A stretch of DNA of 64,000 bases from Microlunatus elymi (lineage in GTDB: Bacteria; Actinomycetota; Actinomycetes; Propionibacteriales; Propionibacteriaceae), in the NCBI RefSeq assembly GCF_007362775.1, contig NZ_CP041692.1:3038001-3102000 (forward strand). The letters run 5' to 3'. The notes under the pieces were generated by a model. It made no database searches and was not told the DNA's origin. It worked only from the letters and a program-made list of their open reading frames with translations. The position numbers and the translations under genes were made by a program. Within the stretch, counting starts at the first letter, position 1, and each line of letters begins with the position of its first letter. Positions 1 to 64,000 of the stretch are shown one piece after another.

Positions 1-1905
1 CCCCGGGACGGGCACCCACTCGGTGCCGTTGTAGTACTCAACCGTCAGGGTCGCGTTGGCCGGGATCGGCGTCTCGACCACACCGGTCGGTGTGAAGGAG
101 TCGTACCACGCGTCGTTGGACAGGTCCGCCGGGTCCTGGACGATGATGTCGTTGGCATCGGTGGTCGAGTCGGGGAAGTCGGTGACCTTGCCGGACAACT
201 CGACCAGCGCGGTCTGGCCCGGGATGGAGAAGATCGACGACGGGACGATCTTCTTGTCGGCATGGATGTTGATCCGCTTGACGAGCGTGGTCAGGGTGTC
301 GTTGGCCGTGGCGTGGCCGTGATAGCCGCCGGGCGCGGTCGAGTCGGCGTCGATGGTGTTCTTGTGGTCGACCGAGTCCTGGGTCTGGTCGTCAGCTGCC
401 GTCACGGTGAACGGAAGGGACGCCTCGGCACCGGGCTCGATGTCGCCGGTGAACTCGATGGTGAAGCCGGTCACCGTCTTGCCAGCCGTCGGATCGGGCA
501 ACGTGTTGGCCGTCGTCGTGCTGTCGGTGCTGGTGGTGCCGTCGGCGTAGGTGTAGGTGACCGTTGCCTTGGTCGCTCCGGCCGGCCACTGAACTCCGTC
601 GCCCCAGCCGTCGAAGGTGAGTACGGGATCGGTGGTGAAGATGTTGTTGGTGCCGTCGACCGGCTCGGTGATGGTCAGCGAGTCCAGGGTGCGGTTGCTG
701 GTGTTGGTGGCGCCGATGGTGACGGTGCTGTCGCTGCCGGCCGCGATGGTGTCGGGATCGAAGCTCTTGGACGCGTCCAAGTCGATGTCGGACGACTGGA
801 CGTCGTAGCTCGCGTCGGCCGTCTTCGGTTCGGACTTGTCGCCGTCGCGGGTGACGGTGGTGGAGACCTCGTTGTTCAGCGGTCCGGTGCCGGCGTCGGC
901 GATGTTGTCGCGTTGTTCCATCGGCACGTCGACGCTGCCGGAGGCGCCCGGCGCGATGTTGGCGCCGTCGGTGCTGATGAAGTGGATCCGGATGCCCTGG
1001 CAGTCGGCCGGGTCGACGCCCGTCGGGAGTTGGGCCGGCGGCGCCGATGCGTCGCCGTTGACCCAGTCGCCGCCGGTGTAGCAGTCCACCTGGACCTGCT
1101 CGGCACCGTCGGGCAGCGTGACATCGGGTGCGCCGGTAACCGCCAGGTAGGTGAACGCGTCGTTCGGCGGGTTCACCGGGTCGGTGATGGTGATCTCGTC
1201 CACCGGCACGTTCGAGTCGTTGCCGCCGGACAGCGACATCGTGGTTTCGGTGCCGGGGTTGGCGATGCCGCTGTCGGGATCGAACGACTTGTCGGTACTG
1301 GCCGCCAGGTTGATCGGCACATGCACCGTTACGTCGGCCGTATCGGACTTCGGATCCGCGTTGGTGGCGTCCGCGGTCGCCTTGTTGGTCAGTGTCTGCC
1401 CGTCCTGGGTCGGGTCGATGTCCGCGTCCACCTTGACCGGAACGGTGATGGTTGCAGTCGAGCCGTCATCCAACCCTTGGGCACCCGGGGGATCGGACAA
1501 GGTGTCGGTGAAGTCGATGTGGAAGCCGTCGCTGGTTCCACTCGCATTGCCGTCGGCACCGGTGATCGAGATCGCCGAGGCATCAGGGTTGAGGGAGATG
1601 CCGTCGGGCAGGGTGTCGTCGACGGTGGCGCTCGTGCAGCCACCGGAGCCGATGTTCGTACAGGTGACGACGATGGTGTAGGTGAAGGTGTCGCCGGGGT
1701 TGACGTCGGTCGCCGACGCCGTCTTGTTGATCGTCAGCTCAGCCGGGTCCTCGGCGTAGGCAGGCTTGACCACCAGGAAGCTGATCAGCAGCGCGAAGCT
1801 GAGGGCGCCGGCAACGACCCGGCGACCGCCGCGGACTCCGCGACGCAGGCGCCGCCCGAGTCTGGCAATCGGCAGCAGGATTCGTGGGTGCCGGCGGCGG
1901 CCCAT
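1..1905 (-). CDS. Large secreted surface protein with DUF11-type repeats, partial (3' end outside window)
   Basis: The minus strand is open from an ATG at 1905 to base 1, giving 635 visible residues with the C-terminus beyond the window. A GGAG lies five bases before the ATG at 1905; an in-frame ATG at 1920 is the alternative start. The N-terminus is a long Arg-rich n-region, a hydrophobic stretch (GALSFALLISFLVV) and an AYA-ED cleavage site, so the protein is exported. It continues with a DUF11/conserved-repeat-like module (NKTASATDVNPGDTFTYTI) and further Ig-like units marked by the recurring phrase KSFDPD. The sequence is rich in Thr, Asp and Gly and poor in Lys. Such proteins are usually wall-associated adhesins or sheath proteins; the anchor would be in the missing C-terminus. 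No function beyond cell surface can be inferred. Confidence 0.75.
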   Translation of the reverse strand, partial: MGRRRHPRILLPIARLGRRLRRGVRGGRRVVAGALSFALLISFLVVKPAYAEDPAELTINKTASATDVNPGDTFTYTIVVTCTNIGSGGCTSATVDDTLPDGISLNPDASAISITGADGNASGTSDGFHIDFTDTLSDPPGAQGLDDGSTATITVPVKVDADIDPTQDGQTLTNKATADATNADPKSDTADVTVHVPINLAASTDKSFDPDSGIANPGTETTMSLSGGNDSNVPVDEITITDPVNPPNDAFTYLAVTGAPDVTLPDGAEQVQVDCYTGGDWVNGDASAPPAQLPTGVDPADCQGIRIHFISTDGANIAPGASGSVDVPMEQRDNIADAGTGPLNNEVSTTVTRDGDKSEPKTADASYDVQSSDIDLDASKSFDPDTIAAGSDSTVTIGATNTSNRTLDSLTITEPVDGTNNIFTTDPVLTFDGWGDGVQWPAGATKATVTYTYADGTTSTDSTTTANTLPDPTAGKTVTGFTIEFTGDIEPGAEASLPFTVTAADDQTQDSVDHKNTIDADSTAPGGYHGHATANDTLTTLVKRINIHADKKIVPSSIFSIPGQTALVELSGKVTDFPDSTTDANDIIVQDPADLSNDAWYDSFTPTGVVETPIPANATLTVEYYNGTEWVPVPG

Positions 1906-2018
1906 ACACACTCCGTTCATCGGTACGATGCCTCACCGCCGCACCCCGTTGCCGCGGTAATTCTGTAGCTTTGCGTTGTTGGTGTGTTCAGTCAAGCTCA
2001 GCGAATTCTTATCCAGCC

Positions 2019-2957
2019 TCAGGTCCGCTGCTCGGCGAAGATCGTCGCCCAGTCCCGAGCCATGCTCACAGTCGTCCAGCCGAGCCGAGACGCCACCTCG
2101 GTGATCGGCTCCGCCGAGGCGAAAGTCGCTGCCTCGCCGGCGTACGCGTACTCCCGTTCGGCGTCGTCGTGGTCGATCAGGATCGCCAGTCCCGGATGCT
2201 CGCCGGCCGTCGCCCACTCGAGCATTTCCCGATCGCCGGCAGAGTTGCCGATCGCGACAATCGGCGAGCGACCCAGCTGGGTCTGAATATTGGCCACCTT
2301 GGCCTCACCCTCGTTGGCCTGCCCGACCACCGACGTCGTACGACGAAGAACCGGATGCTGGTCAGCGTCGCGCTCGAAGTCGTAACCGATCAAGGTGCCG
2401 ACGACCAGTTCCGGTGGCACCTCGTACAACCGCGGCGCCACCCGGCGGACGAACTCGGTGCCGCCGCCGGAGACGATGCCGACGGTGAAGTCGTGGGCCC
2501 TCAGTTCCTCGATCAACTCCAGCATCGGCTGATAAACGACACCGCCGATCGGCCGATCCAGCGCCGGATGCCGGTAGCGATCCAGGAAGTTGTCGACGGC
2601 CGCACCGAACTCGTCCGGTGTCTGCCCGTCGAACAATCGGGTCAGCGCGACCGCGATCCGGGCCAACCCGAGCTCGCTGATCTTGGCTGCATCGTTGCTG
2701 AGCAGAGCAGCGAACTCCGGCTGCTCCGCCAGCGAGGAGTCGTCCGCCGACCGTTGCCGCAGCGCGTCGATGAAGAAGTCGTACTGGACATAACTCGGAC
2801 GTTCGCACCACATCGTGCCGTCGTTGTCGATGTAGGCGACCCGATTCCGGACGGGAACGTCGTCGATGCGATTGAGATAGCCGATGATCGCGTCCCGGGC
2901 CGGGCCGGGTCGCCAGGACGGTAGCCGAGACGGTTCGCTCTTGGGCGTTGTCGCCAT
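2019..2957 (-). CDS. HAD-superfamily phosphatase (phosphoserine phosphatase-like)
   Basis: A 312-residue soluble hydrolase. The nucleophile motif DNDGT (DxDGT) near residue 46, a SGGG motif II and a late GNSAGDREML acidic motif define a haloacid dehalogenase-type phosphatase. The large cap between motifs I and II resembles the SerB/PSPase branch, but the substrate cannot be read from sequence. The start was placed at the ATG at 2957, preceded by GGAGG four bases upstream; 34 further in-frame codons upstream lack conservation features. The gene is divergent from the sulfatase across about 290 bp. Confidence 0.82.
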   Translation of the reverse strand: MATTPKSEPSRLPSWRPGPARDAIIGYLNRIDDVPVRNRVAYIDNDGTMWCERPSYVQYDFFIDALRQRSADDSSLAEQPEFAALLSNDAAKISELGLARIAVALTRLFDGQTPDEFGAAVDNFLDRYRHPALDRPIGGVVYQPMLELIEELRAHDFTVGIVSGGGTEFVRRVAPRLYEVPPELVVGTLIGYDFERDADQHPVLRRTTSVVGQANEGEAKVANIQTQLGRSPIVAIGNSAGDREMLEWATAGEHPGLAILIDHDDAEREYAYAGEAATFASAEPITEVASRLGWTTVSMARDWATIFAEQRT

Positions 2958-3246
2958 CAATCCTCCGAAGACACGTGGGGGCAGGAAAGCAACTCTCCCG
3001 ATATGGGCGAATCGACCACATCCCCCAATCCGGGTGAGCCGGTAGCAAGTGCCGCTCATGGCCGCGCATCCGGCAATCTCAGGCGGCTCCCACCTGGGTA
3101 GGAAGGGCTGTTTTCACCCGTTACGGGCGACGCCCGAGCACGCATCGCCCGAAAGCATGAGGTTCATTCGGCACTGGATTGTTTCAGCTCGGCTCGGTGC
3201 CGTTTCACTCGTATTGCCGAGAGTCTGCTCAATCTGGAGGTAGATC
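2958..3246. promoter_or_regulatory. Divergent intergenic region between phosphatase and sulfatase genes
   Basis: This 289-bp region separates two divergent starts and must carry both promoters. GGAGG at 3236-3240 precedes the sulfatase GTG by six bases and a GGAGG precedes the phosphatase ATG. The stretch around 3120-3150 has short GC-rich inverted repeats (CGGGCG/CGCCCG). No convincing gene or strong operator was seen. Confidence 0.4.
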
Positions 3247-5568
3247 GTGACCAAGGAATTCAACGGCGTCATCAACCTGGACGTCCGCGATTCGGTGCCG
3301 GACTGGACGCCGTACGAGTTGCCGAAGGCACCCGATGGCGCACCCAACGTGCTGGTGGTGCTGTACGACGACACCGGGATGGCGTGCTGGTCCCCGTACG
3401 GCGGCCGGGTCAACATGCCGACCGCGCAGCGGCTGGCCGACAACGGCCTGACCTACACCCAGTGGCACACCACCGCGCTGTGCTCGCCCACTCGATCGTG
3501 CTTCCTCACCGGCCGTGACCACACCACGAACCGGATCGCGTCGATCATGGAAACCACCAACGGATACCCGGGCAACGCCGGCCGGATTCCGGACGAGTGC
3601 GCAAGCATCGGACACATCCTGCAGGACAACGGCTACAGCACGTACTGGCTGGGCAAGGATCACGACGTGCCGGAGGAGGATATCTCCGCGGGCGGCAACA
3701 AGTCGCGGTGGCCGCTGCAAATGGGCTTCGATCGGTTCTACGGCTTCCTCGGCGGGGAAACCAACAACTGGTATCCGGACCTGTGCGAGGACAACCACTT
3801 CATCGAGCAGCCGTACACGCCGGAGGAGGGCTACCACCTCTCCAAGGACCTGGCCGATCAGGCGATCACGATGCTTCGCGACCAGCAGGCATCCAACCCG
3901 TCGAAGCCTTGGTACATGTGGTTCTGCCCGGGCGCCAATCACGCCCCGCACCACAGCCCGAAGGAATATGCCGACAAGTACAAGGGCATGTTCGACGACG
4001 GCTACGACGCCTACCGGCAGTGGGTGCTGGACCGGATGATCGAGAAGGGCGTCCTGCCCGAGGGCACCGAGCTCACCCCGTTCAACCCGATCGCCGAGGA
4101 GCAGCAGAACCCGATCGACTGGGTCAAGCCGTGGGACGAGTGCAGCGACGACGAGAAGAAGCTGTTCAGTCGGATGGCGGAGGTGTTCGCCGGCTTCAGT
4201 GAATACACCGACGCCCAGGTCGGCCGGGTGATCGATTACCTGGAGGAGACCGGGCAGTTGGAGAACACGATCGTGTTCTACTGCGCCGACAACGGCGCCT
4301 CGGGTGAGGGCACCGCCAGTGGTTCGGTGAACGAGAACAAGTACTTCAACAACTACCCCGATGACCTGGCCGAAAACCTCACCATGCTGGACAAGCTCGG
4401 GACCGCGGACACGTACAACCACTACCCGACCGGTTGGGCGGCGGCGTTCAGCACCCCGTTCCAGATGTTCAAGCGGTATGCGCAGTACGCCGGTGGCACC
4501 TGCGACCCGATGATCATCTCCTGGCCAAAGGGGATCAAGGCCAAGGGCGAGCTCCGGCACCAGTACCACCACGTGACCGACATCGTGCCGACCATCCTCG
4601 ACCTGGCCGGACTCGAGATGCCGGAGGTCTACCGGGGCGTCGAGCAGATCCCGCTGCCCGGGGTCTCGATGAAGTACACCTTCGACGCTGCCGATGCGCC
4701 GACGCAGAAGAAGCGGCAGTACTACACGATCGGCGGGACGCGCGGCATCTGGCAGGACGGCTGGAAGGCGGCGGCCACCCATGCACCGCTGAACAACAAG
4801 GGCCATTTCGACCAGGACAAGTGGGAGTTGTACCACGTCGACGAGGACCGCTCGGAATCCAAGAACGTCGCCGATCAGCATCCGGAGAAGGTCAAGGAGC
4901 TCATCGACGCCTGGTTCGAGGAGGCGAACGACAAGAACGGCCTGCCGCTCGACGACCGCACGGTGATGGAGATGCTGACCGTCGAACGCCCACAGGCCGA
5001 GCCGCCCCGCGGCCGGTACATCTACTATCCGGGCAGCGGTGCGGTGCCCGAGGGGGTCGCGGTCAACGTCCGCGGCCGGTCGTACAAGATCATCGCCGAT
5101 GTCGACCTCAGCGAGGGGGCCGAGGGCGTGATCTTCGCCCACGGTTCTCGGTTCGGCGGTCATGCGCTGTTCATCCAAGACGGGAAGTTGCATTACGTGT
5201 ACAACTTCCTGGGCATCCCGCCGGAGCAGACCTTCGTCTCCGACAAGCTCACGCCCGGCCCGCATGCCTTGGGGATGGAGTTCACCCGGGAGAAGGCCGG
5301 TCCGCACAAGGAGTCCGTCGGCACCACCAAGCTGTACGTCGATGATCAAGTTGTCGCCGAGGGTCCGATGCGGGCGCAGATCGGCAAGTTCACCCTCTGC
5401 GGTGACGGGTTGTGCGTGGGTTTCGACAGCGCCGACTCGGTGAGCCGGACGTACAAGGCTCCGTTCACCTTCACCGGCGGCAAGATCCTCGGCGTTGGTG
5501 TCGACGTCAGTGACGAGAGCTACCTCGATCTGGAGACGGAAGCGCTGGCTGCGATGTCGCGCGACTGA
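3247..5568 (+). CDS. Arylsulfatase (type I, formylglycine-dependent sulfatase)
   Basis: A 773-residue sulfatase of the alkaline phosphatase superfamily. The signature CSPTR at residues 79-83 has the Cys that is converted to formylglycine, and DD at residues 41-42 fits the metal-binding start of the fold. Later motifs (GKDHDVP, FYCADNGASGEG, ISWPKGIKAKG) match the AslA/arylsulfatase branch. The last 200 or so residues look like the extra beta-sandwich tail of large actinobacterial arylsulfatases. There is no signal peptide, suggesting a cytoplasmic enzyme unless exported otherwise. Activity would need a formylglycine-generating enzyme, which is not in the window. The GTG start has GGAGG six bases upstream. 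The substrate is unknown. Confidence 0.9.
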   Translation: MTKEFNGVINLDVRDSVPDWTPYELPKAPDGAPNVLVVLYDDTGMACWSPYGGRVNMPTAQRLADNGLTYTQWHTTALCSPTRSCFLTGRDHTTNRIASIMETTNGYPGNAGRIPDECASIGHILQDNGYSTYWLGKDHDVPEEDISAGGNKSRWPLQMGFDRFYGFLGGETNNWYPDLCEDNHFIEQPYTPEEGYHLSKDLADQAITMLRDQQASNPSKPWYMWFCPGANHAPHHSPKEYADKYKGMFDDGYDAYRQWVLDRMIEKGVLPEGTELTPFNPIAEEQQNPIDWVKPWDECSDDEKKLFSRMAEVFAGFSEYTDAQVGRVIDYLEETGQLENTIVFYCADNGASGEGTASGSVNENKYFNNYPDDLAENLTMLDKLGTADTYNHYPTGWAAAFSTPFQMFKRYAQYAGGTCDPMIISWPKGIKAKGELRHQYHHVTDIVPTILDLAGLEMPEVYRGVEQIPLPGVSMKYTFDAADAPTQKKRQYYTIGGTRGIWQDGWKAAATHAPLNNKGHFDQDKWELYHVDEDRSESKNVADQHPEKVKELIDAWFEEANDKNGLPLDDRTVMEMLTVERPQAEPPRGRYIYYPGSGAVPEGVAVNVRGRSYKIIADVDLSEGAEGVIFAHGSRFGGHALFIQDGKLHYVYNFLGIPPEQTFVSDKLTPGPHALGMEFTREKAGPHKESVGTTKLYVDDQVVAEGPMRAQIGKFTLCGDGLCVGFDSADSVSRTYKAPFTFTGGKILGVGVDVSDESYLDLETEALAAMSRD

Positions 5569-5605
5569 CACCAAGATCAACAACGTGAACGGCGGGTGAT
5601 CAACC

Positions 5606-6550
5606 ATGGCTACAGAAGCAGTGGCGCCACAGCGCCGAGGCTGGTGGTGGAAGACGCTGATCGGCGGCGCAGCGCTGTGGTTGATCACCGCCGCGGTCAC
5701 GTTGGCGACCGAGAACTCCAATCTGGTGCCGACGGTGATTCTGCTCGGCAGCTTCCTGGTGCCGTTCTCGGTGGTGCTGTTCGCCGCCGAGCGGGTGGAA
5801 GGCAATCTGGACACCCTCTGGCTGATGATGGCGTTCTTCGTCGGCGGTGTGTTCGGTGTGCTCGGCGCCTCCATCCTCGAGGTGAATCTGAAGCCGTCGT
5901 GGCATCTGTACCTGGCGGTCGGCGCGATCGAGGAATTCGTCAAGGGCCTGGTCTTCATCGTGGTCGGCTGGCGGGTCGCCCCCAAGGTCGGACGTCAGGG
6001 GGCACTGCTCGGCGCGACCGTCGGTGCCGGGTTCGCTGCCTTCGAGTCCGCCGGGTACGCCTTCAACGCCGGCCTGACCCGGCGTGGCGTGGACGTGGTC
6101 TCAATGCTGGAGACCGAGGCCGTACGGGCGGTTCTGACTCCGGTCGGGCACGTGCTCTGGACCGCGATCCTGGGTGCCGCGATCTTCGCCGCCGCCGGGG
6201 CTCGCGGAAAATATCGGTTCACCTGGACGATCCCGCTGGCGTTCGTGATGGTGGCGATCCTGCATTCGCTGTGGGACTCGATGGGCTTCATCTCCGCGGT
6301 GATCGCGATCGCCGTGGCCGGTGGGGTACGGACCGAACTGGCCTACGGGCAGCTGCTGCAGCCGACCGTGACCAAGATCAAGCACCTGTCCACGATCTTC
6401 TACGTGATCGGGCTGGCCATCATCTCGGTGCTCGGCATTCTGGCACTGCGGGTCTGGGGACGTCATCGGACTCCGAAGCAGCACGCCGGCGCTCCCGCCG
6501 CCGGCCCCAACACCGGATCCGCAGCTCGGCGATCTGCGGCGGGCTCCTGA
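5606..6550 (+). CDS. PrsW-family intramembrane metalloprotease
   Basis: A 314-residue polytopic membrane protein with about eight hydrophobic segments. The PrsW/CAAX-protease-like motifs are visible: an AIEEFVK di-glutamate motif near residue 110, a FAAFESAGYAF helix, and later His-containing helices (GHVLWTA and ILHSLWD). PrsW proteases cleave membrane-bound anti-sigma factors or related substrates within the membrane; the substrate here is unknown. The gene follows the sulfatase by 37 bp on the same strand and may be cotranscribed. A second, unlinked PrsW-like gene lies at 22075. Confidence 0.85.
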   Translation: MATEAVAPQRRGWWWKTLIGGAALWLITAAVTLATENSNLVPTVILLGSFLVPFSVVLFAAERVEGNLDTLWLMMAFFVGGVFGVLGASILEVNLKPSWHLYLAVGAIEEFVKGLVFIVVGWRVAPKVGRQGALLGATVGAGFAAFESAGYAFNAGLTRRGVDVVSMLETEAVRAVLTPVGHVLWTAILGAAIFAAAGARGKYRFTWTIPLAFVMVAILHSLWDSMGFISAVIAIAVAGGVRTELAYGQLLQPTVTKIKHLSTIFYVIGLAIISVLGILALRVWGRHRTPKQHAGAPAAGPNTGSAARRSAAGS

Positions 6551-6557
6551 CCAGGGG

Positions 6558-6595
6558 ACCGACGAAGTGCGGCGCTCGCTCCGCACGTCGTCGGT
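6558..6595 (+). terminator. Stem-loop after the PrsW gene
   Basis: An inverted repeat of 15 bp with one mismatch (arms 6558-6572 and 6581-6595, 8-nt loop) starts eight bases after the stop codon. It has no U-tract, which is common for actinobacterial terminators. Confidence 0.5.
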
Positions 6596-6696
6596 CCGCC
6601 GCAGCGCCGTTGCGGATGGGCGGAGTGCGTCTGACCTCGAGCGGCGGGTCGGTCGTGCCGTCATCGACGTTCGGTAACCGGGGCTACGGTTCGGAG

Positions 6697-6833
6697 CGTC
6701 CGTTTCCCCACCGGAGTCGAGTCCGAACGGACCCTGGCAACCTCGGTGCGTCCGTTTCCCCACCGGAGTCGAGTTCGAACGGACCTCGGCAACCTCGCGG
6801 CGTCCGTTTCCCCACCGAAGTTGAGTTCGATCT
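6697..6833. repeat. Tandem direct repeat, 52-bp period, about 2.6 copies
   Basis: The motif CGTCCGTTTCCCCACCG begins at 6697, 6749 and 6801, exactly 52 bp apart. Copies 1 and 2 match over almost the full unit and copy 3 breaks down after about 30 bp. Within each unit GTCCGT and ACGGAC can pair. No ORF or cas-like gene is associated, and the whole unit repeats, so this is a minisatellite rather than a CRISPR array. Confidence 0.8.
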
Positions 6834-6949
6834 GACGAGGCGGTCAACGGATGACCAGGTCACGACCCTGAGCAGCTGATCCGACACGCCGAGTGCGCAC
6901 AGCCATCTTCTCGGGGAGTGGATTCGGCACCACAGACACCTTGACTGGA

Positions 6950-6965
6950 TCGAACAAAAGTTCGA
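6950..6965 (+). promoter_or_regulatory. LexA (SOS) box upstream of imuB
   Basis: TCGAACAAAAGTTCGA is a perfect palindrome matching the actinobacterial SOS box TCGAAC-N4-GTTCGA. It abuts an AATATAGA -10-like element (6965-6972), so bound LexA would block the promoter. This predicts DNA-damage induction of imuB-dnaE2. Confidence 0.88.
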
Positions 6966-7134
6966 ATATAGAGGGGTGGATCGAACACAGCAGACTCTTC
7001 CCGGCACGCAACTCCAGCCCGCTGTGAGCGTGCGGAATCGTCGTAGCGAGTCTGCGCACGGGCGTCCCGGATCTCGACGCCCGTACCTTCTCGCGGCAGC
7101 ATCCGAGCGAACCGCTCGGCCGAATCGCGACCCC

Positions 7135-7220
7135 AAGGGTCCTGAGCCTGTCGAAGGACCACAACGCGACCCCAAGAATCTCGAGCCGTTCCGCAAGGGT
7201 CCTGAGCCTGTCGAAGGACC
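7135..7220 (+). repeat. Two copies of a 26-bp palindromic repeat
   Basis: Copies occur at 7135-7160 and 7195-7220. The core has GGTCCT and AGGACC arms around GAGCCTGTCG. Related copies are at 8809-8831 (inverted), 11422-11447, 11461-11486, 18997-19020, 19037-19060 and, degenerate, 48881-48905. In two of its three frames the repeat has no stop, so it is tolerated inside genes. Confidence 0.85.
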
Positions 7221-7290
7221 GAGACTCAGCCAAGGAACCGATCGCAGCGACAACCTCGACCGCAGCAAACGCGGATCCACCAACCGAGTT

Positions 7291-8796
7291 ATGGCGGTGT
7301 GGTGCCCGGACTGGCCGGTGATCGCGGCCATGGAGCAGGAGAATCTGCCGCCCCATCTGGCGATCGCAGTGATCAACAAGGGTGAGGTGTTCGCGTGCTC
7401 CGCACCGGCCCGCGCCGAGGGCGTACGACGTGGCATGCGTAAGCGCGACGCGGCCGCCCGGTGCCCGGAGTTGATCATCATCGACCACAATCGGGATCTT
7501 GACACCAGGTCCTTCGAATCGGTGCTGCGAGTGATCGAGGGATTCAGTCCCGGCGTGGAGGTGATCCGCCCCGGACTGTGTGCTCTGACCGTGCCCGGTC
7601 GCTACTACGGCGGCGAGACCAAGGCTGCGGCATTGTTGTCCGAAACCCTTGTCTCAGCAGGGATCTGGGATGTTCGGATCGGCATCGCCGACGACCTCTT
7701 CACCGCCGAACAAGCCGCCCGGTTAGCAGCAGTTCAAGATCATCGGGTCATCGAACCGGATGCTTCGCCGGCCTTCCTGGCCGAGTTGCCGATCGGGGTG
7801 CTGGCCGATGATCAGCTGGTCGGCCTGCTGCTGCGGATGGGGATCAACACCCTCGGCGACTTCGCCCGATTGTCGGCCCGGGACGTGCTGACTCGGTTCG
7901 GGTTGTCCGGCGCACAGGCGCATCGATTGGCCGCGGGCCGGTGGGAACGCACGGCCAGCGGCCGACCGCTGCCGCCGGAGTTGGAGCAGCAGCTCGACTT
8001 CGCCCCTGGTCTGGAGACCATCGAACCGATCGCCTTCAGCAGCCGGCAGACCGCTGAAGCGTTCGTGAGTGAGTTGTCCCGGCATGGGCAGGTGTGTACG
8101 GCGATCCGGATCGAGATCGGCACCGAAGGCGGCTGGCGACACGATCGCCGCTGGGCGCATCCGCGCTGGTTCGACGCGGTCGACATCATCGACCGGTTGC
8201 GCTGGCAGTTGCAGTCCGATCCGCCGCCCGACCCCGTCAATCTGGTGCGGCTGCTGCCCGATCAACTGGAGTTCCTGGGCACCCAGGGTGACGGGCTGTG
8301 GGGCAGTGCGCCGGGGGAGCGGATCCAGCACGGGATCGCCCGAGTGCAATCGATGATCGGCTTCGACGGCGTGCTCACCGCCGGTCTGCAGGGTGGCCGC
8401 GAACCGACCGATCGCCAGCTGCTCACGCCGTGGGGTGAGCAACCGATCAGCGTCCGGCCGACCGATCGGCCCTGGCCCGGGCAGCTCCCGCCGCCGGCAC
8501 CCAGCCGGGTCTTTCCGCAGCCGGTGCCGGCCGAAGTGCAGGACCGGGACGGCCGCCCGGTGCTGATCACCGATCGCGGCATACTCACCGGCGAACCGGG
8601 TCGATTCCGACCGACGCAGGAGCATCGGTTCACGCCGGTCGAGGCCTGGGTCGGCCCGTGGCTGATCGACGAACGCTGGTGGACCGATCCGCAGGCGTCC
8701 CTGCGCGCGCGGTTCCAACTCGTCACCCCCGACGGCAGTGCCTGGTTGCTGATGGCCTGCGACGGCCGGTGGTGGACGGAGGCCCGCTATGACTGA
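7291..8796 (+). CDS. imuB: ImuB-like Y-family DNA polymerase homologue
   Basis: A 501-residue protein starting MAVWCPDWPV, typical of ImuB. It has the Y-family little-finger and helix-hairpin-helix region (PIGVLADDQL to GLSGAQAHRLAAGRW) but lacks the classical catalytic Asp-Glu pair expected of an active DinB polymerase. In the mutasome model ImuB is an adaptor linking DnaE2 to the beta clamp. The downstream dnaE2 begins 39 bp later, so they are probably cotranscribed from the LexA-controlled promoter. No imuA' (RecA-like) gene is upstream, although imuA'-imuB linkage is common. ATG 7291 was chosen by similarity; no clear Shine-Dalgarno precedes it, and GTG 6976 is an in-frame alternative. 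Confidence 0.85.
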   Translation: MAVWCPDWPVIAAMEQENLPPHLAIAVINKGEVFACSAPARAEGVRRGMRKRDAAARCPELIIIDHNRDLDTRSFESVLRVIEGFSPGVEVIRPGLCALTVPGRYYGGETKAAALLSETLVSAGIWDVRIGIADDLFTAEQAARLAAVQDHRVIEPDASPAFLAELPIGVLADDQLVGLLLRMGINTLGDFARLSARDVLTRFGLSGAQAHRLAAGRWERTASGRPLPPELEQQLDFAPGLETIEPIAFSSRQTAEAFVSELSRHGQVCTAIRIEIGTEGGWRHDRRWAHPRWFDAVDIIDRLRWQLQSDPPPDPVNLVRLLPDQLEFLGTQGDGLWGSAPGERIQHGIARVQSMIGFDGVLTAGLQGGREPTDRQLLTPWGEQPISVRPTDRPWPGQLPPPAPSRVFPQPVPAEVQDRDGRPVLITDRGILTGEPGRFRPTQEHRFTPVEAWVGPWLIDERWWTDPQASLRARFQLVTPDGSAWLLMACDGRWWTEARYD

Positions 8797-8808
8797 GCCT
8801 CGGTTCCA

Positions 8809-8831
8809 GTCCTTCGACCGGCTCAGGACCC
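8809..8831 (-). repeat. Palindromic repeat copy between imuB and dnaE2
   Basis: An inverted copy (GTCCTTCGACCGGCTCAGGA core) of the repeat at 7135 fills most of the 39-bp gap between imuB and dnaE2, ending five bases before the dnaE2 ATG. It may affect translation initiation of dnaE2. Confidence 0.75.
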
Positions 8832-8835
8832 GCTG

Positions 8836-11800
8836 ATGGCGTACAACAATCCACCGATCTCCTGGTCGGAGCTGGAGCGCAAGCTCTCCGGCCGCAAGCC
8901 GCCACCCAAGCCCTGGGACAATCCGCACGGCGACAACGGGCCCGGCTGGCATCACCGCGAGGAGTATCTGGCCAAGGAGAGCGTTCGCCGACCCGACGGC
9001 CCGACCGTGCCGTACGCGGAGCTGCACGCGCACTCCAACTTCAGCTTCCTGGACGGCGCCAGTGATCCGGAGGACCTGATCGAGGAAGCGGTTCGGCTCG
9101 GCATCGACACACTGGCGCTGACCGACCACGACGGTTTCTACGGCGCGGCCCGGTTCGCCGAAGCGGCCCGGGAGTACGAGCTGGCCACCGTGTACGGCGC
9201 CGAGCTGTCGCTGGAGCTGACCGCGGCCCAGACCGGCGTGCCCGATCCCGAAGGCAGCCATCTGCTGGTGTTGGCCGACGGGGTGGAGGGCTACCGCCGG
9301 CTGGCCGGAGTGATCACCGAGGCACAGCTGCGCGGCGGCGAGAAGGGCAAGCCGGTCTACGATCTGGAGGAGCTGGCGGCCGCGCACGGCGGACGTCAGG
9401 GTGGTCACTGGATGATCTTGACCGGCTGCCGCAAGGGTTCGGTTCGGCAGGCGCTGCGGGTAGGCCGGGAGGCCGCCGCGACCGAGCTGGACAAGCTGAC
9501 GGCGATGTTCGGACTTGATCATGTGGTGGTTGAGCTTGTTGATCATGGCCTGCCGGACGATTCCATGATCAACGACCAGCTGGCCGCACTCGCTGTCGAT
9601 CACGGGCTGCCGACGATCGCCAGCAGCAACGTGCATTTCGCCAGCCCGAAACGGTATCGGCTGGCCAGTGCGATGGCCGCGGTCCGGGCGCGGCGTAGTT
9701 TGGCCGAGATGGACGGCTGGCTGCCGCCGCCGACGGCTCAGCTGCGTTCGGGGGCGGAGATGGAGCAGCGGTTCGCCCGCTATCCCGGCGCCGTACGAAG
9801 GGCAGCCGAGCTGGGCAGGCGGCTCGCCTTCGACCTGCAGGCGGCCAAACCCAAGCTGCCCAAGCTGGACGTGCCACCGGGCCACAATCCGACCAGCTGG
9901 CTGCGCGAGCTCACCCGACGCGGCGCCGACGAGCTCTATCCGGGGAATCGGGCCGAAGCTCAGGCCCGGTTGGAGAAGGAGCTGGCGGTGATCGAGGAGA
10001 AGGGGTTCGAGGGCTACTTCCTGATCGTGCACGACATGGTCGCCTTCGCCAGGGAACGCGGGATTCTCTGCCAGGGCAGGGGATCGGCGGCCAACTCGGT
10101 GGTCTGCTACACGCTCAAGATCACCGCGGTCGACCCGATCCTCTACGACCTTCCGTTCGAACGGTTCCTGGCCACCACCCGGGAGGAGGAGCCGGACATC
10201 GACGTGGACTTCGACTCCGACCGGCGCGAGGAGGTGATCCAGGAGGTCTATCGTCGCTACGGGCGACGCAACGCCGCCCAGGTGGCTGACGTGATCAGTT
10301 ATCGGCCGAAGTCGGCGGTCCGAGACATGGCCAAGGCGCTCGGCTACTCGCCGGGCCAGCAGGACGCCTGGTCCAAGCAGATCGACAGCTGGAGCACCGT
10401 CACCGACGATGATGATCATGAAATTCCCCAGCAGGTGGTCGATCTGGCCAATCAGTTGATCGGCGCGCCGAGGCATCTGGGTATTCATTCCGGCGGCATG
10501 GTGTTGACCGAGGAGCCGGTCGGCGAGGTGGTGCCGATCGAGCACGCCAGGATGGAGAATCGGACGATTCTGCAATGGGACAAGGACAGTTGCGCCTGGA
10601 TGGGGCTGGTCAAGTTCGATTTCCTCGGGCTCGGCATCCTGAATGCGATCAGTCACACGCTGGCGATGATCGACGAACAGCTGGGCGAGCACTGGGAGTT
10701 CGCCACCCTGCCCAAGGAGGAACCGGCGGTCTACGACACGCTCTGCCGGGCGGATTCGGTCGGGCTGTTCCAGGTGGAGAGTCGGGCTCAGGTGGGGACC
10801 CTGCCTCGGTTGCGTCCGCGCCGGTTCTACGACCTGGTGATCGAGGTGGCGCTGATCCGGCCCGGCCCGATCCAGGGTGGCGCGGTGCACCCGTACATCA
10901 GACGGGCCACCGGAGCGGAGCCGGTGAGCTATCCGCACCCGCTGCTGGAGCCGGTACTGAAGCGGACCAAGGGCATCCCGCTGTTCCAGGAGCAGTTGAT
11001 GCAGATCGCGATGACCGTCGGCGGCTGCACCGGTGACGATGCCGATCTGTTGCGCCGGGCGATGGGATCCAAACGGGGCGTGGAGAAGATCGAACGGCTG
11101 CGGCAGAAGCTCTTCGACGGGATGGCTGCCAACGGCATCAGCGGTGATCTTGCCCAGAGCATCTACGACCGGATCGAGGCGTTCGCCAACTTCGGCTTCG
11201 CCGAGAGTCATGCGCTCAGCTTCGCCCTGATCGTGTACGCCACCGGCTGGCTCAAGCTGCACTATCCCGGCGCCTATCTGGCCGGCCTGCTGCGGGCTCA
11301 GCCGATGGGTTTCTACTCGCCGCAGTCCCTGGTCGCCGACGCCCGCCGCCACGGCGTCGAGGTCCGCCGCCCCGACATCTTCGCCTCCCAGGTCGAAACC
11401 GGTCTCGAACCCCTTATTCACAAGGGTCCTGAGCTTGTCGAAGGGCCAGAACAGCACCCCAAGGGTCCTGAGCCTGTCGAAGGACCGGGATTCGCCCCCC
11501 GTCGACCAGCTCAGAGATCTTCACATCCAGTTCGCCCGACCGGAATGGACAGTTGTCTTGATCATCAGCAACCACCGATCGGCGACTTCGATCCGTATGC
11601 GGATGATCCGAGCCCGGCTCATCGCCGCGATGGTGCTCTCGCCGTACGACTCGGACTCACCACGGTGCAAGGTCTGGGCGAACCGGCTGCGACCAAGATC
11701 GTCCAGGAGCGCGGAGTCCGACCGTTCACCAACATCAATGACGTGATCCGGCGCTGCGGGCTGAGTGTCAAGCAAGCCGAAGCGCTGGCCACCGCCGGTG

Positions 11801-12357
11801 CGTTCGACGGATTCGGATTGAGCCGCCGGCAGGCTCTGTGGGATGCCGGCTACGCCGACGGTCTTGATCAACTGGAGGGCACGGCGATCGACAGCCCGCC
11901 GCCCGAACTGCCGGGGATGAGCGTGGCCGAGTTGACCCTGGCCGATCTGTGGGCGACCAAGATCTCTCCCGATGATCATCCGATCGGGCATCTGCGCCGG
12001 GAGTTGGATTCCCTCGGCGTGATCGCGATCAAGGACCTCGGCGCGCGGCATGACGATCGTCGGGTCAAGGTCGCCGGCCTGGTGACCCATCGGCAACGGC
12101 CGGGCACAGCCGGCGGAGTCACCTTCCTCAATCTGGAGGACGAGACCGGCATGCTCAACATCATCTGCACCGAGGCGTTGTGGAAGCGATATCGCCGGAT
12201 CGCCCGCAACACCCAGGGCATGATCATCCGCGGCACCATCGAACATTCCGACGGCGTCACCAACCTGTCCGCGGACCGCCTGGAACGCCTGGTCGAAGTG
12301 ATCCCCAAGGCCGCTCAGGTCATCCCGCGCAAGCACCTGTCCCGCGACTTCCGCTGA
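8836..12357 (+). CDS. dnaE2: Error-prone DNA polymerase III alpha subunit DnaE2
   Basis: A 1173-residue C-family polymerase. The N-terminal PHP domain starts with ELHAHSNFSFLDG (residues 59-71); the polymerase core includes the catalytic triad context EEEPDIDVDFDSDRREE near residue 455, and the C-terminus carries an OB fold (VKVAGLVTHRQRPGTAGG). DnaE2 performs damage-induced mutagenic translesion synthesis with ImuB. Two copies of the palindromic repeat are translated at about residues 863-884 as KGPELVEGP and KGPEPVEGP, between the tau-binding/HhH region and the C-terminal part, making a local low-complexity insertion absent from typical DnaE2. The reading frame is otherwise intact. Expression should follow the LexA box upstream of imuB. 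Confidence 0.95.
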   Translation: MAYNNPPISWSELERKLSGRKPPPKPWDNPHGDNGPGWHHREEYLAKESVRRPDGPTVPYAELHAHSNFSFLDGASDPEDLIEEAVRLGIDTLALTDHDGFYGAARFAEAAREYELATVYGAELSLELTAAQTGVPDPEGSHLLVLADGVEGYRRLAGVITEAQLRGGEKGKPVYDLEELAAAHGGRQGGHWMILTGCRKGSVRQALRVGREAAATELDKLTAMFGLDHVVVELVDHGLPDDSMINDQLAALAVDHGLPTIASSNVHFASPKRYRLASAMAAVRARRSLAEMDGWLPPPTAQLRSGAEMEQRFARYPGAVRRAAELGRRLAFDLQAAKPKLPKLDVPPGHNPTSWLRELTRRGADELYPGNRAEAQARLEKELAVIEEKGFEGYFLIVHDMVAFARERGILCQGRGSAANSVVCYTLKITAVDPILYDLPFERFLATTREEEPDIDVDFDSDRREEVIQEVYRRYGRRNAAQVADVISYRPKSAVRDMAKALGYSPGQQDAWSKQIDSWSTVTDDDDHEIPQQVVDLANQLIGAPRHLGIHSGGMVLTEEPVGEVVPIEHARMENRTILQWDKDSCAWMGLVKFDFLGLGILNAISHTLAMIDEQLGEHWEFATLPKEEPAVYDTLCRADSVGLFQVESRAQVGTLPRLRPRRFYDLVIEVALIRPGPIQGGAVHPYIRRATGAEPVSYPHPLLEPVLKRTKGIPLFQEQLMQIAMTVGGCTGDDADLLRRAMGSKRGVEKIERLRQKLFDGMAANGISGDLAQSIYDRIEAFANFGFAESHALSFALIVYATGWLKLHYPGAYLAGLLRAQPMGFYSPQSLVADARRHGVEVRRPDIFASQVETGLEPLIHKGPELVEGPEQHPKGPEPVEGPGFAPRRPAQRSSHPVRPTGMDSCLDHQQPPIGDFDPYADDPSPAHRRDGALAVRLGLTTVQGLGEPAATKIVQERGVRPFTNINDVIRRCGLSVKQAEALATAGAFDGFGLSRRQALWDAGYADGLDQLEGTAIDSPPPELPGMSVAELTLADLWATKISPDDHPIGHLRRELDSLGVIAIKDLGARHDDRRVKVAGLVTHRQRPGTAGGVTFLNLEDETGMLNIICTEALWKRYRRIARNTQGMIIRGTIEHSDGVTNLSADRLERLVEVIPKAAQVIPRKHLSRDFR
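11422..11486 (+). repeat. Two palindromic repeat copies inside dnaE2
   Basis: Copies at 11422-11447 and 11461-11486, 39 bp apart, are in frame with dnaE2 and in the same phase as the copies before imuB (giving G-P-E-P/L-V-E-G-P). They sit in an expected surface linker, so they look like tolerated insertions. Confidence 0.85.
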
Positions 12358-12399
12358 CCGCAGTCCAGCGACGTTCGGCGGACCCGCCATCCGCAGGAT

Positions 12400-13060
12400 T
12401 CAGAGCGGAATCAGGATCTCTCCGCCGACATCGACGCGGCCGGCGCCGAGCGCGGACTGAAGCGCTGTCACGTTGTCGGAGTGGATGGTCCCGATCAGAA
12501 GTTGATCATCGTCCAACGGCAGTGCACGAGCCAGCAGCAGGCTGAGCTGCCGCCCGTAGCCGTGGCCGCGGAATCGTTGATCAAGAACGAGTTCCTGGAC
12601 GACCGGGCCGCGCAATCCGTGCACGCAGTCCACTTCCGCGGCGAACGCACCGGCTCACTGAACGTCGACGAGTACGTCGAACCACAGACCCTGCCCGCTG
12701 AGCCGGATCAGATCCTGGCGATCCTCGGTACCGCGGGCCCGCGAGCACCCGGGCGCCGGTGGCCAGCGGCAGCCAGCGATTCGGGTACGCGGTCGCCGGC
12801 TGCCCGATCTGGGGCGCGGACCGGGCGAATCCGCCGGCCCAGTCGAGGTCCTGGACCGCCGTGGTCAACCAGAAGTCCAGCTCGTCGGCCAGCGCGTCCC
12901 GGCGCTCGGCGGCAGGCACCTGCTCGCGGAGCCACGGATGCAGGGAATCGTCGGCGGCGGAAACCAGCAGCTCGAGACTCGGCAGATCGCGTACAAGATC
13001 GGCGCGACAACGCGGCGATCGGGTGAGATACGCACCGACATCGGTGCGCAGATCACCCAC
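12400..13060 (-). pseudogene. Broken GNAT-family acetyltransferase
   Basis: The first half reads from an ATG at 13060 (MGDLRTDVGAYLTRSPRC through LPLATGARVLAGPRYRG). Near 12725-12735 the homologous sequence moves to another frame (DRQDLIRLSGQGLWFDVLVD), meets a TGA at 12657-12655, then continues AGAFAAEVDCVHGLRGPVVQ and a typical GNAT acetyl-CoA site (RFRGHGYGRQLSLLLARAL) to 12400. So there is at least one frameshift plus a stop. Sequencing error is possible for the frameshift but would not by itself explain the stop. An intact protein would have been about 220 residues. Confidence 0.72.
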
Positions 13061-13180
13061 TCTCGTCGTCGCGTCCGTGCCTCGGCCCCGGACCGGCCGA
13101 GAGCACCCGCGACCGACCGGCCAGAATGGTCAGTTGGCGGTACCCCAACCGGCCGCGAACGGCAGAGAGGAAGCCCGACG

Positions 13181-13828
13181 ATGACTCATCAGCATGAGGC
13201 GGAGGAGCGCGACGCCCGGCAGTTCTGGGAGGACCGCTACTCCGAACGGGATCGGATCTGGAGCGGCAAGGTCAATCCCGTGCTGTCCGAGATCGTCGCC
13301 GATCTCGACGTCGGTACGGCACTGGATCTCGGCTGCGGCGAGGGTGGCGATGCGGTCTGGCTGGCCGGGATGGGCTGGCGGGTGACCGCGGTCGACATCT
13401 CCGCTACGGCACTGCAACGCGCCGAGCAAGCAGCGACAGAGCGCGGTGTGGACGGTCGTATCACCTTCGCCCGACACGATCTGGCGACCGACTTCCCGTC
13501 GGGTGTGTTCGATCTCGTCTCGGCCCAGTTCCTGCAGACCCCGTTGGAATTCCCGCGGGCGGAGGTACTCCAACAGGCCGCCCGCGCGGTCGCCGTCAGC
13601 GGTCGGCTGTTGATCGTCGAACACGGCGCCGCGCCGCCGTGGATGCCCCACGATCACGACCATCCGGTAGATTTCCCGACCCCGCAGCAGACCTTCGATC
13701 AGCTCGAACTGGTTGATCAGCACTGGCGGATCGAGCGGCTGGAAGCCAAGGAACGCCAAGCGACCGGGCCCAACGGTGAGACCGGAACGCTGATGGACAA
13801 CATCATCTTGGCCCGTCGGCTTGCTTGA
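13181..13828 (+). CDS. Class I SAM-dependent methyltransferase
   Basis: A 215-residue soluble protein with motif I DLGCGEGGDAVWLA (residues 45-58), an acidic VTAVDISATAL end to beta-2, and FDLVSAQFL motif. The N-terminal ARQFWEDRYSERDRIWSGKVNP is typical of small methyltransferases annotated as SmtA/tellurite-resistance-like. The substrate is not evident. The ATG at 13181 lies after GAGAGGA; further upstream in-frame codons overlap the divergent GNAT remnant and are unlikely to be used. Confidence 0.82.
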   Translation: MTHQHEAEERDARQFWEDRYSERDRIWSGKVNPVLSEIVADLDVGTALDLGCGEGGDAVWLAGMGWRVTAVDISATALQRAEQAATERGVDGRITFARHDLATDFPSGVFDLVSAQFLQTPLEFPRAEVLQQAARAVAVSGRLLIVEHGAAPPWMPHDHDHPVDFPTPQQTFDQLELVDQHWRIERLEAKERQATGPNGETGTLMDNIILARRLA

Positions 13829-13923
13829 GTTCGCCAGTACGCAATGAGGGCGCGCCTGCCTCGCAAGCAGCACCGGTGTGAAAGCGTTGATCACGAAAGC
13901 ACAGCCGTGGGAGGACGACGACG

Positions 13924-14633
<710 letters not shown>

Positions 14634-14637
<4 letters not shown>

Positions 14638-15980
14638 TCAAGATGCCGCACCCCGGACTTCGGGTACGGATCGCCGCGACCATCGCCTGCATCGTGGTCG
14701 CGGCCGTGGCCATCCTGACGCTGACCGTGCACTTCCTGGTGGTGCAGAACCGGATCAACCAGCAGCGGGACGCCGCCGACGCCAACCTGGTCGCGGCGAT
14801 GGGGATCTACCGGTCGACCGGGCTGCGGGCCTTCGACTCCCAGCTGAACGACCCGCAGGTCCCTGCCGGCCTGCGCAATGCGCTGACCACCGACGGCTCG
14901 CACGGCACCAACGTCAGCGGCCGCGGCACCAGGGATCTCTGGGCCGCAGGCAGGGTGGGCGACGATCTGATCAGCATCCACACCACCTTCCAAGCCGTCG
15001 ACGCCTCGGTGGCCGCGGTCGATCGGGCCTTGCTGTTCGCCGGCATCGGTACCGCCGTGGCCGCCACCATCGGCGGCGCGCTGACGGCCAACAGTCTGTC
15101 CCGGCGACTGCGGCTGGCGGCCAGGACCGCCCGCGACATCGCCGCGACCGCCGGCAGTCCGCGGGTGGCCGGACAGCCCGAGACCGCCGAACGCACCCTG
15201 CGCGCGGCGGTCGGCGCGGGGGAGGACGAGGTCGGTGACCTGGCCGACGCTGTGGATGCGATGGCCGCGCGGCTGGCCGCTCGGTTGCGCGCCGAACAAC
15301 GCTTCACCGCCGACGTCGCGCACGATCTGCGGACTCCGCTGACCGGGCTGGTCACCGCCGCCACCCTGCTGGACGACTCCCGACCGGCTCAGATGGTTCG
15401 CAACCGGGTGGACGCGCTGACCGAACTGGTCGAGGAACTGCTGGAGGTCGCCCGGCTGGACAGCGGCGTGGAGACCGCGCAACTCGCGTACGCGCAGATC
15501 CCGCAGATCGTGCACCGAGCGGTGCAACGCGGTGTCGCCAAGGGCGAGTTCACCGCCGACGCAGTGGTGGTCTGCAGCGACGACAGCGCGGTGGCCGTGC
15601 TGACCGACCCGCGCCGGTTGGAGCGGGTGCTGAGCAACCTGATCCGCAACGCCCTGCAGCACGGGCAACCGCCGGTACGCATCGAAGCCACCGGCGACCG
15701 GATCGTGGTGACCGATCAGGGCCGCGGCTTCAGCCCGGAGTTCCTGGCCACCGGTCCGCAACGCTTCCAGCGGTCGTCGGCCAGCAGGGGCCAGCAGCGC
15801 GGGACCGGTGGGCACGGGCTCGGGCTCATCATCGCCCTCGGCCAGACCGCTGTGCTCGGCGGCCGACTCCATTTCGACAACGCGCCCGAGGGCGGCGCTC
15901 GAGTGACCATCGACCTGCCGGGCGCCCCGCCGGGCCGTGCACTGCAGCCTGACCCGTCGGCGGCGGGAATCGGCGAATGA
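14634..15980 (+). CDS. Membrane sensor histidine kinase (CseC-like)
   Basis: A 448-residue kinase. Two transmembrane helices (about residues 13-33 and 132-152) enclose a periplasmic sensor of about 100 residues, then a HAMP linker, the H-box AHDLRTPLTG with His230, the N-box NLIRNALQHG, and ATP-lid motifs DQGRGFS and GHGLGLII. The partner is the regulator encoded immediately upstream. The gene also overlaps the following lipoprotein gene by 4 bp, so the three genes form one coupled unit, suggesting the lipoprotein is a target or accessory of the envelope-sensing system. Confidence 0.92.
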
Positions 15981-16954
15981 GACCTGGATGTGATCTTCGC
16001 GAGATACGCCCGCAGGAGGGACCGCGTACCGTCCGAGCCATGATCGGTTCCCGGTTACGAGGTGGGTACCCCCGCCGACCCCGGCTCCGCCCGCTGCTCG
16101 GCTCAGCGCTGCTGCGGTCGAGTCGCCGGGCGCTGCCGTTGCTGGGCGCCGCCGTGCTGGCGCTCGGCCTGGCCGGCTGCGGCAACGGTCTCCAGGTGGC
16201 CGGCCCCTCCAACACGCCGACCTCCTCGGCGGTCACCGGTTCGCCGTCCGGTTCGGCCACGTCCGCCGGGCCGAACGGATCGGACAGCCCCGGCTCCGGG
16301 AAATCCGATCAGCACCCGACCGCGCCGTCCGACTCCTCGACACCACCCGACAACGGCGGGTCGGGGGCCGGGGGGAAGGGGTCGGGCGGCTCCGACGACA
16401 ACGGTTCGAACGACGACAACGGATCGAACGGCAACTCCGGCGGCAACGGCGGCTCAGGCGATGCCACCTCCGGCACCGACGGCTCGACCAGCGGCGCCTC
16501 GTCGTCGCCGACCGCGGCCGCCGGAAGCACCTGCGGCCTGGACGACCTGACGGTCGGCATCCGCTCGCCCAAGGGCGGCGGCGCCGCCGGCAGTCAGTAC
16601 GTCCTGATCACCTACACCAACACCTCAAGCAACCCGTGCTGGATGTACGGCTACGCCGGGGTGTCCTTCGTCGGGTTCCAGAACGGCACCCAGTTGGGCC
16701 GACCGGCCAAACGAGACCGGTCGACCCAGCCGACCGCGATGAAGCTCGCGGCCGGCGACGAGAAGTCCGAGCTGCTCCAGATCGCCGACGCCGGTGACTG
16801 GGACGCCGCCGAGTGCGTGCCGACGACCGCAGACGGTTTCCGGATCTACCCGCCGGCCTCGTACAAGGCGGCCTACGTCCCGTTCCAGGTCGAGGCCTGT
16901 CAGAGCAAGCAGATCCGTCAGCTCACCGTCTACCCGGTCGGCGCCAAGTCCTGA
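15977..16954 (+). CDS. DUF4232 lipoprotein
   Basis: An exported protein with a lipobox (GLAGC) after a hydrophobic stretch, a Ser/Gly/Asn-rich linker with DNGSN repeats of about 130 residues, and a C-terminal beta-sandwich of about 145 residues beginning CGLDDLTVGIRSPKGG and containing LITYTNTSSNPCWMYGYAGV, matching DUF4232. These are surface lipoproteins of unknown function. The ATG at 15977 overlaps the kinase stop by ATGA. A second start at 16040 would shorten the unusually long n-region and is also plausible. Confidence 0.82.
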   Translation: MRPGCDLREIRPQEGPRTVRAMIGSRLRGGYPRRPRLRPLLGSALLRSSRRALPLLGAAVLALGLAGCGNGLQVAGPSNTPTSSAVTGSPSGSATSAGPNGSDSPGSGKSDQHPTAPSDSSTPPDNGGSGAGGKGSGGSDDNGSNDDNGSNGNSGGNGGSGDATSGTDGSTSGASSSPTAAAGSTCGLDDLTVGIRSPKGGGAAGSQYVLITYTNTSSNPCWMYGYAGVSFVGFQNGTQLGRPAKRDRSTQPTAMKLAAGDEKSELLQIADAGDWDAAECVPTTADGFRIYPPASYKAAYVPFQVEACQSKQIRQLTVYPVGAKS

Positions 16955-18234
16955 CCGTCGAACCGTTCCGGCCACGCCACCTCGTGGGCCCGGGAGGAGA
17001 TCGACGCCGCGACCAGCTCGGCCACCGCGTCGACCCCCATCCGCACTCGACGACCGGAGCGCGGATCGTCGATCGCGAGTTGATCTTGATCGATCTCGGT
17101 CTGGCCGATCACGCCGATCAAGGCGTCCCGGCGGACTCGGCTGGCCCGAATCCGCCGGCCGAGGCTGCCGTCGACGTCGATTCTCACCCGGATCCCGCGC
17201 CGACGAAGGCGTTCGGCGACCCCGCGTACTTGGTCATCACTGCCGAGATGGACCGGTAGCAGGACGATCTGCACCGGTGCGAGCCACAGCGGCAACCGCC
17301 CGTCGTGCAACTCGAGCAGGAAGGCGACCATCCGTTCCATCGCACCCAGCACACCACGATGGATCATGATCACCGGCTGACGGGTCCGGTCCGCGGCGAC
17401 GTAGGCCAGGCCGAAACGTTCGGGCTGGTTGAAGTCGAGCTGGACGGTGGCCAGGCTCTCCTCGTGCCCGCGGGTGTCGCTGACCTGGACGTCGATCTTC
17501 GGGCCGTAGAAGGCCGCTTCGCCGACAGCTTCGTGGATCTCCAACTCGGACTGCTCGACCGCGCCGGCCGCCAGCGCGGCTCGCAGTTGATCTTCCGCGT
17601 GCCGCCACTGTTGATCACTGCCCAGATACCCGTCACCGGCGTCGCGGCGAGACAGCCGCAGGTAGTTGATCTTGATCCCGAGGACGTCGAAAGCGTGCAG
17701 AATTCCGTTCAGGGCAAGGGAGACCTCGTCGGCGACCTGATCGGATCGGCAGAACACGTGGGTGTCGTCAAGATTGATCTGCCGGACCCGGCTGAGCCCG
17801 GACAGCACACCGGAACGCTCCGCCCGGAACATCGGCGCCAGCTCGTTGTAGCGCACCGGTAGATCGCGGTAGCTGTGTTGCTCCGCCGCGTAGATCAGCG
17901 CATGGTGCGGGCAGTTGGCCGGTCGCAGTACGAGTTGATCACCATCGGCCTGGTCACCACCGACATCCAACGGCGGAAACATGTCCTCGCTGAACTTCGC
18001 CCAATGACCGGATCGTTCGTAGAGCTCCCGCTTGGCCAGCACCGGCGAGTAAACCTCCTGACATCCGGTCCGGACGGCCAGTTCACGGGCGAACTGTTCG
18101 AGTTCGTGCCGGATCACCGCTCCGGCCGGTCGCCACAACGGCAGCCCGGAGCCGATCTGCGGATCGGTGGCGAAAATCTCCATCTGTCGACCGATCACCC
18201 GGTGATCGGACGGTGACAACTCTTCTGCGTTCAT
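16930..18234 (-). CDS. Short threonyl-tRNA synthetase lacking TGS and editing domains
   Basis: A 434-residue class II synthetase. It contains only the ThrRS catalytic core and C-terminal anticodon-binding domain; canonical ThrRS has about 640-690 residues with N-terminal TGS and editing domains. The three zinc ligands are conserved: Cys in RPANCPHH, His in DDTHVFC and His in VIMIHRGVLG. So aminoacylation is plausible but editing of Ser-tRNA(Thr) would be absent. The ATG at 18234 has GGAG seven bases upstream. It is preceded by a leader peptide with three Thr codons and a strong terminator, implying regulation by charged tRNA(Thr). It may be a stress or antibiotic-tolerant second ThrRS, as known for secondary copies in other bacteria; that is inference. 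Confidence 0.9.
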   Translation of the reverse strand: MNAEELSPSDHRVIGRQMEIFATDPQIGSGLPLWRPAGAVIRHELEQFARELAVRTGCQEVYSPVLAKRELYERSGHWAKFSEDMFPPLDVGGDQADGDQLVLRPANCPHHALIYAAEQHSYRDLPVRYNELAPMFRAERSGVLSGLSRVRQINLDDTHVFCRSDQVADEVSLALNGILHAFDVLGIKINYLRLSRRDAGDGYLGSDQQWRHAEDQLRAALAAGAVEQSELEIHEAVGEAAFYGPKIDVQVSDTRGHEESLATVQLDFNQPERFGLAYVAADRTRQPVIMIHRGVLGAMERMVAFLLELHDGRLPLWLAPVQIVLLPVHLGSDDQVRGVAERLRRRGIRVRIDVDGSLGRRIRASRVRRDALIGVIGQTEIDQDQLAIDDPRSGRRVRMGVDAVAELVAASISSRAHEVAWPERFDGQDLAPTG

Positions 18235-18274
18235 GATCAATCTCCTCGGTAGCCGAAGTCCACCCGGAGACAGC

Positions 18275-18304
18275 AAAAGCCCCGGAGTGTGGACTCCGGG
18301 GCTT
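18275..18304 (-). terminator. Intrinsic terminator/attenuator before the ThrRS gene
   Basis: On the minus strand a perfect 12-bp stem (arms 18304-18293 and 18288-18277, 4-nt loop) is followed by a T-run corresponding to AAAA at 18275-18278. It ends about 40 nt before the ThrRS ATG and lies after the leader peptide stop, as expected for an attenuator. Confidence 0.85.
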
Positions 18305-18316
18305 GGTGGCTGCAGA

Positions 18317-18382
18317 TCAGGACAGGCAGCAGGACACGACACCGGAGCGAACCGGCGTCGTCGTGCTGAGCTGACCTGACAT
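18317..18382 (-). CDS. Threonine-containing leader peptide of the ThrRS gene
   Basis: A 21-codon ORF reads MSGQLSTTTPVRSGVVSCCL followed by a final S, with three consecutive ACG Thr codons (18364-18356). A TTGCGG-17-TAACGT promoter ends seven bases before the ATG, so it is probably leaderless. The second and third Thr codons plus CCGG form the 5' arm of hairpin 18361-18336 (10 bp with one G-U). Its loop and 3' arm contain CTCCGG, which can also pair with CCGGAG in the 5' arm of the downstream terminator. This is the arrangement of a classical ribosome-stalling attenuator. Not translated product evidence; prediction from sequence only. Confidence 0.65.
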   Translation of the reverse strand: MSGQLSTTTPVRSGVVSCCLS

Positions 18383-18389
18383 GCCTCGT

Positions 18390-18418
18390 ACGTTAGGCGC
18401 CGCCGGCCGAGACCGCAA
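18390..18418 (-). promoter_or_regulatory. Promoter of the ThrRS leader
   Basis: On the minus strand TTGCGG (18418-18413) and TAACGT (18395-18390) are separated by 17 bp. The -10 lies seven bases before the leader ATG at 18382, giving a predicted transcript that begins at or next to that ATG. Confidence 0.6.
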
Positions 18419-18440
18419 CCCGATTGGGTGACAAGAACCC

Positions 18441-21065
18441 TCACCGCAGTCGGCGCAAGACCGGAACCGTCAACAAGCCGGAACTCAGCCCGTCGGCCGC
18501 CTTGGCCAGGTCCTGCATCGCGAACCGCCGGCCGTAGTTGTGCTGTCCGGCGCTGACGGCTCGGCCGATCGCGGTGTCGACTGCGACGGCGTTGGCCGCG
18601 GTGTTGCTGACCTGCAAGGTGATGCTGTTGCTGCCGGTACGAAGTTGATCACCGATCTCGATCCGGTAGGGCGGTGCCCACAGCGTCCCGCAGTGCTGAT
18701 CGTTGACGGTCACCTGCACGATCTCGCCGACCGGCGTCGCGGCGGCGACCCGGTAGGAGTTGCCCCGGATGCCGTCCTGGGCAGAGGATCCGGCATCGGT
18801 CGGGCTTACCGGTCCGAAGTCCAAGATCATCCTCGATCCCTCGGCGAGCCAGTCCCGATCAAGATCAACGGTGGTTCGGTAGGTGGCCGTGCCGGAGAAG
18901 GCGGTGCGGGCCGGATCGTCCTCCCAGCGATGCGGCAGGTCGATCGGGGTAGGGGATTCGGCGCCGAACTGCACCGTCCAGTTGTGGTTGAGTTCCGACC
19001 CTTCGACAGGCTGAGGGCCCTGGGGTTGCGTGATCGGCCCTTCGACAGACTCAGAGCTCGGGGCTGCCGTGGAGTCATCGTGCAGGACCAGGACTGTGGC
19101 CTGGTAGGGCTCCAGCTCCAGGCCGACCGTGCCGCCGAAGGAGGAGCCGGAGTCGCGGACCGTCGCGGCGTCCGGATCCCACAGTTCGAAGGCCGAGCGG
19201 GTCACCCGCGGGGATGCCGACAGGCGCCGGCGATACGGGCCGGTGTTGATCACCAGGTAGACGTCCTGGTCACCGACCCGTCGGTGCACGGTGCCGACCT
19301 CGCCGTCGGCATCGGCGAGCCGCAGGTCGGGCGCGACCACCTCGTCCAGCGCAGCGGCCAGGTCCTCGGCCGACACCGTGCGTGCTCCCTGGACAGGGCT
19401 GCCGTCGATGCTGAAGATCACACCGCCGGCGAGTTCGTATTTCTCCAACCAGGCTTGGGTTTCCGGGCGCAGATTCGTCACCGCAGGCAAGATCAACACC
19501 GGTCGGTCGGCGGGATCGACGGCGGTCAGCGTTTCGTCGTCGACCAGGTCATAGTCCCAGCCGTTTTCCCGGATGGTGGCCGGGATCCGACGGTCTATGT
19601 GGGCCGCCGCGTGGTGCCACAGATCGAGGTTGCCGCCGACCTCACGGCCCAGTCCCGGGTACAGGTCGTCACACGGCACGAAGATCAACACGTCCGCGAT
19701 CGGCCGGCCCTGGCGCATCAACCAGCACAGCCGTTGCAGATACCGGGCCAGTTCCGGCATCGCCGGCCACCACGGATTGCGATCGTCGAGCGCGCCGGCG
19801 GCGTAGAAATACCAGCCCAACCCGTCCGGATCGCGATCGGATCCCGAGGGCGAGTACGGCCAGCCGTGCCCGATGAACTGGTTAATGCCGGACAGCAGAT
19901 GCTCGTGCGCCTCGCCTTTCAGATCGAGCGCGGTCGCCCGGAAGGACGGCGAATGCACCCAGGTCCAGGTCTCCGACGACACCACCGCCAACCCGTAGAG
20001 GTGGCCGGCCGAGGTTGCCCACCGTCCTTGGGTGATCTTCTTCCAGCCCCAGCCCTCACCCTCGTACAGGTCGGCGAAGCGGTAGCTGCTGATCTTGGCC
20101 GGCGGGGTGCCGTAGCCCTGGATCCGGAACGGCACGCCGTGACCTGCGGCCCAGTCGCGGAAGACCGTGACGAAGTTCTCCTCGTACAACTCCGTCAGGG
20201 TACGGAAGTAGTCGATCCGTAGCCGAGCGGAGCCTTCCTCGTCGATGATCAACTGATGGAGCCGGGGGAGCAGCGGGTAGCCGCGCCGCGCCGCGAACTC
20301 GGTGATCAACTCAGGGGTCCAGTTGGCCGCATACACCTCGAGGCTGTCGCAGAACACCGAACCGACCAGCTCCGCTCCGACAGCCCGCAACAGCGGTTCG
20401 GCAACGTGCTCGATATGGCTCCGGGCCGCAGCCGCGGAGAAATGATCAAGGACCGGACCGTCGGCGCCGGCGGCGGCTCGCTTGACCAGCTGCCCGGTCG
20501 GCCGGGAAACCGCCAGCAGCAACTGCCGCGGCCCGCTGCCCGCCGGGATGTGCAGCAGGCCGTCGCTGATCTCCAGAGGCTGGTAGTCGACCGGACGTTC
20601 CAATCCCAGGCCCACGTAGCCGGCGACGATCTGCTCACCGGGCCAGGCCGACGCGACGGGAATGTCCAACCCAGCCGTGGAGAGTTCGCGGCGTTCCCAA
20701 TCCAGCTTGTGGGCTGCCCGCTCGGTGTCGATGTGCGGGCCGCCGAAGGACCAGCCGCTGCCCAACGTCAGGTCGAAACGCAAACCGAGATCGCGGGCCT
20801 GCTCGGCGGCGTAGCGAAGATGCCCGAGCACCTCGGCCGACATCATCTCCGGACTGTGTTCGACCAGCGGATAGACGAAGGACACCTCGACGCCGCCGAG
20901 ACCGGCGGCGGCCATCACCCGGAGTTCACGGTCGAGTTCGGCTCGCTGCACGGCCGGCCCGAACCACCACCAGCGCATCATCGGCCTGCTGTCAGGTGGC
21001 GGCGTGAGGAAGCCCGCCCGCAGATCGGCGAGCGAGGCGGGTGCTGCGGTCGGACCTGCAGTCAT
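18441..21065 (-). CDS. GH106-like glycoside hydrolase (alpha-L-rhamnosidase-like)
   Basis: An 874-residue soluble protein. The N-terminal barrel opens with RPMMRWWWFGPAV and DLTLGSGWSFGGPHID, characteristic of GH106-type enzymes acting on rhamnosylated or plant glycans; the C-terminus is a beta-sandwich with a jelly-roll feel (ILDFGPVSPTD, VQVTVNDQHCGTLWAPPYRI). No signal peptide is present, so the substrate is probably imported. Two copies of the PEPVEGP-type repeat are translated at roughly residues 680-700 in a linker between the barrel and the sandwich. A palindrome TTGAATGGTTTCAA lies 21 bases upstream of the ATG. Substrate is inferred from family only. Confidence 0.8.
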   Translation of the reverse strand: MTAGPTAAPASLADLRAGFLTPPPDSRPMMRWWWFGPAVQRAELDRELRVMAAAGLGGVEVSFVYPLVEHSPEMMSAEVLGHLRYAAEQARDLGLRFDLTLGSGWSFGGPHIDTERAAHKLDWERRELSTAGLDIPVASAWPGEQIVAGYVGLGLERPVDYQPLEISDGLLHIPAGSGPRQLLLAVSRPTGQLVKRAAAGADGPVLDHFSAAAARSHIEHVAEPLLRAVGAELVGSVFCDSLEVYAANWTPELITEFAARRGYPLLPRLHQLIIDEEGSARLRIDYFRTLTELYEENFVTVFRDWAAGHGVPFRIQGYGTPPAKISSYRFADLYEGEGWGWKKITQGRWATSAGHLYGLAVVSSETWTWVHSPSFRATALDLKGEAHEHLLSGINQFIGHGWPYSPSGSDRDPDGLGWYFYAAGALDDRNPWWPAMPELARYLQRLCWLMRQGRPIADVLIFVPCDDLYPGLGREVGGNLDLWHHAAAHIDRRIPATIRENGWDYDLVDDETLTAVDPADRPVLILPAVTNLRPETQAWLEKYELAGGVIFSIDGSPVQGARTVSAEDLAAALDEVVAPDLRLADADGEVGTVHRRVGDQDVYLVINTGPYRRRLSASPRVTRSAFELWDPDAATVRDSGSSFGGTVGLELEPYQATVLVLHDDSTAAPSSESVEGPITQPQGPQPVEGSELNHNWTVQFGAESPTPIDLPHRWEDDPARTAFSGTATYRTTVDLDRDWLAEGSRMILDFGPVSPTDAGSSAQDGIRGNSYRVAAATPVGEIVQVTVNDQHCGTLWAPPYRIEIGDQLRTGSNSITLQVSNTAANAVAVDTAIGRAVSAGQHNYGRRFAMQDLAKAADGLSSGLLTVPVLRRLR
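18997..19060 (-). repeat. Two palindromic repeat copies inside the glycosidase gene
   Basis: Copies at 18997-19020 and 19037-19060 (core CCCTTCGACAGGCTGAGGGC and a degenerate second copy) are read on the minus strand as PQPVEGS and ESVEGP, the same translated phase as the copies in dnaE2. Confidence 0.78.
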
Positions 21066-21085
21066 CTCAACTCCGATGTCATCGG

Positions 21086-21099
21086 TTGAATGGTTTCAA
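21086..21099 (-). promoter_or_regulatory. Candidate LacI-type operator
   Basis: TTGAATGGTTTCAA has TTGAA/TTCAA arms around TGGT, close to the LacI/GalR-type operator pattern. It sits 21-34 bases upstream of the GH106-like start. No LacI gene is in the window. Confidence 0.4.
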
Positions 21100-21204
21100 C
21101 ACGGGAGTCTAACGCTGACACTAGTTGCCGACTGAGATGATCACCCGACAGGGGACCGCGGAGCAGCGACGGAGCTGGGCCGAGGCGACAGAGAGCGAGG
21201 CACC

Positions 21205-22038
21205 ATGACGCCATCCGACCACGAGCTGATCTTCGACGAATCGACAGGGATCAGCTGGTCGGCTTTTGCGGTGGATCTGGAGAGTGACCAGACGCTGTTC
21301 AGCCACAGCCCGGAGCGGGAGCTGGACACCGCCAGCATCGGCAAGATCTTCTTGCTGCACACGCTTCTGGACCAGGTCGATCGGGGTGAGCGGACGTTGG
21401 AGGAGCGGGTCCGGCGGCGTCCGTCGGAGTGGATGAACGACTCCGGTCTGTGGTACCGGCTGCAGGCCGACGAGTTGAGCCTGTACGACGTTGCCGCGCT
21501 GATCGGCGCGGTCAGCGACAACGCCGCGACCAACACCCTCTGCCGGGTGATCGGGCTGGATGTCGTCCACGAGCACACCGCGGCCCTGGGCTATCGGCAC
21601 TCGGGGCTGGACGACGTCGTCCGCTGGCCCCGGCCACCGGGCGCACCGAGCCGCCTCTCCCACGGGACCGCCGCCGAGCTGACGACGTTCGTCGCCGCCT
21701 TGGCGCGCAACGAGACCCTGTCGGCCGCATCCTGCGACACGTTCAAACGTTGGCTCGGAGCCGGCATGGATCTGTCCATGGTTGCCTCCGCGTTCGGCCT
21801 GGATCCGTTGGCCCATGACGAATTCGACCGCGGCATCTGGTTGTGGAACAAGACCGGCACGATCAGTCGCGGACGTGCCGACATCGGCGTCGTGATGTCG
21901 CCGGAGCGTCGGATCGCCTATGCGGTCCTGGCCAACTGGCCGCGCGGCGACGACCGCCGCGATCAGGTCCTGGAACAGATGCGCTCGGCCGGCAACATGA
22001 TCAAGGCACACGTGCAGGACGACGACCTCCGGGCTTGA
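21205..22038 (+). CDS. Class A beta-lactamase-fold serine hydrolase
   Basis: A 277-residue protein with the penicillin-binding fold motifs: STYK-type SIGK (Ser44, Lys47), SDN at 104-106 and KTG at 216-218. The class A Glu166-type ExxLN motif is not evident, so true beta-lactam hydrolysis is uncertain. No signal peptide is seen, unlike secreted lactamases. Actinobacteria carry many cytoplasmic or undefined members of this family. A second related gene is at 57803. Confidence 0.82.
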   Translation: MTPSDHELIFDESTGISWSAFAVDLESDQTLFSHSPERELDTASIGKIFLLHTLLDQVDRGERTLEERVRRRPSEWMNDSGLWYRLQADELSLYDVAALIGAVSDNAATNTLCRVIGLDVVHEHTAALGYRHSGLDDVVRWPRPPGAPSRLSHGTAAELTTFVAALARNETLSAASCDTFKRWLGAGMDLSMVASAFGLDPLAHDEFDRGIWLWNKTGTISRGRADIGVVMSPERRIAYAVLANWPRGDDRRDQVLEQMRSAGNMIKAHVQDDDLRA

Positions 22039-22074
22039 TGGCCGCGAGGTCGCGCAGCCAGTAGGCTCGCCGAT

Positions 22075-23244
22075 GTGGCGCCCCTGACACCGAAATCGAT
22101 CATCCAGGGCAGGCTCCGAAACCGACCGTCGACCGGACTGATCATCGGCCTGGTGATCACCGGGCTGTGTCTGATGTTCGTGCTGATCATCTACCTGCTG
22201 CTCGGCCGGCCCGGTCCGACCATCCTGGCATCGATTCTGGCGCTGCCGACCGGGATCGCGGTCGTGGTGCTGCTGCTGTTCCTGGATCGGCTGGAGCCGG
22301 AGCCACCGCTGCGTCTGCTGTTCGCCTTCCTCTGGGGTGCGGGCGTCTCGGCCCTGTTCGCGTTGATCATCAACAGCACCGGGATTCTCTTCCTGAGTTC
22401 GCGTATCGGGGTGCAGGAAGGAATGGTGATCGGCGCTTCGGTGATCGGCCCGATCGTCGAGGAAACCCTCAAGGGCACGGTCCTCTTGCTTTTGCTGTGG
22501 CGACGCCGCGACGACATCGACGGGCCGACCGACGGGATCATCTACGCCGGCATGGTCGGGATCGGATTCGCCGTCGTCGAGGACATCAACTACTACAGCG
22601 AGAGCCTCGACTCGGCCGCTACGTTGATCGCGGTGGTGATCATGCGCGGCGTGCTGTCACCGCTGCTGCATCCGTTGTTCACCTCGATGACCGGCCTCGG
22701 CGTGGCCTATGCCGCCAATCATCGCGGCGGACGCGGCGCGCTGGCGGTGATCGCGGGTTGGCTGGTTGCCATCTGCCTGCATGCGATGTGGAATTTCTCC
22801 AGCGAGTTCGGCCTGATCGGCCTCGCGGTCGCGTACGGGATCTGTCTGCTGGCGATCATCGGATTGATCATCCTGCTGGTTCGCGACCGCCGACGAACAG
22901 TCCGGCTGATCCAGCAGTATCTGCCGATGTACGACAACTTCGGCATCGTCACGCCCGCCGACGTCACGATGCTGAGCAGCCTGCGCGGTCGCGCGCAGGC
23001 CCGTCGTTGGGTACGCGCTCGGCTGGGCAGACCGGCCGGCAAGGCCATGGTCGACTACCAACTCGCCGCGACCGAACTCGCCCTGCTGCATTCGCACGCC
23101 GCCAGCCGTACGGTCAGCCAGCAGCGCTTCGCGTTCCGCCAGCACTCCCTGGTGCAGCTGATGAGCTGGGCACACGCCGCCTTCGCCCCGGCCCTGCTGC
23201 CGTCACCCGCGCCCGGCTTCGTACCGCCGCCCTGGCATCGCTGA
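22075..23244 (+). CDS. PrsW-family intramembrane metalloprotease
   Basis: A 389-residue protein with about nine transmembrane segments. The PrsW motif appears as VIGPIVEETLKG, followed by GIGFAVVEDINYY and a His-containing LHAMWNF helix. The C-terminal 100 residues are cytoplasmic and basic. The GTG start at 22075 is seven bases after TAGGCT (22062-22067), so the mRNA is probably leaderless. Substrate unknown. Confidence 0.87.
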   Translation: MAPLTPKSIIQGRLRNRPSTGLIIGLVITGLCLMFVLIIYLLLGRPGPTILASILALPTGIAVVVLLLFLDRLEPEPPLRLLFAFLWGAGVSALFALIINSTGILFLSSRIGVQEGMVIGASVIGPIVEETLKGTVLLLLLWRRRDDIDGPTDGIIYAGMVGIGFAVVEDINYYSESLDSAATLIAVVIMRGVLSPLLHPLFTSMTGLGVAYAANHRGGRGALAVIAGWLVAICLHAMWNFSSEFGLIGLAVAYGICLLAIIGLIILLVRDRRRTVRLIQQYLPMYDNFGIVTPADVTMLSSLRGRAQARRWVRARLGRPAGKAMVDYQLAATELALLHSHAASRTVSQQRFAFRQHSLVQLMSWAHAAFAPALLPSPAPGFVPPPWHR

Positions 23245-23281
23245 GTGCAGGTCGACGCCCCGATCACCCGATGCCGAGCGC

Positions 23282-23575
23282 TCAGTTCGGCCCGACGGTC
23301 GACATCCGTACGGAGACGACGTCGCCTTCCCCGAGGCCCTCTGCTCTGCGTACCGCAAGTTTGATCGGCAGCGCATAGAGACCGTCCTTGGGGAACAACG
23401 AGGTCTCGAACTCGGTCGCGCCGATCGTGGCTCGTACGGGGATGACGCCCCAGCCGTAGGTCAGGGCGGACGCCTGATCGGCGATGTCCAGACTCTCCTC
23501 GTCCGGCACGCTGACGAAGTAGAAGGGCGACGGGCCACGCCAGTACCAGATCGGCCCGCTGAACTCGAAGTCCAT
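23282..23575 (-). CDS. DUF1905 domain protein
   Basis: A 97-residue protein starting MDFEFSGPIWYWRGPSPFYF and ending VSVRMSTVGPN, matching the small DUF1905 barrel family of unknown role. The ATG at 23575 follows GGAAGGA. It is divergent from the DinB-like gene by about 85 bp and convergent with the upstream PrsW gene. Confidence 0.8.
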   Translation of the reverse strand: MDFEFSGPIWYWRGPSPFYFVSVPDEESLDIADQASALTYGWGVIPVRATIGATEFETSLFPKDGLYALPIKLAVRRAEGLGEGDVVSVRMSTVGPN

Positions 23576-23660
23576 CGATTCGTCCTTCCTTCCTCGGGAC
23601 GCGAAAGGCTCTTCGGCAAACGCTGGCTGCAACGGCGCCGATCGTGTTTGATGGGCTCCA

Positions 23661-24200
23661 ATGACAAGCGTCCGGCACACCGTACCGATCACCGGTCGTC
23701 GATGCGGGCCATGCGGGTTCGACTTCACCGGTGATCTTGCCGCGTGCGTCCAGGATGCCGAGCGGTTTCCCGCCACCCTGGCCGAGGTTCTGGCAGCCGC
23801 CGATTCCGCGACCGTACGCCATCGCACCGAACCGCACGTCTGGTCCTTGATCGAGTACGGCGCCCACACCGCCGAAGCGGTCCGGTGGTATCTGGATCGG
23901 ATCGGCCAGGTGCTGCAGGAGGATCGGCCTCAGCTCAGCCCGATCGACTGGGACGAGCAGGCCGAGCTGGGGGAGTACCGAAGACGCAGCGTGCGACGAG
24001 TCTGCGACGACGCGACCGCGGCCTGTGCCGAGCTGGCGACCATGATCAACTCGTTGTCGGCCGACCAGTTGGGGCGCGAGGGCATCGGCAGCGACGGCTC
24101 ACCTCGTACGGTCGAGATTCTGATCGCCCGCGCCGATCACGAGCTCGTGCATCACGAACATGATCTCCAGCTGGTCAGCCGTCGCCTGCCGCGCGGCTGA
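23661..24200 (+). CDS. DinB-superfamily metalloenzyme-like protein
   Basis: A 179-residue four-helix protein with the family's metal-binding His pattern: EYGAHTAEAVRWYLDRI near residue 66 and ADHELVHHEHDLQ near residue 157. DinB/mycothiol-dependent isomerase relatives often bind a divalent metal and act on thiol conjugates; this member has no assigned substrate. Confidence 0.75.
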   Translation: MTSVRHTVPITGRRCGPCGFDFTGDLAACVQDAERFPATLAEVLAAADSATVRHRTEPHVWSLIEYGAHTAEAVRWYLDRIGQVLQEDRPQLSPIDWDEQAELGEYRRRSVRRVCDDATAACAELATMINSLSADQLGREGIGSDGSPRTVEILIARADHELVHHEHDLQLVSRRLPRG

Positions 24201-24214
24201 GCCTGAGCCTTGAT

Positions 24215-24243
24215 CCGCGGCAGCCGAGAACGCGGCGGTTTTT
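24215..24243 (+). terminator. Putative intrinsic terminator after the DinB-like gene
   Basis: A CCGCG/CGCGG stem (24215-24219 with 24231-24235) is followed three bases later by five T residues. The stem is short, so termination efficiency is uncertain. Confidence 0.4.
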
Positions 24244-24321
24244 CTGCTGCGCAACCACGCGTTACTCTGTGACGGCTGTGCAGATTGTGCTCGAGAGGGC
24301 CCGACGCGAGGAGGTGAGGTC

Positions 24322-24399
24322 ATGAGCCGAAGTCAAAGTCTCGATTCTCAAAGACCCCACTCACCCGTTTCGGTGAACGTGCCCACGCGCCTGGTGTGA
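24322..24399 (+). CDS. Small upstream ORF in the corA leader
   Basis: A 25-codon ORF (MSRSQSLDSQRPHSPVSVNV then PTRLV) has a strong GGAGGTGAGG ribosome-binding site. It ends 83 nt before the CorA start. A perfect 9-bp inverted repeat (AAGTCTCGA at 24336-24344, TCGAGACTT at 24402-24410) encloses its second half and its stop codon, so translation of the ORF would compete with the stem. Leader ORFs with prolines control Mg transporters in enterobacteria (mgtL, corL); an analogous role here is inference. Confidence 0.5.
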   Translation: MSRSQSLDSQRPHSPVSVNVPTRLV

Positions 24400-24410
24400 T
24401 TTCGAGACTT
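24336..24410 (+). promoter_or_regulatory. Structured RNA leader upstream of corA
   Basis: The 9-bp stem 24336-24344/24402-24410 encloses a smaller CACC/GGTG hairpin near 24362-24375. It does not match the M-box riboswitch core that I could recognise. Confidence 0.45.
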
Positions 24411-24482
24411 CAGTGATCATCTTCGGACCGAGGCTGATCATGCCGCGTGCGGCGCGCTCCGTTGTCCGATGGGAGCATCGCC

Positions 24483-25601
24483 ATGTCTTTCCTGCGCGAC
24501 CTTCGTCCGATCCGCCCGCGCCGGCGGATGGCGCTCGACATCGACCCCGAACCGTACGATGATCATCCGATGCGACCGCACGGTGGCGTGATCGACAACG
24601 CCGTCTACGTCGACGGCATTCGTTCCCAGAGCCCGAAGACGCTGGAGGAGACCTTCTCGATCTTGCGTTCCTGCACAGGCGGGATGGCCTGGATCGGGCT
24701 CTACCGGCCGACCGATCAGGAGATCGGCCAGGTGGCCCGGGAATTCGATCTTCACCACTTGGTGGTCGAGGACGCCATTGCCGCCCACCAGCGGCCCAAG
24801 CTGGAACGTTATGACCAGACCCTGTTCGTGGTGCTGCGGCCGGCCCGCTACATCGACTCCGAGGAACGGGTCGAGTTCGGTGAGGTGCACGTCTTCGTCG
24901 GCCCGGACTATGTGGTCACCGTCCGTCATGCCGAGTCGCCCGATCTCAGCAGCGTCCGGCACCGGCTGGAGCGCGCACCGGAGTTGCTGCGGCAGGGACC
25001 CGAGGCGGTGCTGTACGCGATCTTGGACGAGGTCGTCGACGAGTACGGGCCGGTGGTCGCCGGTCTGCAGAACGACATCGACGAGATCGAAGACCAACTC
25101 TTCCTCGGCGACGATTCGGTGACTCGGCGGATCTACGAACTCTCTCGCGAGGTGATGGAGTTCCAGCGGGCCACCCGGCCGCTGATGATGATCTTGCGCG
25201 GGCTGGAGAACGGGTTCGACAAGTATCACGTGGACGAGGAACTGCAACGCAACCTGCGCGACGTGCAGGACCACGTGATCCGGATCGCCGACAACGCCGA
25301 CAGCTTTCGCAACCTGTTGCAGAACGCGATGAGCGCTCGCGCGACGCTGGTCGCCCAGCAGCAGAACGAGGAGATGCGGGCGATGACCGCAGCCAGCCTG
25401 TCCCAGAACGAACAGATGAAGAAGATCACTTCCTGGGCGGCGATTCTCTTCACCCCGAGTCTGATCGGCGCGATCTATGGGATGAACTTCGACGTGATGC
25501 CGGAGTTGCACTGGACGCTGGGCTATCCCTTCGCACTGCTGCTGATGCTGGTCGTCGGTGTGGCGCTGTGGGCCATCTTCCGGGCCAAGAAGTGGTTGTG
25601 A
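24483..25601 (+). CDS. corA: CorA-family Mg2+/Co2+ transporter
   Basis: A 372-residue transporter with a large N-terminal cytoplasmic domain and two C-terminal transmembrane helices separated by a short loop. The selectivity motif GMN is present in IYGMNFDVMPEL, immediately after the first helix. The N-terminal extension (MSFLRDLRPIRPRRRMALDI) is basic. The ATG at 24483 was preferred over an upstream GTG at 24447. The gene follows a small leader ORF within a stem-forming leader, suggesting leader-based control. Confidence 0.95.
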   Translation: MSFLRDLRPIRPRRRMALDIDPEPYDDHPMRPHGGVIDNAVYVDGIRSQSPKTLEETFSILRSCTGGMAWIGLYRPTDQEIGQVAREFDLHHLVVEDAIAAHQRPKLERYDQTLFVVLRPARYIDSEERVEFGEVHVFVGPDYVVTVRHAESPDLSSVRHRLERAPELLRQGPEAVLYAILDEVVDEYGPVVAGLQNDIDEIEDQLFLGDDSVTRRIYELSREVMEFQRATRPLMMILRGLENGFDKYHVDEELQRNLRDVQDHVIRIADNADSFRNLLQNAMSARATLVAQQQNEEMRAMTAASLSQNEQMKKITSWAAILFTPSLIGAIYGMNFDVMPELHWTLGYPFALLLMLVVGVALWAIFRAKKWL

Positions 25602-25628
25602 CGATCGGTCACCGACCGATCTCCGGAC

Positions 25629-25664
25629 CCCGGTGCCCGGGCTACTGGGCGCCCGGGCACCGGG
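25629..25664. terminator. Strong bidirectional stem-loop between convergent genes
   Basis: A perfect 13-bp GC stem (25629-25641 with 25652-25664, 10-nt loop) lies between the corA stop and the convergent VOC gene stop. It lacks long U-tracts on either side. Confidence 0.65.
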
Positions 25665-25682
25665 CGGCTCGGGGCGGTCGCA

Positions 25683-26015
25683 TCACTTGCCGCGGAGACC
25701 GATCGCGTTGCCGTCGGCGTCATTCAACACACAGACCCGGACCTCGGGAGCGACCTTGCGCGGTTCCTCCCGATCGGTCGCTCCGGCCGCGATCAAACTC
25801 TCTCGTACGGCGTCGAGATCGTCCACGTCGGCGAAGGTGACCGGCCCGTCCTGCACGGTGCCTCCCGGGTTCAGGCCGACCTCGAAGCCGTTGACGTTGA
25901 AGCCCACGTAGTAGGCGGTGTCGGTGTGCGGCGCGCCGAGCAGCGCGGTGTAGATCGCCTTCGCGGCGTCCAAGTCGGACACCGGGACGACCAGACTCTG
26001 AATGGTCGGGCTCAT
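25683..26015 (-). CDS. VOC-superfamily (glyoxalase/bleomycin-resistance fold) protein
   Basis: A 110-residue protein starting MSPTIQSLVVPVSDLDAAKA and ending LNDADGNAIGLRGK, with the typical beta-alpha-beta-beta-beta module of VOC proteins. The late D-G-N segment corresponds to the second metal-ligand strand, but the His/Glu ligands are not all present, so catalysis is unclear. GGAAGGA precedes the ATG at 26015. Confidence 0.85.
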   Translation of the reverse strand: MSPTIQSLVVPVSDLDAAKAIYTALLGAPHTDTAYYVGFNVNGFEVGLNPGGTVQDGPVTFADVDDLDAVRESLIAAGATDREEPRKVAPEVRVCVLNDADGNAIGLRGK

Positions 26016-26202
26016 GGTTCCTTCCTTCCGATTCGTGGCCGCCTGAATGTCATTGTGGCGTTGCCATGGAGTTTGGCACCTGGGTGTTGAATTCCTGGTG
26101 CGCCGGGTTGTTGCGGCCACGGATCACGTTAGGCCGCCGCGGGCGAGGCTGCTTCTCGATTCCTGATCAGTTCTCCACCGTCGATCGGGATAGCTTGACG
26201 GC

Positions 26203-26868
26203 ATGATCAAGTTCCTGCAGGCCTCCGCCGCCGCTCGGCTGCTGTCCGCGGCGAGCCTCGGCGCGCTGGCCGGGGTGGTGATCGGCATCCTGACCGGCTG
26301 GCAGCTCGGTTTGCTGTGCGGGATCGCCGCGGTGCAACTGTTGTTCGTGTCCATCGGCTGGCTGGTGTTGTGGCCGATGTCCGCGGCCTCCACCCGGCAC
26401 CATGTGCAGCGAGAGGACTTTCGGCCGATCGTGGACGAGATCATCGTGGTCGCCTGCGTCCTGGCCGGGCTGGCCGGCATCATCCTGCTGGCGTTCCTCG
26501 GGTCCTCGTCGAGCCGAGGAGTGGCGGCCGCGGTGGCGTTGGGCGGCGTGTTCCTGGCTTGGGCAGCGCTGCATCTGATGTACGCGGTGCGGTATGCCCA
26601 CATCTACTACGCACGAGAAGGTTCTGTTACCGGACCCGCCGCGCGGGCGGGTGGCGGGATCGACTTCAACAGCGCGGAAATGCCTGCCTACAAGGACTTC
26701 TTCTACTTCAGCTACAACCTCGGCATGACCTATCAGGTCTCCGACACCAACGTTTCGAGCTCGGCCATCCGGGTGGTCGTGCTCAGGCAGTGCCTGCTGT
26801 CCTATGTGTTCGGCGTCGCGATCCTGGCGACCACGCTGAATCTGGTCTCCAGCCTGGTGCTGCACTGA
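26203..26868 (+). CDS. DUF1345 membrane protein
   Basis: A 221-residue protein with about five transmembrane helices. The C-terminal block [20 protein letters not shown] plus SDTN and the following [14 protein letters not shown] helix are characteristic of DUF1345. Function unknown. The ATG is six bases after TAGCTT, so it is probably leaderless. Confidence 0.88.
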
Positions 26869-27007
26869 GCCGCTGACCTCTGCGCCCCTCTGCCGTCCTC
26901 GGCAGGCCACGAACCTGGGCCTTGACCTCAAGTCCAGTTGAACTCGCACGATGGAGCAGGCGGCTCAACGAACGAGTCCAGCAGACGTAGGAGTCAGGGA
27001 AGTGGAC

Positions 27008-27787
27008 ATGAACGCAACGACGACGCCGACGGCCGTGGTCACCGGCGGATCGGCCGGTCTCGGTCTGGAGTTGGTGCGAGCGCTGTCGGTCGACGGCTGG
27101 ACGGTGATCACCGACGGGCGGGATCGGGGCCGGCTGACCAGGGCGGTCGAGGCGCACTCCTCGCTCCTGCGAACTGCTGGGCTCGGCGGCCGGGTGCTGC
27201 CGGTGCCGGGGGACGTGACCGAGGCAGGACATCGGGCGGCACTGGCCGCAGCCGTCCGTGTCAGCGGGCGCCTCGACCTGCTCGTCCACAACGCCAGCGC
27301 TCTCGGCCCGACCCCGTTGCCGCCATTGAGTGCCACCGACGCCAACGACCTCGGCAGCGTATGGGCAACCAACGTGGCGGCACCGTTGAGCCTGACCACT
27401 CTGCTCTTGCCCGGACTGGTACGGACGGGCGGGATCCTGCTGTCGATCTCGTCCGATGCCGCCGTCGAGCACTACGCGGGCTGGGGGCTGTACGGGGCGA
27501 CGAAGGCTGCCCTGGATCACCTCACGCTCACCTTCGGCGCGGAGAATCCGCAGCTGGCCACGTACGCCGTCGATCCGGGCGACATGCGCACCCAGATGCA
27601 CCAGGACGCCTTCCCCGGCGAGGACATCAGCGATCGACCGCTGCCGTCGACGGTGGTGCCGGCACTGCTCGGGCTGATCGCCGACCGTCCGCCGAACGGT
27701 CGCTATCGAGCGGCCGACCTGACGGCTCCCAGCACAGCGCCGTCCGCCGCGACCCCGTCGCCGGCATCAGAGTCGGCGACACTATGA
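27008..27787 (+). CDS. Short-chain dehydrogenase/reductase
   Basis: A 259-residue SDR. The cofactor motif is TGGSAGLG (Gly-rich TGxxxGxG) at the N-terminus, NAS at residues about 95-97 and the catalytic YGATK (Tyr-x-x-x-Lys) near residue 163. The C-terminus is a Thr/Pro-rich tail. The start at 27008 removes 19 upstream residues that lack the fold. It overlaps the QueA-like gene by 4 bp (ATGA), so both proteins are probably made together. Confidence 0.9.
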   Translation: MNATTTPTAVVTGGSAGLGLELVRALSVDGWTVITDGRDRGRLTRAVEAHSSLLRTAGLGGRVLPVPGDVTEAGHRAALAAAVRVSGRLDLLVHNASALGPTPLPPLSATDANDLGSVWATNVAAPLSLTTLLLPGLVRTGGILLSISSDAAVEHYAGWGLYGATKAALDHLTLTFGAENPQLATYAVDPGDMRTQMHQDAFPGEDISDRPLPSTVVPALLGLIADRPPNGRYRAADLTAPSTAPSAATPSPASESATL

Positions 27788-28860
27788 GGGCGCTGACGTC
27801 GGTGCCGCGGACCGTGTTTCCCGCCCCGTCGGCCAGCACCGCGCCGGCACCGGCCGAGGCGCGCGGCCTGGCCCGTGACGAGGTCAGACTGCTGGTTGCC
27901 CGCCCCGGCAACATCGAGCACACGCAGTTCCGGCAGCTGCCCGACCAGCTGACGGCCGGTGACCTGCTGGTGATCAACACCTCGGCGACGGTGCCCGGTG
28001 AGATCGACGCATACGCTGCCGACGGCCGGCCGATCGTGCTGCACCTGGCCACCCGGCTCGACGACGGCAGCCTGGTCGTCGAGCTGCGAACCGCACCCGA
28101 TGCCGCCCGCGCCGTCCTGGATGCAGCACCCGGACAAGAACTCACCATCGGCGGTGTTCGACTGCGCCTGATCGAGCCCTACCCGCGGGCTGGGTCGACG
28201 CCGACCGGCGAAGGCAATCGGCTCTGGCGCGCCCGAGCCGACGGAGATCTGGCCGGCGAACTGGATCGTCGGGGCCGGCCGATCGCATACGGGTATCTCG
28301 ATCGTCGCTATCCGCTGTCGGCCTATCAAAGCGTTTTCGCCAGCGTTCCCGGCAGTGCCGAGATGCCGTCGGCCGGACGCCCGTTCTCCGAGTCTCTGAT
28401 CACCCGGCTGGTGGCTGCAGGCATCCGGTTCGCACCGATCACGCTGCACACCGGCGTCTCCTCCCAGGAGGCGGGGGAGGCGCCCCAGCCCGAGTGGTAC
28501 GACGTGCCGGCCACGACCTCGGACCAGATCAATCACACCCGCGAGACCGGCGGCCGGGTGATCGCCGTCGGCACCACCGCGACTCGAGCGGTGGAGTCTG
28601 CGGTCGGTCCCGACGGCACGGTACGGAGTTTCCGCGGTTGGACCGACCGGGTCATCTCACCCGATGCGCCGGCCCGGGTGGTCACCGGTTTGATCACCGG
28701 TTGGCACGATCCGCACGCCTCACATCTGCTGCTGGTCGAGTCCATAGCGGGACCGGAGTTGACCCAAGCCGCCTACGATGCGGCGGTCGAACAGCACTAT
28801 CTCTGGCACGAATTCGGCGACTCGGCACTGCTGCTCCCGGAGATGGCGTCAACCTCCTGA
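27784..28860 (+). CDS. QueA-like S-adenosylmethionine:tRNA ribosyltransferase-isomerase
   Basis: A 358-residue protein with QueA hallmarks: RPGNIEHTQFRQLPDQLTAGDLLVINTSATVPG early, YGYLDRRYPLSAYQSVFA, and late motifs ITLHTGVSS, AVGTTATRAVES and FRGWTDRVISP. In queuosine biosynthesis QueA transfers the ribosyl moiety of SAM to preQ1-tRNA. No tgt, queG or preQ1 synthesis gene is nearby, and the gene is fused operonically to an SDR instead, so the actual substrate may differ. Start shares ATGA with the SDR stop. Confidence 0.87.
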   Translation: MRALTSVPRTVFPAPSASTAPAPAEARGLARDEVRLLVARPGNIEHTQFRQLPDQLTAGDLLVINTSATVPGEIDAYAADGRPIVLHLATRLDDGSLVVELRTAPDAARAVLDAAPGQELTIGGVRLRLIEPYPRAGSTPTGEGNRLWRARADGDLAGELDRRGRPIAYGYLDRRYPLSAYQSVFASVPGSAEMPSAGRPFSESLITRLVAAGIRFAPITLHTGVSSQEAGEAPQPEWYDVPATTSDQINHTRETGGRVIAVGTTATRAVESAVGPDGTVRSFRGWTDRVISPDAPARVVTGLITGWHDPHASHLLLVESIAGPELTQAAYDAAVEQHYLWHEFGDSALLLPEMASTS

Positions 28861-28901
28861 CAACCCCGGCGAGGTTGCCATCAGGACAAACCTCAGTCAG
28901 C

Positions 28902-29726
28902 ATGGGGTTTATGCGAACTCGTGTGCAGACCATCAGCCCTGCCAAAGCGGCTGAATTGTTGGAGGCCAACACCGCCAACCGACCCTTGTCGCGTTCCGTC
29001 GTGCAGTCCTTTGCGGAGGCGATGAAGCGGGGAGATTGGAAGGTCACCCACCAAGGCATCGCGATCGACACCAACGGCGTACTGGTTGACGGACAACACC
29101 GGCTGGCAGCCGTTGTGGAGGCCGACACACCGGTGGAGATGACGGTCTTCACCGAGGTTCCGGCCGACACCTTCGACGTCCTGGACACCGGCAAGAAGCG
29201 CAACGCGGCAGATGTCCTGGCGGTCGAGGGGGAGCGGTCGACGCTGCAACTGGCGTCGATGATCCGGACGGTGTGGCTCTACGACAATCGGCCCGACATG
29301 TCGTGGTCGGGCGGCAATGCGTCGGTGACCAACCACCAGATCCTGGAGACGCTGGAGGCGAATCCGAAGATCCGCGAGTTCGTTCCGGTGGGCGAGCAAC
29401 TGGCCCATGAAGTCGGCATGATCAAGAGCGCCGCCGGCGCAGCGAGCTTCCTGGTCAGCCGGGTGAACTCGCAGCGCAAGCTGGAGCCGTGGTTCGAAGG
29501 CGTGATCGACGGCGCCGGACTGCGTCGCTCCGATGCCCGGCTGAAGTTCCGCAATCTGATGCTGAACATGGCCCGTCGGCAGGCCGGCGAGGTCCGCCGT
29601 CGCCGCGACACCCGCGAACACGTCGGCCTCTACCTGACCGCGTTCAACGCCTGGGCCGGCGGCGAGACGGTGTCCCGGCTGCGGTATGCGACCAGGGATC
29701 CGATGCCCAAGATCGCCAAACTCTGA
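28902..29726 (+). CDS. ParB/sulfiredoxin-fold-like protein of unknown role
   Basis: A 274-residue protein. Residues about 20-100 carry a ParB-like motif (RGDWKVTHQGIAIDTNGVLV then DGQHRLAAVVEA), followed by a helical region. Such proteins are common in actinophages and integrated elements, often as unannotated nuclease- or switch-like proteins. It precedes a methyltransferase gene by 21 bp on the same strand. An internal ATG at 28911 is an alternative start. I do not know its function. Confidence 0.7.
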   Translation: MGFMRTRVQTISPAKAAELLEANTANRPLSRSVVQSFAEAMKRGDWKVTHQGIAIDTNGVLVDGQHRLAAVVEADTPVEMTVFTEVPADTFDVLDTGKKRNAADVLAVEGERSTLQLASMIRTVWLYDNRPDMSWSGGNASVTNHQILETLEANPKIREFVPVGEQLAHEVGMIKSAAGAASFLVSRVNSQRKLEPWFEGVIDGAGLRRSDARLKFRNLMLNMARRQAGEVRRRRDTREHVGLYLTAFNAWAGGETVSRLRYATRDPMPKIAKL

Positions 29727-29747
29727 GGTGCCGATAGGGTCGGGCAG

Positions 29748-30773
29748 GTGTTGGTGCTGTGTACCCATGCCGCCGGACTCGGCGAACTGGTGACGGACTC
29801 GTTGACGGCCGATCTGAAAGGTCAGATCAGCTACTCCGACGACAGCGCGGTGATGATCACCACCAACGCGGACGCGGCCCGGGTCGGCCGGTTGTCGTAT
29901 GTGAAGAACAGCTTCGCGGTGATCGGATCGGTGCCGCGCCGGCAGTCGCTGGGGCAGTCCATTGGTGCCATCACCCGCGAACTGTCCCGCTGGACGCTCG
30001 ATCGTTCGAGGCGACCGTTCCGGTTGATGTTCTCCGAGGACGGCCAATTGGTCGGTGTCCCGGGCGGTAGCCGGACCCGGTTGGAATCGGCCATCGGTCG
30101 TGCGACCGGCGGGCGCTTCCAGGCCAGGGGCGGCGGGGACGAATACTGGACGATCGCCCGTCGCGACCTCGACGAAGTGCTGTTCTGCCGGCGAATCCCG
30201 GCTCCGCGACGCCGTCAGCCGGCCAAGGGCGGGTTGGCGCCCGATGTCGCGGAGTTGATCGTGAACGCGGCCGGCAGATCCCGGCCGGGCGACGTCGTCC
30301 TGGACCCGTTCGCGGGCACCGGTGCGTTGATCCGGGCGCGGACGCAGAAACCGTTCCGGGAAGCGATCTGTGTGGATCTCGGCTATCGGACCGGATCGGT
30401 CCAGCTGCTGCCGGAGCTGGCGCGCGACAAGGGGGTGCGGCGGCTGGCCGAGGATGCCAGAACCTTGCCGTCTCTTCCCGATGACTCGGTCGACCTGGTG
30501 CTCACCGACCCACCCTGGGGCGAATTCGAGCAAGACCCGGCAGCGGCAGCTGCGCTGATCGCCGACGCCCTGTTCAGCATCGGACGGGTGTTACGGCCCG
30601 GTGGCCGGCTCGCGATGTTGGTGGCCCGCCGCCTTGCCGGCGATGTGACGAGACAGTGGCGACGTAACGACCTCCGGATCGGCCGGTCCTACGATCTGTT
30701 GATCAACGGGCACCCGGCAACCCTGCTCGTGGGCACGCTCGACAAGACGGCCGTGTTGGATGGGACGGGGTGA
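29748..30773 (+). CDS. DPPW-motif methyltransferase (tRNA guanine-N2 / UPF0020-like)
   Basis: A 341-residue protein. The C-terminal half is a class I methyltransferase: motif I LDPFAGTGALI (about residue 186), then LTDPPWGEF (motif IV, DPPW), typical of amino-methylating enzymes of the Trm11/RlmL group. The N-terminal half looks like a degenerate RNA-binding domain without an obvious THUMP signature. GTG start is seven bases after TAGGGT, so leaderless. DNA or RNA as substrate cannot be decided. Confidence 0.8.
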   Translation: MLVLCTHAAGLGELVTDSLTADLKGQISYSDDSAVMITTNADAARVGRLSYVKNSFAVIGSVPRRQSLGQSIGAITRELSRWTLDRSRRPFRLMFSEDGQLVGVPGGSRTRLESAIGRATGGRFQARGGGDEYWTIARRDLDEVLFCRRIPAPRRRQPAKGGLAPDVAELIVNAAGRSRPGDVVLDPFAGTGALIRARTQKPFREAICVDLGYRTGSVQLLPELARDKGVRRLAEDARTLPSLPDDSVDLVLTDPPWGEFEQDPAAAAALIADALFSIGRVLRPGGRLAMLVARRLAGDVTRQWRRNDLRIGRSYDLLINGHPATLLVGTLDKTAVLDGTG

Positions 30774-30774
30774 A

Positions 30775-31059
30775 CTACTCCCGCCCGCTGATCTGATAGC
30801 GGCGCTCGATCCCCGCCGTCGCCTGACCCCACGCACTGGCGGCAACGCGAGCTTGGTGTGCGCGGAATGCGTCGGCGTCGCTGAAGCGCTCCTCGACCCG
30901 CCACACCAACGGGTCCTCGGTCGGTGTCACCTCGAACTCGTCGCAGCCGGGCTCAGCCCGGGTCAGGGCGACATGCCGCGGCAGCTGATCGGTGACAACG
31001 GCCGACTCCTCGGCGGTGCGGCACACGAGCGTCCCGATCAGCCGCACAGTGGTCGTCAC
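30775..31059 (-). CDS. Antibiotic-biosynthesis-monooxygenase (ABM) domain protein
   Basis: The last 94 residues form a typical ABM ferredoxin-like fold (VRLIGTLVCRTAEESAVVTD through ALTRAEPGCDEFEVTPTEDP to IERRYQISGRE). A GTG at 31059 after GGAG gives this size, which fits the family; a longer form from ATG 31248 would add an uncharacterised extension. The gene is convergent with the methyltransferase, with stops 1 bp apart. Many ABM proteins are quinone or heme oxygenases; the substrate here is unknown. Confidence 0.7.
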   Translation of the reverse strand: MTTTVRLIGTLVCRTAEESAVVTDQLPRHVALTRAEPGCDEFEVTPTEDPLVWRVEERFSDADAFRAHQARVAASAWGQATAGIERRYQISGRE

Positions 31060-31246
31060 AGTAGTCGTCTCCGGGGTGGTGTTCGCCCGCCCGGTCGCCC
31101 AGTCCTCGATGTCGGTCACGGTGGCATCCAACCCCATTCCCGCCCCCGGCCAAACCGCAACCCAGGCCCGTACCCGCACCGGTTCCCCGGGGACGACGGA
31201 AGTATCGAGCCGACGCAAGCGGCCGCGACGGTCGTAGGCTGACGGC

Positions 31247-31558
31247 ATGAATTCGGCGGTCGGCATCGGCGACGTTCGACGTCGACTCGTGCGCCGGAGT
31301 CTGATCGCGCTGGTCCTCGCCGCACTGCTGCCGCTGCTGATCGCACCGGCCGTCGAGTCACCGACGGCGACCGGCGTCGCGGCCGTGATCCTGGTGCTCG
31401 GCGCCCTGATCGCGATCGGTTTGACGTACGTCCTTGCGGCGCTCGTCGCGATGACCAATCGACGGAGATCGTCGGCTCTTCGTGGCGAATCGGCCCGGGT
31501 CGCCAGCTTCGATCCGCCACACCATCCCGTACGACCTCGTGCTCCTGGGCTGGCCTGA
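31247..31558 (+). CDS. Small two-TM protein (DUF6412-like)
   Basis: A 103-residue protein with two hydrophobic helices (about residues 17-37 and 44-68) and a basic Pro-rich tail ending HHPVRPRAPGLA. DUF6412 proteins have this layout and are often encoded next to YidC-like genes, as here. The ATG is six bases after TAGGCT, a probable leaderless start. Confidence 0.68.
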   Translation: MNSAVGIGDVRRRLVRRSLIALVLAALLPLLIAPAVESPTATGVAAVILVLGALIAIGLTYVLAALVAMTNRRRSSALRGESARVASFDPPHHPVRPRAPGLA

Positions 31559-31612
31559 CGCCCGCATTCCGCGGGCAGCAGCCAATCCATTCCCTTCACT
31601 TCAGGAGCACCC

Positions 31613-32425
31613 ATGTCGATTCTCGATCCGATTTCCCATGCCCTCGCCGCCGTGTTGGCGGCTGCCCACTCGGCTTTGACCTCACTCGGAGCCGATGCGT
31701 CCACGGCGGTCACCTGGCTGCTGTGCCTAGGCGCTGTCGTCGTCCTGGTCCGCATCGCATTGCTGCCCCTTGCTGCTCACGGCGTACGGGTTGCCCATGC
31801 GTCGGCGCGGGCCCGCCCGCAGCTGGAACAACTCACCGAACGCTTCCGCGATCGCAAGGACCCGGCCAGTCGGCGTGCGTTCCTGGAAGAACGGCGCCGG
31901 ATCGCCGCCGAGCATCGGGTGCCGCGCTTCAGCGTGCTGCCGATGCTGCTGCAGCTGCCGATTTGGCTGGCGTTGTATCACCTGATCAGCAACGTCGCCG
32001 GCGGTCATCCGGTCGGGGCGATGGGTGCCGGGCTGGTTGCCTCGCTCGGCGGCGCGACCCTGCTCGGCATCCGGCTGACGGCTCGCGGCTACTTCGGTGC
32101 CGGTCCGACCCACCTGCTGGTGGTGGCCGGCCTGGCCGGGCTCGCGGCGGCATTGTCGTTCGCCACGCAGAAGTACTTCGTGACGCCGAACCTGATCATG
32201 ACCGGACAGCCCGCAACGATGGTTCAGCTCCAGCAACTGATGCCGCTGCTGTCGGCGGCCGGACTACTGATCGCCGCCGGCGTGGCCCCGGTCGCGCTGC
32301 TGATCTATTGGGTGATCAACTCCGCCTGGACACTCGGCCAGTCCGCCGTGATCTGGCGATGGTTCCCGACGCCCGGCTCGCCGGCCGCTGCACGCCGGTC
32401 GACCGGCGCACGCGCGACAAGTTGA
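31613..32425 (+). CDS. YidC/Oxa1-family membrane insertase
   Basis: A 270-residue polytopic protein with five hydrophobic segments. The YidC core features are visible: the cytoplasmic basic loop (RVAHASARARPQLEQLTERF), VLPMLLQLPIWLALYHLI in TM2 and VALLIYWVINSAWTLGQ near the C-terminus. It lacks the long N-terminal domain of proteobacterial YidC. This copy is not in the usual rpmH-rnpA-yidC context, so it is probably a secondary insertase, paired with the DUF6412-like protein. Confidence 0.88.
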   Translation: MSILDPISHALAAVLAAAHSALTSLGADASTAVTWLLCLGAVVVLVRIALLPLAAHGVRVAHASARARPQLEQLTERFRDRKDPASRRAFLEERRRIAAEHRVPRFSVLPMLLQLPIWLALYHLISNVAGGHPVGAMGAGLVASLGGATLLGIRLTARGYFGAGPTHLLVVAGLAGLAAALSFATQKYFVTPNLIMTGQPATMVQLQQLMPLLSAAGLLIAAGVAPVALLIYWVINSAWTLGQSAVIWRWFPTPGSPAAARRSTGARATS

Positions 32426-32577
32426 CGCGGACGGCCCGCGCAACCTCTTGCCCGGACGGTATCCGACCTCGTGCTGGCATCATGATCGAGTGTCGAACGA
32501 TCCGTCCGGGCCACGCCCGCCCGTGTTTCGCACAACCCACCGCCCGAACATCAACAACGCGAGCAGCACAAATGATC

Positions 32578-32991
32578 ATGGAAATCCGTCCCGCCACCAT
32601 CGCCGATGCACAGGCCCTGACCGACCTCCATCTCGATGTCTGAGAAGAGGCGTACGGCGGCCTGATCGCGGCCGAGATTCTGATGGCCAGACGCGAGAGC
32701 CGTCCTGAACGCATCGCGCGCTGGGCTCTTTATGTTCGAGCCGAGGTGTACGGCCGCGGCGTCGGCCATGCGTTGCTGAATCAGGCGATCGGATCGGCCG
32801 CCGCCTATCTCTGGGTGCTCGACGGCAACACACGAGCCATCCGGTTCTACCGGCGTCAGGGCTTTCAGTTCGACGGGCGTTCCAAGACGGAGCCGGTCGG
32901 TGGGGAGCGTCGGATGGTGCGCGGGGAGCCAGGGGATGGTAGATGCACTCACCACGCTGATCTCAACCGGAGACCCGCTGCGTCTGGCTGA
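32578..32991 (+). pseudogene. Broken GNAT-family acetyltransferase
   Basis: From ATG 32578 the N-terminus is a recognisable GNAT start (MEIRPATIADAQALTDLHLD) but a TGA interrupts at 32641-32643. The frame continues EEAYGGLIAAEILMARRESRPERIARWALYVRAEVYG and ends with a normal GNAT acetyl-CoA motif region and YLWVLDGNTRAIRFYRRQGF. The stretch between ERIA and RWALYV is too short by about 40 residues compared with the family, so a central deletion is likely. Nonsense mutation plus deletion mark a decayed gene. Confidence 0.7.
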
Positions 32992-33379
32992 AACGCGGAT
33001 CGGGCACCTTGCGGCCGTGAACGAGGCAGAACGGATGGCCGGCCGGGTCCTCGAACACCCGATATCCCGTCTCCGGTGCGCCGGGCCGACGCACCGCGCC
33101 CAGTGCCAACACGGCTTCGATGGCCGGGTCGAAGTCCTCGACGGAAATGTCGAGATGTAGTTGCTGGGGATGTTCACGCTCCGGCCATCGCGGTGCAACA
33201 TACGGATCCACCTTCTGGAATGCGAGTTCTCGCATGTGCTCCTCGCGGCCGATCACCACCCAGTCCGGCTCGTTCTCCAGCACGCGCATCCCGAGGATCT
33301 CCGCGTAGAACGCTGCCAGGCCCCTCGGGTCGGGGCAGTCGAACACGGTCTTCTCCAGACGTCCGATCATGGGCTCCAT
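32963..33379 (-). CDS. VOC-superfamily (glyoxalase-like) protein
   Basis: A 138-residue protein: TVFDCPDPRGLAAFYAEILG at the start, HLDISVEDFD in the middle and DPAGHPFCLVH at the end, the order of motifs of the two-repeat VOC fold. His in HLDI and the late Glu/His positions are candidate metal ligands. Its start overlaps the GNAT gene by about 13 bp. Confidence 0.85.
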   Translation of the reverse strand: MEPMIGRLEKTVFDCPDPRGLAAFYAEILGMRVLENEPDWVVIGREEHMRELAFQKVDPYVAPRWPEREHPQQLHLDISVEDFDPAIEAVLALGAVRRPGAPETGYRVFEDPAGHPFCLVHGRKVPDPRFSQTQRVSG

Positions 33380-34011
33380 CCTGGCCTACCTCGTGGGACG
33401 GACGCCACGACGGCGTCATCCACTTCCGTGAGGGGATTCGGCGCGACAGGCCATTCCTCCCGGAGCAGCGCGTACATCAGGCCGTCGTGCCAGGTGCCGT
33501 CGCGGTGCAAAGCGGTGGCGCGGCTGTGTTCCTCACGACGCATCCCCAGCCGTTCCATCAGCCGCCAAGACGGGGTGTTGTCGGCGAAACATCCTGCATG
33601 GATCCGTCGCACCTTCAGCTGGTCGAAGCACAACCCGATCACGGCGCCGACGGCTTCGGTGGCGTAGCCGTTGCCCGCATATGCCGGGTCGAACATCCAC
33701 CCCAGTTCGGCCTCGAGACCCTTGGCCCGGTCCGCGACGTCGGCTTGTGCCCAACTGTCGCGCGGCATGATCATGATGTGGCCGATGTTCGTCGTGCCGA
33801 GAAGCACCATCACGTGCGTGGTGGTGCTCGACTCGCCCTCCATCGCTTCGCGGAGGTCGGCAGGGGAGTGCGGCGCCCAGCCGAGCCAGCGTTGGACCTC
33901 GGACAGCTGTTCGTAGCTCCATAGGGCATCCAGGTCGTCCGGAAGATAGCCACGAAGCGACAGACGTTCCGTACGCACGGGCCACTCGATCGGCGTCACC
34001 TTGCGGAGCAT
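33367..34011 (-). CDS. GNAT-family acetyltransferase (RimJ-like)
   Basis: A 214-residue acetyltransferase with TERLSLRGYLPDDLDALWSY near the start, an acetyl-CoA motif (AGNGYATEAVGAVIGLCF) and the C-terminal NTPSWRLMERLGMRREEH helix typical of RimJ/RimL-like enzymes. The substrate is unknown. Start ATG at 34011. Confidence 0.87.
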   Translation of the reverse strand: MLRKVTPIEWPVRTERLSLRGYLPDDLDALWSYEQLSEVQRWLGWAPHSPADLREAMEGESSTTTHVMVLLGTTNIGHIMIMPRDSWAQADVADRAKGLEAELGWMFDPAYAGNGYATEAVGAVIGLCFDQLKVRRIHAGCFADNTPSWRLMERLGMRREEHSRATALHRDGTWHDGLMYALLREEWPVAPNPLTEVDDAVVASVPRGRPGWSP

Positions 34012-34140
34012 AGCCTGACGGCACCGTTCATTCAGCCGACAGTGTCCGAGCGTTTTGAATGGAGCTCCGTTGTGCCGGCAGAACCGTTGATGATCTTCGT
34101 CATGGTTGACTTCTGCACATTGCTGATAGACCTAGGTTCC

Positions 34141-34524
34141 GTGACCGAGCGAGTATGGAGTGTCGACGACCATCTGGACGGCCGGACGGAAGGTGTTCGT
34201 GAGCTCTATCGCCGACTCATCGACATGGTCGAAGCGTGCGGCCCGTTCAGCTATGCGGTGTCGAAGTCGGCGATCACTCTCAAGGGCACCCGACGTGGCT
34301 TTGCCGGCGCCGTCCCGAAGCAGGACCGGCTCGACGGCTACCTCGATCTGCAGCGTCGCGTCGATGACCCGCGGATCCTGTCGAGCTCGCCGTACACCAA
34401 GAGACTCTTCGTGCACTACTTCCGGCTGACCGAACCCGATCAACTCGACGACAGTTTCGCCGAGTTGATCGCGGAGGCGTACGCCGTCGGTCAGGGTGAG
34501 CATTTGAGCTCCGGGCTGGGATGA
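34141..34524 (+). CDS. DUF5655 protein
   Basis: A 127-residue protein with the DUF5655 signature: WSVDDHLDGRTEGVRELYRR, VEACGPFSYAVSKSAITLKG and SSPYTKRLFVHYFRL. A GTG at 34141 fits the family N-terminus, and TTGACT...TAGACC upstream is a candidate promoter giving a leaderless start. A longer ORF from GTG 34042 is possible but would add an atypical hydrophobic N-terminus. Confidence 0.7.
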   Translation: MTERVWSVDDHLDGRTEGVRELYRRLIDMVEACGPFSYAVSKSAITLKGTRRGFAGAVPKQDRLDGYLDLQRRVDDPRILSSSPYTKRLFVHYFRLTEPDQLDDSFAELIAEAYAVGQGEHLSSGLG

Positions 34525-34808
34525 GACAGGCGTCGTACGGCACCGGGCAGCATTCTTCGAAGCAGCGCAAAAGCCGGAATTCTTCGACTACTTGACATAA
34601 TGTAGCTTATCGGACAGCACTCTTCCGAGTTCATCACCGACCACGCGGACCTCAGGCACGCTGATCAAATCTGGCTCCGCGCGGGTCTGGCCCCAGCAGG
34701 GTTCCGATCAGCGACGATCCTGCCAGACGCACTTGGCTGGAAGCTCAATGCGCACTGGTAGCGGATCCTGCTATCGTGTAGGTACGTTCCTACAAGTGTG
34801 GAGGTGTG
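34525..34808. other. Gene debris and AT-rich palindrome upstream of the toxin-antitoxin module
   Basis: No intact gene. An AT-rich near-palindrome ATAATGTAGCTTAT (34597-34610) within TTGACATAATGTAGC stands out against the GC-rich surroundings. From 34606 to 34761 a 51-codon frame without start codon encodes ITDHADLRHADQIWLRAGLA and ends normally at TAG, looking like the C-terminal fragment of a lost protein. Identity unknown. Confidence 0.4.
34777..34794 (+). promoter_or_regulatory. Candidate autoregulatory operator of the toxin-antitoxin operon
   Basis: TGTAGG-TACGTT-CCTACA is a perfect 6-bp inverted repeat with a 6-bp spacer, starting 15 bases before the antitoxin ATG. Such palindromes are typical sites for antitoxin-toxin repression. 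Confidence 0.6.
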
Positions 34809-35048
34809 ATGACAACGACCGTCAGTGCGCGCGCGTTCAACCAGGACGTGAGCGCTGCCAAGCGGGCCGCTGATACCGGCCCGGTGCTGATCACCGATCG
34901 TGGTGAGCCGGCCTACGTGCTCCTCTCCATCGCGGAGTACCGGGCGATGCGTACGCCGCGCAGCCTGCTGAGTACTCTCCAGGCAGACGACGACATCGAG
35001 TTCGACTCCGTCGTCTCGCGCGAACTCCCCCGACCGGCCGAACTGTGA
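34809..35048 (+). CDS. Type II antitoxin (Phd/YefM family)
   Basis: A 79-residue antitoxin beginning MTTTVSARAFNQDVSAAKRA, then PVLITDRGEPAYVLLSIAEY, the Phd/YefM DNA-binding fold, and a disordered acidic C-terminus that would wrap the toxin. GGAGG precedes the ATG by five bases. Its TGA overlaps the toxin GTG by four bases, the usual TA coupling. The palindrome at 34777 is the likely operator. Confidence 0.9.
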   Translation: MTTTVSARAFNQDVSAAKRAADTGPVLITDRGEPAYVLLSIAEYRAMRTPRSLLSTLQADDDIEFDSVVSRELPRPAEL

Positions 35049-35464
35049 GCTACCTGCTGGACACCAACGTCGTGAGCGAGCTGCGCAAGAGTCCGACCCG
35101 CATCGACGCAAACGTGGCGGCGTGGGCCGCACAACTGGACATCGAGCAGCAGTGCCTCAGCGCGATCACGGTCTTCGAGGTCGAGTTGGGCATCCGTCAA
35201 CTCGAGCGCCGCGATACCGTGCAGGCCGCGATCTTGTGGCGCTGGTTCGACGTCGCCGTGCTCGACGCCTTCGACGGGCGGATTCTTCCAGTGGACAAGG
35301 ATGTCGCCCGACTGGCTTCGCGCCTGCACGTGCCCGACCCGCGGCCCGAGCGCGACGGATTCATCGCTGCGACCGCACTCGCCCACGGGCTCACCCTCGC
35401 CACCCGCAACGTCACCGACTTCGACCCGACCGGCGCCGCCGTGTTCGACCCCTGGGCCCGGTAA
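35045..35464 (+). CDS. VapC/FitB-like PIN-domain toxin
   Basis: A 139-residue PIN-domain endoribonuclease. The acidic active site residues are visible: Asp6 in LLDTNVVSE, Glu45 in VFEVELG, Asp104 in RDGFIAAT and Asp125 in RNVTDF. The antitoxin gene overlaps by 4 bp. VapC toxins usually cleave tRNA or rRNA; the target is unknown. Antitoxin Phd-type with PIN toxin is a common combination. Confidence 0.92.
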   Translation: MSYLLDTNVVSELRKSPTRIDANVAAWAAQLDIEQQCLSAITVFEVELGIRQLERRDTVQAAILWRWFDVAVLDAFDGRILPVDKDVARLASRLHVPDPRPERDGFIAATALAHGLTLATRNVTDFDPTGAAVFDPWAR

Positions 35465-36152
35465 CCACGACGCAGCGCAGCGATGCCCGCAGGGGACGGC
35501 TGACGGGGCGCCCGAGGCAGCAGGTGTCGGGCTGCCCGTCAGCTCACGTGCGCGAACCTGTAGAACTGGATCGCCTCATATTCAGGTCCCCGGACCGCCG
35601 ACGTCCCCGGGCCCGAGGTGCAGCCGGACGTTGCTGCGCGCCCGTAAGGCGTTCCTCCCACCGGGACACCCGCCATTGTCTGCTGCACTCTGGGCCGGTT
35701 CGACAGAGCCGTCGAGATGACAGCAGTTGCACCAGCAGTGACGGCCTCGACGTGGTTCCACGCCGCGACGTCGTGCGGGTCGAGCCGAAGGAGCGCTGCG
35801 TTCGCGGCGGTCAGCTCGAATGGTTGCCTGGTCGAGTTGTGCAGGAACGCCGGCGGTTTTCACACGCTTCCCTCGACGCGGGCCTGTTCGGCCCACAGAG
35901 CGGGGCGTACGAGCGCGACGCGTCGGTCTCGCCGGTCCAGTTCTGACGCAGTCTGCCCAGCGTCAGGTCGGGCGCGAGTTTCGACGCGGAGAACCACACA
36001 CCACCTTCCTACAGGTCTTGTAGCCAGTGACGATTCCCCTCGGACCCGCGGTACGACGGCCCCGAGATCCGGCCGCGGCCGGGCACATTCCATGCGTGAG
36101 GATCCGGGTAGCGTGAGATCGACCCATCGCAGCACACAGAGAGGTCGACCAG
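35465..36152. other. Gap without intact gene; minus-strand remnant of a mobile-element-like protein
   Basis: The minus strand carries translated-looking pieces in different frames: WFSASKLAPDLTLGRLRQNW near 35940-36000, and TAANAALLRLDPHDVAAW near 35765-35815. They resemble C-terminal parts of actinobacterial relaxase or mobilisation proteins, but frames are broken and no start or full domain is present. I suggest a decayed minus-strand gene; the family assignment is weak. Confidence 0.35.
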
Positions 36153-36344
36153 ATGCCCGAGCAGGAACGACGAGACGACGTGCCCGAGGCGGATCAGGCC
36201 GAGCAGCAGCAGGAGGTCTGGCCCGACGACGATGCCGGCGAGGAGACCGAATTCGACGTCGATCCGATGAAGGCGGATGAGGCCGACCAGCTCGACCAGC
36301 TCCGCTCGGTGCCGACCGACGACGAGGGCCCCGACGAACCCTGA
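36153..36344 (+). CDS. Small acidic protein of unknown function
   Basis: A 63-residue, very acidic, Asp/Glu/Gln-rich protein (DDVPEADQAEQQQEV and FDVDPMKADEADQLDQL). The ATG follows GAGAGG by eight bases. There is no conserved motif I recognise; small acidic proteins of this type exist in actinomycetes, but coding is inferred from composition and ribosome-binding site only. Confidence 0.5.
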   Translation: MPEQERRDDVPEADQAEQQQEVWPDDDAGEETEFDVDPMKADEADQLDQLRSVPTDDEGPDEP

Positions 36345-36362
36345 TGTTGATCATGGTTCGTG

Positions 36363-36386
36363 GCCATGATCATGATCATGATCGCC
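36363..36386. repeat. ATGATC microsatellite
   Basis: About three tandem ATGATC units between the acidic-protein stop and the convergent RNA-ligase-like gene. Confidence 0.6.
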
Positions 36387-36902
36387 TCATCCGGACAGCG
36401 GCCAGTCCCCTGCCTGATTCCACTGCCTGTCATCGTTCTGCGCCATCAACGTCAGCCGCGTTGCCGTACCCACGATCGGATCGAACCCGGCCAGTGAATG
36501 CTCGGCGGCCTTCAGCTGCTCCAGCGGTTGGTCATCGCCGATGGTCAGATGTGGATGCACGGTGTCGAACCGACCGCCGTACGGCGGGTATGCCGGGAAT
36601 CCGTCCCACAGACGCTGGGTGAGCTCGACGAACGGCCGCGGGTCGTCGGGTTCCAGGAAGATCACCGTTTCGCCGAACCAGCCGATGCGGGAGAACCGGT
36701 AGTCGAAGGACGGCACGGCGCCGGCGATCTCCGCCACTCGTTCGCGCACCTCGGCATTGATCCCGACCGGCGGCACAAACGGGAACAGAACCGTCACGTG
36801 TGCCGGGACGCCACGGCCGGCGACCGGATCCAGCCGACGTCGCAACTCCCCTACCAGCTCGTCGGCCTCGGGAATGCGGAGAATCAGTCCGGACAGCGTC
36901 AT
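36387..36902 (-). CDS. 2'-5' RNA ligase/phosphodiesterase-fold protein
   Basis: A 171-residue protein of the 2H phosphoesterase superfamily. The two catalytic HxT/S motifs are PAHVTVLFPF (HVT) and HPHLTIGD (HLT). These enzymes cleave or ligate 2'-5' or cyclic phosphodiesters in RNA. The substrate is unknown. Confidence 0.88.
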   Translation of the reverse strand: MTLSGLILRIPEADELVGELRRRLDPVAGRGVPAHVTVLFPFVPPVGINAEVRERVAEIAGAVPSFDYRFSRIGWFGETVIFLEPDDPRPFVELTQRLWDGFPAYPPYGGRFDTVHPHLTIGDDQPLEQLKAAEHSLAGFDPIVGTATRLTLMAQNDDRQWNQAGDWPLSG

Positions 36903-36984
36903 GCGATCAGCACTCCGTTCCCGCGGGCCGGTCGCAACGGATACTCCCCCGGCGATTCAACGTGTTTCGATGGGACGCGGCCGG

Positions 36985-37839
36985 TCAGCCCTGATACGGC
37001 CCGGGACCGGACCAACCCTGCTGCTGCGGCGCGGCCGGACCGCTGCGGAATTGGTCGTAGCGAGCGCCCTGTGGGTTGGACTGCATCAGCGCCATGATCG
37101 CGGTGATCGCGCCGCCGACGTACGGGATGAACATCAGCGCGGCCAGACCGCCGCTCTGATTCTGATCATGAAACCGGCGCATGGTGATCGAGATGTTCGG
37201 CAGGATGCTGCCGAAGGCGAAGATGAACCACAGGACCAGGACGATGAAGAATCCGGCCGGGGGTTCTGCACTGTCGGAACTGGCCACGGCGATGACAATC
37301 ATGAGGGCGATGAATACCAGGTAGACCAGCGCCTGCCACAGCATGTACCACCAGTACTCGCTCCGGCTGGCGCGACCGTCGAAGCGGACGATCTTCAGAT
37401 AGGCCCGCTTCACCGCCTCCACGAAGCCGATCCCGTAGTAAGGCAGATCGAGTGTGCCGGGGTCGCCGGCCAGCGGACGTCCGCCCGGGTAGGCGGACGG
37501 CATTGAGTAGGACGGCGGCGCGGACGGATAAGGCTGTCCCTGGCCGTAGACCGGACCGGCTCCATACTGCTGCGGCGTCGGTGCGCCCGAACCGTACGAC
37601 GGGTACTGCTGCCCAGCCGGACCATATTGCTGCGCAGCCGGACCATATTGCTGCCCCGCCTGGCCGTATTGCTGCGGTGCGAGGGGCTGCTGAGCACTGC
37701 CGTACGACTCGGGTTGCGGTGGTTGCTGACCGCCGCCGTAGTAGGGCTCGGACTGCAACTGATCAGGTCCAACTGGCCGCCAGGGATTGCTGTCGGGCTG
37801 GTCTGCGGACGGCTGGCCGTACGGGTTCTGTTCGCTCAT
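36985..37839 (-). CDS. DUF805 membrane protein with Gln/Gly/Pro/Tyr-rich N-terminus
   Basis: A 284-residue protein. The first 140 residues are disordered, Gln-, Gly-, Pro- and Tyr-rich with QQYGPA-type repeats; then a DUF805 domain (about residues 152-265) with FDGRASRSEYWWYMLWQALV and RRFHDQNQSGG and three or four transmembrane helices. DUF805 proteins are common actinobacterial membrane proteins of unknown role. The ATG at 37839 was preferred over 37866. Confidence 0.88.
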   Translation of the reverse strand: MSEQNPYGQPSADQPDSNPWRPVGPDQLQSEPYYGGGQQPPQPESYGSAQQPLAPQQYGQAGQQYGPAAQQYGPAGQQYPSYGSGAPTPQQYGAGPVYGQGQPYPSAPPSYSMPSAYPGGRPLAGDPGTLDLPYYGIGFVEAVKRAYLKIVRFDGRASRSEYWWYMLWQALVYLVFIALMIVIAVASSDSAEPPAGFFIVLVLWFIFAFGSILPNISITMRRFHDQNQSGGLAALMFIPYVGGAITAIMALMQSNPQGARYDQFRSGPAAPQQQGWSGPGPYQG

Positions 37840-38021
37840 TTCGCTCCGGTCGTCAGGGTCTGGCAAGCCCGGGCCGGACCGGGCTGGGTCGGAGCCGGCA
37901 TCACATCGCCCCGACGGCCGACAACTCTAACGGCCAACTCGGTCAAATCCGGACTCGTCGAAGCAGACCGGACGGCGACGATCAACCCCAGCTTGGCAAC
38001 CGGAGCGAAAAGTTTGCGCCT

Positions 38022-38044
38022 GGCGCGCGCAAACCTCACGCCTA
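38022..38044. promoter_or_regulatory. Inverted repeat in the divergent DUF805/PP2C intergenic region
   Basis: GTTTGCGC-N7-GCGCAAAC is a perfect 8-bp inverted repeat in the 293-bp gap between the divergent DUF805 and PP2C starts; a TATCGT -10-like box follows at about 38050. It may be an operator. Confidence 0.4.
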
Positions 38045-38132
38045 GGACTATCGTGTCGCCCATCGCGCCGCCAGAAGGCGCTTGCCGGGAGGCTTTGGGG
38101 TTCAGGGGATCGCTGCGAATGCTGAGGTTCGA

Positions 38133-39917
38133 GTGCTGAGGTTCCGGTACGCCGCGTCCAGCCACTGTGGGCTGGTCCGGTCGAACAATGAGGACGCCGG
38201 CTATGCCGGCGCCTACCTGCTGTTGGTCGCCGACGGCGTCGGCGGAGCTGCGGCCGGTGAGGTGGCGTCGGCCAGTACGGCGTACGTCGCCAGCACAGTT
38301 TCCATGATCAGCGAGGACGACCCGCTCGCCGTCCTGGCGCAGGCGGTCGACTTCGCCCATCAACACCTTCGTGACGGTGTCGACATCGACCCCTCCCGGG
38401 ACGGGATGTCCACCACGCTGACCGCGGTGCTGGGCAACGGCGAGCGCTTCGGGTTGGCTCATGTCGGCGATTCCCGCGCCTTCCTCTGGCGGGACGGTGA
38501 ATGCCGCCAGATCACCAAGGACCACAGCCTGCTGCAGATGTTGTTGGACTCCGGTGAGCTCTCGGCCGATGACGCGGAAACGTTTCCGTACCGGTCGGTG
38601 ATCGCGCGGTCGATCAATCATCTGGAGACTCCGGAGCCGGATCTGATCCTGCTCGATCTGGCCCCCGGCGATCGGATCCTGCTGGCCAGTGATGGTCTGA
38701 CCGATCTGGTGCCGGCGGCCCTGATCGCCAAGGCGGTCGCTCATCCCGATCTTGATCATGCTGTCGACGTGCTCGTGGAGTTGGCGCTGGCAGCAGGTGG
38801 CCGGGACAACATCACCTGCATCCTCGGCGAGGTGGTCGAAGGAGAGCCGATCCATCCGCGCGGACAGCTGGTCGGCGCCGCAGCGAATCCGGCCAATCTG
38901 ATCGACGGGGCGGCGATCCGGATCGATCGGATCGGCGCCGGCGCGCGGCCCGGCTGCAACCCGCCGGGGGTGCCTGGCGGACCCCGGTGGCCGGCTGACC
39001 TCAGCTTCGATTCGTCAGTGCGGGGCGCGCGCGATCACCGTCATCGTGCCGGGCGCGATCTCGGTGAACCCGGCGTCCCGGACGGCGAGCAGCCGGTCCT
39101 CACCCCACGCCACGGCGGGATCGGCCAGTCGCCCGCTGAGTCGGCCCCACAGGTCCGGTCCGGCGCGTCGGGCATCGACCGGACATCCGTCCGTCCGCCA
39201 ACGTTCCAGGGCGGCCGGGTCGTCGCCGGCCAGCAGTGCGGCCGCGATCATCCCGGCGTGTCCGACCTGCGCCATCGTCTTGCCCAAGGTCATCACCGGC
39301 TCCGGCGGCACCCAGACCTGCAGGGTGCCGTCGGCTGGATCGGTGTCGGGCGGGTCATCCACCGGCGCGTCGGTCCCACCGACCTGCAGCTTGGCGACGC
39401 GTTTGTCCAGTTCCGCGACCAGTCCGGGCAGCAGCGCGCGGACCTCGGTGTGCCCGTCTTGCAGTGTGATGCCCGGGAGTTCGGCCGTCGCCTGCCAGGG
39501 TGCTCCCCTGCCCCGCCGCGTCACCTTCCGGATGTGCCCACCGGCGTACGCGGCAACAGCGTCATGCCATTCGGGATCGGTACGGACGCGTTCGTCCAGG
39601 CAGACCAGGGCCGCGGCCGAGGCGGCCAGCCGGAGCGCCGCGTGCCAGGACGGCGGCCGATCCCGCTCCATCCGCGAGATCAACTGCATCGCCCGGATCC
39701 GATCCGGCTGCTCCTCGCGATCGTCGACCACCTGCTCGACGTCCAGCCCCAGCCAATCGGCGTACCGAGCTCGCAGCGGTTCGAGCACGTCACCGCCGAG
39801 ATCGACGACCGGATGCGGAGGATCGGGTTGCGGGTCGGCCATGCGCACATCCTGCCAACGACTCAGCCTCATGGGATCCACGCTCAGGCAGCCTTCCGCA
39901 GCAGGTCGTGGATCTGA
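38133..39917 (+). CDS. PP2C-family protein phosphatase with apparent C-terminal frameshift readthrough
   Basis: The PP2C catalytic domain occupies the first 250 or so residues: RSNNEDAG, VADGVGG, GDSRAFLW, ASDGLTD and GGRDNITC, all standard metal-binding motifs of PstP-like phosphatases. Beyond about 38900 the sequence is low-complexity and the ORF runs 900 bp antisense through the whole peptidyl-tRNA hydrolase gene, to 39917. A TGA in another frame at 38996-38998, just before the opposing stop at 39015, looks like the ancestral end, so one indel near 38900-38990 probably caused the readthrough. Start GTG 38133 lies in the second copy of a 14-bp tandem duplication (ATG copy at 38119). Confidence 0.65.
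   Translation: MLRFRYAASSHCGLVRSNNEDAGYAGAYLLLVADGVGGAAAGEVASASTAYVASTVSMISEDDPLAVLAQAVDFAHQHLRDGVDIDPSRDGMSTTLTAVLGNGERFGLAHVGDSRAFLWRDGECRQITKDHSLLQMLLDSGELSADDAETFPYRSVIARSINHLETPEPDLILLDLAPGDRILLASDGLTDLVPAALIAKAVAHPDLDHAVDVLVELALAAGGRDNITCILGEVVEGEPIHPRGQLVGAAANPANLIDGAAIRIDRIGAGARPGCNPPGVPGGPRWPADLSFDSSVRGARDHRHRAGRDLGEPGVPDGEQPVLTPRHGGIGQSPAESAPQVRSGASGIDRTSVRPPTFQGGRVVAGQQCGRDHPGVSDLRHRLAQGHHRLRRHPDLQGAVGWIGVGRVIHRRVGPTDLQLGDAFVQFRDQSGQQRADLGVPVLQCDAREFGRRLPGCSPAPPRHLPDVPTGVRGNSVMPFGIGTDAFVQADQGRGRGGQPERRVPGRRPIPLHPRDQLHRPDPIRLLLAIVDHLLDVQPQPIGVPSSQRFEHVTAEIDDRMRRIGLRVGHAHILPTTQPHGIHAQAAFRSRSWI
39015..39842 (-). CDS. Peptidyl-tRNA hydrolase (PTH2-type)
   Basis: A 275-residue protein. 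The N-terminal 150 residues are an actinobacterial extension; the C-terminal part has EPVMTLGKTMAQVGHAGMIA and RDAGFTEIAPGTMTVIARA, the PTH2-family core, with the VRDAGFTEI motif. It hydrolyses peptidyl-tRNA to recycle tRNA. ATG 39842 has AGGA eight bases upstream. The opposing PP2C frame overlaps it fully, but this gene's conserved motifs support it as real. Confidence 0.82.
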   Translation of the reverse strand: MADPQPDPPHPVVDLGGDVLEPLRARYADWLGLDVEQVVDDREEQPDRIRAMQLISRMERDRPPSWHAALRLAASAAALVCLDERVRTDPEWHDAVAAYAGGHIRKVTRRGRGAPWQATAELPGITLQDGHTEVRALLPGLVAELDKRVAKLQVGGTDAPVDDPPDTDPADGTLQVWVPPEPVMTLGKTMAQVGHAGMIAAALLAGDDPAALERWRTDGCPVDARRAGPDLWGRLSGRLADPAVAWGEDRLLAVRDAGFTEIAPGTMTVIARAPH

Positions 39918-40423
39918 TCGTGCACCTGCAGCGGTGCCAGTCCCATCGCGGTGATCACGTCGACTGCAGGTTCATGATCCAGCCGGGTCAGGCCGAGCAG
40001 GATGTGCTCGGTCCCGATGTAGTTGTGCTGCAAGCTGATCGCTTCCCGCAGCGCAAGCTCGAGACTCTTCTTCGCCGCCGCACCGAACGGGAGGTGTCCG
40101 CGTCGACGACTGGCACGTCGGCTCAGCGCCCCGGCGCCGAAGTTCTCCTCCACCCGGCGGCGTACCTCATCCAGGTCGATGCCGATCCGGCGCAGCGCAT
40201 CGGCGTCGGGATAGCTGTCCCCGACGCTCGATTCGACCCGCTCCCGAACCCGGCGATAGGTCAGACCCGCGGCGTCCAGCACCGGTTTGACCACCCCGTC
40301 GGCATGCCACAGGGTGCCGAGCAGGACGTGTTCACTGCCGATCTGATCCTGGCCGAGCTCGCGGGCCTCGGATTGTGCCTGGACCACGGCATCTCGTGCC
40401 GCGGTGGTGAATCGTTCGAACAT
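39884..40423 (-). CDS. Standalone Clp N-terminal (Clp-N) domain protein
   Basis: A 179-residue protein with two Clp-N repeats (MFERFTTAARDAVVQAQSEA, GSEHVLLGTLWH, and HNYIGTEHILLGLTRLDHEP) but no AAA+ module, so it is an adaptor-like or substrate-binding protein rather than a Clp unfoldase. The ATG at 40423 has GGAAG upstream. A small HTH gene lies immediately upstream in the same direction. Such Clp-N/HTH pairs are widespread in actinomycetes and are presumably proteostasis-related. Confidence 0.87.
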   Translation of the reverse strand: MFERFTTAARDAVVQAQSEARELGQDQIGSEHVLLGTLWHADGVVKPVLDAAGLTYRRVRERVESSVGDSYPDADALRRIGIDLDEVRRRVEENFGAGALSRRASRRRGHLPFGAAAKKSLELALREAISLQHNYIGTEHILLGLTRLDHEPAVDVITAMGLAPLQVHDQIHDLLRKAA

Positions 40424-40469
40424 GATCACTTCCTGTTGAAAGCCGGCCCGCGTCACAGCCGGCATCGGG

Positions 40470-40769
40470 TCAGCGACGGCCGTACTTCTTGTGCACTGCC
40501 TGTTTGGAGATGCCGAGCAACCCGGCGATCTGTTGCCAGGACCACCCCTGGGCCCGGGCGCGCTCGACGTGCAGCAACTCGAGTTGGTCGGCCAGGGCCC
40601 GAAGCGCGACCACCGCGCGCAAGCCGTCCGCCGGGTTCTCGCTGTCCAGCGCCCGGTCCAGCGATCCTCCGCGCTGCCCCGAGCCGTCAGCCGGAACAGC
40701 GCCGTCAGCCGATGAGGTGGCGTCGGCCGTCCAGCCGTCGGGGGTCCTTGCATCACCTGCGGCAACCAT
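40470..40769 (-). CDS. Small HTH regulator upstream of the Clp-N gene
   Basis: A 99-residue protein whose C-terminal 35 residues are a helix-turn-helix (ELLHVERARAQGWSWQQIAG to LLGISKQAVHKKYGRR). ATG 40769 lies seven bases after the -10 TAGGAT of a TTGACG-17-TAGGAT promoter, so it is probably leaderless. The GGTTGACG-N9-CGTCAACC palindrome overlaps that promoter, which suggests autoregulation with the Clp-N gene, 46 bp downstream. Confidence 0.75.
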   Translation of the reverse strand: MVAAGDARTPDGWTADATSSADGAVPADGSGQRGGSLDRALDSENPADGLRAVVALRALADQLELLHVERARAQGWSWQQIAGLLGISKQAVHKKYGRR

Positions 40770-40776
40770 GTTCGTC

Positions 40777-40817
40777 ATCCTAGGTTGACGAACCGCACCC
40801 GTCAACCAGCATTGACG
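40777..40817 (-). promoter_or_regulatory. Promoter and palindromic operator of the HTH-Clp-N pair
   Basis: Minus-strand TTGACG (40805-40800) and TAGGAT (40782-40777) are 17 bp apart. GGTTGACG at 40783-40790 and CGTCAACC at 40800-40807 form a perfect 8-bp inverted repeat over the spacer and -35, with a third TTGACG half-site at 40812-40817. Confidence 0.7.
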
Positions 40818-40904
40818 AGCGGTATCTGGTGTCCGTCGTAACCGCTATTCCCGATATGCTCACTGGGCTTTACTGCATCCACCACCAGAGAGCGACGCCA
40901 ACCC

Positions 40905-42333
40905 GTGCCGAACATCCTGATCCGTGCCCACAAGAGCCCGTTCCGGATCGCCTCCGCAGAAGAGTCCCTGGAGCAGAATCTGCTCGGCCGGAACGCCGGG
41001 AACCTGATCTTCAGCCAATCGGTCTGCCGGCTGCTCAGCACCCGGGGGACGTCCGAGCGGACGGTCAACCTGGCCGGGTTGGAGAGGTCGTTCCGTCCCG
41101 CCTCGGCCGCCGAACCGATCGATCGACTGGTGCTCCCGCTGGCCAACGCCTTCCGGCCCGGTTATCAAGATCAACTTGCTCGGATGACCAAGATCATCAA
41201 GCGGGCCGCAGTGCCGGTCACCGTGCTGGGAGTCGGTGCCCAGGGCGACGCTGGCCGGCACCCGCCGCCGGGCCGGCGAGATCGATCAAGCAGTCACCGA
41301 CTTCGTACGGGCTGCCCTGCGGCACGGCTCCGGGCCGATCGGCGTACGAGGTGAGTACACCCGTGATTACCTTGTCCAGTTGGGATTCGGCGACGACGAC
41401 GTCATGGTGATCGGCTGCCCGTCGATGTTCATGTACGGTCCCGATCTCAAGATCGTCAAGTCCGCCGACGCCCTTGCTGATGACGCGCGGATTGCCCTGA
41501 ACATCAGCCCGTACGTGCGCCAACTCGGCCCGCTGTCGCAACGCCACGCCGAGCGCTACCCCAACCTGATCTACCTCGCCCAGAACGATGCGACCCTGCA
41601 GTTGTTGATCACCGGTCGCTATCCGGCGAAACCGACCTCGGCCACCTTCCGCTCCGGTGTGCCGGTCACTGTTGATCATCCGCTGATCCGCCAGGACCGA
41701 GTGCGATTCTTCCTCGACCCGACGCCATGGATCGAGCACCTCAAGAGCTACCGATTCTCCTTCGGCTCCAGGATCCACGGCAACATCGCGGCGCTGCTGG
41801 CCGGTACTCCGGCGCTGGTCCTGGCGCACGACTCGCGGACCCGCGAGCTGGCCGACTATCACCGGATCCCGGCCCGGCTGATCACCGATCGTCCGGAACA
41901 GATCGACGCCGCCGAGCTGTACGCGTCCGCCGACTGGCAACCGCTCAACGACGGTCACGCCGAGCGTTGGCAGATCTTCCGGTCCTTCCTGCGTCAGCAC
42001 GGCCTGCCGACGGTGTACGACGACGGCCAGGACCGCGGCGCGGCCTTCGACGCCCGGTTGTCCCGGACAAGTTTCCCGCCACCGGTACGGACGCCGCTCG
42101 GCGCCACGACCGAGGAGCTGTTCGCGATGCGCGCCGAACTGGCGCAGTTGCGGCAGGAGGTGTCCGAGACCAGGCGCCGGCTGGATGCCGACCGGGATTC
42201 CCGCCGCCGGTTCGGCTCAGAGCTCGCGCGCCGGATCCGCACCGGTGCACGGATCAGCGCGGTCGCCAACGCCCGCAAGCTCGCCGGCGGGGCTCGTCGC
42301 CGGGTGATGGAGCCGAACGGTGACCCAGGGTAG
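40905..42333 (+). pseudogene. Frameshifted polysaccharide pyruvyl transferase-like gene
   Basis: The N-terminal part (MPNILIRAHKSPFRIASAEE to VLGVGAQGDAG) reads in one frame to about 41255, then the family continues in another (LAGTRRRAGEIDQAVTDFV, IGCPSMFMYG, FSFGSRIHGNIAALLAGTPA) to 42333. The two frames overlap, so a small indel near 41250-41265 disrupts a protein of about 475 residues. The SRIHGN motif and overall fold indicate a polysaccharide pyruvyl transferase with a C-terminal coiled coil (ELAQLRQEVSETRRRLDADR). Programmed frameshifting was considered but no slippery site is evident. Confidence 0.72.
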
Positions 42334-42954
42334 GAAGAGCTGAACCAACGGGCCGATACCGACTGCGTACAGCACGGTGCCGATCCACAGGTCACCGCCG
42401 AGCAGGAAGCCGATCCCGACCACGACCAACTCGATCCCGGTCCGGATCATCCACACCGGCCGACCGGTGCGCGCCACCAGCCCGGTCATCAGCCCGTCCC
42501 GCGCGCCCGGACCGAGTTGGGCGCCGATGTAGATCGCGCCGGCGAGGCCGTTCAGCGCGATCCCTCCGACCAGCCAGCCGATCCGGACGGGCAGTGACTC
42601 AGGGGTCGGCAATGCGCCGAGCACCAAGTCGACGAAGACGCCGATCAGCACGGCGTTGCAGATCGTGCCGAGCCCGGGCCACTGACGCAGCGGCACCCAC
42701 AACAGCAACACGATCAGGCTGACGCCGATGGTCACCTGCCCGTAGCTCAGCGGCAGATAGTGGGTCAGGCCCTGATGCAACACGCCCCAGGGTTCGATGC
42801 CGAGCCCGGCACGCAGGATCAACGCCATCGAGGCGCCGTAGAGAAACAGTCCGGCCAGCAGCTGGATCAGGCGCCGGGGCAGTCGGCCCGCTCGCAATTG
42901 CTGTCGCGGTGACAAGGCGAGGAGGACGGGGCGACCGGATCCGGACAGGCGCAT
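42217..42954 (-). CDS. YczE/YitT-like membrane protein
   Basis: A 245-residue protein with about five transmembrane helices. The motif GLGIEPWGVLHQGL and GPGARDGLMTGLVARTG is characteristic of the YczE/YitT family, widely encoded next to MocR-type regulators, as it is here across a divergent intergenic region. Function unknown. The C-terminus overlaps the convergent pyruvyl transferase remnant by about 115 bp. Confidence 0.85.
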   Translation of the reverse strand: MRLSGSGRPVLLALSPRQQLRAGRLPRRLIQLLAGLFLYGASMALILRAGLGIEPWGVLHQGLTHYLPLSYGQVTIGVSLIVLLLWVPLRQWPGLGTICNAVLIGVFVDLVLGALPTPESLPVRIGWLVGGIALNGLAGAIYIGAQLGPGARDGLMTGLVARTGRPVWMIRTGIELVVVGIGFLLGGDLWIGTVLYAVGIGPLVQLFLPWVTVRLHHPATSPAGELAGVGDRADPCTGADPAREL

Positions 42955-42972
42955 GCCGAGTAGGATGCCGGT

Positions 42973-42999
42973 AATTGGCCCTCGAATGAATAGCCAATT
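42973..42999. promoter_or_regulatory. Palindrome between divergent YczE and MocR genes
   Basis: AATTGGC-N13-GCCAATT (42973-42979, 42993-42999) is a perfect 7-bp inverted repeat centred 20-45 bases upstream of both starts. It fits a direct operator of the MocR regulator. Confidence 0.6.
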
Positions 43000-43064
43000 T
43001 TCGGGTCGCGGACCCTTTGGTTCGCGCCGGTGAGTGATGTCGCGATGTCGTCGGAGGTGTTGCC

Positions 43065-44510
43065 GTGTCCCAGCCGTGGCTGACGGCCGGCCAACTCACC
43101 GCTCTTCTCGGCGGTCGCGCGTTCCAGCCGCCGGTCTACCGCGACCTGGCCGAGCGGATCCGGCTGCTGGTGATCGACGGTCAACTGCCCGACGGCTTCC
43201 GGATGCCGAGCGAACGGGAGCTGTCCGTCGCGCTCGGCCTGAGCCGAACCACCATCACCAACAGCTACACCCTGTTGCGTGATCTCGGTGTGCTCAGCGC
43301 ACGTCGCGGCGCCGGGAACTTCGTCCATCAACCAGAGACCGGACTGGCCAGCAGCCTGCTGCCGATCCCGTACAGCGGCGCCGACGACAACGCCCTGGTC
43401 GCACTCAACACCGCCTCCTCCACCGCTCCGCCGGGTCTCGGCCGGGCCTACCAAGCCGCCGCCGAACGGTTGCCCGCCCTGCTCGGTGGCACCGGCTACT
43501 TCCCCGACGGGGTTGAGATCCTGCGACGATCACTCGCCGAGACGTTCACCGCCCGCGGGCTGCCGACCCGAGCCGATCAGCTGATCATCACCGTCGGCTC
43601 GCTGTCCGGCTGGAACGTGATCCTGCAGGCGCTCGCCTCGCCGGGCGACCCGGTGTTGCTGGAGTCGCCCACGTACTACAACGCGATCGAGGCGTGCCGG
43701 CGGATGGGCGCCCGGTTGGTGCCGTTCCCCATCGGCCCCGGGGACTGGGATGCCGACCGGCTGGAAACGATCTTGAATAGATCGCAGGCCAGGATCGCCT
43801 TCCTGATTCCCGAATTCCAGAACCCGACCGGAGTCTGGCTGGACGAGGAACAGCGGCGAGCGGCCGCCCGGGCGCTGAACCGGCACCAGGTGATCACCGT
43901 AGTGGACGAGACGCTGGTCGATCTGCGGCTGGACGGCGACGATCCGCGGACCCCGCTGGGCAGCTTGCTGGACAACGCGATCACCATCGGATCGGCCAGC
44001 AAGTCCTTCTGGGGTGGTCTACGGATCGGCTGGATCCGATCGCCGAAGCAGTATGTCCGCCGGCTGATCGAGACCCAGTCGACGATGGACAACGGCGCCG
44101 CGCCCTACGAACAATTGGTGGTGGCGGAGCTGATGCGAGACGCCGAGACGGTGCTCGACCATCAGCGCAGCCGGACCCGGCGGCAGCGTGATCATCTGGC
44201 CGCCGAGATGCGAGAAACGTTGCCTGATTGGGATTTCTCCCTGCCGGCCGGTGGCTTGTCGCTGTGGTTCCGGCTGCCGACCGAGTCGTCGAATCTGATC
44301 AGCGCGTTGGCCCGCCAACGAGATCTGGTGCTCACCCCGGGTCCGCGGTTCTATCCGCGCGGGGGTGGTCGTCGGCAGCTGCGGATCCCGTACGTGGCCG
44401 AGTTGCCGGTGCTGTCAGAAGCGGTACGACGGCTGGAGCTGGCCTGGCAGGAGAGCAGGTCCGGCGTTCGGTTGCCGGCACGGACCGCCGGCACCGAGTT
44501 GATCATCTGA
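43065..44510 (+). CDS. MocR/GntR-type regulator with aminotransferase domain
   Basis: A 481-residue protein: an N-terminal GntR winged HTH (residues about 20-90; RMPSERELSVALGLSRTTI) fused to a class I aminotransferase-like domain. The pyridoxal phosphate lysine is in GSASKSFWGGLRIGW, and ESPTYYN and IPEFQNPTG are typical PLP-fold segments. MocR proteins respond to PLP or amino-acid-like ligands. With YczE on the divergent strand, it probably regulates that membrane protein via the palindrome at 42973. GTG start after GGAGG. Confidence 0.93.
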   Translation: MSQPWLTAGQLTALLGGRAFQPPVYRDLAERIRLLVIDGQLPDGFRMPSERELSVALGLSRTTITNSYTLLRDLGVLSARRGAGNFVHQPETGLASSLLPIPYSGADDNALVALNTASSTAPPGLGRAYQAAAERLPALLGGTGYFPDGVEILRRSLAETFTARGLPTRADQLIITVGSLSGWNVILQALASPGDPVLLESPTYYNAIEACRRMGARLVPFPIGPGDWDADRLETILNRSQARIAFLIPEFQNPTGVWLDEEQRRAAARALNRHQVITVVDETLVDLRLDGDDPRTPLGSLLDNAITIGSASKSFWGGLRIGWIRSPKQYVRRLIETQSTMDNGAAPYEQLVVAELMRDAETVLDHQRSRTRRQRDHLAAEMRETLPDWDFSLPAGGLSLWFRLPTESSNLISALARQRDLVLTPGPRFYPRGGGRRQLRIPYVAELPVLSEAVRRLELAWQESRSGVRLPARTAGTELII

Positions 44511-45095
44511 TCAGCTACGCGCCTTGGCCTTCTCGGCCTTCTTGGTCTGCCGCACCTTGATCAGCGAGTCCTCGTCGACGATGTCGGCCACCGATCGGAA
44601 GGCCCCGTCCTCGCCGTACTTGCCGGCAGCCTCCCGCCAGCCGGGCGGTGTGACGCCGCGCTGTTTTCCCAACAGGGCAACGAAGATCGACGCCTTCTGA
44701 TCACCCAGGCCGGGCAGCGCCGCCAGTCGACGTTTCAGTTCCGCACCGTCTGGGGCGGTCTGCCACAGCCGGCTGGCGTCGGCGTCGTACTCATCCACCA
44801 GCACCCGGCAGACCTCGTGCACCCGCTTGCCCATCGATCCCGGAAAACGATGCACCGCGGGCCGCTGCGCACAGATGGCGACGAAGTCGTCGACCGCCAT
44901 GGCAGCGATCGCCGCCACGTCGAAACTGCCGCCCATCCGCTCGGCGATCACCGACGGCCCACTGAACGCCTTCTCCATCGGCACCTGTTGGTCGAGCACC
45001 ATGCCGCAGAGCAGCGCATTCGGGTTCGTGGACAGCAGGTGATCAATGGCGAGATCCCCGACGAGATGCAACTCCGCGGCAGTCATGCGCGTCAT
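44511..45095 (-). CDS. HhH-GPD-type base excision repair protein
   Basis: A 194-residue protein. The helix-hairpin-helix region is ALPGLGDQKASIFVALLGKQ, but the classical catalytic Asp of HhH-GPD glycosylases is not obvious, so activity is uncertain. The N-terminal part (DHLLSTNPNALLCGMVLDQQ) matches the actinobacterial HhH-GPD-type repair family. The C-terminus is Lys-rich. Confidence 0.83.
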   Translation of the reverse strand: MTRMTAAELHLVGDLAIDHLLSTNPNALLCGMVLDQQVPMEKAFSGPSVIAERMGGSFDVAAIAAMAVDDFVAICAQRPAVHRFPGSMGKRVHEVCRVLVDEYDADASRLWQTAPDGAELKRRLAALPGLGDQKASIFVALLGKQRGVTPPGWREAAGKYGEDGAFRSVADIVDEDSLIKVRQTKKAEKAKARS

Positions 45096-45212
45096 TTTGC
45101 CCCATCTCGGACGGGTGCCTGTTCGCGCCGTGCATGGCCGCGACGTTCACGGGTACGCTGCCAACGTGACCTCGCTCACACTCGGATGAACGCCGGCACC
45201 AGGGAGGCTCGG

Positions 45213-45647
45213 ATGCGGATCTCGGAAATCCTGAGAAACAAGGGCTCGGACGTCGTCACCGTGCAGCCGGACGAAACCGTCCGAAGACTGCTCGACATCA
45301 TGCGGGAGCACAACCTCGGCGCCGCCGTGGTGAGCACCGACGGACGTCAACTGGCAGGCATCGTCTCCGAACGGGACGTGGTGCGTCGGCTGGTCGACGG
45401 CCCGCAGGTGCTGGACGCGACCGTCGAGTCGATCATGACCGGCGCGGCCACCCTGCACAGCTGCACCGCGGCGGACACCGTGGACGCGCTCGCGCAGCTG
45501 ATGACCAACGAGCGGATCCGGCACGTCCCGGTGGTGGACGAGGACGGCCTGCTGGCCGGCATCGTCAGCATCGGCGACGTGGTGAAGAGCCGGATCGGCG
45601 AGTTGCAGTTCGAACGCGACGAACTCGAGCACTACGTCAACAGCTGA
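45213..45647 (+). CDS. Two-CBS-domain protein
   Basis: A 144-residue protein consisting of two CBS motifs: VVTVQPDETVRRLLDIMREH with AGIVSERDVVRRL, and DTVDALAQLMTNERIRHVPV with AGIVSIGDVVKSR. Stand-alone CBS proteins sense adenosine nucleotides or SAM. AGGGAGG is six bases before the ATG at 45213. Confidence 0.92.
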   Translation: MRISEILRNKGSDVVTVQPDETVRRLLDIMREHNLGAAVVSTDGRQLAGIVSERDVVRRLVDGPQVLDATVESIMTGAATLHSCTAADTVDALAQLMTNERIRHVPVVDEDGLLAGIVSIGDVVKSRIGELQFERDELEHYVNS

Positions 45648-45670
45648 GACCTCTCGGGCATCATGAGCGG

Positions 45671-48324
45671 GTGCCACAAACGCCGCAGCCGCCGCCGTGG
45701 GCGTCCGTCGGCTACCCGCTGCCGCTGCGGCCGCACCAGCAGCAGGCCTTGGCGGCGATCGAGCGAGCGTGGCAAACCGGTGCCGACCGTGCCTGGGTGG
45801 TGCTGCCGCCCGGCGCCGGCAAGACTGTGGTCGGTCTTGAAGCTGCCCGACGGCGTGGCCGGCCCACGGTCGTCCTGTCCCCCAACACCGCGATTCAGGG
45901 CCAGTGGATGCTTCAGTGGGGCCGCTTCGTCCCGGCAGCCGTCCGGATTGGCAACAGCCGGGACCTGAGCACCCCGCTCACCTCGCTGACCTACCAGACA
46001 CTGGCCGTCTTCGACCCCGATGCCGAGGTGGACGAGGAGGGACGGCCGGACGGCCAGCAGGATCACTCCGCCGCCGGCTACCCGGACCTGTTGGATCGGC
46101 TGCATCCCAACGGGCGCGCGTTGGTGACGGCCATGCAGGAACTCGGCCCGATGACGCTGTTCCTCGACGAATGCCACCATCTGCTGGAGGTCTGGGGTCG
46201 GCTGATCGCCGACGTCCTGACGCTGTTGCCGGATGCGTCGGTGATCGGATTGACCGCCACCCCGCCCCAGTCACTGACCTCGGCCGAGTCACAGCTGGTG
46301 GACGAACTCTTCGGCCGGCCGCTCTACAGCGCCTCGATCCCCTCGCTGGTACGCAGCGGCTATCTCGCGCCGTTCGCCGAGTTGGCCTGGCTGGTCCGGC
46401 CGACGGACACCGAATCCGAATGGCTGGCCTCCCAGGCCGAGCGGTTCCTGCAGTTGCAGACCGACCTCACCGATCCCGCGAACGGGTCGATCGGACTCCT
46501 GGCTTGGCTGGACGCCCGCTTCGTACGGCGTGAGGTCACGGCCGGCGACAGCGAGCGAGCTGCGTCGGCGGACGGCATCGGACCGGTGGCACTGAATTGG
46601 TACGACTTGGAACGCGACGAACCTGACCTCGCCGCCGCCGCACTGCGATTCCACTACGCCGGACTGATCGCGTTGCCACCGGGCGCGAGACTACGCGAGC
46701 AACACCGGCATCAGCCGACTTCCGACGACATGAACGTGCCATTGCCACCGTACCGGCCGACCTGCGCGGGGTGATCGACACCGAGGCAGGCTCGGCCTGG
46801 CTGCTGCTGGCGACCTTGATCGCCAACGAGCGGACTCGATCACTGCGACCGTTGATGATCACCGGCAGCACGGTTGCCGGCGGCGCCTCGACGATCGAGG
46901 AACTTGCCGCGTTCGCCGCCGATCTCGAGCCGGCGTTGGAACTTCGTCCGGAGCCGGCGCCGGAATCGGGCGTGATCGAGTTGGCGGACAACTGGAGCAG
47001 CCGACAGTGGGTGCGGTTGACCACCCGGTTTTTCGAAGCAGGCAAGGCATCGGTGTTGATCTGCACCCGCGCGTTGCTCGGAGAAGGCTGGGATGCCCGC
47101 AGCGCCAACGTGCTGGTCGATCTCACCACCGCGACAACGCCGACGGCTGTCGTCCAGACCCGCGGCCGGGCCCTGCGGCTGGATCCGCAGCGGCCCGACA
47201 AGGTGGCCCACAACTGGAGCGTGGTCTGCGTCACCGAAGATCATCCGGGCGGCGCCGCGGACTGGAATCGCTTCGTACGCAAGCATCGGGGCTATCTCGC
47301 GGTGACCGACTCGGGCGAGATCGCGGTCGGGGTCGGACGCGTGGATCCGGGCTTCTCGCCCTACCACCGCCGGCCGTGGCTCAGTTCGACGCCTCCAACG
47401 CAGCCATGCTGACCCGCGCCGCGGATCGCGATCAGGGCGGCAGTCTGTTTCCGCATCTGACCGTCGGCTCCGGGAGCTTTGGCAGCTGGGCACGCCCTAT
47501 CGAGATGTCCTGGTTCACGCCGTAGGACTGAAGCCGTCGCGCGCCTCGACGGACCTGGTGCCGGTGCTCGAACCGATCGGGTCCGAGCCGCCGGAGTTGC
47601 TGCCCGGTGGCTCCGTGCCGCAGCGTCCGCGCGCACCGCGGTGGGTCGTGGTGGCGACTGTGGTCGTGGTGATCCTGGCCGTGGCCGGGTTGATCATGAA
47701 TGGCCACTGGTGGGACTCGGGCTGCTGGTGCCAACCGGTGCCGTGGGCTGGTGGGACCGGTCCCGGCGGCGCGCTTCGACGTTGGCCGCGGGCCGGCGGC
47801 TGGCCGAGTGGGCTCGCGGGCCGGACCTGATCGACTACGGCCGTGCCGTCGCCGACGGGCTGCGATCGGCCGGCGCCAGCCCGCTCGGCGCCGAGGCGGT
47901 GCGGGCCGAGATCGACGCCGACGGCGGCTACCGAATCAGCCTGGCCGACGTCGACGAGAACGTCTCGGCCCTGTTCGCCACCGCGCTGGACGAGTTGCTC
48001 GGACCGGTAGCCGATCCGAGGTATCTGCTCCCCCGCTTCCAGCCCGACCCGCCCGGTCATCATCCGACCGATCTGCGCTCCGCCGGAGCTCGCTGGCTGG
48101 CGGGTGAGCCGCTGGACCGGACCAAGATCATCTATCACGCCGTGCCGGACTACTTCGGCGCCAACGTCGACCGTTTGCAACACCTGTTGGTCGGCTGACA
48201 CACCTGGATCAGCGCCGGCAATGCGGTCCGCAGCACGACGCCGGAGGGGGTCGGCATCATGATCAGCATCCGCGGCAGCCGGCCGATCGACGCTACTGCG
48301 GCGCTGCGTGAAGTCTGGTCCTGA
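45671..48324 (+). pseudogene. DEAD/DEAH-box helicase gene with four frame changes and an internal stop
   Basis: The first part (45671 to about 46700) has Walker A VLPPGAGKTVV, a DECHH motif and GLTATPP, so it is an SF2 helicase. Family sequence then continues in successive frames: HERAIATVPADLRGVIDTEA from about 46730, QFDASNAAMLTRAADRDQ from about 47390, WQLGTPYRDVLVHAVGLKPS from about 47480, GAVGWWDRSRRRASTLAAGR from about 47745, and a C-terminal WISAGNAVRSTTPEGVGIMI after an in-frame TGA at 48196-48198, ending at 48324. All four changes are in the same direction, each explained by one missing base. Clean sequencing of this region is needed to separate real decay from indel errors, but the stop is independent. 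Confidence 0.78.
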
Positions 48325-48478
48325 ACGTCGGTGAGCAGGTGCCGTTATCTCAGCGCGGTGTCAGACCCGCGGTGATTCGGACAGGCGCGAAAGCCAACTA
48401 GTTCGTGCCCGCGGGGTGGAAATGTCCGTGACCGAGCGGTCGACCGGCTGCTCGGGTCCGAACAAGGAGCATCACATC

Positions 48479-48868
48479 ATGCGACGCATGACCAAGATCA
48501 TTCCCGCGCTGGGCCTCACCGCCGCAGGTGTTGCGGCCGCCGCCGTGACGTCGGCGCCGCCCGCCCACGCGCAATACCCGACGCCGCCCGGCGATTGGAA
48601 CCACAACTGCCCTTCGGCCTATGTCTGCCTCTACGAATCCGCCAGCGACTGGAACAACGGCAAGATCGACACGAAGTACTACACCTACGGCGTGCACAAC
48701 CTGAAGGACCAGGTCGGCTACCACGTCGTGTACAACCACCAGACCGGCGGCGCCAAGGTCAGCCTGAACAAGTACTACGGCGGCGGCGGTGCAGTCCACA
48801 CGATTAAGGCCGGCTACCACCGCACCTACAACCTGACCCCGATCAACTCGGTCACCCTCTACAAGTGA
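48479..48868 (+). CDS. Secreted peptidase inhibitor family I36 protein
   Basis: A 129-residue secreted protein: signal peptide (MRRMTKIIPALGLTAAGVAA through PPAHA cleavage), then a small Cys-containing domain (NHNCPSAYVCLYESASDWNN) and a Tyr/Gly/Lys-rich C-terminus (KVSLNKYYGGGGAVHTIKAG). It matches the I36 inhibitor fold of actinomycete secreted proteins. AAGGAG precedes the ATG at 48479. Confidence 0.83.
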   Translation: MRRMTKIIPALGLTAAGVAAAAVTSAPPAHAQYPTPPGDWNHNCPSAYVCLYESASDWNNGKIDTKYYTYGVHNLKDQVGYHVVYNHQTGGAKVSLNKYYGGGGAVHTIKAGYHRTYNLTPINSVTLYK

Positions 48869-49125
48869 CCAACAGCCGGAACTTCGACGAGCTCAGGGCC
48901 CTTGGAGAGAGGTGCCGACAAGTAACAGTTGGCACCCGACTCAACCGGTCAAGCGCAAGGTTGCATGCACGTCGAGCGCCCCAGCGCGAGACCGGCACCG
49001 GAGCGCAGCGAAGGTGTCGCGGCGACGTGTCTGTGGGGGCGACCAGAACGGGGGTCTGGGGGTCGCCCCCCAGAACGCGACCTACAGCACCCAGCCCAGC
49101 GGCAGCGGCACCCAACCGGACGTCA
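48869..49125. other. Intergenic region with a degenerate palindromic repeat and a dispersed repeat copy
   Basis: Contains a degenerate copy of the PEPVEGP-type repeat (48881-48905) and, on the minus strand, a dispersed repeat copy (about 48952-49135) starting at the lpdA stop (TGATGACGTCCG). Homologous copies lie at 52280 and 52370. Its hairpin (49055-49074) is 8 bp. Confidence 0.6.
49055..49074 (-). terminator. Hairpin in dispersed repeat copy A, downstream of lpdA
   Basis: TCTGGGGG/CCCCCAGA stem of 8 bp with a 4-nt loop. The equivalent stems in copies B (52337-52355) and C (52423-52441) keep pairing with different bases (see findings). It lies about 55 bases downstream of the lpdA stop, so a terminator or mRNA-end role is plausible. 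Confidence 0.55.
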
Positions 49126-50523
49126 TCAAATATTGAGCATGTGGCCCGCGATGCCGTGGGCGGCTTCCTTGATCGCCTCGGACAGGGTCGGGTGTGCGTG
49201 CACGTTGCGGGCGATCTCCTCGGCGGTCAGGTCGTACTTCTGCGCCAGGGTCAGCTCCGGTAGCAGTTCGGTGACGTCGGGACCGATCATCGCGGCGCCG
49301 AGCAACTCGCCGTACTTCGCGTCGGCGATGATCTTGACGAAGCCGGTCGCCTCGCCCAGCCCGTGCGCCTTCCCGTTCGCGGTGAAGGGGAACTTGGCGG
49401 TCTTGACGTCGTAGCCGGCTTCCTTGGCCTGATCCTCACTCAGCCCGAACGAGCCGATCTGCGGCTGGCAGTAGGTCGCCCTCGGCACCATCGCGTAGTC
49501 GATCGGCATCGTCTCGGCCCCTGCGATGGTCTCGGCCGCGACGATGCCCATCGCCTCGGCGTTGTGGGCCAACATGATCTTGGCCGTGACGTCGCCGATG
49601 GCGAAGATGTTGGACACCGAGGTGCGGCAGTAGTCGTCGATCGCGATCGCGCCGCGTTCGGTCAGCTCGACGCCGGCCGCCTCCAGCCCGTAGCCCTCGG
49701 TACGGGGTGCGAAGCCGATCGCCTGCAGCACCTTGTCGGCCGCCAGCACCTGCTGATCGCCCCCCGCCGCCGGGCTGACCGTGACCTTGACCTTGTCACC
49801 CGAATCGTCGATCGTCTCCACCTTCGTGCCGGTGAGCACCTTCACGCCGAGCTTGCGGTAGGCCTTGGCCAGCTCGGCGGAGATCTCCTTGTCCTCGGTC
49901 GGCACCATCCGATCGAGGAACTCGACGATGGTGACGTCGACACCGTAGTTGGCCAGCACGTAGCCGAACTCGACGCCGATCGCTCCGGCGCCGGCGATGA
50001 TGATCGACTCCGGCAGCGCGTCGGTGAGGATCTGCTCCTCGTAGGTCACCACCCGTTCACTCAGCGAGGTGCCGGGCAGCAGCCGGGTGGTCGCGCCGGT
50101 GGCGATGATGCAGTTGTCGAAGGTCAGTTCGGTCTCGCCGTTGTCGCCGGCGACCGTCATCGCGGTCGGACCGGTGAGGGTGGCCCAGCCCTCGAACTCC
50201 TTGATCTTGTTCTTCTTCATCAAGAAGTGCACGCCCTTGCTCATCCGGTCCGCGACCGCGCGACTGCGTTTGAACGCCGCGCCGAAGTCGAAGGTCACGT
50301 CACCGGAGATCCCGAAGGTCGACGCCTCACGCGTGAACACATGCGCCAGCTCGGCGTTGCGGAGCAGGGCCTTGGACGGGATGCAGCCGACATTCAGGCA
50401 GACACCGCCCCAGTACTTCTTCTCCACGATCGCCACGGACTTTCCCAGCTGCGCAGCGCGAATGGCGGCCACATATCCACCGGGGCCGGCCCCGAGAACG
50501 ACGACGTCGAAGTGATCGGTCAT
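49126..50523 (-). CDS. lpdA: Dihydrolipoyl dehydrogenase
   Basis: A 465-residue FAD-dependent disulfide reductase. The FAD motif [17 protein letters not shown], the redox-active disulfide Cys42-Cys47 in [13 protein letters not shown], and the C-terminal [16 protein letters not shown] (with catalytic His-Glu of the interface) are all present. It is the E3 component shared by pyruvate and oxoglutarate dehydrogenases. The gene is divergent from the XRE-MurA fusion and its stop overlaps the start of a dispersed repeat. Confidence 0.95.
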
Positions 50524-50710
50524 GGGCGCGACTCTAGTGTCTGCAATCTCTCGGTACGCTGCGGGGCTGGGATCACGGCATCGATCGCGGTACCGTCCAA
50601 CTCGGCTGATGCCCGGTCGCGTCGACAGCGAAGTTGATCACCATGTGGACGCTGCGTTGAATGCGCCGCCCGCTCAGGACGGCCAGATGACGCGCCGTGA
50701 CCAAGACTTG

Positions 50711-50741
50711 ACTCAGAAATATCTCGGATCTGAGTTATCGT
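50711..50741 (+). promoter_or_regulatory. Palindrome and leaderless promoter of the XRE-MurA gene
   Basis: ACTCAGA-N11-TCTGAGT (50711-50717, 50729-50735) is a perfect inverted repeat; the -10 TATCGT (50736-50741) ends six bases before the GTG at 50748. This suggests control by the gene's own HTH. Confidence 0.6.
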
Positions 50742-50747
50742 CCTCCG

Positions 50748-52274
50748 GTGACTGAATTGACCTTGGACCACATCGGCGGCCTCATCCGTGACGCACGGAA
50801 GCATCGCGGGCTCACTCAGACACAGTTGGCCAACCGGCTCGGCACCAGTCAGAGCGCGATCCACCGGATCGAGGTCGGCAATCAGAACCTGAGCCTGGAC
50901 ATGGTCAGCCGGATCGCCGAGGCCCTGGACAGTCCGATCATCTCCGTCGGCGGCAGTGGTCCGACCCACCTGCGGGTCCGCGGCGGGAGCAAGCTCAGCG
51001 GCAGCATCGAGGTCCGTTCGTCCAAGAACGCCGCGGTCGCCGTGCTCTGTGCGAGCCTGCTGAATCGAGGCCGTACGGTGATCAAGGGCATCGCCCGGAT
51101 CGAGGAGGTCAATCGCATCGTCGAGGTGCTCACCTCGATCGGCGTGCAGGCCACCTGGTCCGACGATCTCGCCGATCTGACCCTGGTCCGGCCGGACGAA
51201 CTTGATCTTGATGCGATGGATGTCGAAGCGGCGCGGCGGACCCGCAGCATCATCATGTTCTTCGGCCCGTTGCTGCATGCCTACGACAACTTCCGGCTGC
51301 CGTACGCGGGCGGTTGTGATCTTGGTGCCCGCACCATCGAGCCGCATCTGCAGGTGTTGCGGCACTTCGGTCTCGAGGTCACCGCAACCGAGGGCTACTA
51401 CCACAGCAAGGTCGATCCGAGCGTTGAGCCGACCCGCCCGATCACGCTGACCGAACGCGGCGACACCGCCACCGAGAACGCGCTGTTGGCGGCGGCGATG
51501 AATCCCGGCGTCACCGTGCTGCGTAACGCGAGCCCGAACTACATGGTTCAGGACCTGTGCTTCTTCCTCACCAAGCTCGGCGTACAGATCGACGGGCTGG
51601 GCACCACCACCCTGACCGTCCGCGGCGTGGAGAGCATCAGTACCGACGTCGAGTACTACCCGTCGGAGGACCCGATCGAGGCGATGAGCTTGCTGACGGC
51701 CGGCATCGTCACCTCCTCGGAGCTGACGATTGCCCGGGCGCCGATCGAATTCCTGGAGATCGAGTTGGCGATCCTGGCCGAAATGGGTCTGGACTTCTCC
51801 CTCAGCCCGGAATACAACGCGGCCAACGGCCACACCCGGCTGGTCGACATCACCGTTCGTCCCAGCCTGCTGAAGGCGCCGATCGACAAGATCCATCCGA
51901 TGCCCTTCCCCGGCCTGAACATCGACAACCTGCCGTTCTTCGCGGTGATCGCCGCGGCCGCCGAGGGCACCACCGTGATCCACGACTGGGTGTACGAGAA
52001 CCGCGCGATTCACCTGCTGGAGTTGAACAAACTCGGCGCCGACATCCAGTTGTTGGATCCGCACCGGCTGCGGATCAACGGCCCGACCCGTTGGCGTGGG
52101 TACGAGATCGTCTGCCCGCAGGCGCTGCGGCCCAGCGTCTGCATCCTGCTCGGCATGCTCGCCGCCCGCGGTGAGTCCGTACTCCGCGACGTCTACATGA
52201 TCAACCGCGGCTACGAGGACCTCCCCAACCGCCTGAACGCCATCGGCGCCGACATCGAGGTCTTCCGCGATTAG
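50748..52274 (+). CDS. XRE HTH-MurA fusion (UDP-GlcNAc carboxyvinyltransferase-like)
   Basis: A 508-residue fusion. Residues about 1-65 are a Cro/CI-type HTH (GLIRDARKHRGLTQTQLANR, SQSAIHRIEVGNQNLSLDMV). The rest is an EPSP synthase-fold MurA: SKNAAVAVLCAS (catalytic Lys, SKNA) and LPYAGGCDLGARTIEPHLQV with the MurA-type active-site Cys in GGC. So a catalytically plausible MurA is attached to a DNA-binding domain. A dedicated regulator with enzyme homology, or a self-regulated MurA paralogue, are both possible. GTG start is probably leaderless, and the palindrome at 50711 is the likely operator. Confidence 0.88.
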   Translation: MTELTLDHIGGLIRDARKHRGLTQTQLANRLGTSQSAIHRIEVGNQNLSLDMVSRIAEALDSPIISVGGSGPTHLRVRGGSKLSGSIEVRSSKNAAVAVLCASLLNRGRTVIKGIARIEEVNRIVEVLTSIGVQATWSDDLADLTLVRPDELDLDAMDVEAARRTRSIIMFFGPLLHAYDNFRLPYAGGCDLGARTIEPHLQVLRHFGLEVTATEGYYHSKVDPSVEPTRPITLTERGDTATENALLAAAMNPGVTVLRNASPNYMVQDLCFFLTKLGVQIDGLGTTTLTVRGVESISTDVEYYPSEDPIEAMSLLTAGIVTSSELTIARAPIEFLEIELAILAEMGLDFSLSPEYNAANGHTRLVDITVRPSLLKAPIDKIHPMPFPGLNIDNLPFFAVIAAAAEGTTVIHDWVYENRAIHLLELNKLGADIQLLDPHRLRINGPTRWRGYEIVCPQALRPSVCILLGMLAARGESVLRDVYMINRGYEDLPNRLNAIGADIEVFRD

Positions 52275-52336
52275 CCCTGCCTTAATGACGTCCGCCCCGG
52301 TGCCCCTGCCGCTGGTCTGGGTGCTGTAGGTCCAGC

Positions 52337-52355
52337 TGTGGGGACAATCCCCACA
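52337..52355 (+). terminator. Hairpin in dispersed repeat copy B
   Basis: TGTGGGGA-CAA-TCCCCACA, perfect 8-bp stem, about 63 bases after the XRE-MurA stop. Confidence 0.55.
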
Positions 52356-52422
52356 CCCCTTGCTGATTGGATGACGTCCGCCTGGGAGCGGCTGCCGCTG
52401 GTCTGGGTGCTGTAAGTCGCGT

Positions 52423-52441
52423 TCCGGGGACGATCCCCGGA
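52423..52441 (+). terminator. Hairpin in dispersed repeat copy C
   Basis: TCCGGGGA-CGA-TCCCCGGA, perfect 8-bp stem, at the same position within the repeat as in copies A and B. Confidence 0.55.
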
Positions 52442-52569
52442 CCCCTTACCCCACTTGCTTCCATGGCCGGGTCGCCCCGGCATCTCCGCTTCGCTCGATG
52501 CCGGTCTCGCGCTGGGGCGCTCGACAGGCGTGCAACGTGGCGGTCCCGGCCCCGAGCTCGTTGGGACTT

Positions 52570-52636
52570 TCCAGCACGTGCGGGAAATTCCCGGCTCCTG
52601 GGGGCAACCCCGTCCGAATTTCCGACACGTGCTGGA
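52570..52636. repeat. 21-bp inverted repeat element (large palindrome)
   Basis: Arms 52570-52590 and 52616-52636 pair over 19 of 21 positions (TCCAGCACGTG and CACGTGCTGGA are perfect) around a 25-nt loop containing GGGG/CCCC. It ends 28 bases before the MmcQ stop. A dispersed palindromic element or bidirectional terminator. Confidence 0.75.
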
Positions 52637-52664
52637 TTCTCCGCGTACGCCGGCGACGGACGGG

Positions 52665-53087
52665 TCAGGCGTCGAGACCGTGTTCCCGCAGCCATGCAGT
52701 GGCGCGTCGGTTGGAGGCGCGGGAGAGCCAGGCGTCGCTGATCAACTCCGACAGTTCGTCACGGCTGATCTCGTTCAACCGCGAGGCACGCAACAGAATC
52801 GACGGGTGGCCGTCGAAGTGCGGGGTGCTGAAATAGGGCGTCGATTCGTCCTCGATCAGCGCCAACTTCTCCTCCTGGGAGCCGACCCAGAAGATGATCA
52901 CGTCGTCGTAGCGATCACCGGTCCCGGGATCGTACGCGTCCGGTCGAGGCGTCCGGAAGAACACGAAGGACTTGCCGCCCACCTGATAGACCGCGTTGCC
53001 CTTCGGACCGTGCTCGATTGTGACATGTGGCATTCCGACCGCCAGCTCATGCACATCGTCCACTCTCGCGGGGCGCGTTCCAGCCAT
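52665..53087 (-). CDS. MmcQ/YjbR-family protein
   Basis: A 140-residue protein starting MAGTRPARVDDVHELAVGMP, with VTIEHGPKGNAVYQVGGKSF and DGHPSILLRASRLNEISRDE, typical of the CyaY-like MmcQ/YjbR fold, thought to be DNA-binding. The ATG at 53087 was chosen over an upstream ATG at 53129. Confidence 0.85.
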   Translation of the reverse strand: MAGTRPARVDDVHELAVGMPHVTIEHGPKGNAVYQVGGKSFVFFRTPRPDAYDPGTGDRYDDVIIFWVGSQEEKLALIEDESTPYFSTPHFDGHPSILLRASRLNEISRDELSELISDAWLSRASNRRATAWLREHGLDA

Positions 53088-53293
53088 GGCGACAGCTTCG
53101 CACGAGGTCTCTGCCTGTCGAACCGACATCGAGCATCCGTACGACTCGGCCCGGCCAACCGGGCATCACCGCCACGTGCATGCCATGCTGAGAGCGTCTG
53201 CCCCGATCGCCGGCGATTGGCTGCGAAGCGGTCGGGTATCGAATCCGGACATCGTCAGCCGGCGGTGGACCGATCGGAGAGGATGGTGCCGCG

Positions 53294-54259
53294 ATGGTTG
53301 TCCATCTGGTTCTGCGAGCGCACGGATTGGGCGATCTGATCACCGCGATTCCTGCGCTGCGGGCGCTGCGACGGGCCTGGCCGGACGATCGCCTGCTGCT
53401 GGCCGCGCCGCACGGGCTGGGACCGATCGTGCAACTGATCGATGCCGTGGACGAGCTGATGCCGACCTCCGGTCTGTCGGAATTCGCCTTCGATGTACGA
53501 CGCCTCGGCCGCCGCGGCATGGGCCACGATCTCGAGCACCTCGACCGGGTGATCAACCTTCAGGACGGCAGACGGGAGAGCATCGATTCCCTCTCCCGTC
53601 TGCAACCCAATCAGCTGATCACCTACGCGCACCCGGACTTCCCGAGCTTTCCCGGCCCGACCTGGATTCCCGCCCAGCAAGAGATCGACCGCTGGTGTTC
53701 ACTGCTCGAGGCGTTCGACATCGATGCCGACCGGACGGATCTGCGGCTGCGCCGGCCGGAACAAGCCAGTCGATATCCGGGTGCGGCCGTCATCCATCCG
53801 GGCGGCGCGTTCCGGGCACGCCGGTGGCCGCCGAGCCGATTCGCAGAGGTCGCCCGCGGACTGTCCGACGAAGGCCACCAGGTCGTGATCACCGGGACCC
53901 CGAACGAACGCAAGCTGTGTTGCTGGATCGCTGCCAGGGCAGGGATCTCCGAGTCCGCGGTGATCGCCGGCCGCACCGATCTGGGCGATCTTGCCGCGGT
54001 GATCTCCGAAGCCGCGGTGATCATCTGCGGCGACACCGGGGTTGGCCATCTGGCCACCGCGCTGGACACCCCCTCGGTGCTGCTCTTCGGCCCGACTCCG
54101 CCGAGTCACTGGGAGCCGACCTCCGGCGCCGCGCCGCACATTGCCTTGTGGGCAGGACATGTCGGCGATCCGCTCGGCATCCGCCCCGATCCGGGACTGC
54201 TGCAACTGCAGGTCGACCAGGTGCTCGATTCGGCGCGCCGGGCGCTCCAAGCGGCCTGA
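53294..54259 (+). CDS. Glycosyltransferase family 9 (heptosyltransferase-like)
   Basis: A 321-residue GT-B enzyme: the N-terminal RAHGLGDLITAIPALRALRR, mid VIHPGGAFRARRWPP nucleotide-sugar motif and C-terminal ICGDTGVGHLATALDTPSVL plus LFGPTPPSHWEP are classical GT9 features. In Gram-positive bacteria GT9 proteins act on cell-surface glycans; the acceptor is unknown. A 13-bp perfect hairpin lies inside the coding sequence (53568-53603). Confidence 0.92.
   Translation: MVVHLVLRAHGLGDLITAIPALRALRRAWPDDRLLLAAPHGLGPIVQLIDAVDELMPTSGLSEFAFDVRRLGRRGMGHDLEHLDRVINLQDGRRESIDSLSRLQPNQLITYAHPDFPSFPGPTWIPAQQEIDRWCSLLEAFDIDADRTDLRLRRPEQASRYPGAAVIHPGGAFRARRWPPSRFAEVARGLSDEGHQVVITGTPNERKLCCWIAARAGISESAVIAGRTDLGDLAAVISEAAVIICGDTGVGHLATALDTPSVLLFGPTPPSHWEPTSGAAPHIALWAGHVGDPLGIRPDPGLLQLQVDQVLDSARRALQAA
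53568..53603 (+). repeat. Intragenic 13-bp inverted repeat in the GT9 gene
   Basis: Arms GCAGACGGGAGAG (53568-53580) and CTCTCCCGTCTGC (53591-53603) are perfectly complementary with a 10-nt loop. It encodes the ordinary peptide GRRESIDSLSRL and could form a strong mRNA hairpin. Confidence 0.7.
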
Positions 54260-54413
54260 CCCTGGCTGACTCTGGCTACAGCTCAGCAACGCTTCGGCGA
54301 TTGCGGCCCCGTACGGCTGGGTATGGGCAGTCAGTGTTCCGCCGGTCACACGCCGTCGCGACCACCTGACGGATCCGGGCACCGGGTGTAGCGTCAGAAA
54401 CCAGCCGAACCGC

Positions 54414-54444
54414 AAGTGGGCAGACAATCAAGTGGGCAGACAAT
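54414..54444 (+). repeat. 16-bp tandem duplication at the ctaD start
   Basis: AAGTGGGCAGACAAT occurs at 54414-54428 and 54430-54444, 16 bp apart. The second copy runs into the ATG at 54443. No Shine-Dalgarno of the usual type is seen. Confidence 0.8.
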
Positions 54445-56137
54445 GACGACTGCAGAACGCTCGATCAGCCGAGAACAAGATTTCCAGACCATCCGCACGC
54501 AGCGGCGGCCGATGGGTTGGATTGCGTGGCGTTGGTTGATCACCACTGATCACAAGATGGTCGGCAACCTGTACTTCATCACCTCGTTCATGTTCTTCAT
54601 GTTCGGTGGCGTGCTGGCCCTGGGGATGCGTGCCGAGCTGGCCTATCCGGGGTTGCAGTTCTTCAGCTACGAGACGTACAACCAGCTGTTCACCATGCAC
54701 GGCACGATCATGCTGCTGCTGTTCGCGACACCGTTGTTCTCCGCGTTCGCGAACGCGGTCATGCCGCTGCAGATCGGTGCGCCGGATGTGGCATTTCCGC
54801 GGCTGAACATGTTGTCGTACTGGTTCTTCCTGTTCGGCGGCCTGATCGTGGTGTCGGGCTTTCTGTCGCCGGAGGGTGCGGCCAGCTTCGGCTGGTTCGC
54901 CTACTCACCGTTGAGCAACGAGGTCAACTCGCCGGGGGTCGGAGGCGACCTGTGGATCGTCGGGCTGTATCTGGTCGGCTTGTCATCGATCCTGGGCTCG
55001 GTCAACTTCGTCACCACGATCCTGACCATGCGGGCGCCGGGCATGACGATGTTCCGGATGCCGATCTTCTGCTGGAACACGTTGGCGACCTCGATGTTGG
55101 TGTTGATCGCCTTCCCGATCCTGTCCGCGGCCCTGTTGATGTTGGAGGCGGACCGCAAGTTCGGCGCCCACATCTACGACTCGGCCAACGGCGGGGCGAT
55201 GTTGTGGCAGCACCTGTTCTGGTTCTTCGGCCATCCCGAGGTCTACATCATCGCCCTACCGTTCTTCGGCATCATCACCGAGATCATCCCGGTGTTCAGC
55301 CGCAAACCCCTGTTCGGCTACATCACCTTGATCGGTGCCACCTGGGCGATCACGGTGTTGTCGGTGGCGGTGTGGGCGCACCACATGTTCGTCACCGGTG
55401 CGGTCAGCCTGCCGTTCTTTTCGTTCATGACGTTCCTGATCGCGGTGCCGACCGGGGTGAAGTTCTTCGACTGGATAGGCACCATGTGGGGTGGAAGTCT
55501 GTCCATCGACACCCCCATGCTGTGGTCCATCGGCTTCCTGGTCACCTTCCTGTTCGGTGGACTGACCGGCGTCATCCTGGCCAGCCCACCCCTGGACTTC
55601 CAGGTCTCCGACACCTACTTCGTCGTCGCCCACTTCCATTACGTCGTCTTCGGCACCGTGGTGTTCGCGATGTTCGGCGGCTTCTACTTCTGGTGGCCGA
55701 AGCTGACCGGGCGGATGCTGGACGAGAAGTGGGGCAAGATCCACTTCTGGTTGTTGTTCATCGGCTTCCACACCACCTTCCTGGTGCAGCACTGGCTCGG
55801 CGTGGAAGGGATGCCGCGGCGCTATGCCGACTATCTGCCCCATGAAGGTTTCACCCTGCTGAATCAGGTGTCGTCGTTCGGCGCGTTCCTGCTCGGCGTC
55901 TCAATGTTCCCGTTCTTCTACAACGTGTGGAAGTCCCGCAAGTCGCCCCGGGTCACCGTCGACGACCCCTGGGGCTGGGGCCGCTCCCTGGAATGGGCGA
56001 CCTCCTGCCCGCCACCACGACACAACTTCGACGCCGTCCCCCGCATCCGCTCCGAATCCCCCGCCTTCGACCTCCACCACCCCGAGATCGCCCACGCGGA
56101 GTATCCCGACGATCTGCTCGTGTCCAGTGATCACTAA
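54443..56137 (+). CDS. ctaD: Cytochrome c oxidase subunit I
   Basis: A 564-residue heme-copper oxidase subunit I with 12 transmembrane helices. Heme and copper ligands are present: [15 protein letters not shown] (heme a), [11 protein letters not shown] (CuB His with cross-linked Tyr) and HFHYVVFGT (heme ligands). The actinobacterial C-terminal tail is Pro-rich. It stands alone, without ctaC, ctaE or the qcr genes that usually accompany it, so it may be an additional copy. The ATG at 54443 was preferred over 54416. Confidence 0.95.
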
Positions 56138-56296
56138 GCCTTGATCCACCGATTTGCGGCGTCGCGAGCGGCACCAGACGGGTGTGCTGGCAAGGCGCCG
56201 CCGCGAAGGGCTACCGGGTGTAACGCGAGCGGCCGCAACGCCGCCGGCGCGCCCGGATGGGGTCGCGCAGCAGCCGGAAATCGGTGGATCGAGGCT
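56137..56296. mobile_element. 160-bp element bounded by 19-bp inverted repeats (MITE-like)
   Basis: Left arm 56137-56155 (AGCCTTGATCCACCGATTT) and right arm 56278-56296 (AAATCGGTGGATCGAGGCT) are complementary at 18 of 19 positions, 122 bp apart. Its first base overlaps the final base of the ctaD TAA. The interior is GC-rich with small hairpins and has no ORF. No clear target-site duplication is visible, so a terminator-rich palindrome is the alternative to a non-autonomous element. Confidence 0.55.
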
Positions 56297-56367
56297 AAGT
56301 ACGACATCCGACGCCACAGCAGTCAGTAACGACCGATCCGGTCGGCGGATCCCTTGCCTACAAGCGA

Positions 56368-56808
56368 TCACTGCGGTTGTGGAACAGCGGGAATGTCGGC
56401 GGTGCAGTACTTGCACTTGGTCGCGCCGAGCGGAAGATCATCCGACAGGCAGGACGGGCAGGTCTGTGCCGGTGCCGGGTCGCCGAAGACCTTGATTCCG
56501 CGCCGGGCCTGGATGTGCTTGTACGGCAGCACGATCACGAAGTAGACCACCGCCATGAAGATCAGGAAGTAGATGATCGCCGAGATCAGCTGACCAAGAT
56601 CAAGAAAGGTGGCCTTGTTGCCGGCGGCGCCCAGCTGCCAGCCGAGCCCCTGCGTGCCGGGGGCGGCGCCCTGAGCGCGGGCGACGATCGGCAGGATGAT
56701 GAAGTCGGTGAACGCCTTGATCAGATTGCTGAACGCCAACGCGACCACCAGGCCGATCGCGATCACGACCACGTCGCCGCGCATCAGGAAGTTCTTGAAG
56801 CCCTTCAT
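56368..56808 (-). CDS. mscL: Large-conductance mechanosensitive channel MscL with C-terminal zinc ribbon
   Basis: A 146-residue protein. The MscL core is MKGFKNFLMRGDVVVIAIGL with TM1 and the second TM (LISAIIYFLIFMAVVYFVIV), the usual order. The C-terminus instead of a simple bundle has CPSCLSDDLPLGATKCKYC, a CxxC-CxxC zinc-ribbon-like motif. It acts as an osmotic emergency valve in the membrane; the zinc ribbon is an unexplained addition. AGGAG precedes the ATG at 56808. Confidence 0.92.
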   Translation of the reverse strand: MKGFKNFLMRGDVVVIAIGLVVALAFSNLIKAFTDFIILPIVARAQGAAPGTQGLGWQLGAAGNKATFLDLGQLISAIIYFLIFMAVVYFVIVLPYKHIQARRGIKVFGDPAPAQTCPSCLSDDLPLGATKCKYCTADIPAVPQPQ

Positions 56809-56870
56809 TGCGATTCTCCTCGCCGGTTCTGGACGTCTGCTGATCTTGATCTTGTCAGCCAGTGATTTTG

Positions 56871-57722
56871 TCAGGTCAGCCGCACCGGGTCGAATGTCCG
56901 CGCCGGTGCGGCGATCGTGTCCTGAGCAGCGACCAGCTGCAGCTCCCGCTCGCCGGACGCCGCAGTGATCGACAACACCCCGTACGCGATCGCCGCTGTA
57001 TCGGCCAACGCACGAACCGGATCCCGTGCCGTCAGCAGCCCGCCGAGGAACACGGCCGCGGTCAGATCGCCTGCTCCGGTGAACGTCTGAGCCAACTTCG
57101 GCGTCGTCACCTGCCACGCACCATCGCCGTCGACCATGATCATCGACATCTCGGCGGGCGCGTTCTCGTCCTCCACACTGGTCACCAGTACCGTCCGCGG
57201 ACCAAGATCACGAGCGGTTCTGGCGGCCGTCAACACCTCAGTCGTGGTCGACGTGGGCATCCCGGTCAGCAGTCCGAGTTCGAACTGATTCGGCGTGATC
57301 ACCTGCGCCGCCGGCACCACCTTCGTCGTCATGAATTTGGGGATCGACGGCCGGACGTACACCCCGCGGTCGACGTCCCCCATCACCGGATCGCAGCAGT
57401 AGACGACGTTCGGGTTGCGCGAACGCACCAGCTCGACCGCCTGCAACACCGCCGACCCGGTCTCCTCGCCGCCCTGATAGCCGGACAGCACCGCGTCGCA
57501 TCGTCCCAGCACGCCGCGATCGTCGATCCCGCGCACCACATCCAGCACGTCGGTCGCCGACAACGTCGGACCGCGCCAGGCGCTGTAGCTGGTGTTGTTG
57601 GAGAAATGCACTGTGTAAACCGGCCACACCTCGATCCCCCGGCGCATCAGCGGAAAGGTGGCTGCACTGTTGCCCACATGTCCGTACGCCACCGAGGACT
57701 GGATCGACAAGATCGTTGTCAC
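56871..57722 (-). CDS. pdxY: Pyridoxal kinase PdxY
   Basis: A 283-residue ribokinase-fold kinase starting [20 protein letters not shown], then [17 protein letters not shown] and [20 protein letters not shown] with the catalytic GAGD. It phosphorylates pyridoxal in vitamin B6 salvage. It is divergent from a serine hydrolase gene. Confidence 0.94.
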
Positions 57723-57802
57723 GCCGCTGAGATTATCGGTTGTCTCGCTGTGGCCCGCTCGTTCTGCTGTTCACCCGGCCGGAAGTCCGCCACACTGTCC
57801 CC

Positions 57803-58663
57803 GTGACGGACACGAAGCTGCAGGCCGAACTCGACGCGATCATCGACCGAACGACGACCGGGCAGCCCGGCCTGCAGATCTCGTACGAGTTGGCCACTCC
57901 GACCGGTGTCGTCGCGGCCCACGAACCGGACGCCGATCACTACGCCGCCAGCACCATGAAGCTTCCGCTGGTGCTGGCCGCCTATCGCCGTCGAGATCAG
58001 GGCACCCTCGACCTGGACTCGACCGTCACCGTCCACAACAGCTTCACCTCCAGGGTTGGTGGAGAGTTTGGGATCACCAGGGAGGACGACTCCGACGAGG
58101 AGGTCTGGGCCGAGCTGGGACGACCGGTCACGCTGCGTTGGCTCTGCCGGCGCAGCATCATCAGATCGTCGAACCTGGCCACCAACCTGGTCTTCGAGGC
58201 TGTCGGCACCGACGCGATCGCCGAGGCGATCACTGTCTGCCGGGCCGACGGGGTACGCGTCGTCCGGGCGATCGAGGACTACGCCGCGCAACGGGAGGGC
58301 CGGGGCAACCTGGTCACCTGCCATGGCCTGAACACGATCCTGCTCGCCCTCGCGGACGGGACGGCTGCGGCACCGGGCACCTGTGGCGAGCTGCTGGGCG
58401 TGCTGGCCGACAACGAGGTGAACACCGACATTCCTCCGGGCCTGCCCGATGGCACTTGGGTGGCTCACAAGAACGGCTGGGTCAGTGACGCAGTTCTGGA
58501 CGCGGCGCTGATCCGTCCGCGAGGCGGCGACGATCCGACCGAGCAGTTCGTCCTCACCGCCGCGGTCAGCGGCCAGTGGCCCAACGACCGATCGCACGAG
58601 CTGATCCGCCGCCTCGCCGCTACCGCCTGGGAACAGCGTTCGCACTGGCCCAGCGATGGCTGA
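57803..58663 (+). CDS. Class A beta-lactamase-fold serine hydrolase
   Basis: A 286-residue protein with STMK (Ser50, Lys53), SSN (about residues 122-124) and a KNG triad position at 223-225 in place of KTG. It is related in fold to the gene at 21205 but not close in sequence. No signal peptide is seen. GTG 57803 was chosen because it gives the family start; the upstream 21 codons are not conserved. Confidence 0.85.
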   Translation: MTDTKLQAELDAIIDRTTTGQPGLQISYELATPTGVVAAHEPDADHYAASTMKLPLVLAAYRRRDQGTLDLDSTVTVHNSFTSRVGGEFGITREDDSDEEVWAELGRPVTLRWLCRRSIIRSSNLATNLVFEAVGTDAIAEAITVCRADGVRVVRAIEDYAAQREGRGNLVTCHGLNTILLALADGTAAAPGTCGELLGVLADNEVNTDIPPGLPDGTWVAHKNGWVSDAVLDAALIRPRGGDDPTEQFVLTAAVSGQWPNDRSHELIRRLAATAWEQRSHWPSDG

Positions 58664-58745
58664 GCCTGGGAACCAGGCTGAGAGTTTCCGGAGACCTCGA
58701 TCGGTCGATCCGACGCCGACTGCGCAGCCACCTACAGTTATCGCC

Positions 58746-59255
58746 ATGTCGACCGGGGATGGGCCAGGCCGAGACCACGACGGCGAGGCGCCCGCGGTCG
58801 AGGAGCAGGCCGCCGTCCACCCCCATCGGCATCCCCTCGGTGATCATCACGTCCTGATCGACCGGACCGAGGATCGCTGGGAATGGCGCCGCAAGATCCG
58901 GGCCGACCCGCGCAAACTGCACTTCTATCGGATCGCGGTCGCGATCGCCGGCGTGCTGTTGATCCTGCTCGGCGCGGCGACCGGTCCGCTGCCGGGGCCC
59001 GGCGGGATCCCGCTGGTGCTGCTCGGGCTGGCCGTGTGGGCCAGCGAGTTCGAGTGGGCGCATCGGCTGATGCAGTGGTTCAAACGGCTGCTGCAGCGGT
59101 TCCGGACCTGGAGTCGGCCCCGCCAGGTGCTGGCCTGGGTGATCTTCTTCGCGGTGATCGGCGCCCTCGGCTACGGCTACCTGCTGGTGATCGGGATGCC
59201 GGTGTGGATGCCCGGCTTCGTCGCCGGTTGGCTGCATCACCTGCCAGGAGTCTGA
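58746..59255 (+). CDS. TIGR02611-type two-TM protein
   Basis: A 169-residue protein with a His/Glu-rich cytoplasmic N-terminus and the family core GPLPGPGGIPLVLLGLAVWA plus a second transmembrane helix. Function unknown. The ATG at 58746 is seven bases after TACAGT, so a leaderless start; an in-frame ATG at 58656 overlaps the previous gene. Confidence 0.85.
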   Translation: MSTGDGPGRDHDGEAPAVEEQAAVHPHRHPLGDHHVLIDRTEDRWEWRRKIRADPRKLHFYRIAVAIAGVLLILLGAATGPLPGPGGIPLVLLGLAVWASEFEWAHRLMQWFKRLLQRFRTWSRPRQVLAWVIFFAVIGALGYGYLLVIGMPVWMPGFVAGWLHHLPGV

Positions 59256-59324
59256 TCCGACTCGCCGACTTCCAGTTCGGCGATAGCGCGGTCACCCGCG
59301 GTCAACTCGGTGATAATGAGCCGC

Positions 59325-60128
59325 ATGCCAGCCAGCGACTACGGGTTCTTCGATGCCCCGTTCCTGGCCTTCGCACATCGCGGCGGAGCACTGTATGCGC
59401 CCAATGTCGGCCGGGAGAACACGCTGGTCGCCTTCCAGAACGCGGTCGACCTCGGCTATCGCTACCTGGAGACCGACGTTCACGCCACCGCCGACGGGAA
59501 GCTGGTCGCCTTCCACGACTCCCGGTTGGATCGGGTCACCGATCGGACCGGCCTGATCGCCGAGTTGCCCTTCGCCGAGGTACGCGGCGCGCTGGTCGCC
59601 GGTGAGCTGCAGATCCCGACCCTCACCGAACTGGTGCAGGCATTCCCTGAAGCTCGATTCAACATCGACTGCAAGGCCGACGGCGCGGTGCAGCCGCTGG
59701 CCGACCAGATCCGCGAGCTCGGCCTGACCGACCGGGTCTGCGTCAGCTCGTTCGGAGTCGAACGGTTGCGGCGGCTCCGCCGGCTGCTGCCCGAGGTACC
59801 GACCGCGCTGAGTTCAAGGGCGATCGCGCAGCTCCGGTTCGCGCCGTTCCTGTCCGGGCTGCCGGCCCTCGGCAAGTTGATCAACTCTCCTGGGGTCGCC
59901 ATCCAACTGCCGACCTCGACGCCGATCCTCGGCCGGCAGGTCACCCTGATCACACCGGCGCTGGTCAAGGCCGCTCATCTGGCCGGCCGGCAGGTGCACG
60001 CCTGGACGATCGACGACCGGGCCGAGATCGAACGGCTGATCGACCTCGGCGTGGACGGCATCTTCACCGACCGTCCCGACACCCTGAAGGCGGTCCTGCT
60101 CGACCGCGGACTGTGGTCGGCCGGATGA
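59325..60128 (+). CDS. Glycerophosphodiester phosphodiesterase
   Basis: A 267-residue TIM-barrel protein with the GDPD signatures FAHRGGALYAPNVGRENTLV, LETDVHATADGKLVAFHDS and FNIDCKADG. It hydrolyses glycerophosphodiesters to glycerol-3-phosphate. The ATG at 59325 is seven bases after GATAAT. It overlaps the MFS gene by 4 bp, so the two are probably cotranslated. Confidence 0.93.
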   Translation: MPASDYGFFDAPFLAFAHRGGALYAPNVGRENTLVAFQNAVDLGYRYLETDVHATADGKLVAFHDSRLDRVTDRTGLIAELPFAEVRGALVAGELQIPTLTELVQAFPEARFNIDCKADGAVQPLADQIRELGLTDRVCVSSFGVERLRRLRRLLPEVPTALSSRAIAQLRFAPFLSGLPALGKLINSPGVAIQLPTSTPILGRQVTLITPALVKAAHLAGRQVHAWTIDDRAEIERLIDLGVDGIFTDRPDTLKAVLLDRGLWSAG

Positions 60129-61480
60129 GCGCCGACGAAGTGACCACGGCAGCGGAGCGGCCGGACCGCCCGCCGGCCAAGCGTCGTACGGTGCTGGCCT
60201 GGGCGTTGTGGGACTGGGCATCGGCCGCGCAGAACGCGGTGATCACGACCTTCGTGTTCGGCCCGTACATCGTCCAGGGTGTGGTCGGCGAGGGTCATCG
60301 ACCCGGCGGGCTGACCGGCAACACCTGGATGGGCATCTCGACCGCGGTCGCCGGCGTCTGCATCGGCCTGATCGCGCCGGTCACCGGCCGACGCGCCGAC
60401 GCCGGAGGACATCGCCGCCGCAATCTGGCGATCTGGTCGGCGCTGGTGTTCCTGGCCATGGTCGGCCTGTTCTGGGTGAAGAACGAGCCGGCCTACCTCT
60501 GGCTCGGGTTGACGTTGATGGCTGCCGGCACCGTGTTCGCCGAGCTGGCCGCGGTCTCGTACAACTCGATGCTGCCGCAGGTCTCCACCCGGCAGACGAT
60601 CGGCCGGATCTCCGGCTTCGGCTGGGCGATGGGCTACTTCGGCGGCATCTTCCTGCTGCTGATCTGTTACGTCGGTTTCATCGCCCCCGACGTCGGCTGG
60701 TTCGGTGTCACCGGCGAGGGTGGCCTGAAGTATCGAGCCATCGCCCTGATGGCGGCCGCCTGGTTCGGCATCTTCGCCTTGCCGGTGTTCTTCGCCGTAC
60801 CGGAGATCAAGGCGACGTCCAAGATCAAACTCGGCGGCGGCGTGATCGGCGCCTACAAGCAACTCGTCCGCGACATCGGCCGGCTGTATCGGGCCGACCG
60901 GCACGCGGTCTACTTCCTGCTCGCCAGCGCCCTCTACCGCGACGGCCTGGCGGCGGTGTTCTCCTTCGGCGCCATCCTCGCCGTCAGTGTGTACGGGATG
61001 GGTGCCGGCACGGTGTTGATCTTCGGTGTGGTGGCCAACGTCGCGGCCGCCCTCGGCGCGGTGGCGATGGGCCGGGTCGAGGATCGGATCGGGCCCAAGC
61101 GGGTGATCATGATCTCGCTCACCGGCCTGGTGCTGATGGCCTGCACCCTGCTGGTGGTGGCACTGCTGCAGCCGCCGAACATCACCACCTTGTTCTGGAT
61201 CTTCGCGTTGATCATGGTGCTCTGGGTCGGCCCGGCCCAGTCCAGCTCCCGGTCCTTCCTGGCCCGGATCGCGCCACCCGACCGCGAGGGCGAGATGTTC
61301 GGCCTGTACGCGACCACCGGCCGGGCGGCATCCTTCCTGGCCCCTACCCTGTTCGCCGTCTTCTCGGCGTTGTTCGGCGACAAGATCGGCATCGTCGGCA
61401 TCATCCTGGTGCTGGTCGGTGGTGCCGTCGCGCTGGCGCCGGTTCGCGCGCCGGCTCGGCAGAGTCGTGCTGACTTCTGA
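60125..61480 (+). CDS. MFS transporter (Atg22/UMF1-like)
   Basis: A 451-residue transporter with about 12 transmembrane helices. ALWDWASAAQNAVITTFVFG near the N-terminus and the later GRISGFGWAMGYFGGI segment are typical of the Atg22/UMF1-type subfamily. The overlap with the GDPD gene suggests it may move a product or substrate of that enzyme; that is inference. Confidence 0.9.
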   Translation: MSADEVTTAAERPDRPPAKRRTVLAWALWDWASAAQNAVITTFVFGPYIVQGVVGEGHRPGGLTGNTWMGISTAVAGVCIGLIAPVTGRRADAGGHRRRNLAIWSALVFLAMVGLFWVKNEPAYLWLGLTLMAAGTVFAELAAVSYNSMLPQVSTRQTIGRISGFGWAMGYFGGIFLLLICYVGFIAPDVGWFGVTGEGGLKYRAIALMAAAWFGIFALPVFFAVPEIKATSKIKLGGGVIGAYKQLVRDIGRLYRADRHAVYFLLASALYRDGLAAVFSFGAILAVSVYGMGAGTVLIFGVVANVAAALGAVAMGRVEDRIGPKRVIMISLTGLVLMACTLLVVALLQPPNITTLFWIFALIMVLWVGPAQSSSRSFLARIAPPDREGEMFGLYATTGRAASFLAPTLFAVFSALFGDKIGIVGIILVLVGGAVALAPVRAPARQSRADF

Positions 61481-61604
61481 ACTGGGGCCGACTTCTGAGG
61501 CGGGACGTAAGGTCCCCGACCGTGTTGCCTCGACCCGCTATCGTTGAAACTGATTCGCGGGCCCGTGATCTGGGCCACTGCACCTGCTGCCCGGCATGAT
61601 CGAG

Positions 61605-61630
61605 GGAACATCTCGCGCCGACCGGGCGTT
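61605..61630 (+). promoter_or_regulatory. SigR/SigH-type promoter of rbpA
   Basis: GGAAC (61605-61609) and GTT (61628-61630) are separated by exactly 18 bases, matching the actinobacterial thiol-oxidative-stress sigma consensus. The rbpA ATG is 32 bases further. Confidence 0.8.
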
Positions 61631-61661
61631 GCACAAACCGAACTAATCGGGAGGTAGAGCC

Positions 61662-62054
61662 ATGGCTGATCGTTCTCTGCGTGGAACGGGACTGGGATCC
61701 AAGAGCTTCGAGGACGAGACCGGCGTTGAGTTCGCCGCCCGCCAAGAAGTCGGTTACGTGTGCAACAACAAGCATGAATTCAGCTTGACCTTCGCCGAGG
61801 AGGCGGAGATTCCGGCGGTCTGGGAGTGCCCGCGCTGTGGCGCGGAGTCGCTGCGAACCGACGGCACGAAGCCGGAAGCCAAGGACGAGAAGCCGGTGCG
61901 TACGCACTGGGACATGTTGCGTGAGCGCCGCTCCATCCCGGAGCTGGAGGAACTGCTCGCCGAACGTCTCGACCTGCTGCGCTCCGGTGAACTCGGCCCG
62001 AACTACGCCTCCGCCGGAAGCGGCGGCGGTGGCAAGGCCAAGAAGAGCGCCTGA
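61662..62054 (+). CDS. rbpA: RNA polymerase-binding protein RbpA
   Basis: A 130-residue protein: the N-terminal RSLRGTGLGSKSFEDETGVE, a zinc-binding-like region (VCNNKHEFSLTFA, VWECPRCGAESL) and the sigma-interacting basic/helical C-terminus (RTHWDMLRERRSIPELEELL). RbpA binds sigma-A holoenzyme and promotes initiation. The upstream GGAAC-N18-GTT promoter fits known control by the thiol-stress sigma factor. Confidence 0.97.
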   Translation: MADRSLRGTGLGSKSFEDETGVEFAARQEVGYVCNNKHEFSLTFAEEAEIPAVWECPRCGAESLRTDGTKPEAKDEKPVRTHWDMLRERRSIPELEELLAERLDLLRSGELGPNYASAGSGGGGKAKKSA

Positions 62055-62079
62055 GTACCAGGGGTCCCTGGAACCGAAG

Positions 62080-62125
62080 GACGCCGTCACACACCATCAT
62101 CCAAGGTGTGGCGGCGTCCTTTTTG
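62080..62125 (+). terminator. Intrinsic terminator after rbpA
   Basis: A GC-rich stem (GGACGCCG and CGGCGTCC arms, extending through CACACC/GGTGTG with a small bulge) is followed by TTTTT at 62121-62125. Confidence 0.88.
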
Positions 62126-62131
62126 TGTCGG

Positions 62132-62713
62132 TCAAGAGTCGTCGATCTCGCCGCGGATGACGACCGGCTCGTCCGGGTTGCGGCGGCTCGAGTTGCCGTC
62201 GGAGGGCTCGTCGACGACCTCGCCCTCGATCACGTCGCCGTAGCCCGGTTCGCCGCGGCGTCGGCCGAAGCCGCCGGGCATGCCGTTGCGGGTGGCGAGA
62301 TCGTCCAGGCCGGCCAGTTGGCGGTCGACCAGCCGGCCGAGCAGGGCCTTCGGCAGTCGTCGGGTGAACGGGATCAGGCAGATCAGCGCGATCACGTCGG
62401 TGATCATGCCCGGAAAGATCAGGGCGATGCCGCCGGCCACGAACACGGCCGTGTCGAGTGCGTTCGGCAGCGCATCCTCCGACCGCGGCACACCGATGCC
62501 GCCCGCCGACGCCTCCTGCAGGGACTGCCAGGCCGTACGCCAACGACGCCGGATCAGCCAGCTGCCGATGATGCCCTCGACGACGACGCCGGCCAGCACC
62601 GGCAGCGCGCCGATCTGCTGTCCGAGCAGCACCAGCAGCCAGATCTCCACGATCGGCAGCACCACGAACAGCAGCAGTCCGATCGCGAGCCTTCGTCGTC
62701 CGAGCCGGATCAT
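62132..62713 (-). CDS. fxsA: FxsA-family membrane protein
   Basis: A 193-residue protein with hydrophobic segments (LAIGLLLFVVLPIVEIWLLV and ALDTAVFVAGGIALIFPGMI) and the FxsA core; the C-terminus is charged. FxsA proteins are inner-membrane proteins of unclear role. GGAGG is eight bases before the ATG at 62713. It is convergent with rbpA and in the same direction as lnt, with a large palindrome between. Confidence 0.9.
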   Translation of the reverse strand: MIRLGRRRLAIGLLLFVVLPIVEIWLLVLLGQQIGALPVLAGVVVEGIIGSWLIRRRWRTAWQSLQEASAGGIGVPRSEDALPNALDTAVFVAGGIALIFPGMITDVIALICLIPFTRRLPKALLGRLVDRQLAGLDDLATRNGMPGGFGRRRGEPGYGDVIEGEVVDEPSDGNSSRRNPDEPVVIRGEIDDS

Positions 62714-62764
62714 CGCAGAACCTCCACCCCGCCATCCTGCCCGATCAGCCAAAACCGCGTACTC

Positions 62765-62831
62765 ACAAACTTGCGTAACGACGGTGCAGGATTCCTCGCC
62801 GAGAATCTGCACCTTCGTCACGCAAGTCTGT
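62765..62831. repeat. Large palindromic element between fxsA and lnt
   Basis: ACTTGCGT at 62769-62776 and ACGCAAGT at 62820-62827 continue inward through CGACGGTGCAG/CTGCACCTTCG to an ATTC/GAAT loop, about 25 paired positions with two mismatches and a bulge. Two additional outer pairs are possible. A dispersed palindrome or terminator. Confidence 0.78.
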
Positions 62832-62916
62832 CCGGGCGCCCGAGCTCGCACTCGGCCTCGGCGCGAGCGGACACTCTGATACCTCCGAACGCGTGGACGA
62901 GTTGCTCAGTGAGCGC

Positions 62917-64000
62917 TCACGCTGACCTTCCTGGCCGACGGCGGCCGCGGATCACGGCGATCACACAACACACCAGTGCACCGGCGGCCAGCCCGCGCTC
63001 CAGCCAGGGCGCGATCCGTACCGCAGGCGTGATCGCATCCCGCAGCGGCATGGTGACCACGGTCGAGTCGGCGGTCCGCTCCTTGGTCTGCCACTCGATC
63101 TGGCCGTCGCGGCCGATGAAGCCGGAGACGCCGTTGGTGGTGGCGACGGCGATCTCGCGCCGGGTCTCCATCGCCCGGGCCCGGGTGATCGCGAACTGCT
63201 GCGCGACCTGTCCGGTGCCGGTGTACGTGGCGTTGTTGCTCTGCACCATGAACAGCTGCGCGCCGGAGGTGATCACGGAGTAGATGGTGTCGTCGTAGGC
63301 CAGTTCGAAACAGATGGCGTCGCCGACGGTGACCTTCTGCTCCGGCCCGCCGCCCAGACTCAACGGCACCGTCAGCGCGCCCGGCTTGGTGCCGGGCACC
63401 GACTGGGCGCCGACCAGCTTCAAGATCGGGAACAGCGGCAGCAGTTGATCACGGAACGGGATCCATTCGCCGAACGGGACCAGGTTGCGCTTGTCGTAGC
63501 GGGCGATGATGCCGCGCTGGGGATCCCACCACAGGCCGGTGGTCTGCCGCTCGTCCGGGCCCGGCCCGTTCATCACCGCACCGACGAAGATCGGCACTCC
63601 GGCCCGGTCGACCGCGGACTGCACTTGATCGTGGGTGATCACGTCGGCGGTCGGGTCGATGTCGGTGGAGTTCTCCGGCCAGAGAATGAAGTCCGGCTTG
63701 GGATACTTGCCCGCGTCCACCTCGTCCATCAGGTGGTCGGTCTGTTTGACGTGGTTCGCGGTGACTGTACGCATCCGGCCGAGTGCGTCGATCCCCTTGC
63801 CCGGCACGTTGCCCTGCACGATGCCGACATAGGCCGTCTTCCCGATGCCGTCGGCCGGGTCGGGATTCCAACCACGTAAGGCCATACCGGCGCCCATCAA
63901 GATCAACCAGACCGCCAGTACCGGCACCAGGGCACGCGTCAGAACCACCCGGGTGAGCAGACCCGCAGAACGCCGCGAGCCGATGATCATGATCACCAGC
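62917..64000 (-). CDS. lnt: Apolipoprotein N-acyltransferase, C-terminal part (5' end outside window)
   Basis: The visible 360 or so residues are the carbon-nitrogen hydrolase domain plus the last transmembrane helix. The catalytic triad is visible: Glu in LWPENSTDIDP, Lys in RYDKRNLVPFGE and Cys in VGDAICFELAYDD. Lnt adds the third acyl chain to lipoproteins. A GTG at 63996 lies inside the protein, and the frame stays open through base 64000, so the N-terminal membrane domain is in the missing sequence. Confidence 0.93.
   Translation of the reverse strand, partial: LVIMIIGSRRSAGLLTRVVLTRALVPVLAVWLILMGAGMALRGWNPDPADGIGKTAYVGIVQGNVPGKGIDALGRMRTVTANHVKQTDHLMDEVDAGKYPKPDFILWPENSTDIDPTADVITHDQVQSAVDRAGVPIFVGAVMNGPGPDERQTTGLWWDPQRGIIARYDKRNLVPFGEWIPFRDQLLPLFPILKLVGAQSVPGTKPGALTVPLSLGGGPEQKVTVGDAICFELAYDDTIYSVITSGAQLFMVQSNNATYTGTGQVAQQFAITRARAMETRREIAVATTNGVSGFIGRDGQIEWQTKERTADSTVVTMPLRDAITPAVRIAPWLERGLAAGALVCCVIAVIRGRRRPGRSA

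Follow-up and report, generated by a model that had tools for sequence, protein, structure and literature searches.

Our analyses indicate that a short threonyl-tRNA synthetase (ThrRS) gene, thrS, located on the minus strand of the 64,000-nucleotide stretch of Microlunatus elymi DNA analysed here (referred to below as the window), is very probably controlled by a classical ribosome-mediated transcription attenuator, in which slow reading of threonine codons in a short upstream open reading frame (uORF) would turn on a spare ThrRS that lacks an editing domain. The predicted leader is widespread in actinomycetes, and the genes behind it contain very little ACG, the codon that dominates its threonine run. 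The elements of this leader, their conservation in relatives and their significance are discussed below.

Elements of the Leader and the Gene that It Precedes

An earlier note on this DNA had described a promoter (TTGCGG-17-TAACGT), a leaderless 21-codon ORF with three consecutive ACG codons, a 10-bp hairpin, a competing CTCCGG/CCGGAG pairing and a perfect 12-bp terminator before thrS. All of these elements were located on the minus strand of the window, and their coordinates were verified (Table 1). Three features described below go beyond the earlier note, viz. the pairings of a segment downstream of the terminator, the occurrence of the leader before full-length thrS and the scarcity of ACG in the genes behind it. 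The three ACG codons are situated at the 5' arm of hairpin 1:2, and segment 2 is able to pair with either segment 1 or segment 3, its sequence GCTCCGG being complementary to CCGGAGT (18293-18299) in the 5' arm of the terminator. Two characteristics of attenuators, viz. a run of cognate codons in a short upstream (here predicted) ORF and an intrinsic terminator with a U run (12-bp stem, TTTT), are both found in the window; the U run is missing in some relatives. The -10 element is located 7 nt upstream of the leader ATG, so that this ATG or its immediate vicinity is the most likely transcription start, with ribosomes loading on a leaderless ORF. The predicted folding energy of the 166-nt leader is -85.6 kcal/mol, compared with a mean of -60.8 kcal/mol for 200 dinucleotide shuffles (z -5.5), none of which folded as well (0/200). 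A search of the window identified no Rfam family at its gathering score, T-box included, and the T-box was also absent among the five weak Rfam matches at 18000-18700, which bears out the earlier claim that the gene has no T-box.

Table 1. Positions of thrS and of the predicted leader elements in the window.
Feature	Position	Strand	Remarks
-35-like TTGCGG	18413-18418	minus	read from sequence
Spacer, 17 nt	between -35 TTGCGG and -10 TAACGT	minus	
-10 TAACGT	18390-18395	minus	7 nt upstream of uORF ATG
Leader ORF MSGQLSTTTPVRSGVVSCCLS	18317-18382	minus	leaderless (predicted); 21 codons + stop
Sensor codons ACG ACG ACG, then CCG	18353-18364	minus	
Segment 1, protector hairpin 5' arm	18352-18361	minus	CGCCGG core nearly invariant in relatives
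Protector hairpin 3' arm	18336-18345	minus	10-bp stem with segment 1
Segment 2 GCTCCGG, antiterminator 5' partner	18342-18348	minus	2:3 permutation test
Segment 3, terminator 5' arm	18293-18304	minus	3:4 permutation test, both sets
Segment 3b CGGAGTCCAC, terminator 5' arm end and loop	18289-18298	minus	3b:5 pairing
Segment 4, terminator 3' arm	18277-18288	minus	12-bp stem
TTTT, terminator U run	18275-18278	minus	
Segment 5 GTGGACTTCG, alternative 3b partner	18254-18263	minus	overlaps anti-Shine-Dalgarno stretch
Segment 6 with Shine-Dalgarno GAGGAG	18242-18249	minus	its CCGAGG can pair with CTTCGG of segment 5
thrS, short ThrRS, 434 aa	16930-18234	minus	start 18234; PF00587 and PF03129

The protein encoded by thrS matches TIGR00418 with 407 bits over model positions 165-563, and its Pfam domains consist of a class II catalytic core and an anticodon-binding domain only; the TGS and editing domains of canonical bacterial ThrRS were not found in it by Pfam, and the match to TIGR00418 begins at position 165. 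The hallmarks of a ThrRS (viz. class II core, anticodon domain, and the zinc ligands Cys/His/His) are all present, and the zinc ligand residues are retained in 70/70 aligned short-ThrRS rows. The genome of M. elymi also encodes a full-length ThrRS, which has no strong match to the leader model R1 described below. One tRNAThr gene each was found for the anticodons CGU, UGU, and GGU by a scan that covered 37 of the 45 tRNA matches (the other eight being matches of 82-91 nt), and because there is one gene per anticodon, a particular sensitivity of ACG would not follow from the number of genes alone. The upstream gene (18441-21065, minus strand), which ends 22 nt before the -35 element, shows an alpha-L-rhamnosidase-type resemblance, its product scoring below the equivalog cut-off and exceeding the one set for a jelly-roll domain, and a gene at 21205-22038 (plus strand) encodes a remote relative of class A beta-lactamases, with all matches far below the curated cut-offs.

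Conservation of the Threonine Run and the Promoter

Comparisons were carried out for 72 loci that best match the short ThrRS, comprising 22 of 30 loci from 57 related genomes and 50 of 80 loci from a further search; the remaining loci of both sets, which encode full-length or distant ThrRS, were set aside. An N-terminal anchor was obtained for 70 of the 72 loci and, three pairs being identical between the sources, these represent 67 distinct leaders. All of the anchored short-ThrRS loci (70/70) are preceded by a short ORF containing a Thr run, which reads TTTP in nearly every case, and inspection of the two unanchored loci revealed TTPP in L066 and TTTP in L075. Among the distinct leader regions, a short ORF with three consecutive Thr codons is found on 65/67 sense strands vs. 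3/67 antisense strands, and a stricter scan that also requires a -10 element, and often picks a start codon further upstream, identified 42 on the sense and 0 on the antisense strand. The sequence TAnnnT occurs 6-8 nt upstream of the uORF start in 66/67 leaders, compared with 1 of 162 control ATGs in the same leader regions (within -16 to -4), and the uORF is therefore predicted to be leaderless in this group. The -35 element is weakly conserved, with TTG at a spacing of 16-19 nt in 14/67 leaders. In L011 (G012) / L071 (Microlunatus endophyticus), an in-frame TAG splits the short thrS match in two and the leader is intact.

In the 65 leaders whose run comprises three Thr codons, ACG occupies 181 of the 195 positions. 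The run itself varies, as only two Thr are present in L066, L074, and L076, and the middle Thr is replaced by Arg or Ser in two leaders preceding full-length thrS genes (L320 and L324). The run is followed by a Pro codon in 64/65 leaders. L012, the only one to deviate (CTA), differs in hairpin 1 as well, which points to retention of the Pro codon for the sake of the RNA arm. Synonymous-only change of the Thr codons was considered as a sign of translation and dropped, as the leaders were located by means of ACN codons and L320 and L324 replace a Thr; because of this mode of location, the lack of non-Thr codons in the 65 three-Thr leaders provides no test. A loss of the Thr codons or of the pairing arms in relatives, which the earlier note had named as evidence against its own reading, was looked for and not found: the Thr run, arm 1, segment 2, and the terminator arms are all conserved, and they support the competing-hairpin attenuation that it had envisaged.

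Competing Pairings and the Modelled Switch

The fit between the segments was assessed by a permutation test, in which duplex scores within loci are compared with those obtained after swapping partners across loci (67 leaders, 33 clusters), and again in a replication set (62 loci tried, 57 parsed, and 49 left after removing close kin of the first set, giving 10 new clusters); residual relatedness among loci is only partly controlled in these tests. The compensatory fit of the arms, for which the earlier note had suggested a search, is seen in both sets for 3:4 (z 14.8, the strongest element in the 33-cluster test, and z 5.3 in replication), while for 2:3 it is seen in the 33 clusters (z 3.9) and is not significant in the replication (z 0.7), a small set in which the control combination 2:4 reached z 1.9. 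The pairing 1:2 is nearly invariant across loci (z 1.2), and 10 other combinations of segments did not rise above permutation in the 33 clusters. The mutually exclusive pairings 1:2, 2:3, and 3:4 expected of an attenuator are thus available in these leaders, with the replication result for 2:3 as given.

When the leaders were folded with and without a modelled ribosome at the Thr codons, as the earlier note had advised, a ribosome on the first Thr codon raised the number of 2:3 pairs expected prior to the synthesis of segment 4 (means of 67 leaders, 0.5 bp without and 8.8 bp with the ribosome), and the increase was seen in 33/33 clusters. In the folding model, the free full-length leader keeps 3:4, with 10.7 expected pairs on average. 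Because the free leader keeps 3:4 and 3:4 is longer than 2:3, antitermination would have to be kinetic. The folding results thus lend good in silico support to the predicted switch in transcription. According to the proposed mechanism, when enough Thr-tRNA is available the ribosome would run on, segment 2 would be masked or paired with segment 1, 3:4 would form, and RNA polymerase would stop before thrS. When the ACG-decoding tRNA is undercharged, the ribosome would instead wait on the Thr codons and cover segment 1, segment 2 would pair with segment 3 before segment 4 is made, and thrS would be transcribed.

Past the terminator, segment 5 may pair with 3b or with the Shine-Dalgarno (SD) region. 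The pairing 3b:5 comprises 10 pairs in the window (CGGAGTCCAC/GTGGACTTCG). Both 3b:5 (z 6.1) and 5:6 (z 3.4, 4/5000) exceed permutations in the 33 clusters, which contain the same loci in which these pairings were first spotted by eye, and both do so in the 10 new clusters (z 3.3, 5/5000, and z 2.9, 20/5000, respectively). Predicted SD accessibility shows no difference between the free and the modelled ON states (higher in 17/33 clusters, p 0.93); hence, a simple SD-sequestration switch is not claimed, although the pairings fit within loci. We read the pairing of segment 5 with 3b or the SD region as a putative second control on the full-length mRNA, which may act in either direction; what the comparisons support for this layer behind the terminator is a conserved predicted pairing.

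These downstream pairings also give reason to consider that the leader acts mainly on translation. In this view, 3:4 would in many lineages not function as a terminator, and the thrS ribosome-binding site would be gated by segments 3b, 5, and 6 according to the position of the leader ribosome. The better fit of 3b:5 and 5:6 within than across loci agrees with such a role, as do the leaders in which no U run follows the hairpin (e.g., L014, L016, L020, and L022) and the hairpin of the Streptomyces lividans leader thrL, which likewise has no U run in the accessible part of its description (PMC8079986). However, SD accessibility is predicted to be the same in the two states, a U run is present in the window and many relatives, and the 3:4 hairpin gives the strongest permutation signal, and we consider a mainly translational role unlikely, if well worth keeping in view.

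Distribution of the Leader and Its Occurrence before Full-length thrS

The covariance model R1, built from 56 of the 67 leaders, has one strong match in the M. elymi genome (E 1.3e-14), the 16 others having E values of 0.05-0.9. In a class sample of 394 genomes, M. elymi included, 61 short-ThrRS genes were identified (E <= 1e-95), 59 of which have a strong R1 match (E <= 1.5e-6) located 17-264 nt upstream of the protein match; the two genes without one sit at contig ends. The strong R1 matches total 64, five of which are not among these 59. In G140, a strong match precedes a short ThrRS outside the E <= 1e-95 list, and in G423, G288, and G400 it precedes a full-length ThrRS, which is the sole ThrRS found in each genome. 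The fifth is L198 (G281:C18:1-214), a complete leader close to the end of a contig, behind which the start of an unrelated 27-codon open stretch takes the place of thrS; the sole ThrRS identified in G281 is a full-length one. Of the weak R1 matches (39 rows, E 1.8e-6 to 1e-3), 13 were inspected and rejected as leaders, most of these 13 being ordinary 3' terminators. Gene-end terminators of actinomycetes (L188, L190, L191, L194, and L195) can share an attenuator core of the CCCCGGAGC..GCTCCGGGG type.

Within the family f20, an R1 match at E <= 1e-6 is present in 78/150 genomes. Of these 78 genomes, 20 were picked for middling R1 scores, as likely full-length cases, and examined together with G423, G288, and G400. 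A leader followed by a full-length thrS was found in 20 of these 23; two others are the cases with a replaced middle Thr, in which the leader was missed by the pattern, and one is cut. A -10 element is present at the chosen start codon in 12 of the 20 leaders. In a tree of 83 rows, all 32 short ThrRS form one clade (100/100), and the three leader-bearing full-length rows are found inside the full-length clade at two places; these three rows may have a single origin.

Avoidance of ACG in the Genes behind the Leader

The thrS gene of the window has 8 Thr codons, 0 of which are ACG. In the 67 short thrS genes ACG makes up 18 of 560 Thr codons, vs. 1496 of 4142 in flanking ORFs (chosen by a G+C heuristic), and its share is higher in the flanking ORFs in 67/67 loci. 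No comparable loss relative to the flanking ORFs is seen in short thrS for the codons ending in G that specify Pro, Ala, Val, Gly, Leu, Ser, and Arg. In 21 genomes that have both genes, ACG amounts to 1/116 in short thrS and averages 22.8% in the catalytic regions of the leaderless full-length genes, its share being higher in the latter in 20/21 genomes with one tie (p 9e-5). Leaderless full-length catalytic regions contain 140/556 ACG overall, with 85/370 in 23 genomes with a short paralog (G281 left out) and 55/186 in 13 genomes for which no short paralog was found in the 57-genome search. The 20 leader-bearing full-length thrS genes have 12/481 ACG in the whole gene and 3/249 in the catalytic part, compared with 30/180 in the catalytic part of 14 leaderless full-length thrS genes of f20 (Fisher p 1.5e-9); 14 short thrS genes of f20 have 2/134, and the two cases with a replaced Thr have 1/26 in the catalytic part. 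With so little ACG in its sequence, the controlled gene could probably be translated even under the conditions that would induce it.

The Thr content of the short ThrRS is also low (1.4%, vs. 4.1% in the paralog region, or about a third), and L013, L016, and L084 (Kribbella and two related genomes) encode short ThrRS with a single Thr in 405-412 residues. A general loss of Thr was nevertheless rejected as proof of adaptation, since Lys drops as much as Thr and Phe, Asn, and Tyr are low too; for this reason we lean on the codon-specific result. Frames that we take to be threonine biosynthesis genes are moderately low in ACG (hom 5/31, thrB 1/12, and thrC-like 1/27).

The avoidance of ACG might be the plain codon bias of highly expressed genes rather than an adaptation to the starvation that is sensed. 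The EF-Tu gene of M. elymi has 2/34 ACG and a frame read as EF-G has 3/48. ACG is thus rare in highly expressed genes as well, and ordinary codon bias may account for some of its avoidance here. As an account of the whole, however, we regard it as distinctly improbable: EF-Tu is also low in GCG, GTG, GGG, and CGG relative to background, which short thrS, compared with flanking ORFs, is not, and the leaderless full-length thrS genes keep 17-30% ACG. With regard to the proposed attenuator, we see the arguments as evenly balanced on a more specific reading, in which the switch would sense one class of tRNAThr (ACG) and not threonine in general, the synthetase would have changed in codon usage so as to escape that shortage (with nearly no ACG, about one third of its paralog's Thr in the short family and as few as 1 Thr in ~410 residues), and the coupled alternatives 3b:5 and 5:SD would add a control on the full-length mRNA.

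Relationship to Known Attenuators and to Other Controls

The leader resembles the E. coli thr, trp, and his attenuators in having cognate codons in a leader ORF and the 1:2 / 2:3 / 3:4 logic. Unlike these classical attenuators, it controls a synthetase rather than a biosynthetic operon, its uORF is leaderless, and it has extra downstream pairings. Its sensor codon is ACG, vs. ACC in E. coli thr, and the theory of selective charging explains which codon an attenuator uses as its sensor (PMC1183508, accessible part). Synthetase genes are also under attenuation in Streptomyces (viz. trpS and leuS), and the survey of actinobacteria reporting these attenuators states, in the part available, that no conserved RNA structure was found upstream of threonine operons (PMC1262725).

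The closest known case is thrL of S. lividans TK24, located upstream of thrS SLIV_19410, which has been called an attenuator (PMC8079986, including Table 4; available portions). Like the present leader, it encodes a leaderless peptide (MKRVRPFLETTPGFVPAR) before a threonine-tRNA ligase, and we infer that SLIV_19410 is a short ThrRS paralog; comparison with the published peptide identified related peptides in the genomes studied here (e.g., MKRAQPFLTTTPDSVPAR in G308). In the same portions, thrL has two Thr, vs. three in most of the leaders studied here, and one hairpin is described; alternative pairings, relatives, the downstream segment, and codon bias are not mentioned there (PMC8079986). 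In the literature searched, which was mainly open-access, there is no account of this leader family or of its ACG avoidance. The kind of attenuation is known, with one prior report of thrL; novelty appears to lie in the conservation of the family and in the scarcity of the sensor codon in its target.

A second ThrRS expressed on demand is also known from B. subtilis, where thrZ is under T-box control, and this speaks for the possibility that the present second ThrRS is controlled by a T-box or by a repressor protein (e.g., Zur) and not by the leader ribosome. The same applies to Anabaena thrS2, likewise a second ThrRS expressed on demand, which is under Zur; its product T2 retains a degenerate editing domain, whereas the short ThrRS described here has none (PMC4787780, accessible part). 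Such control is highly improbable for the present gene in view of the empty Rfam search of the window and the conserved Thr-run uORF and competing arms. Hardly credible is the view that the hairpin is an ordinary intergenic terminator and the uORF incidental, which is suggested by the CCCCGGAGC..GCTCCGGGG-type core of the 3' terminators that make up most of the weak R1 matches (13 inspected) but appears already contradicted by conservation, viz. by the strand bias and constancy of the Thr-run uORF, the placement of its -10 element, and the avoidance of ACG in the genes behind the leader.

Significance of the Proposed Attenuator Leader

The ribosome-mediated attenuator proposed here makes the converse of the codon theory testable, as the sensor codon is present in the leader and all but purged from the gene that it controls. 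This purge spans two enzyme architectures, while the leaderless paralogs keep ACG. Borrelidin, an inhibitor of ThrRS, is produced by actinomycetes, according to published abstracts. The leader is a likely conserved control for the second ThrRS of actinomycetes, and it would provide a compact model of attenuation by a leaderless uORF.
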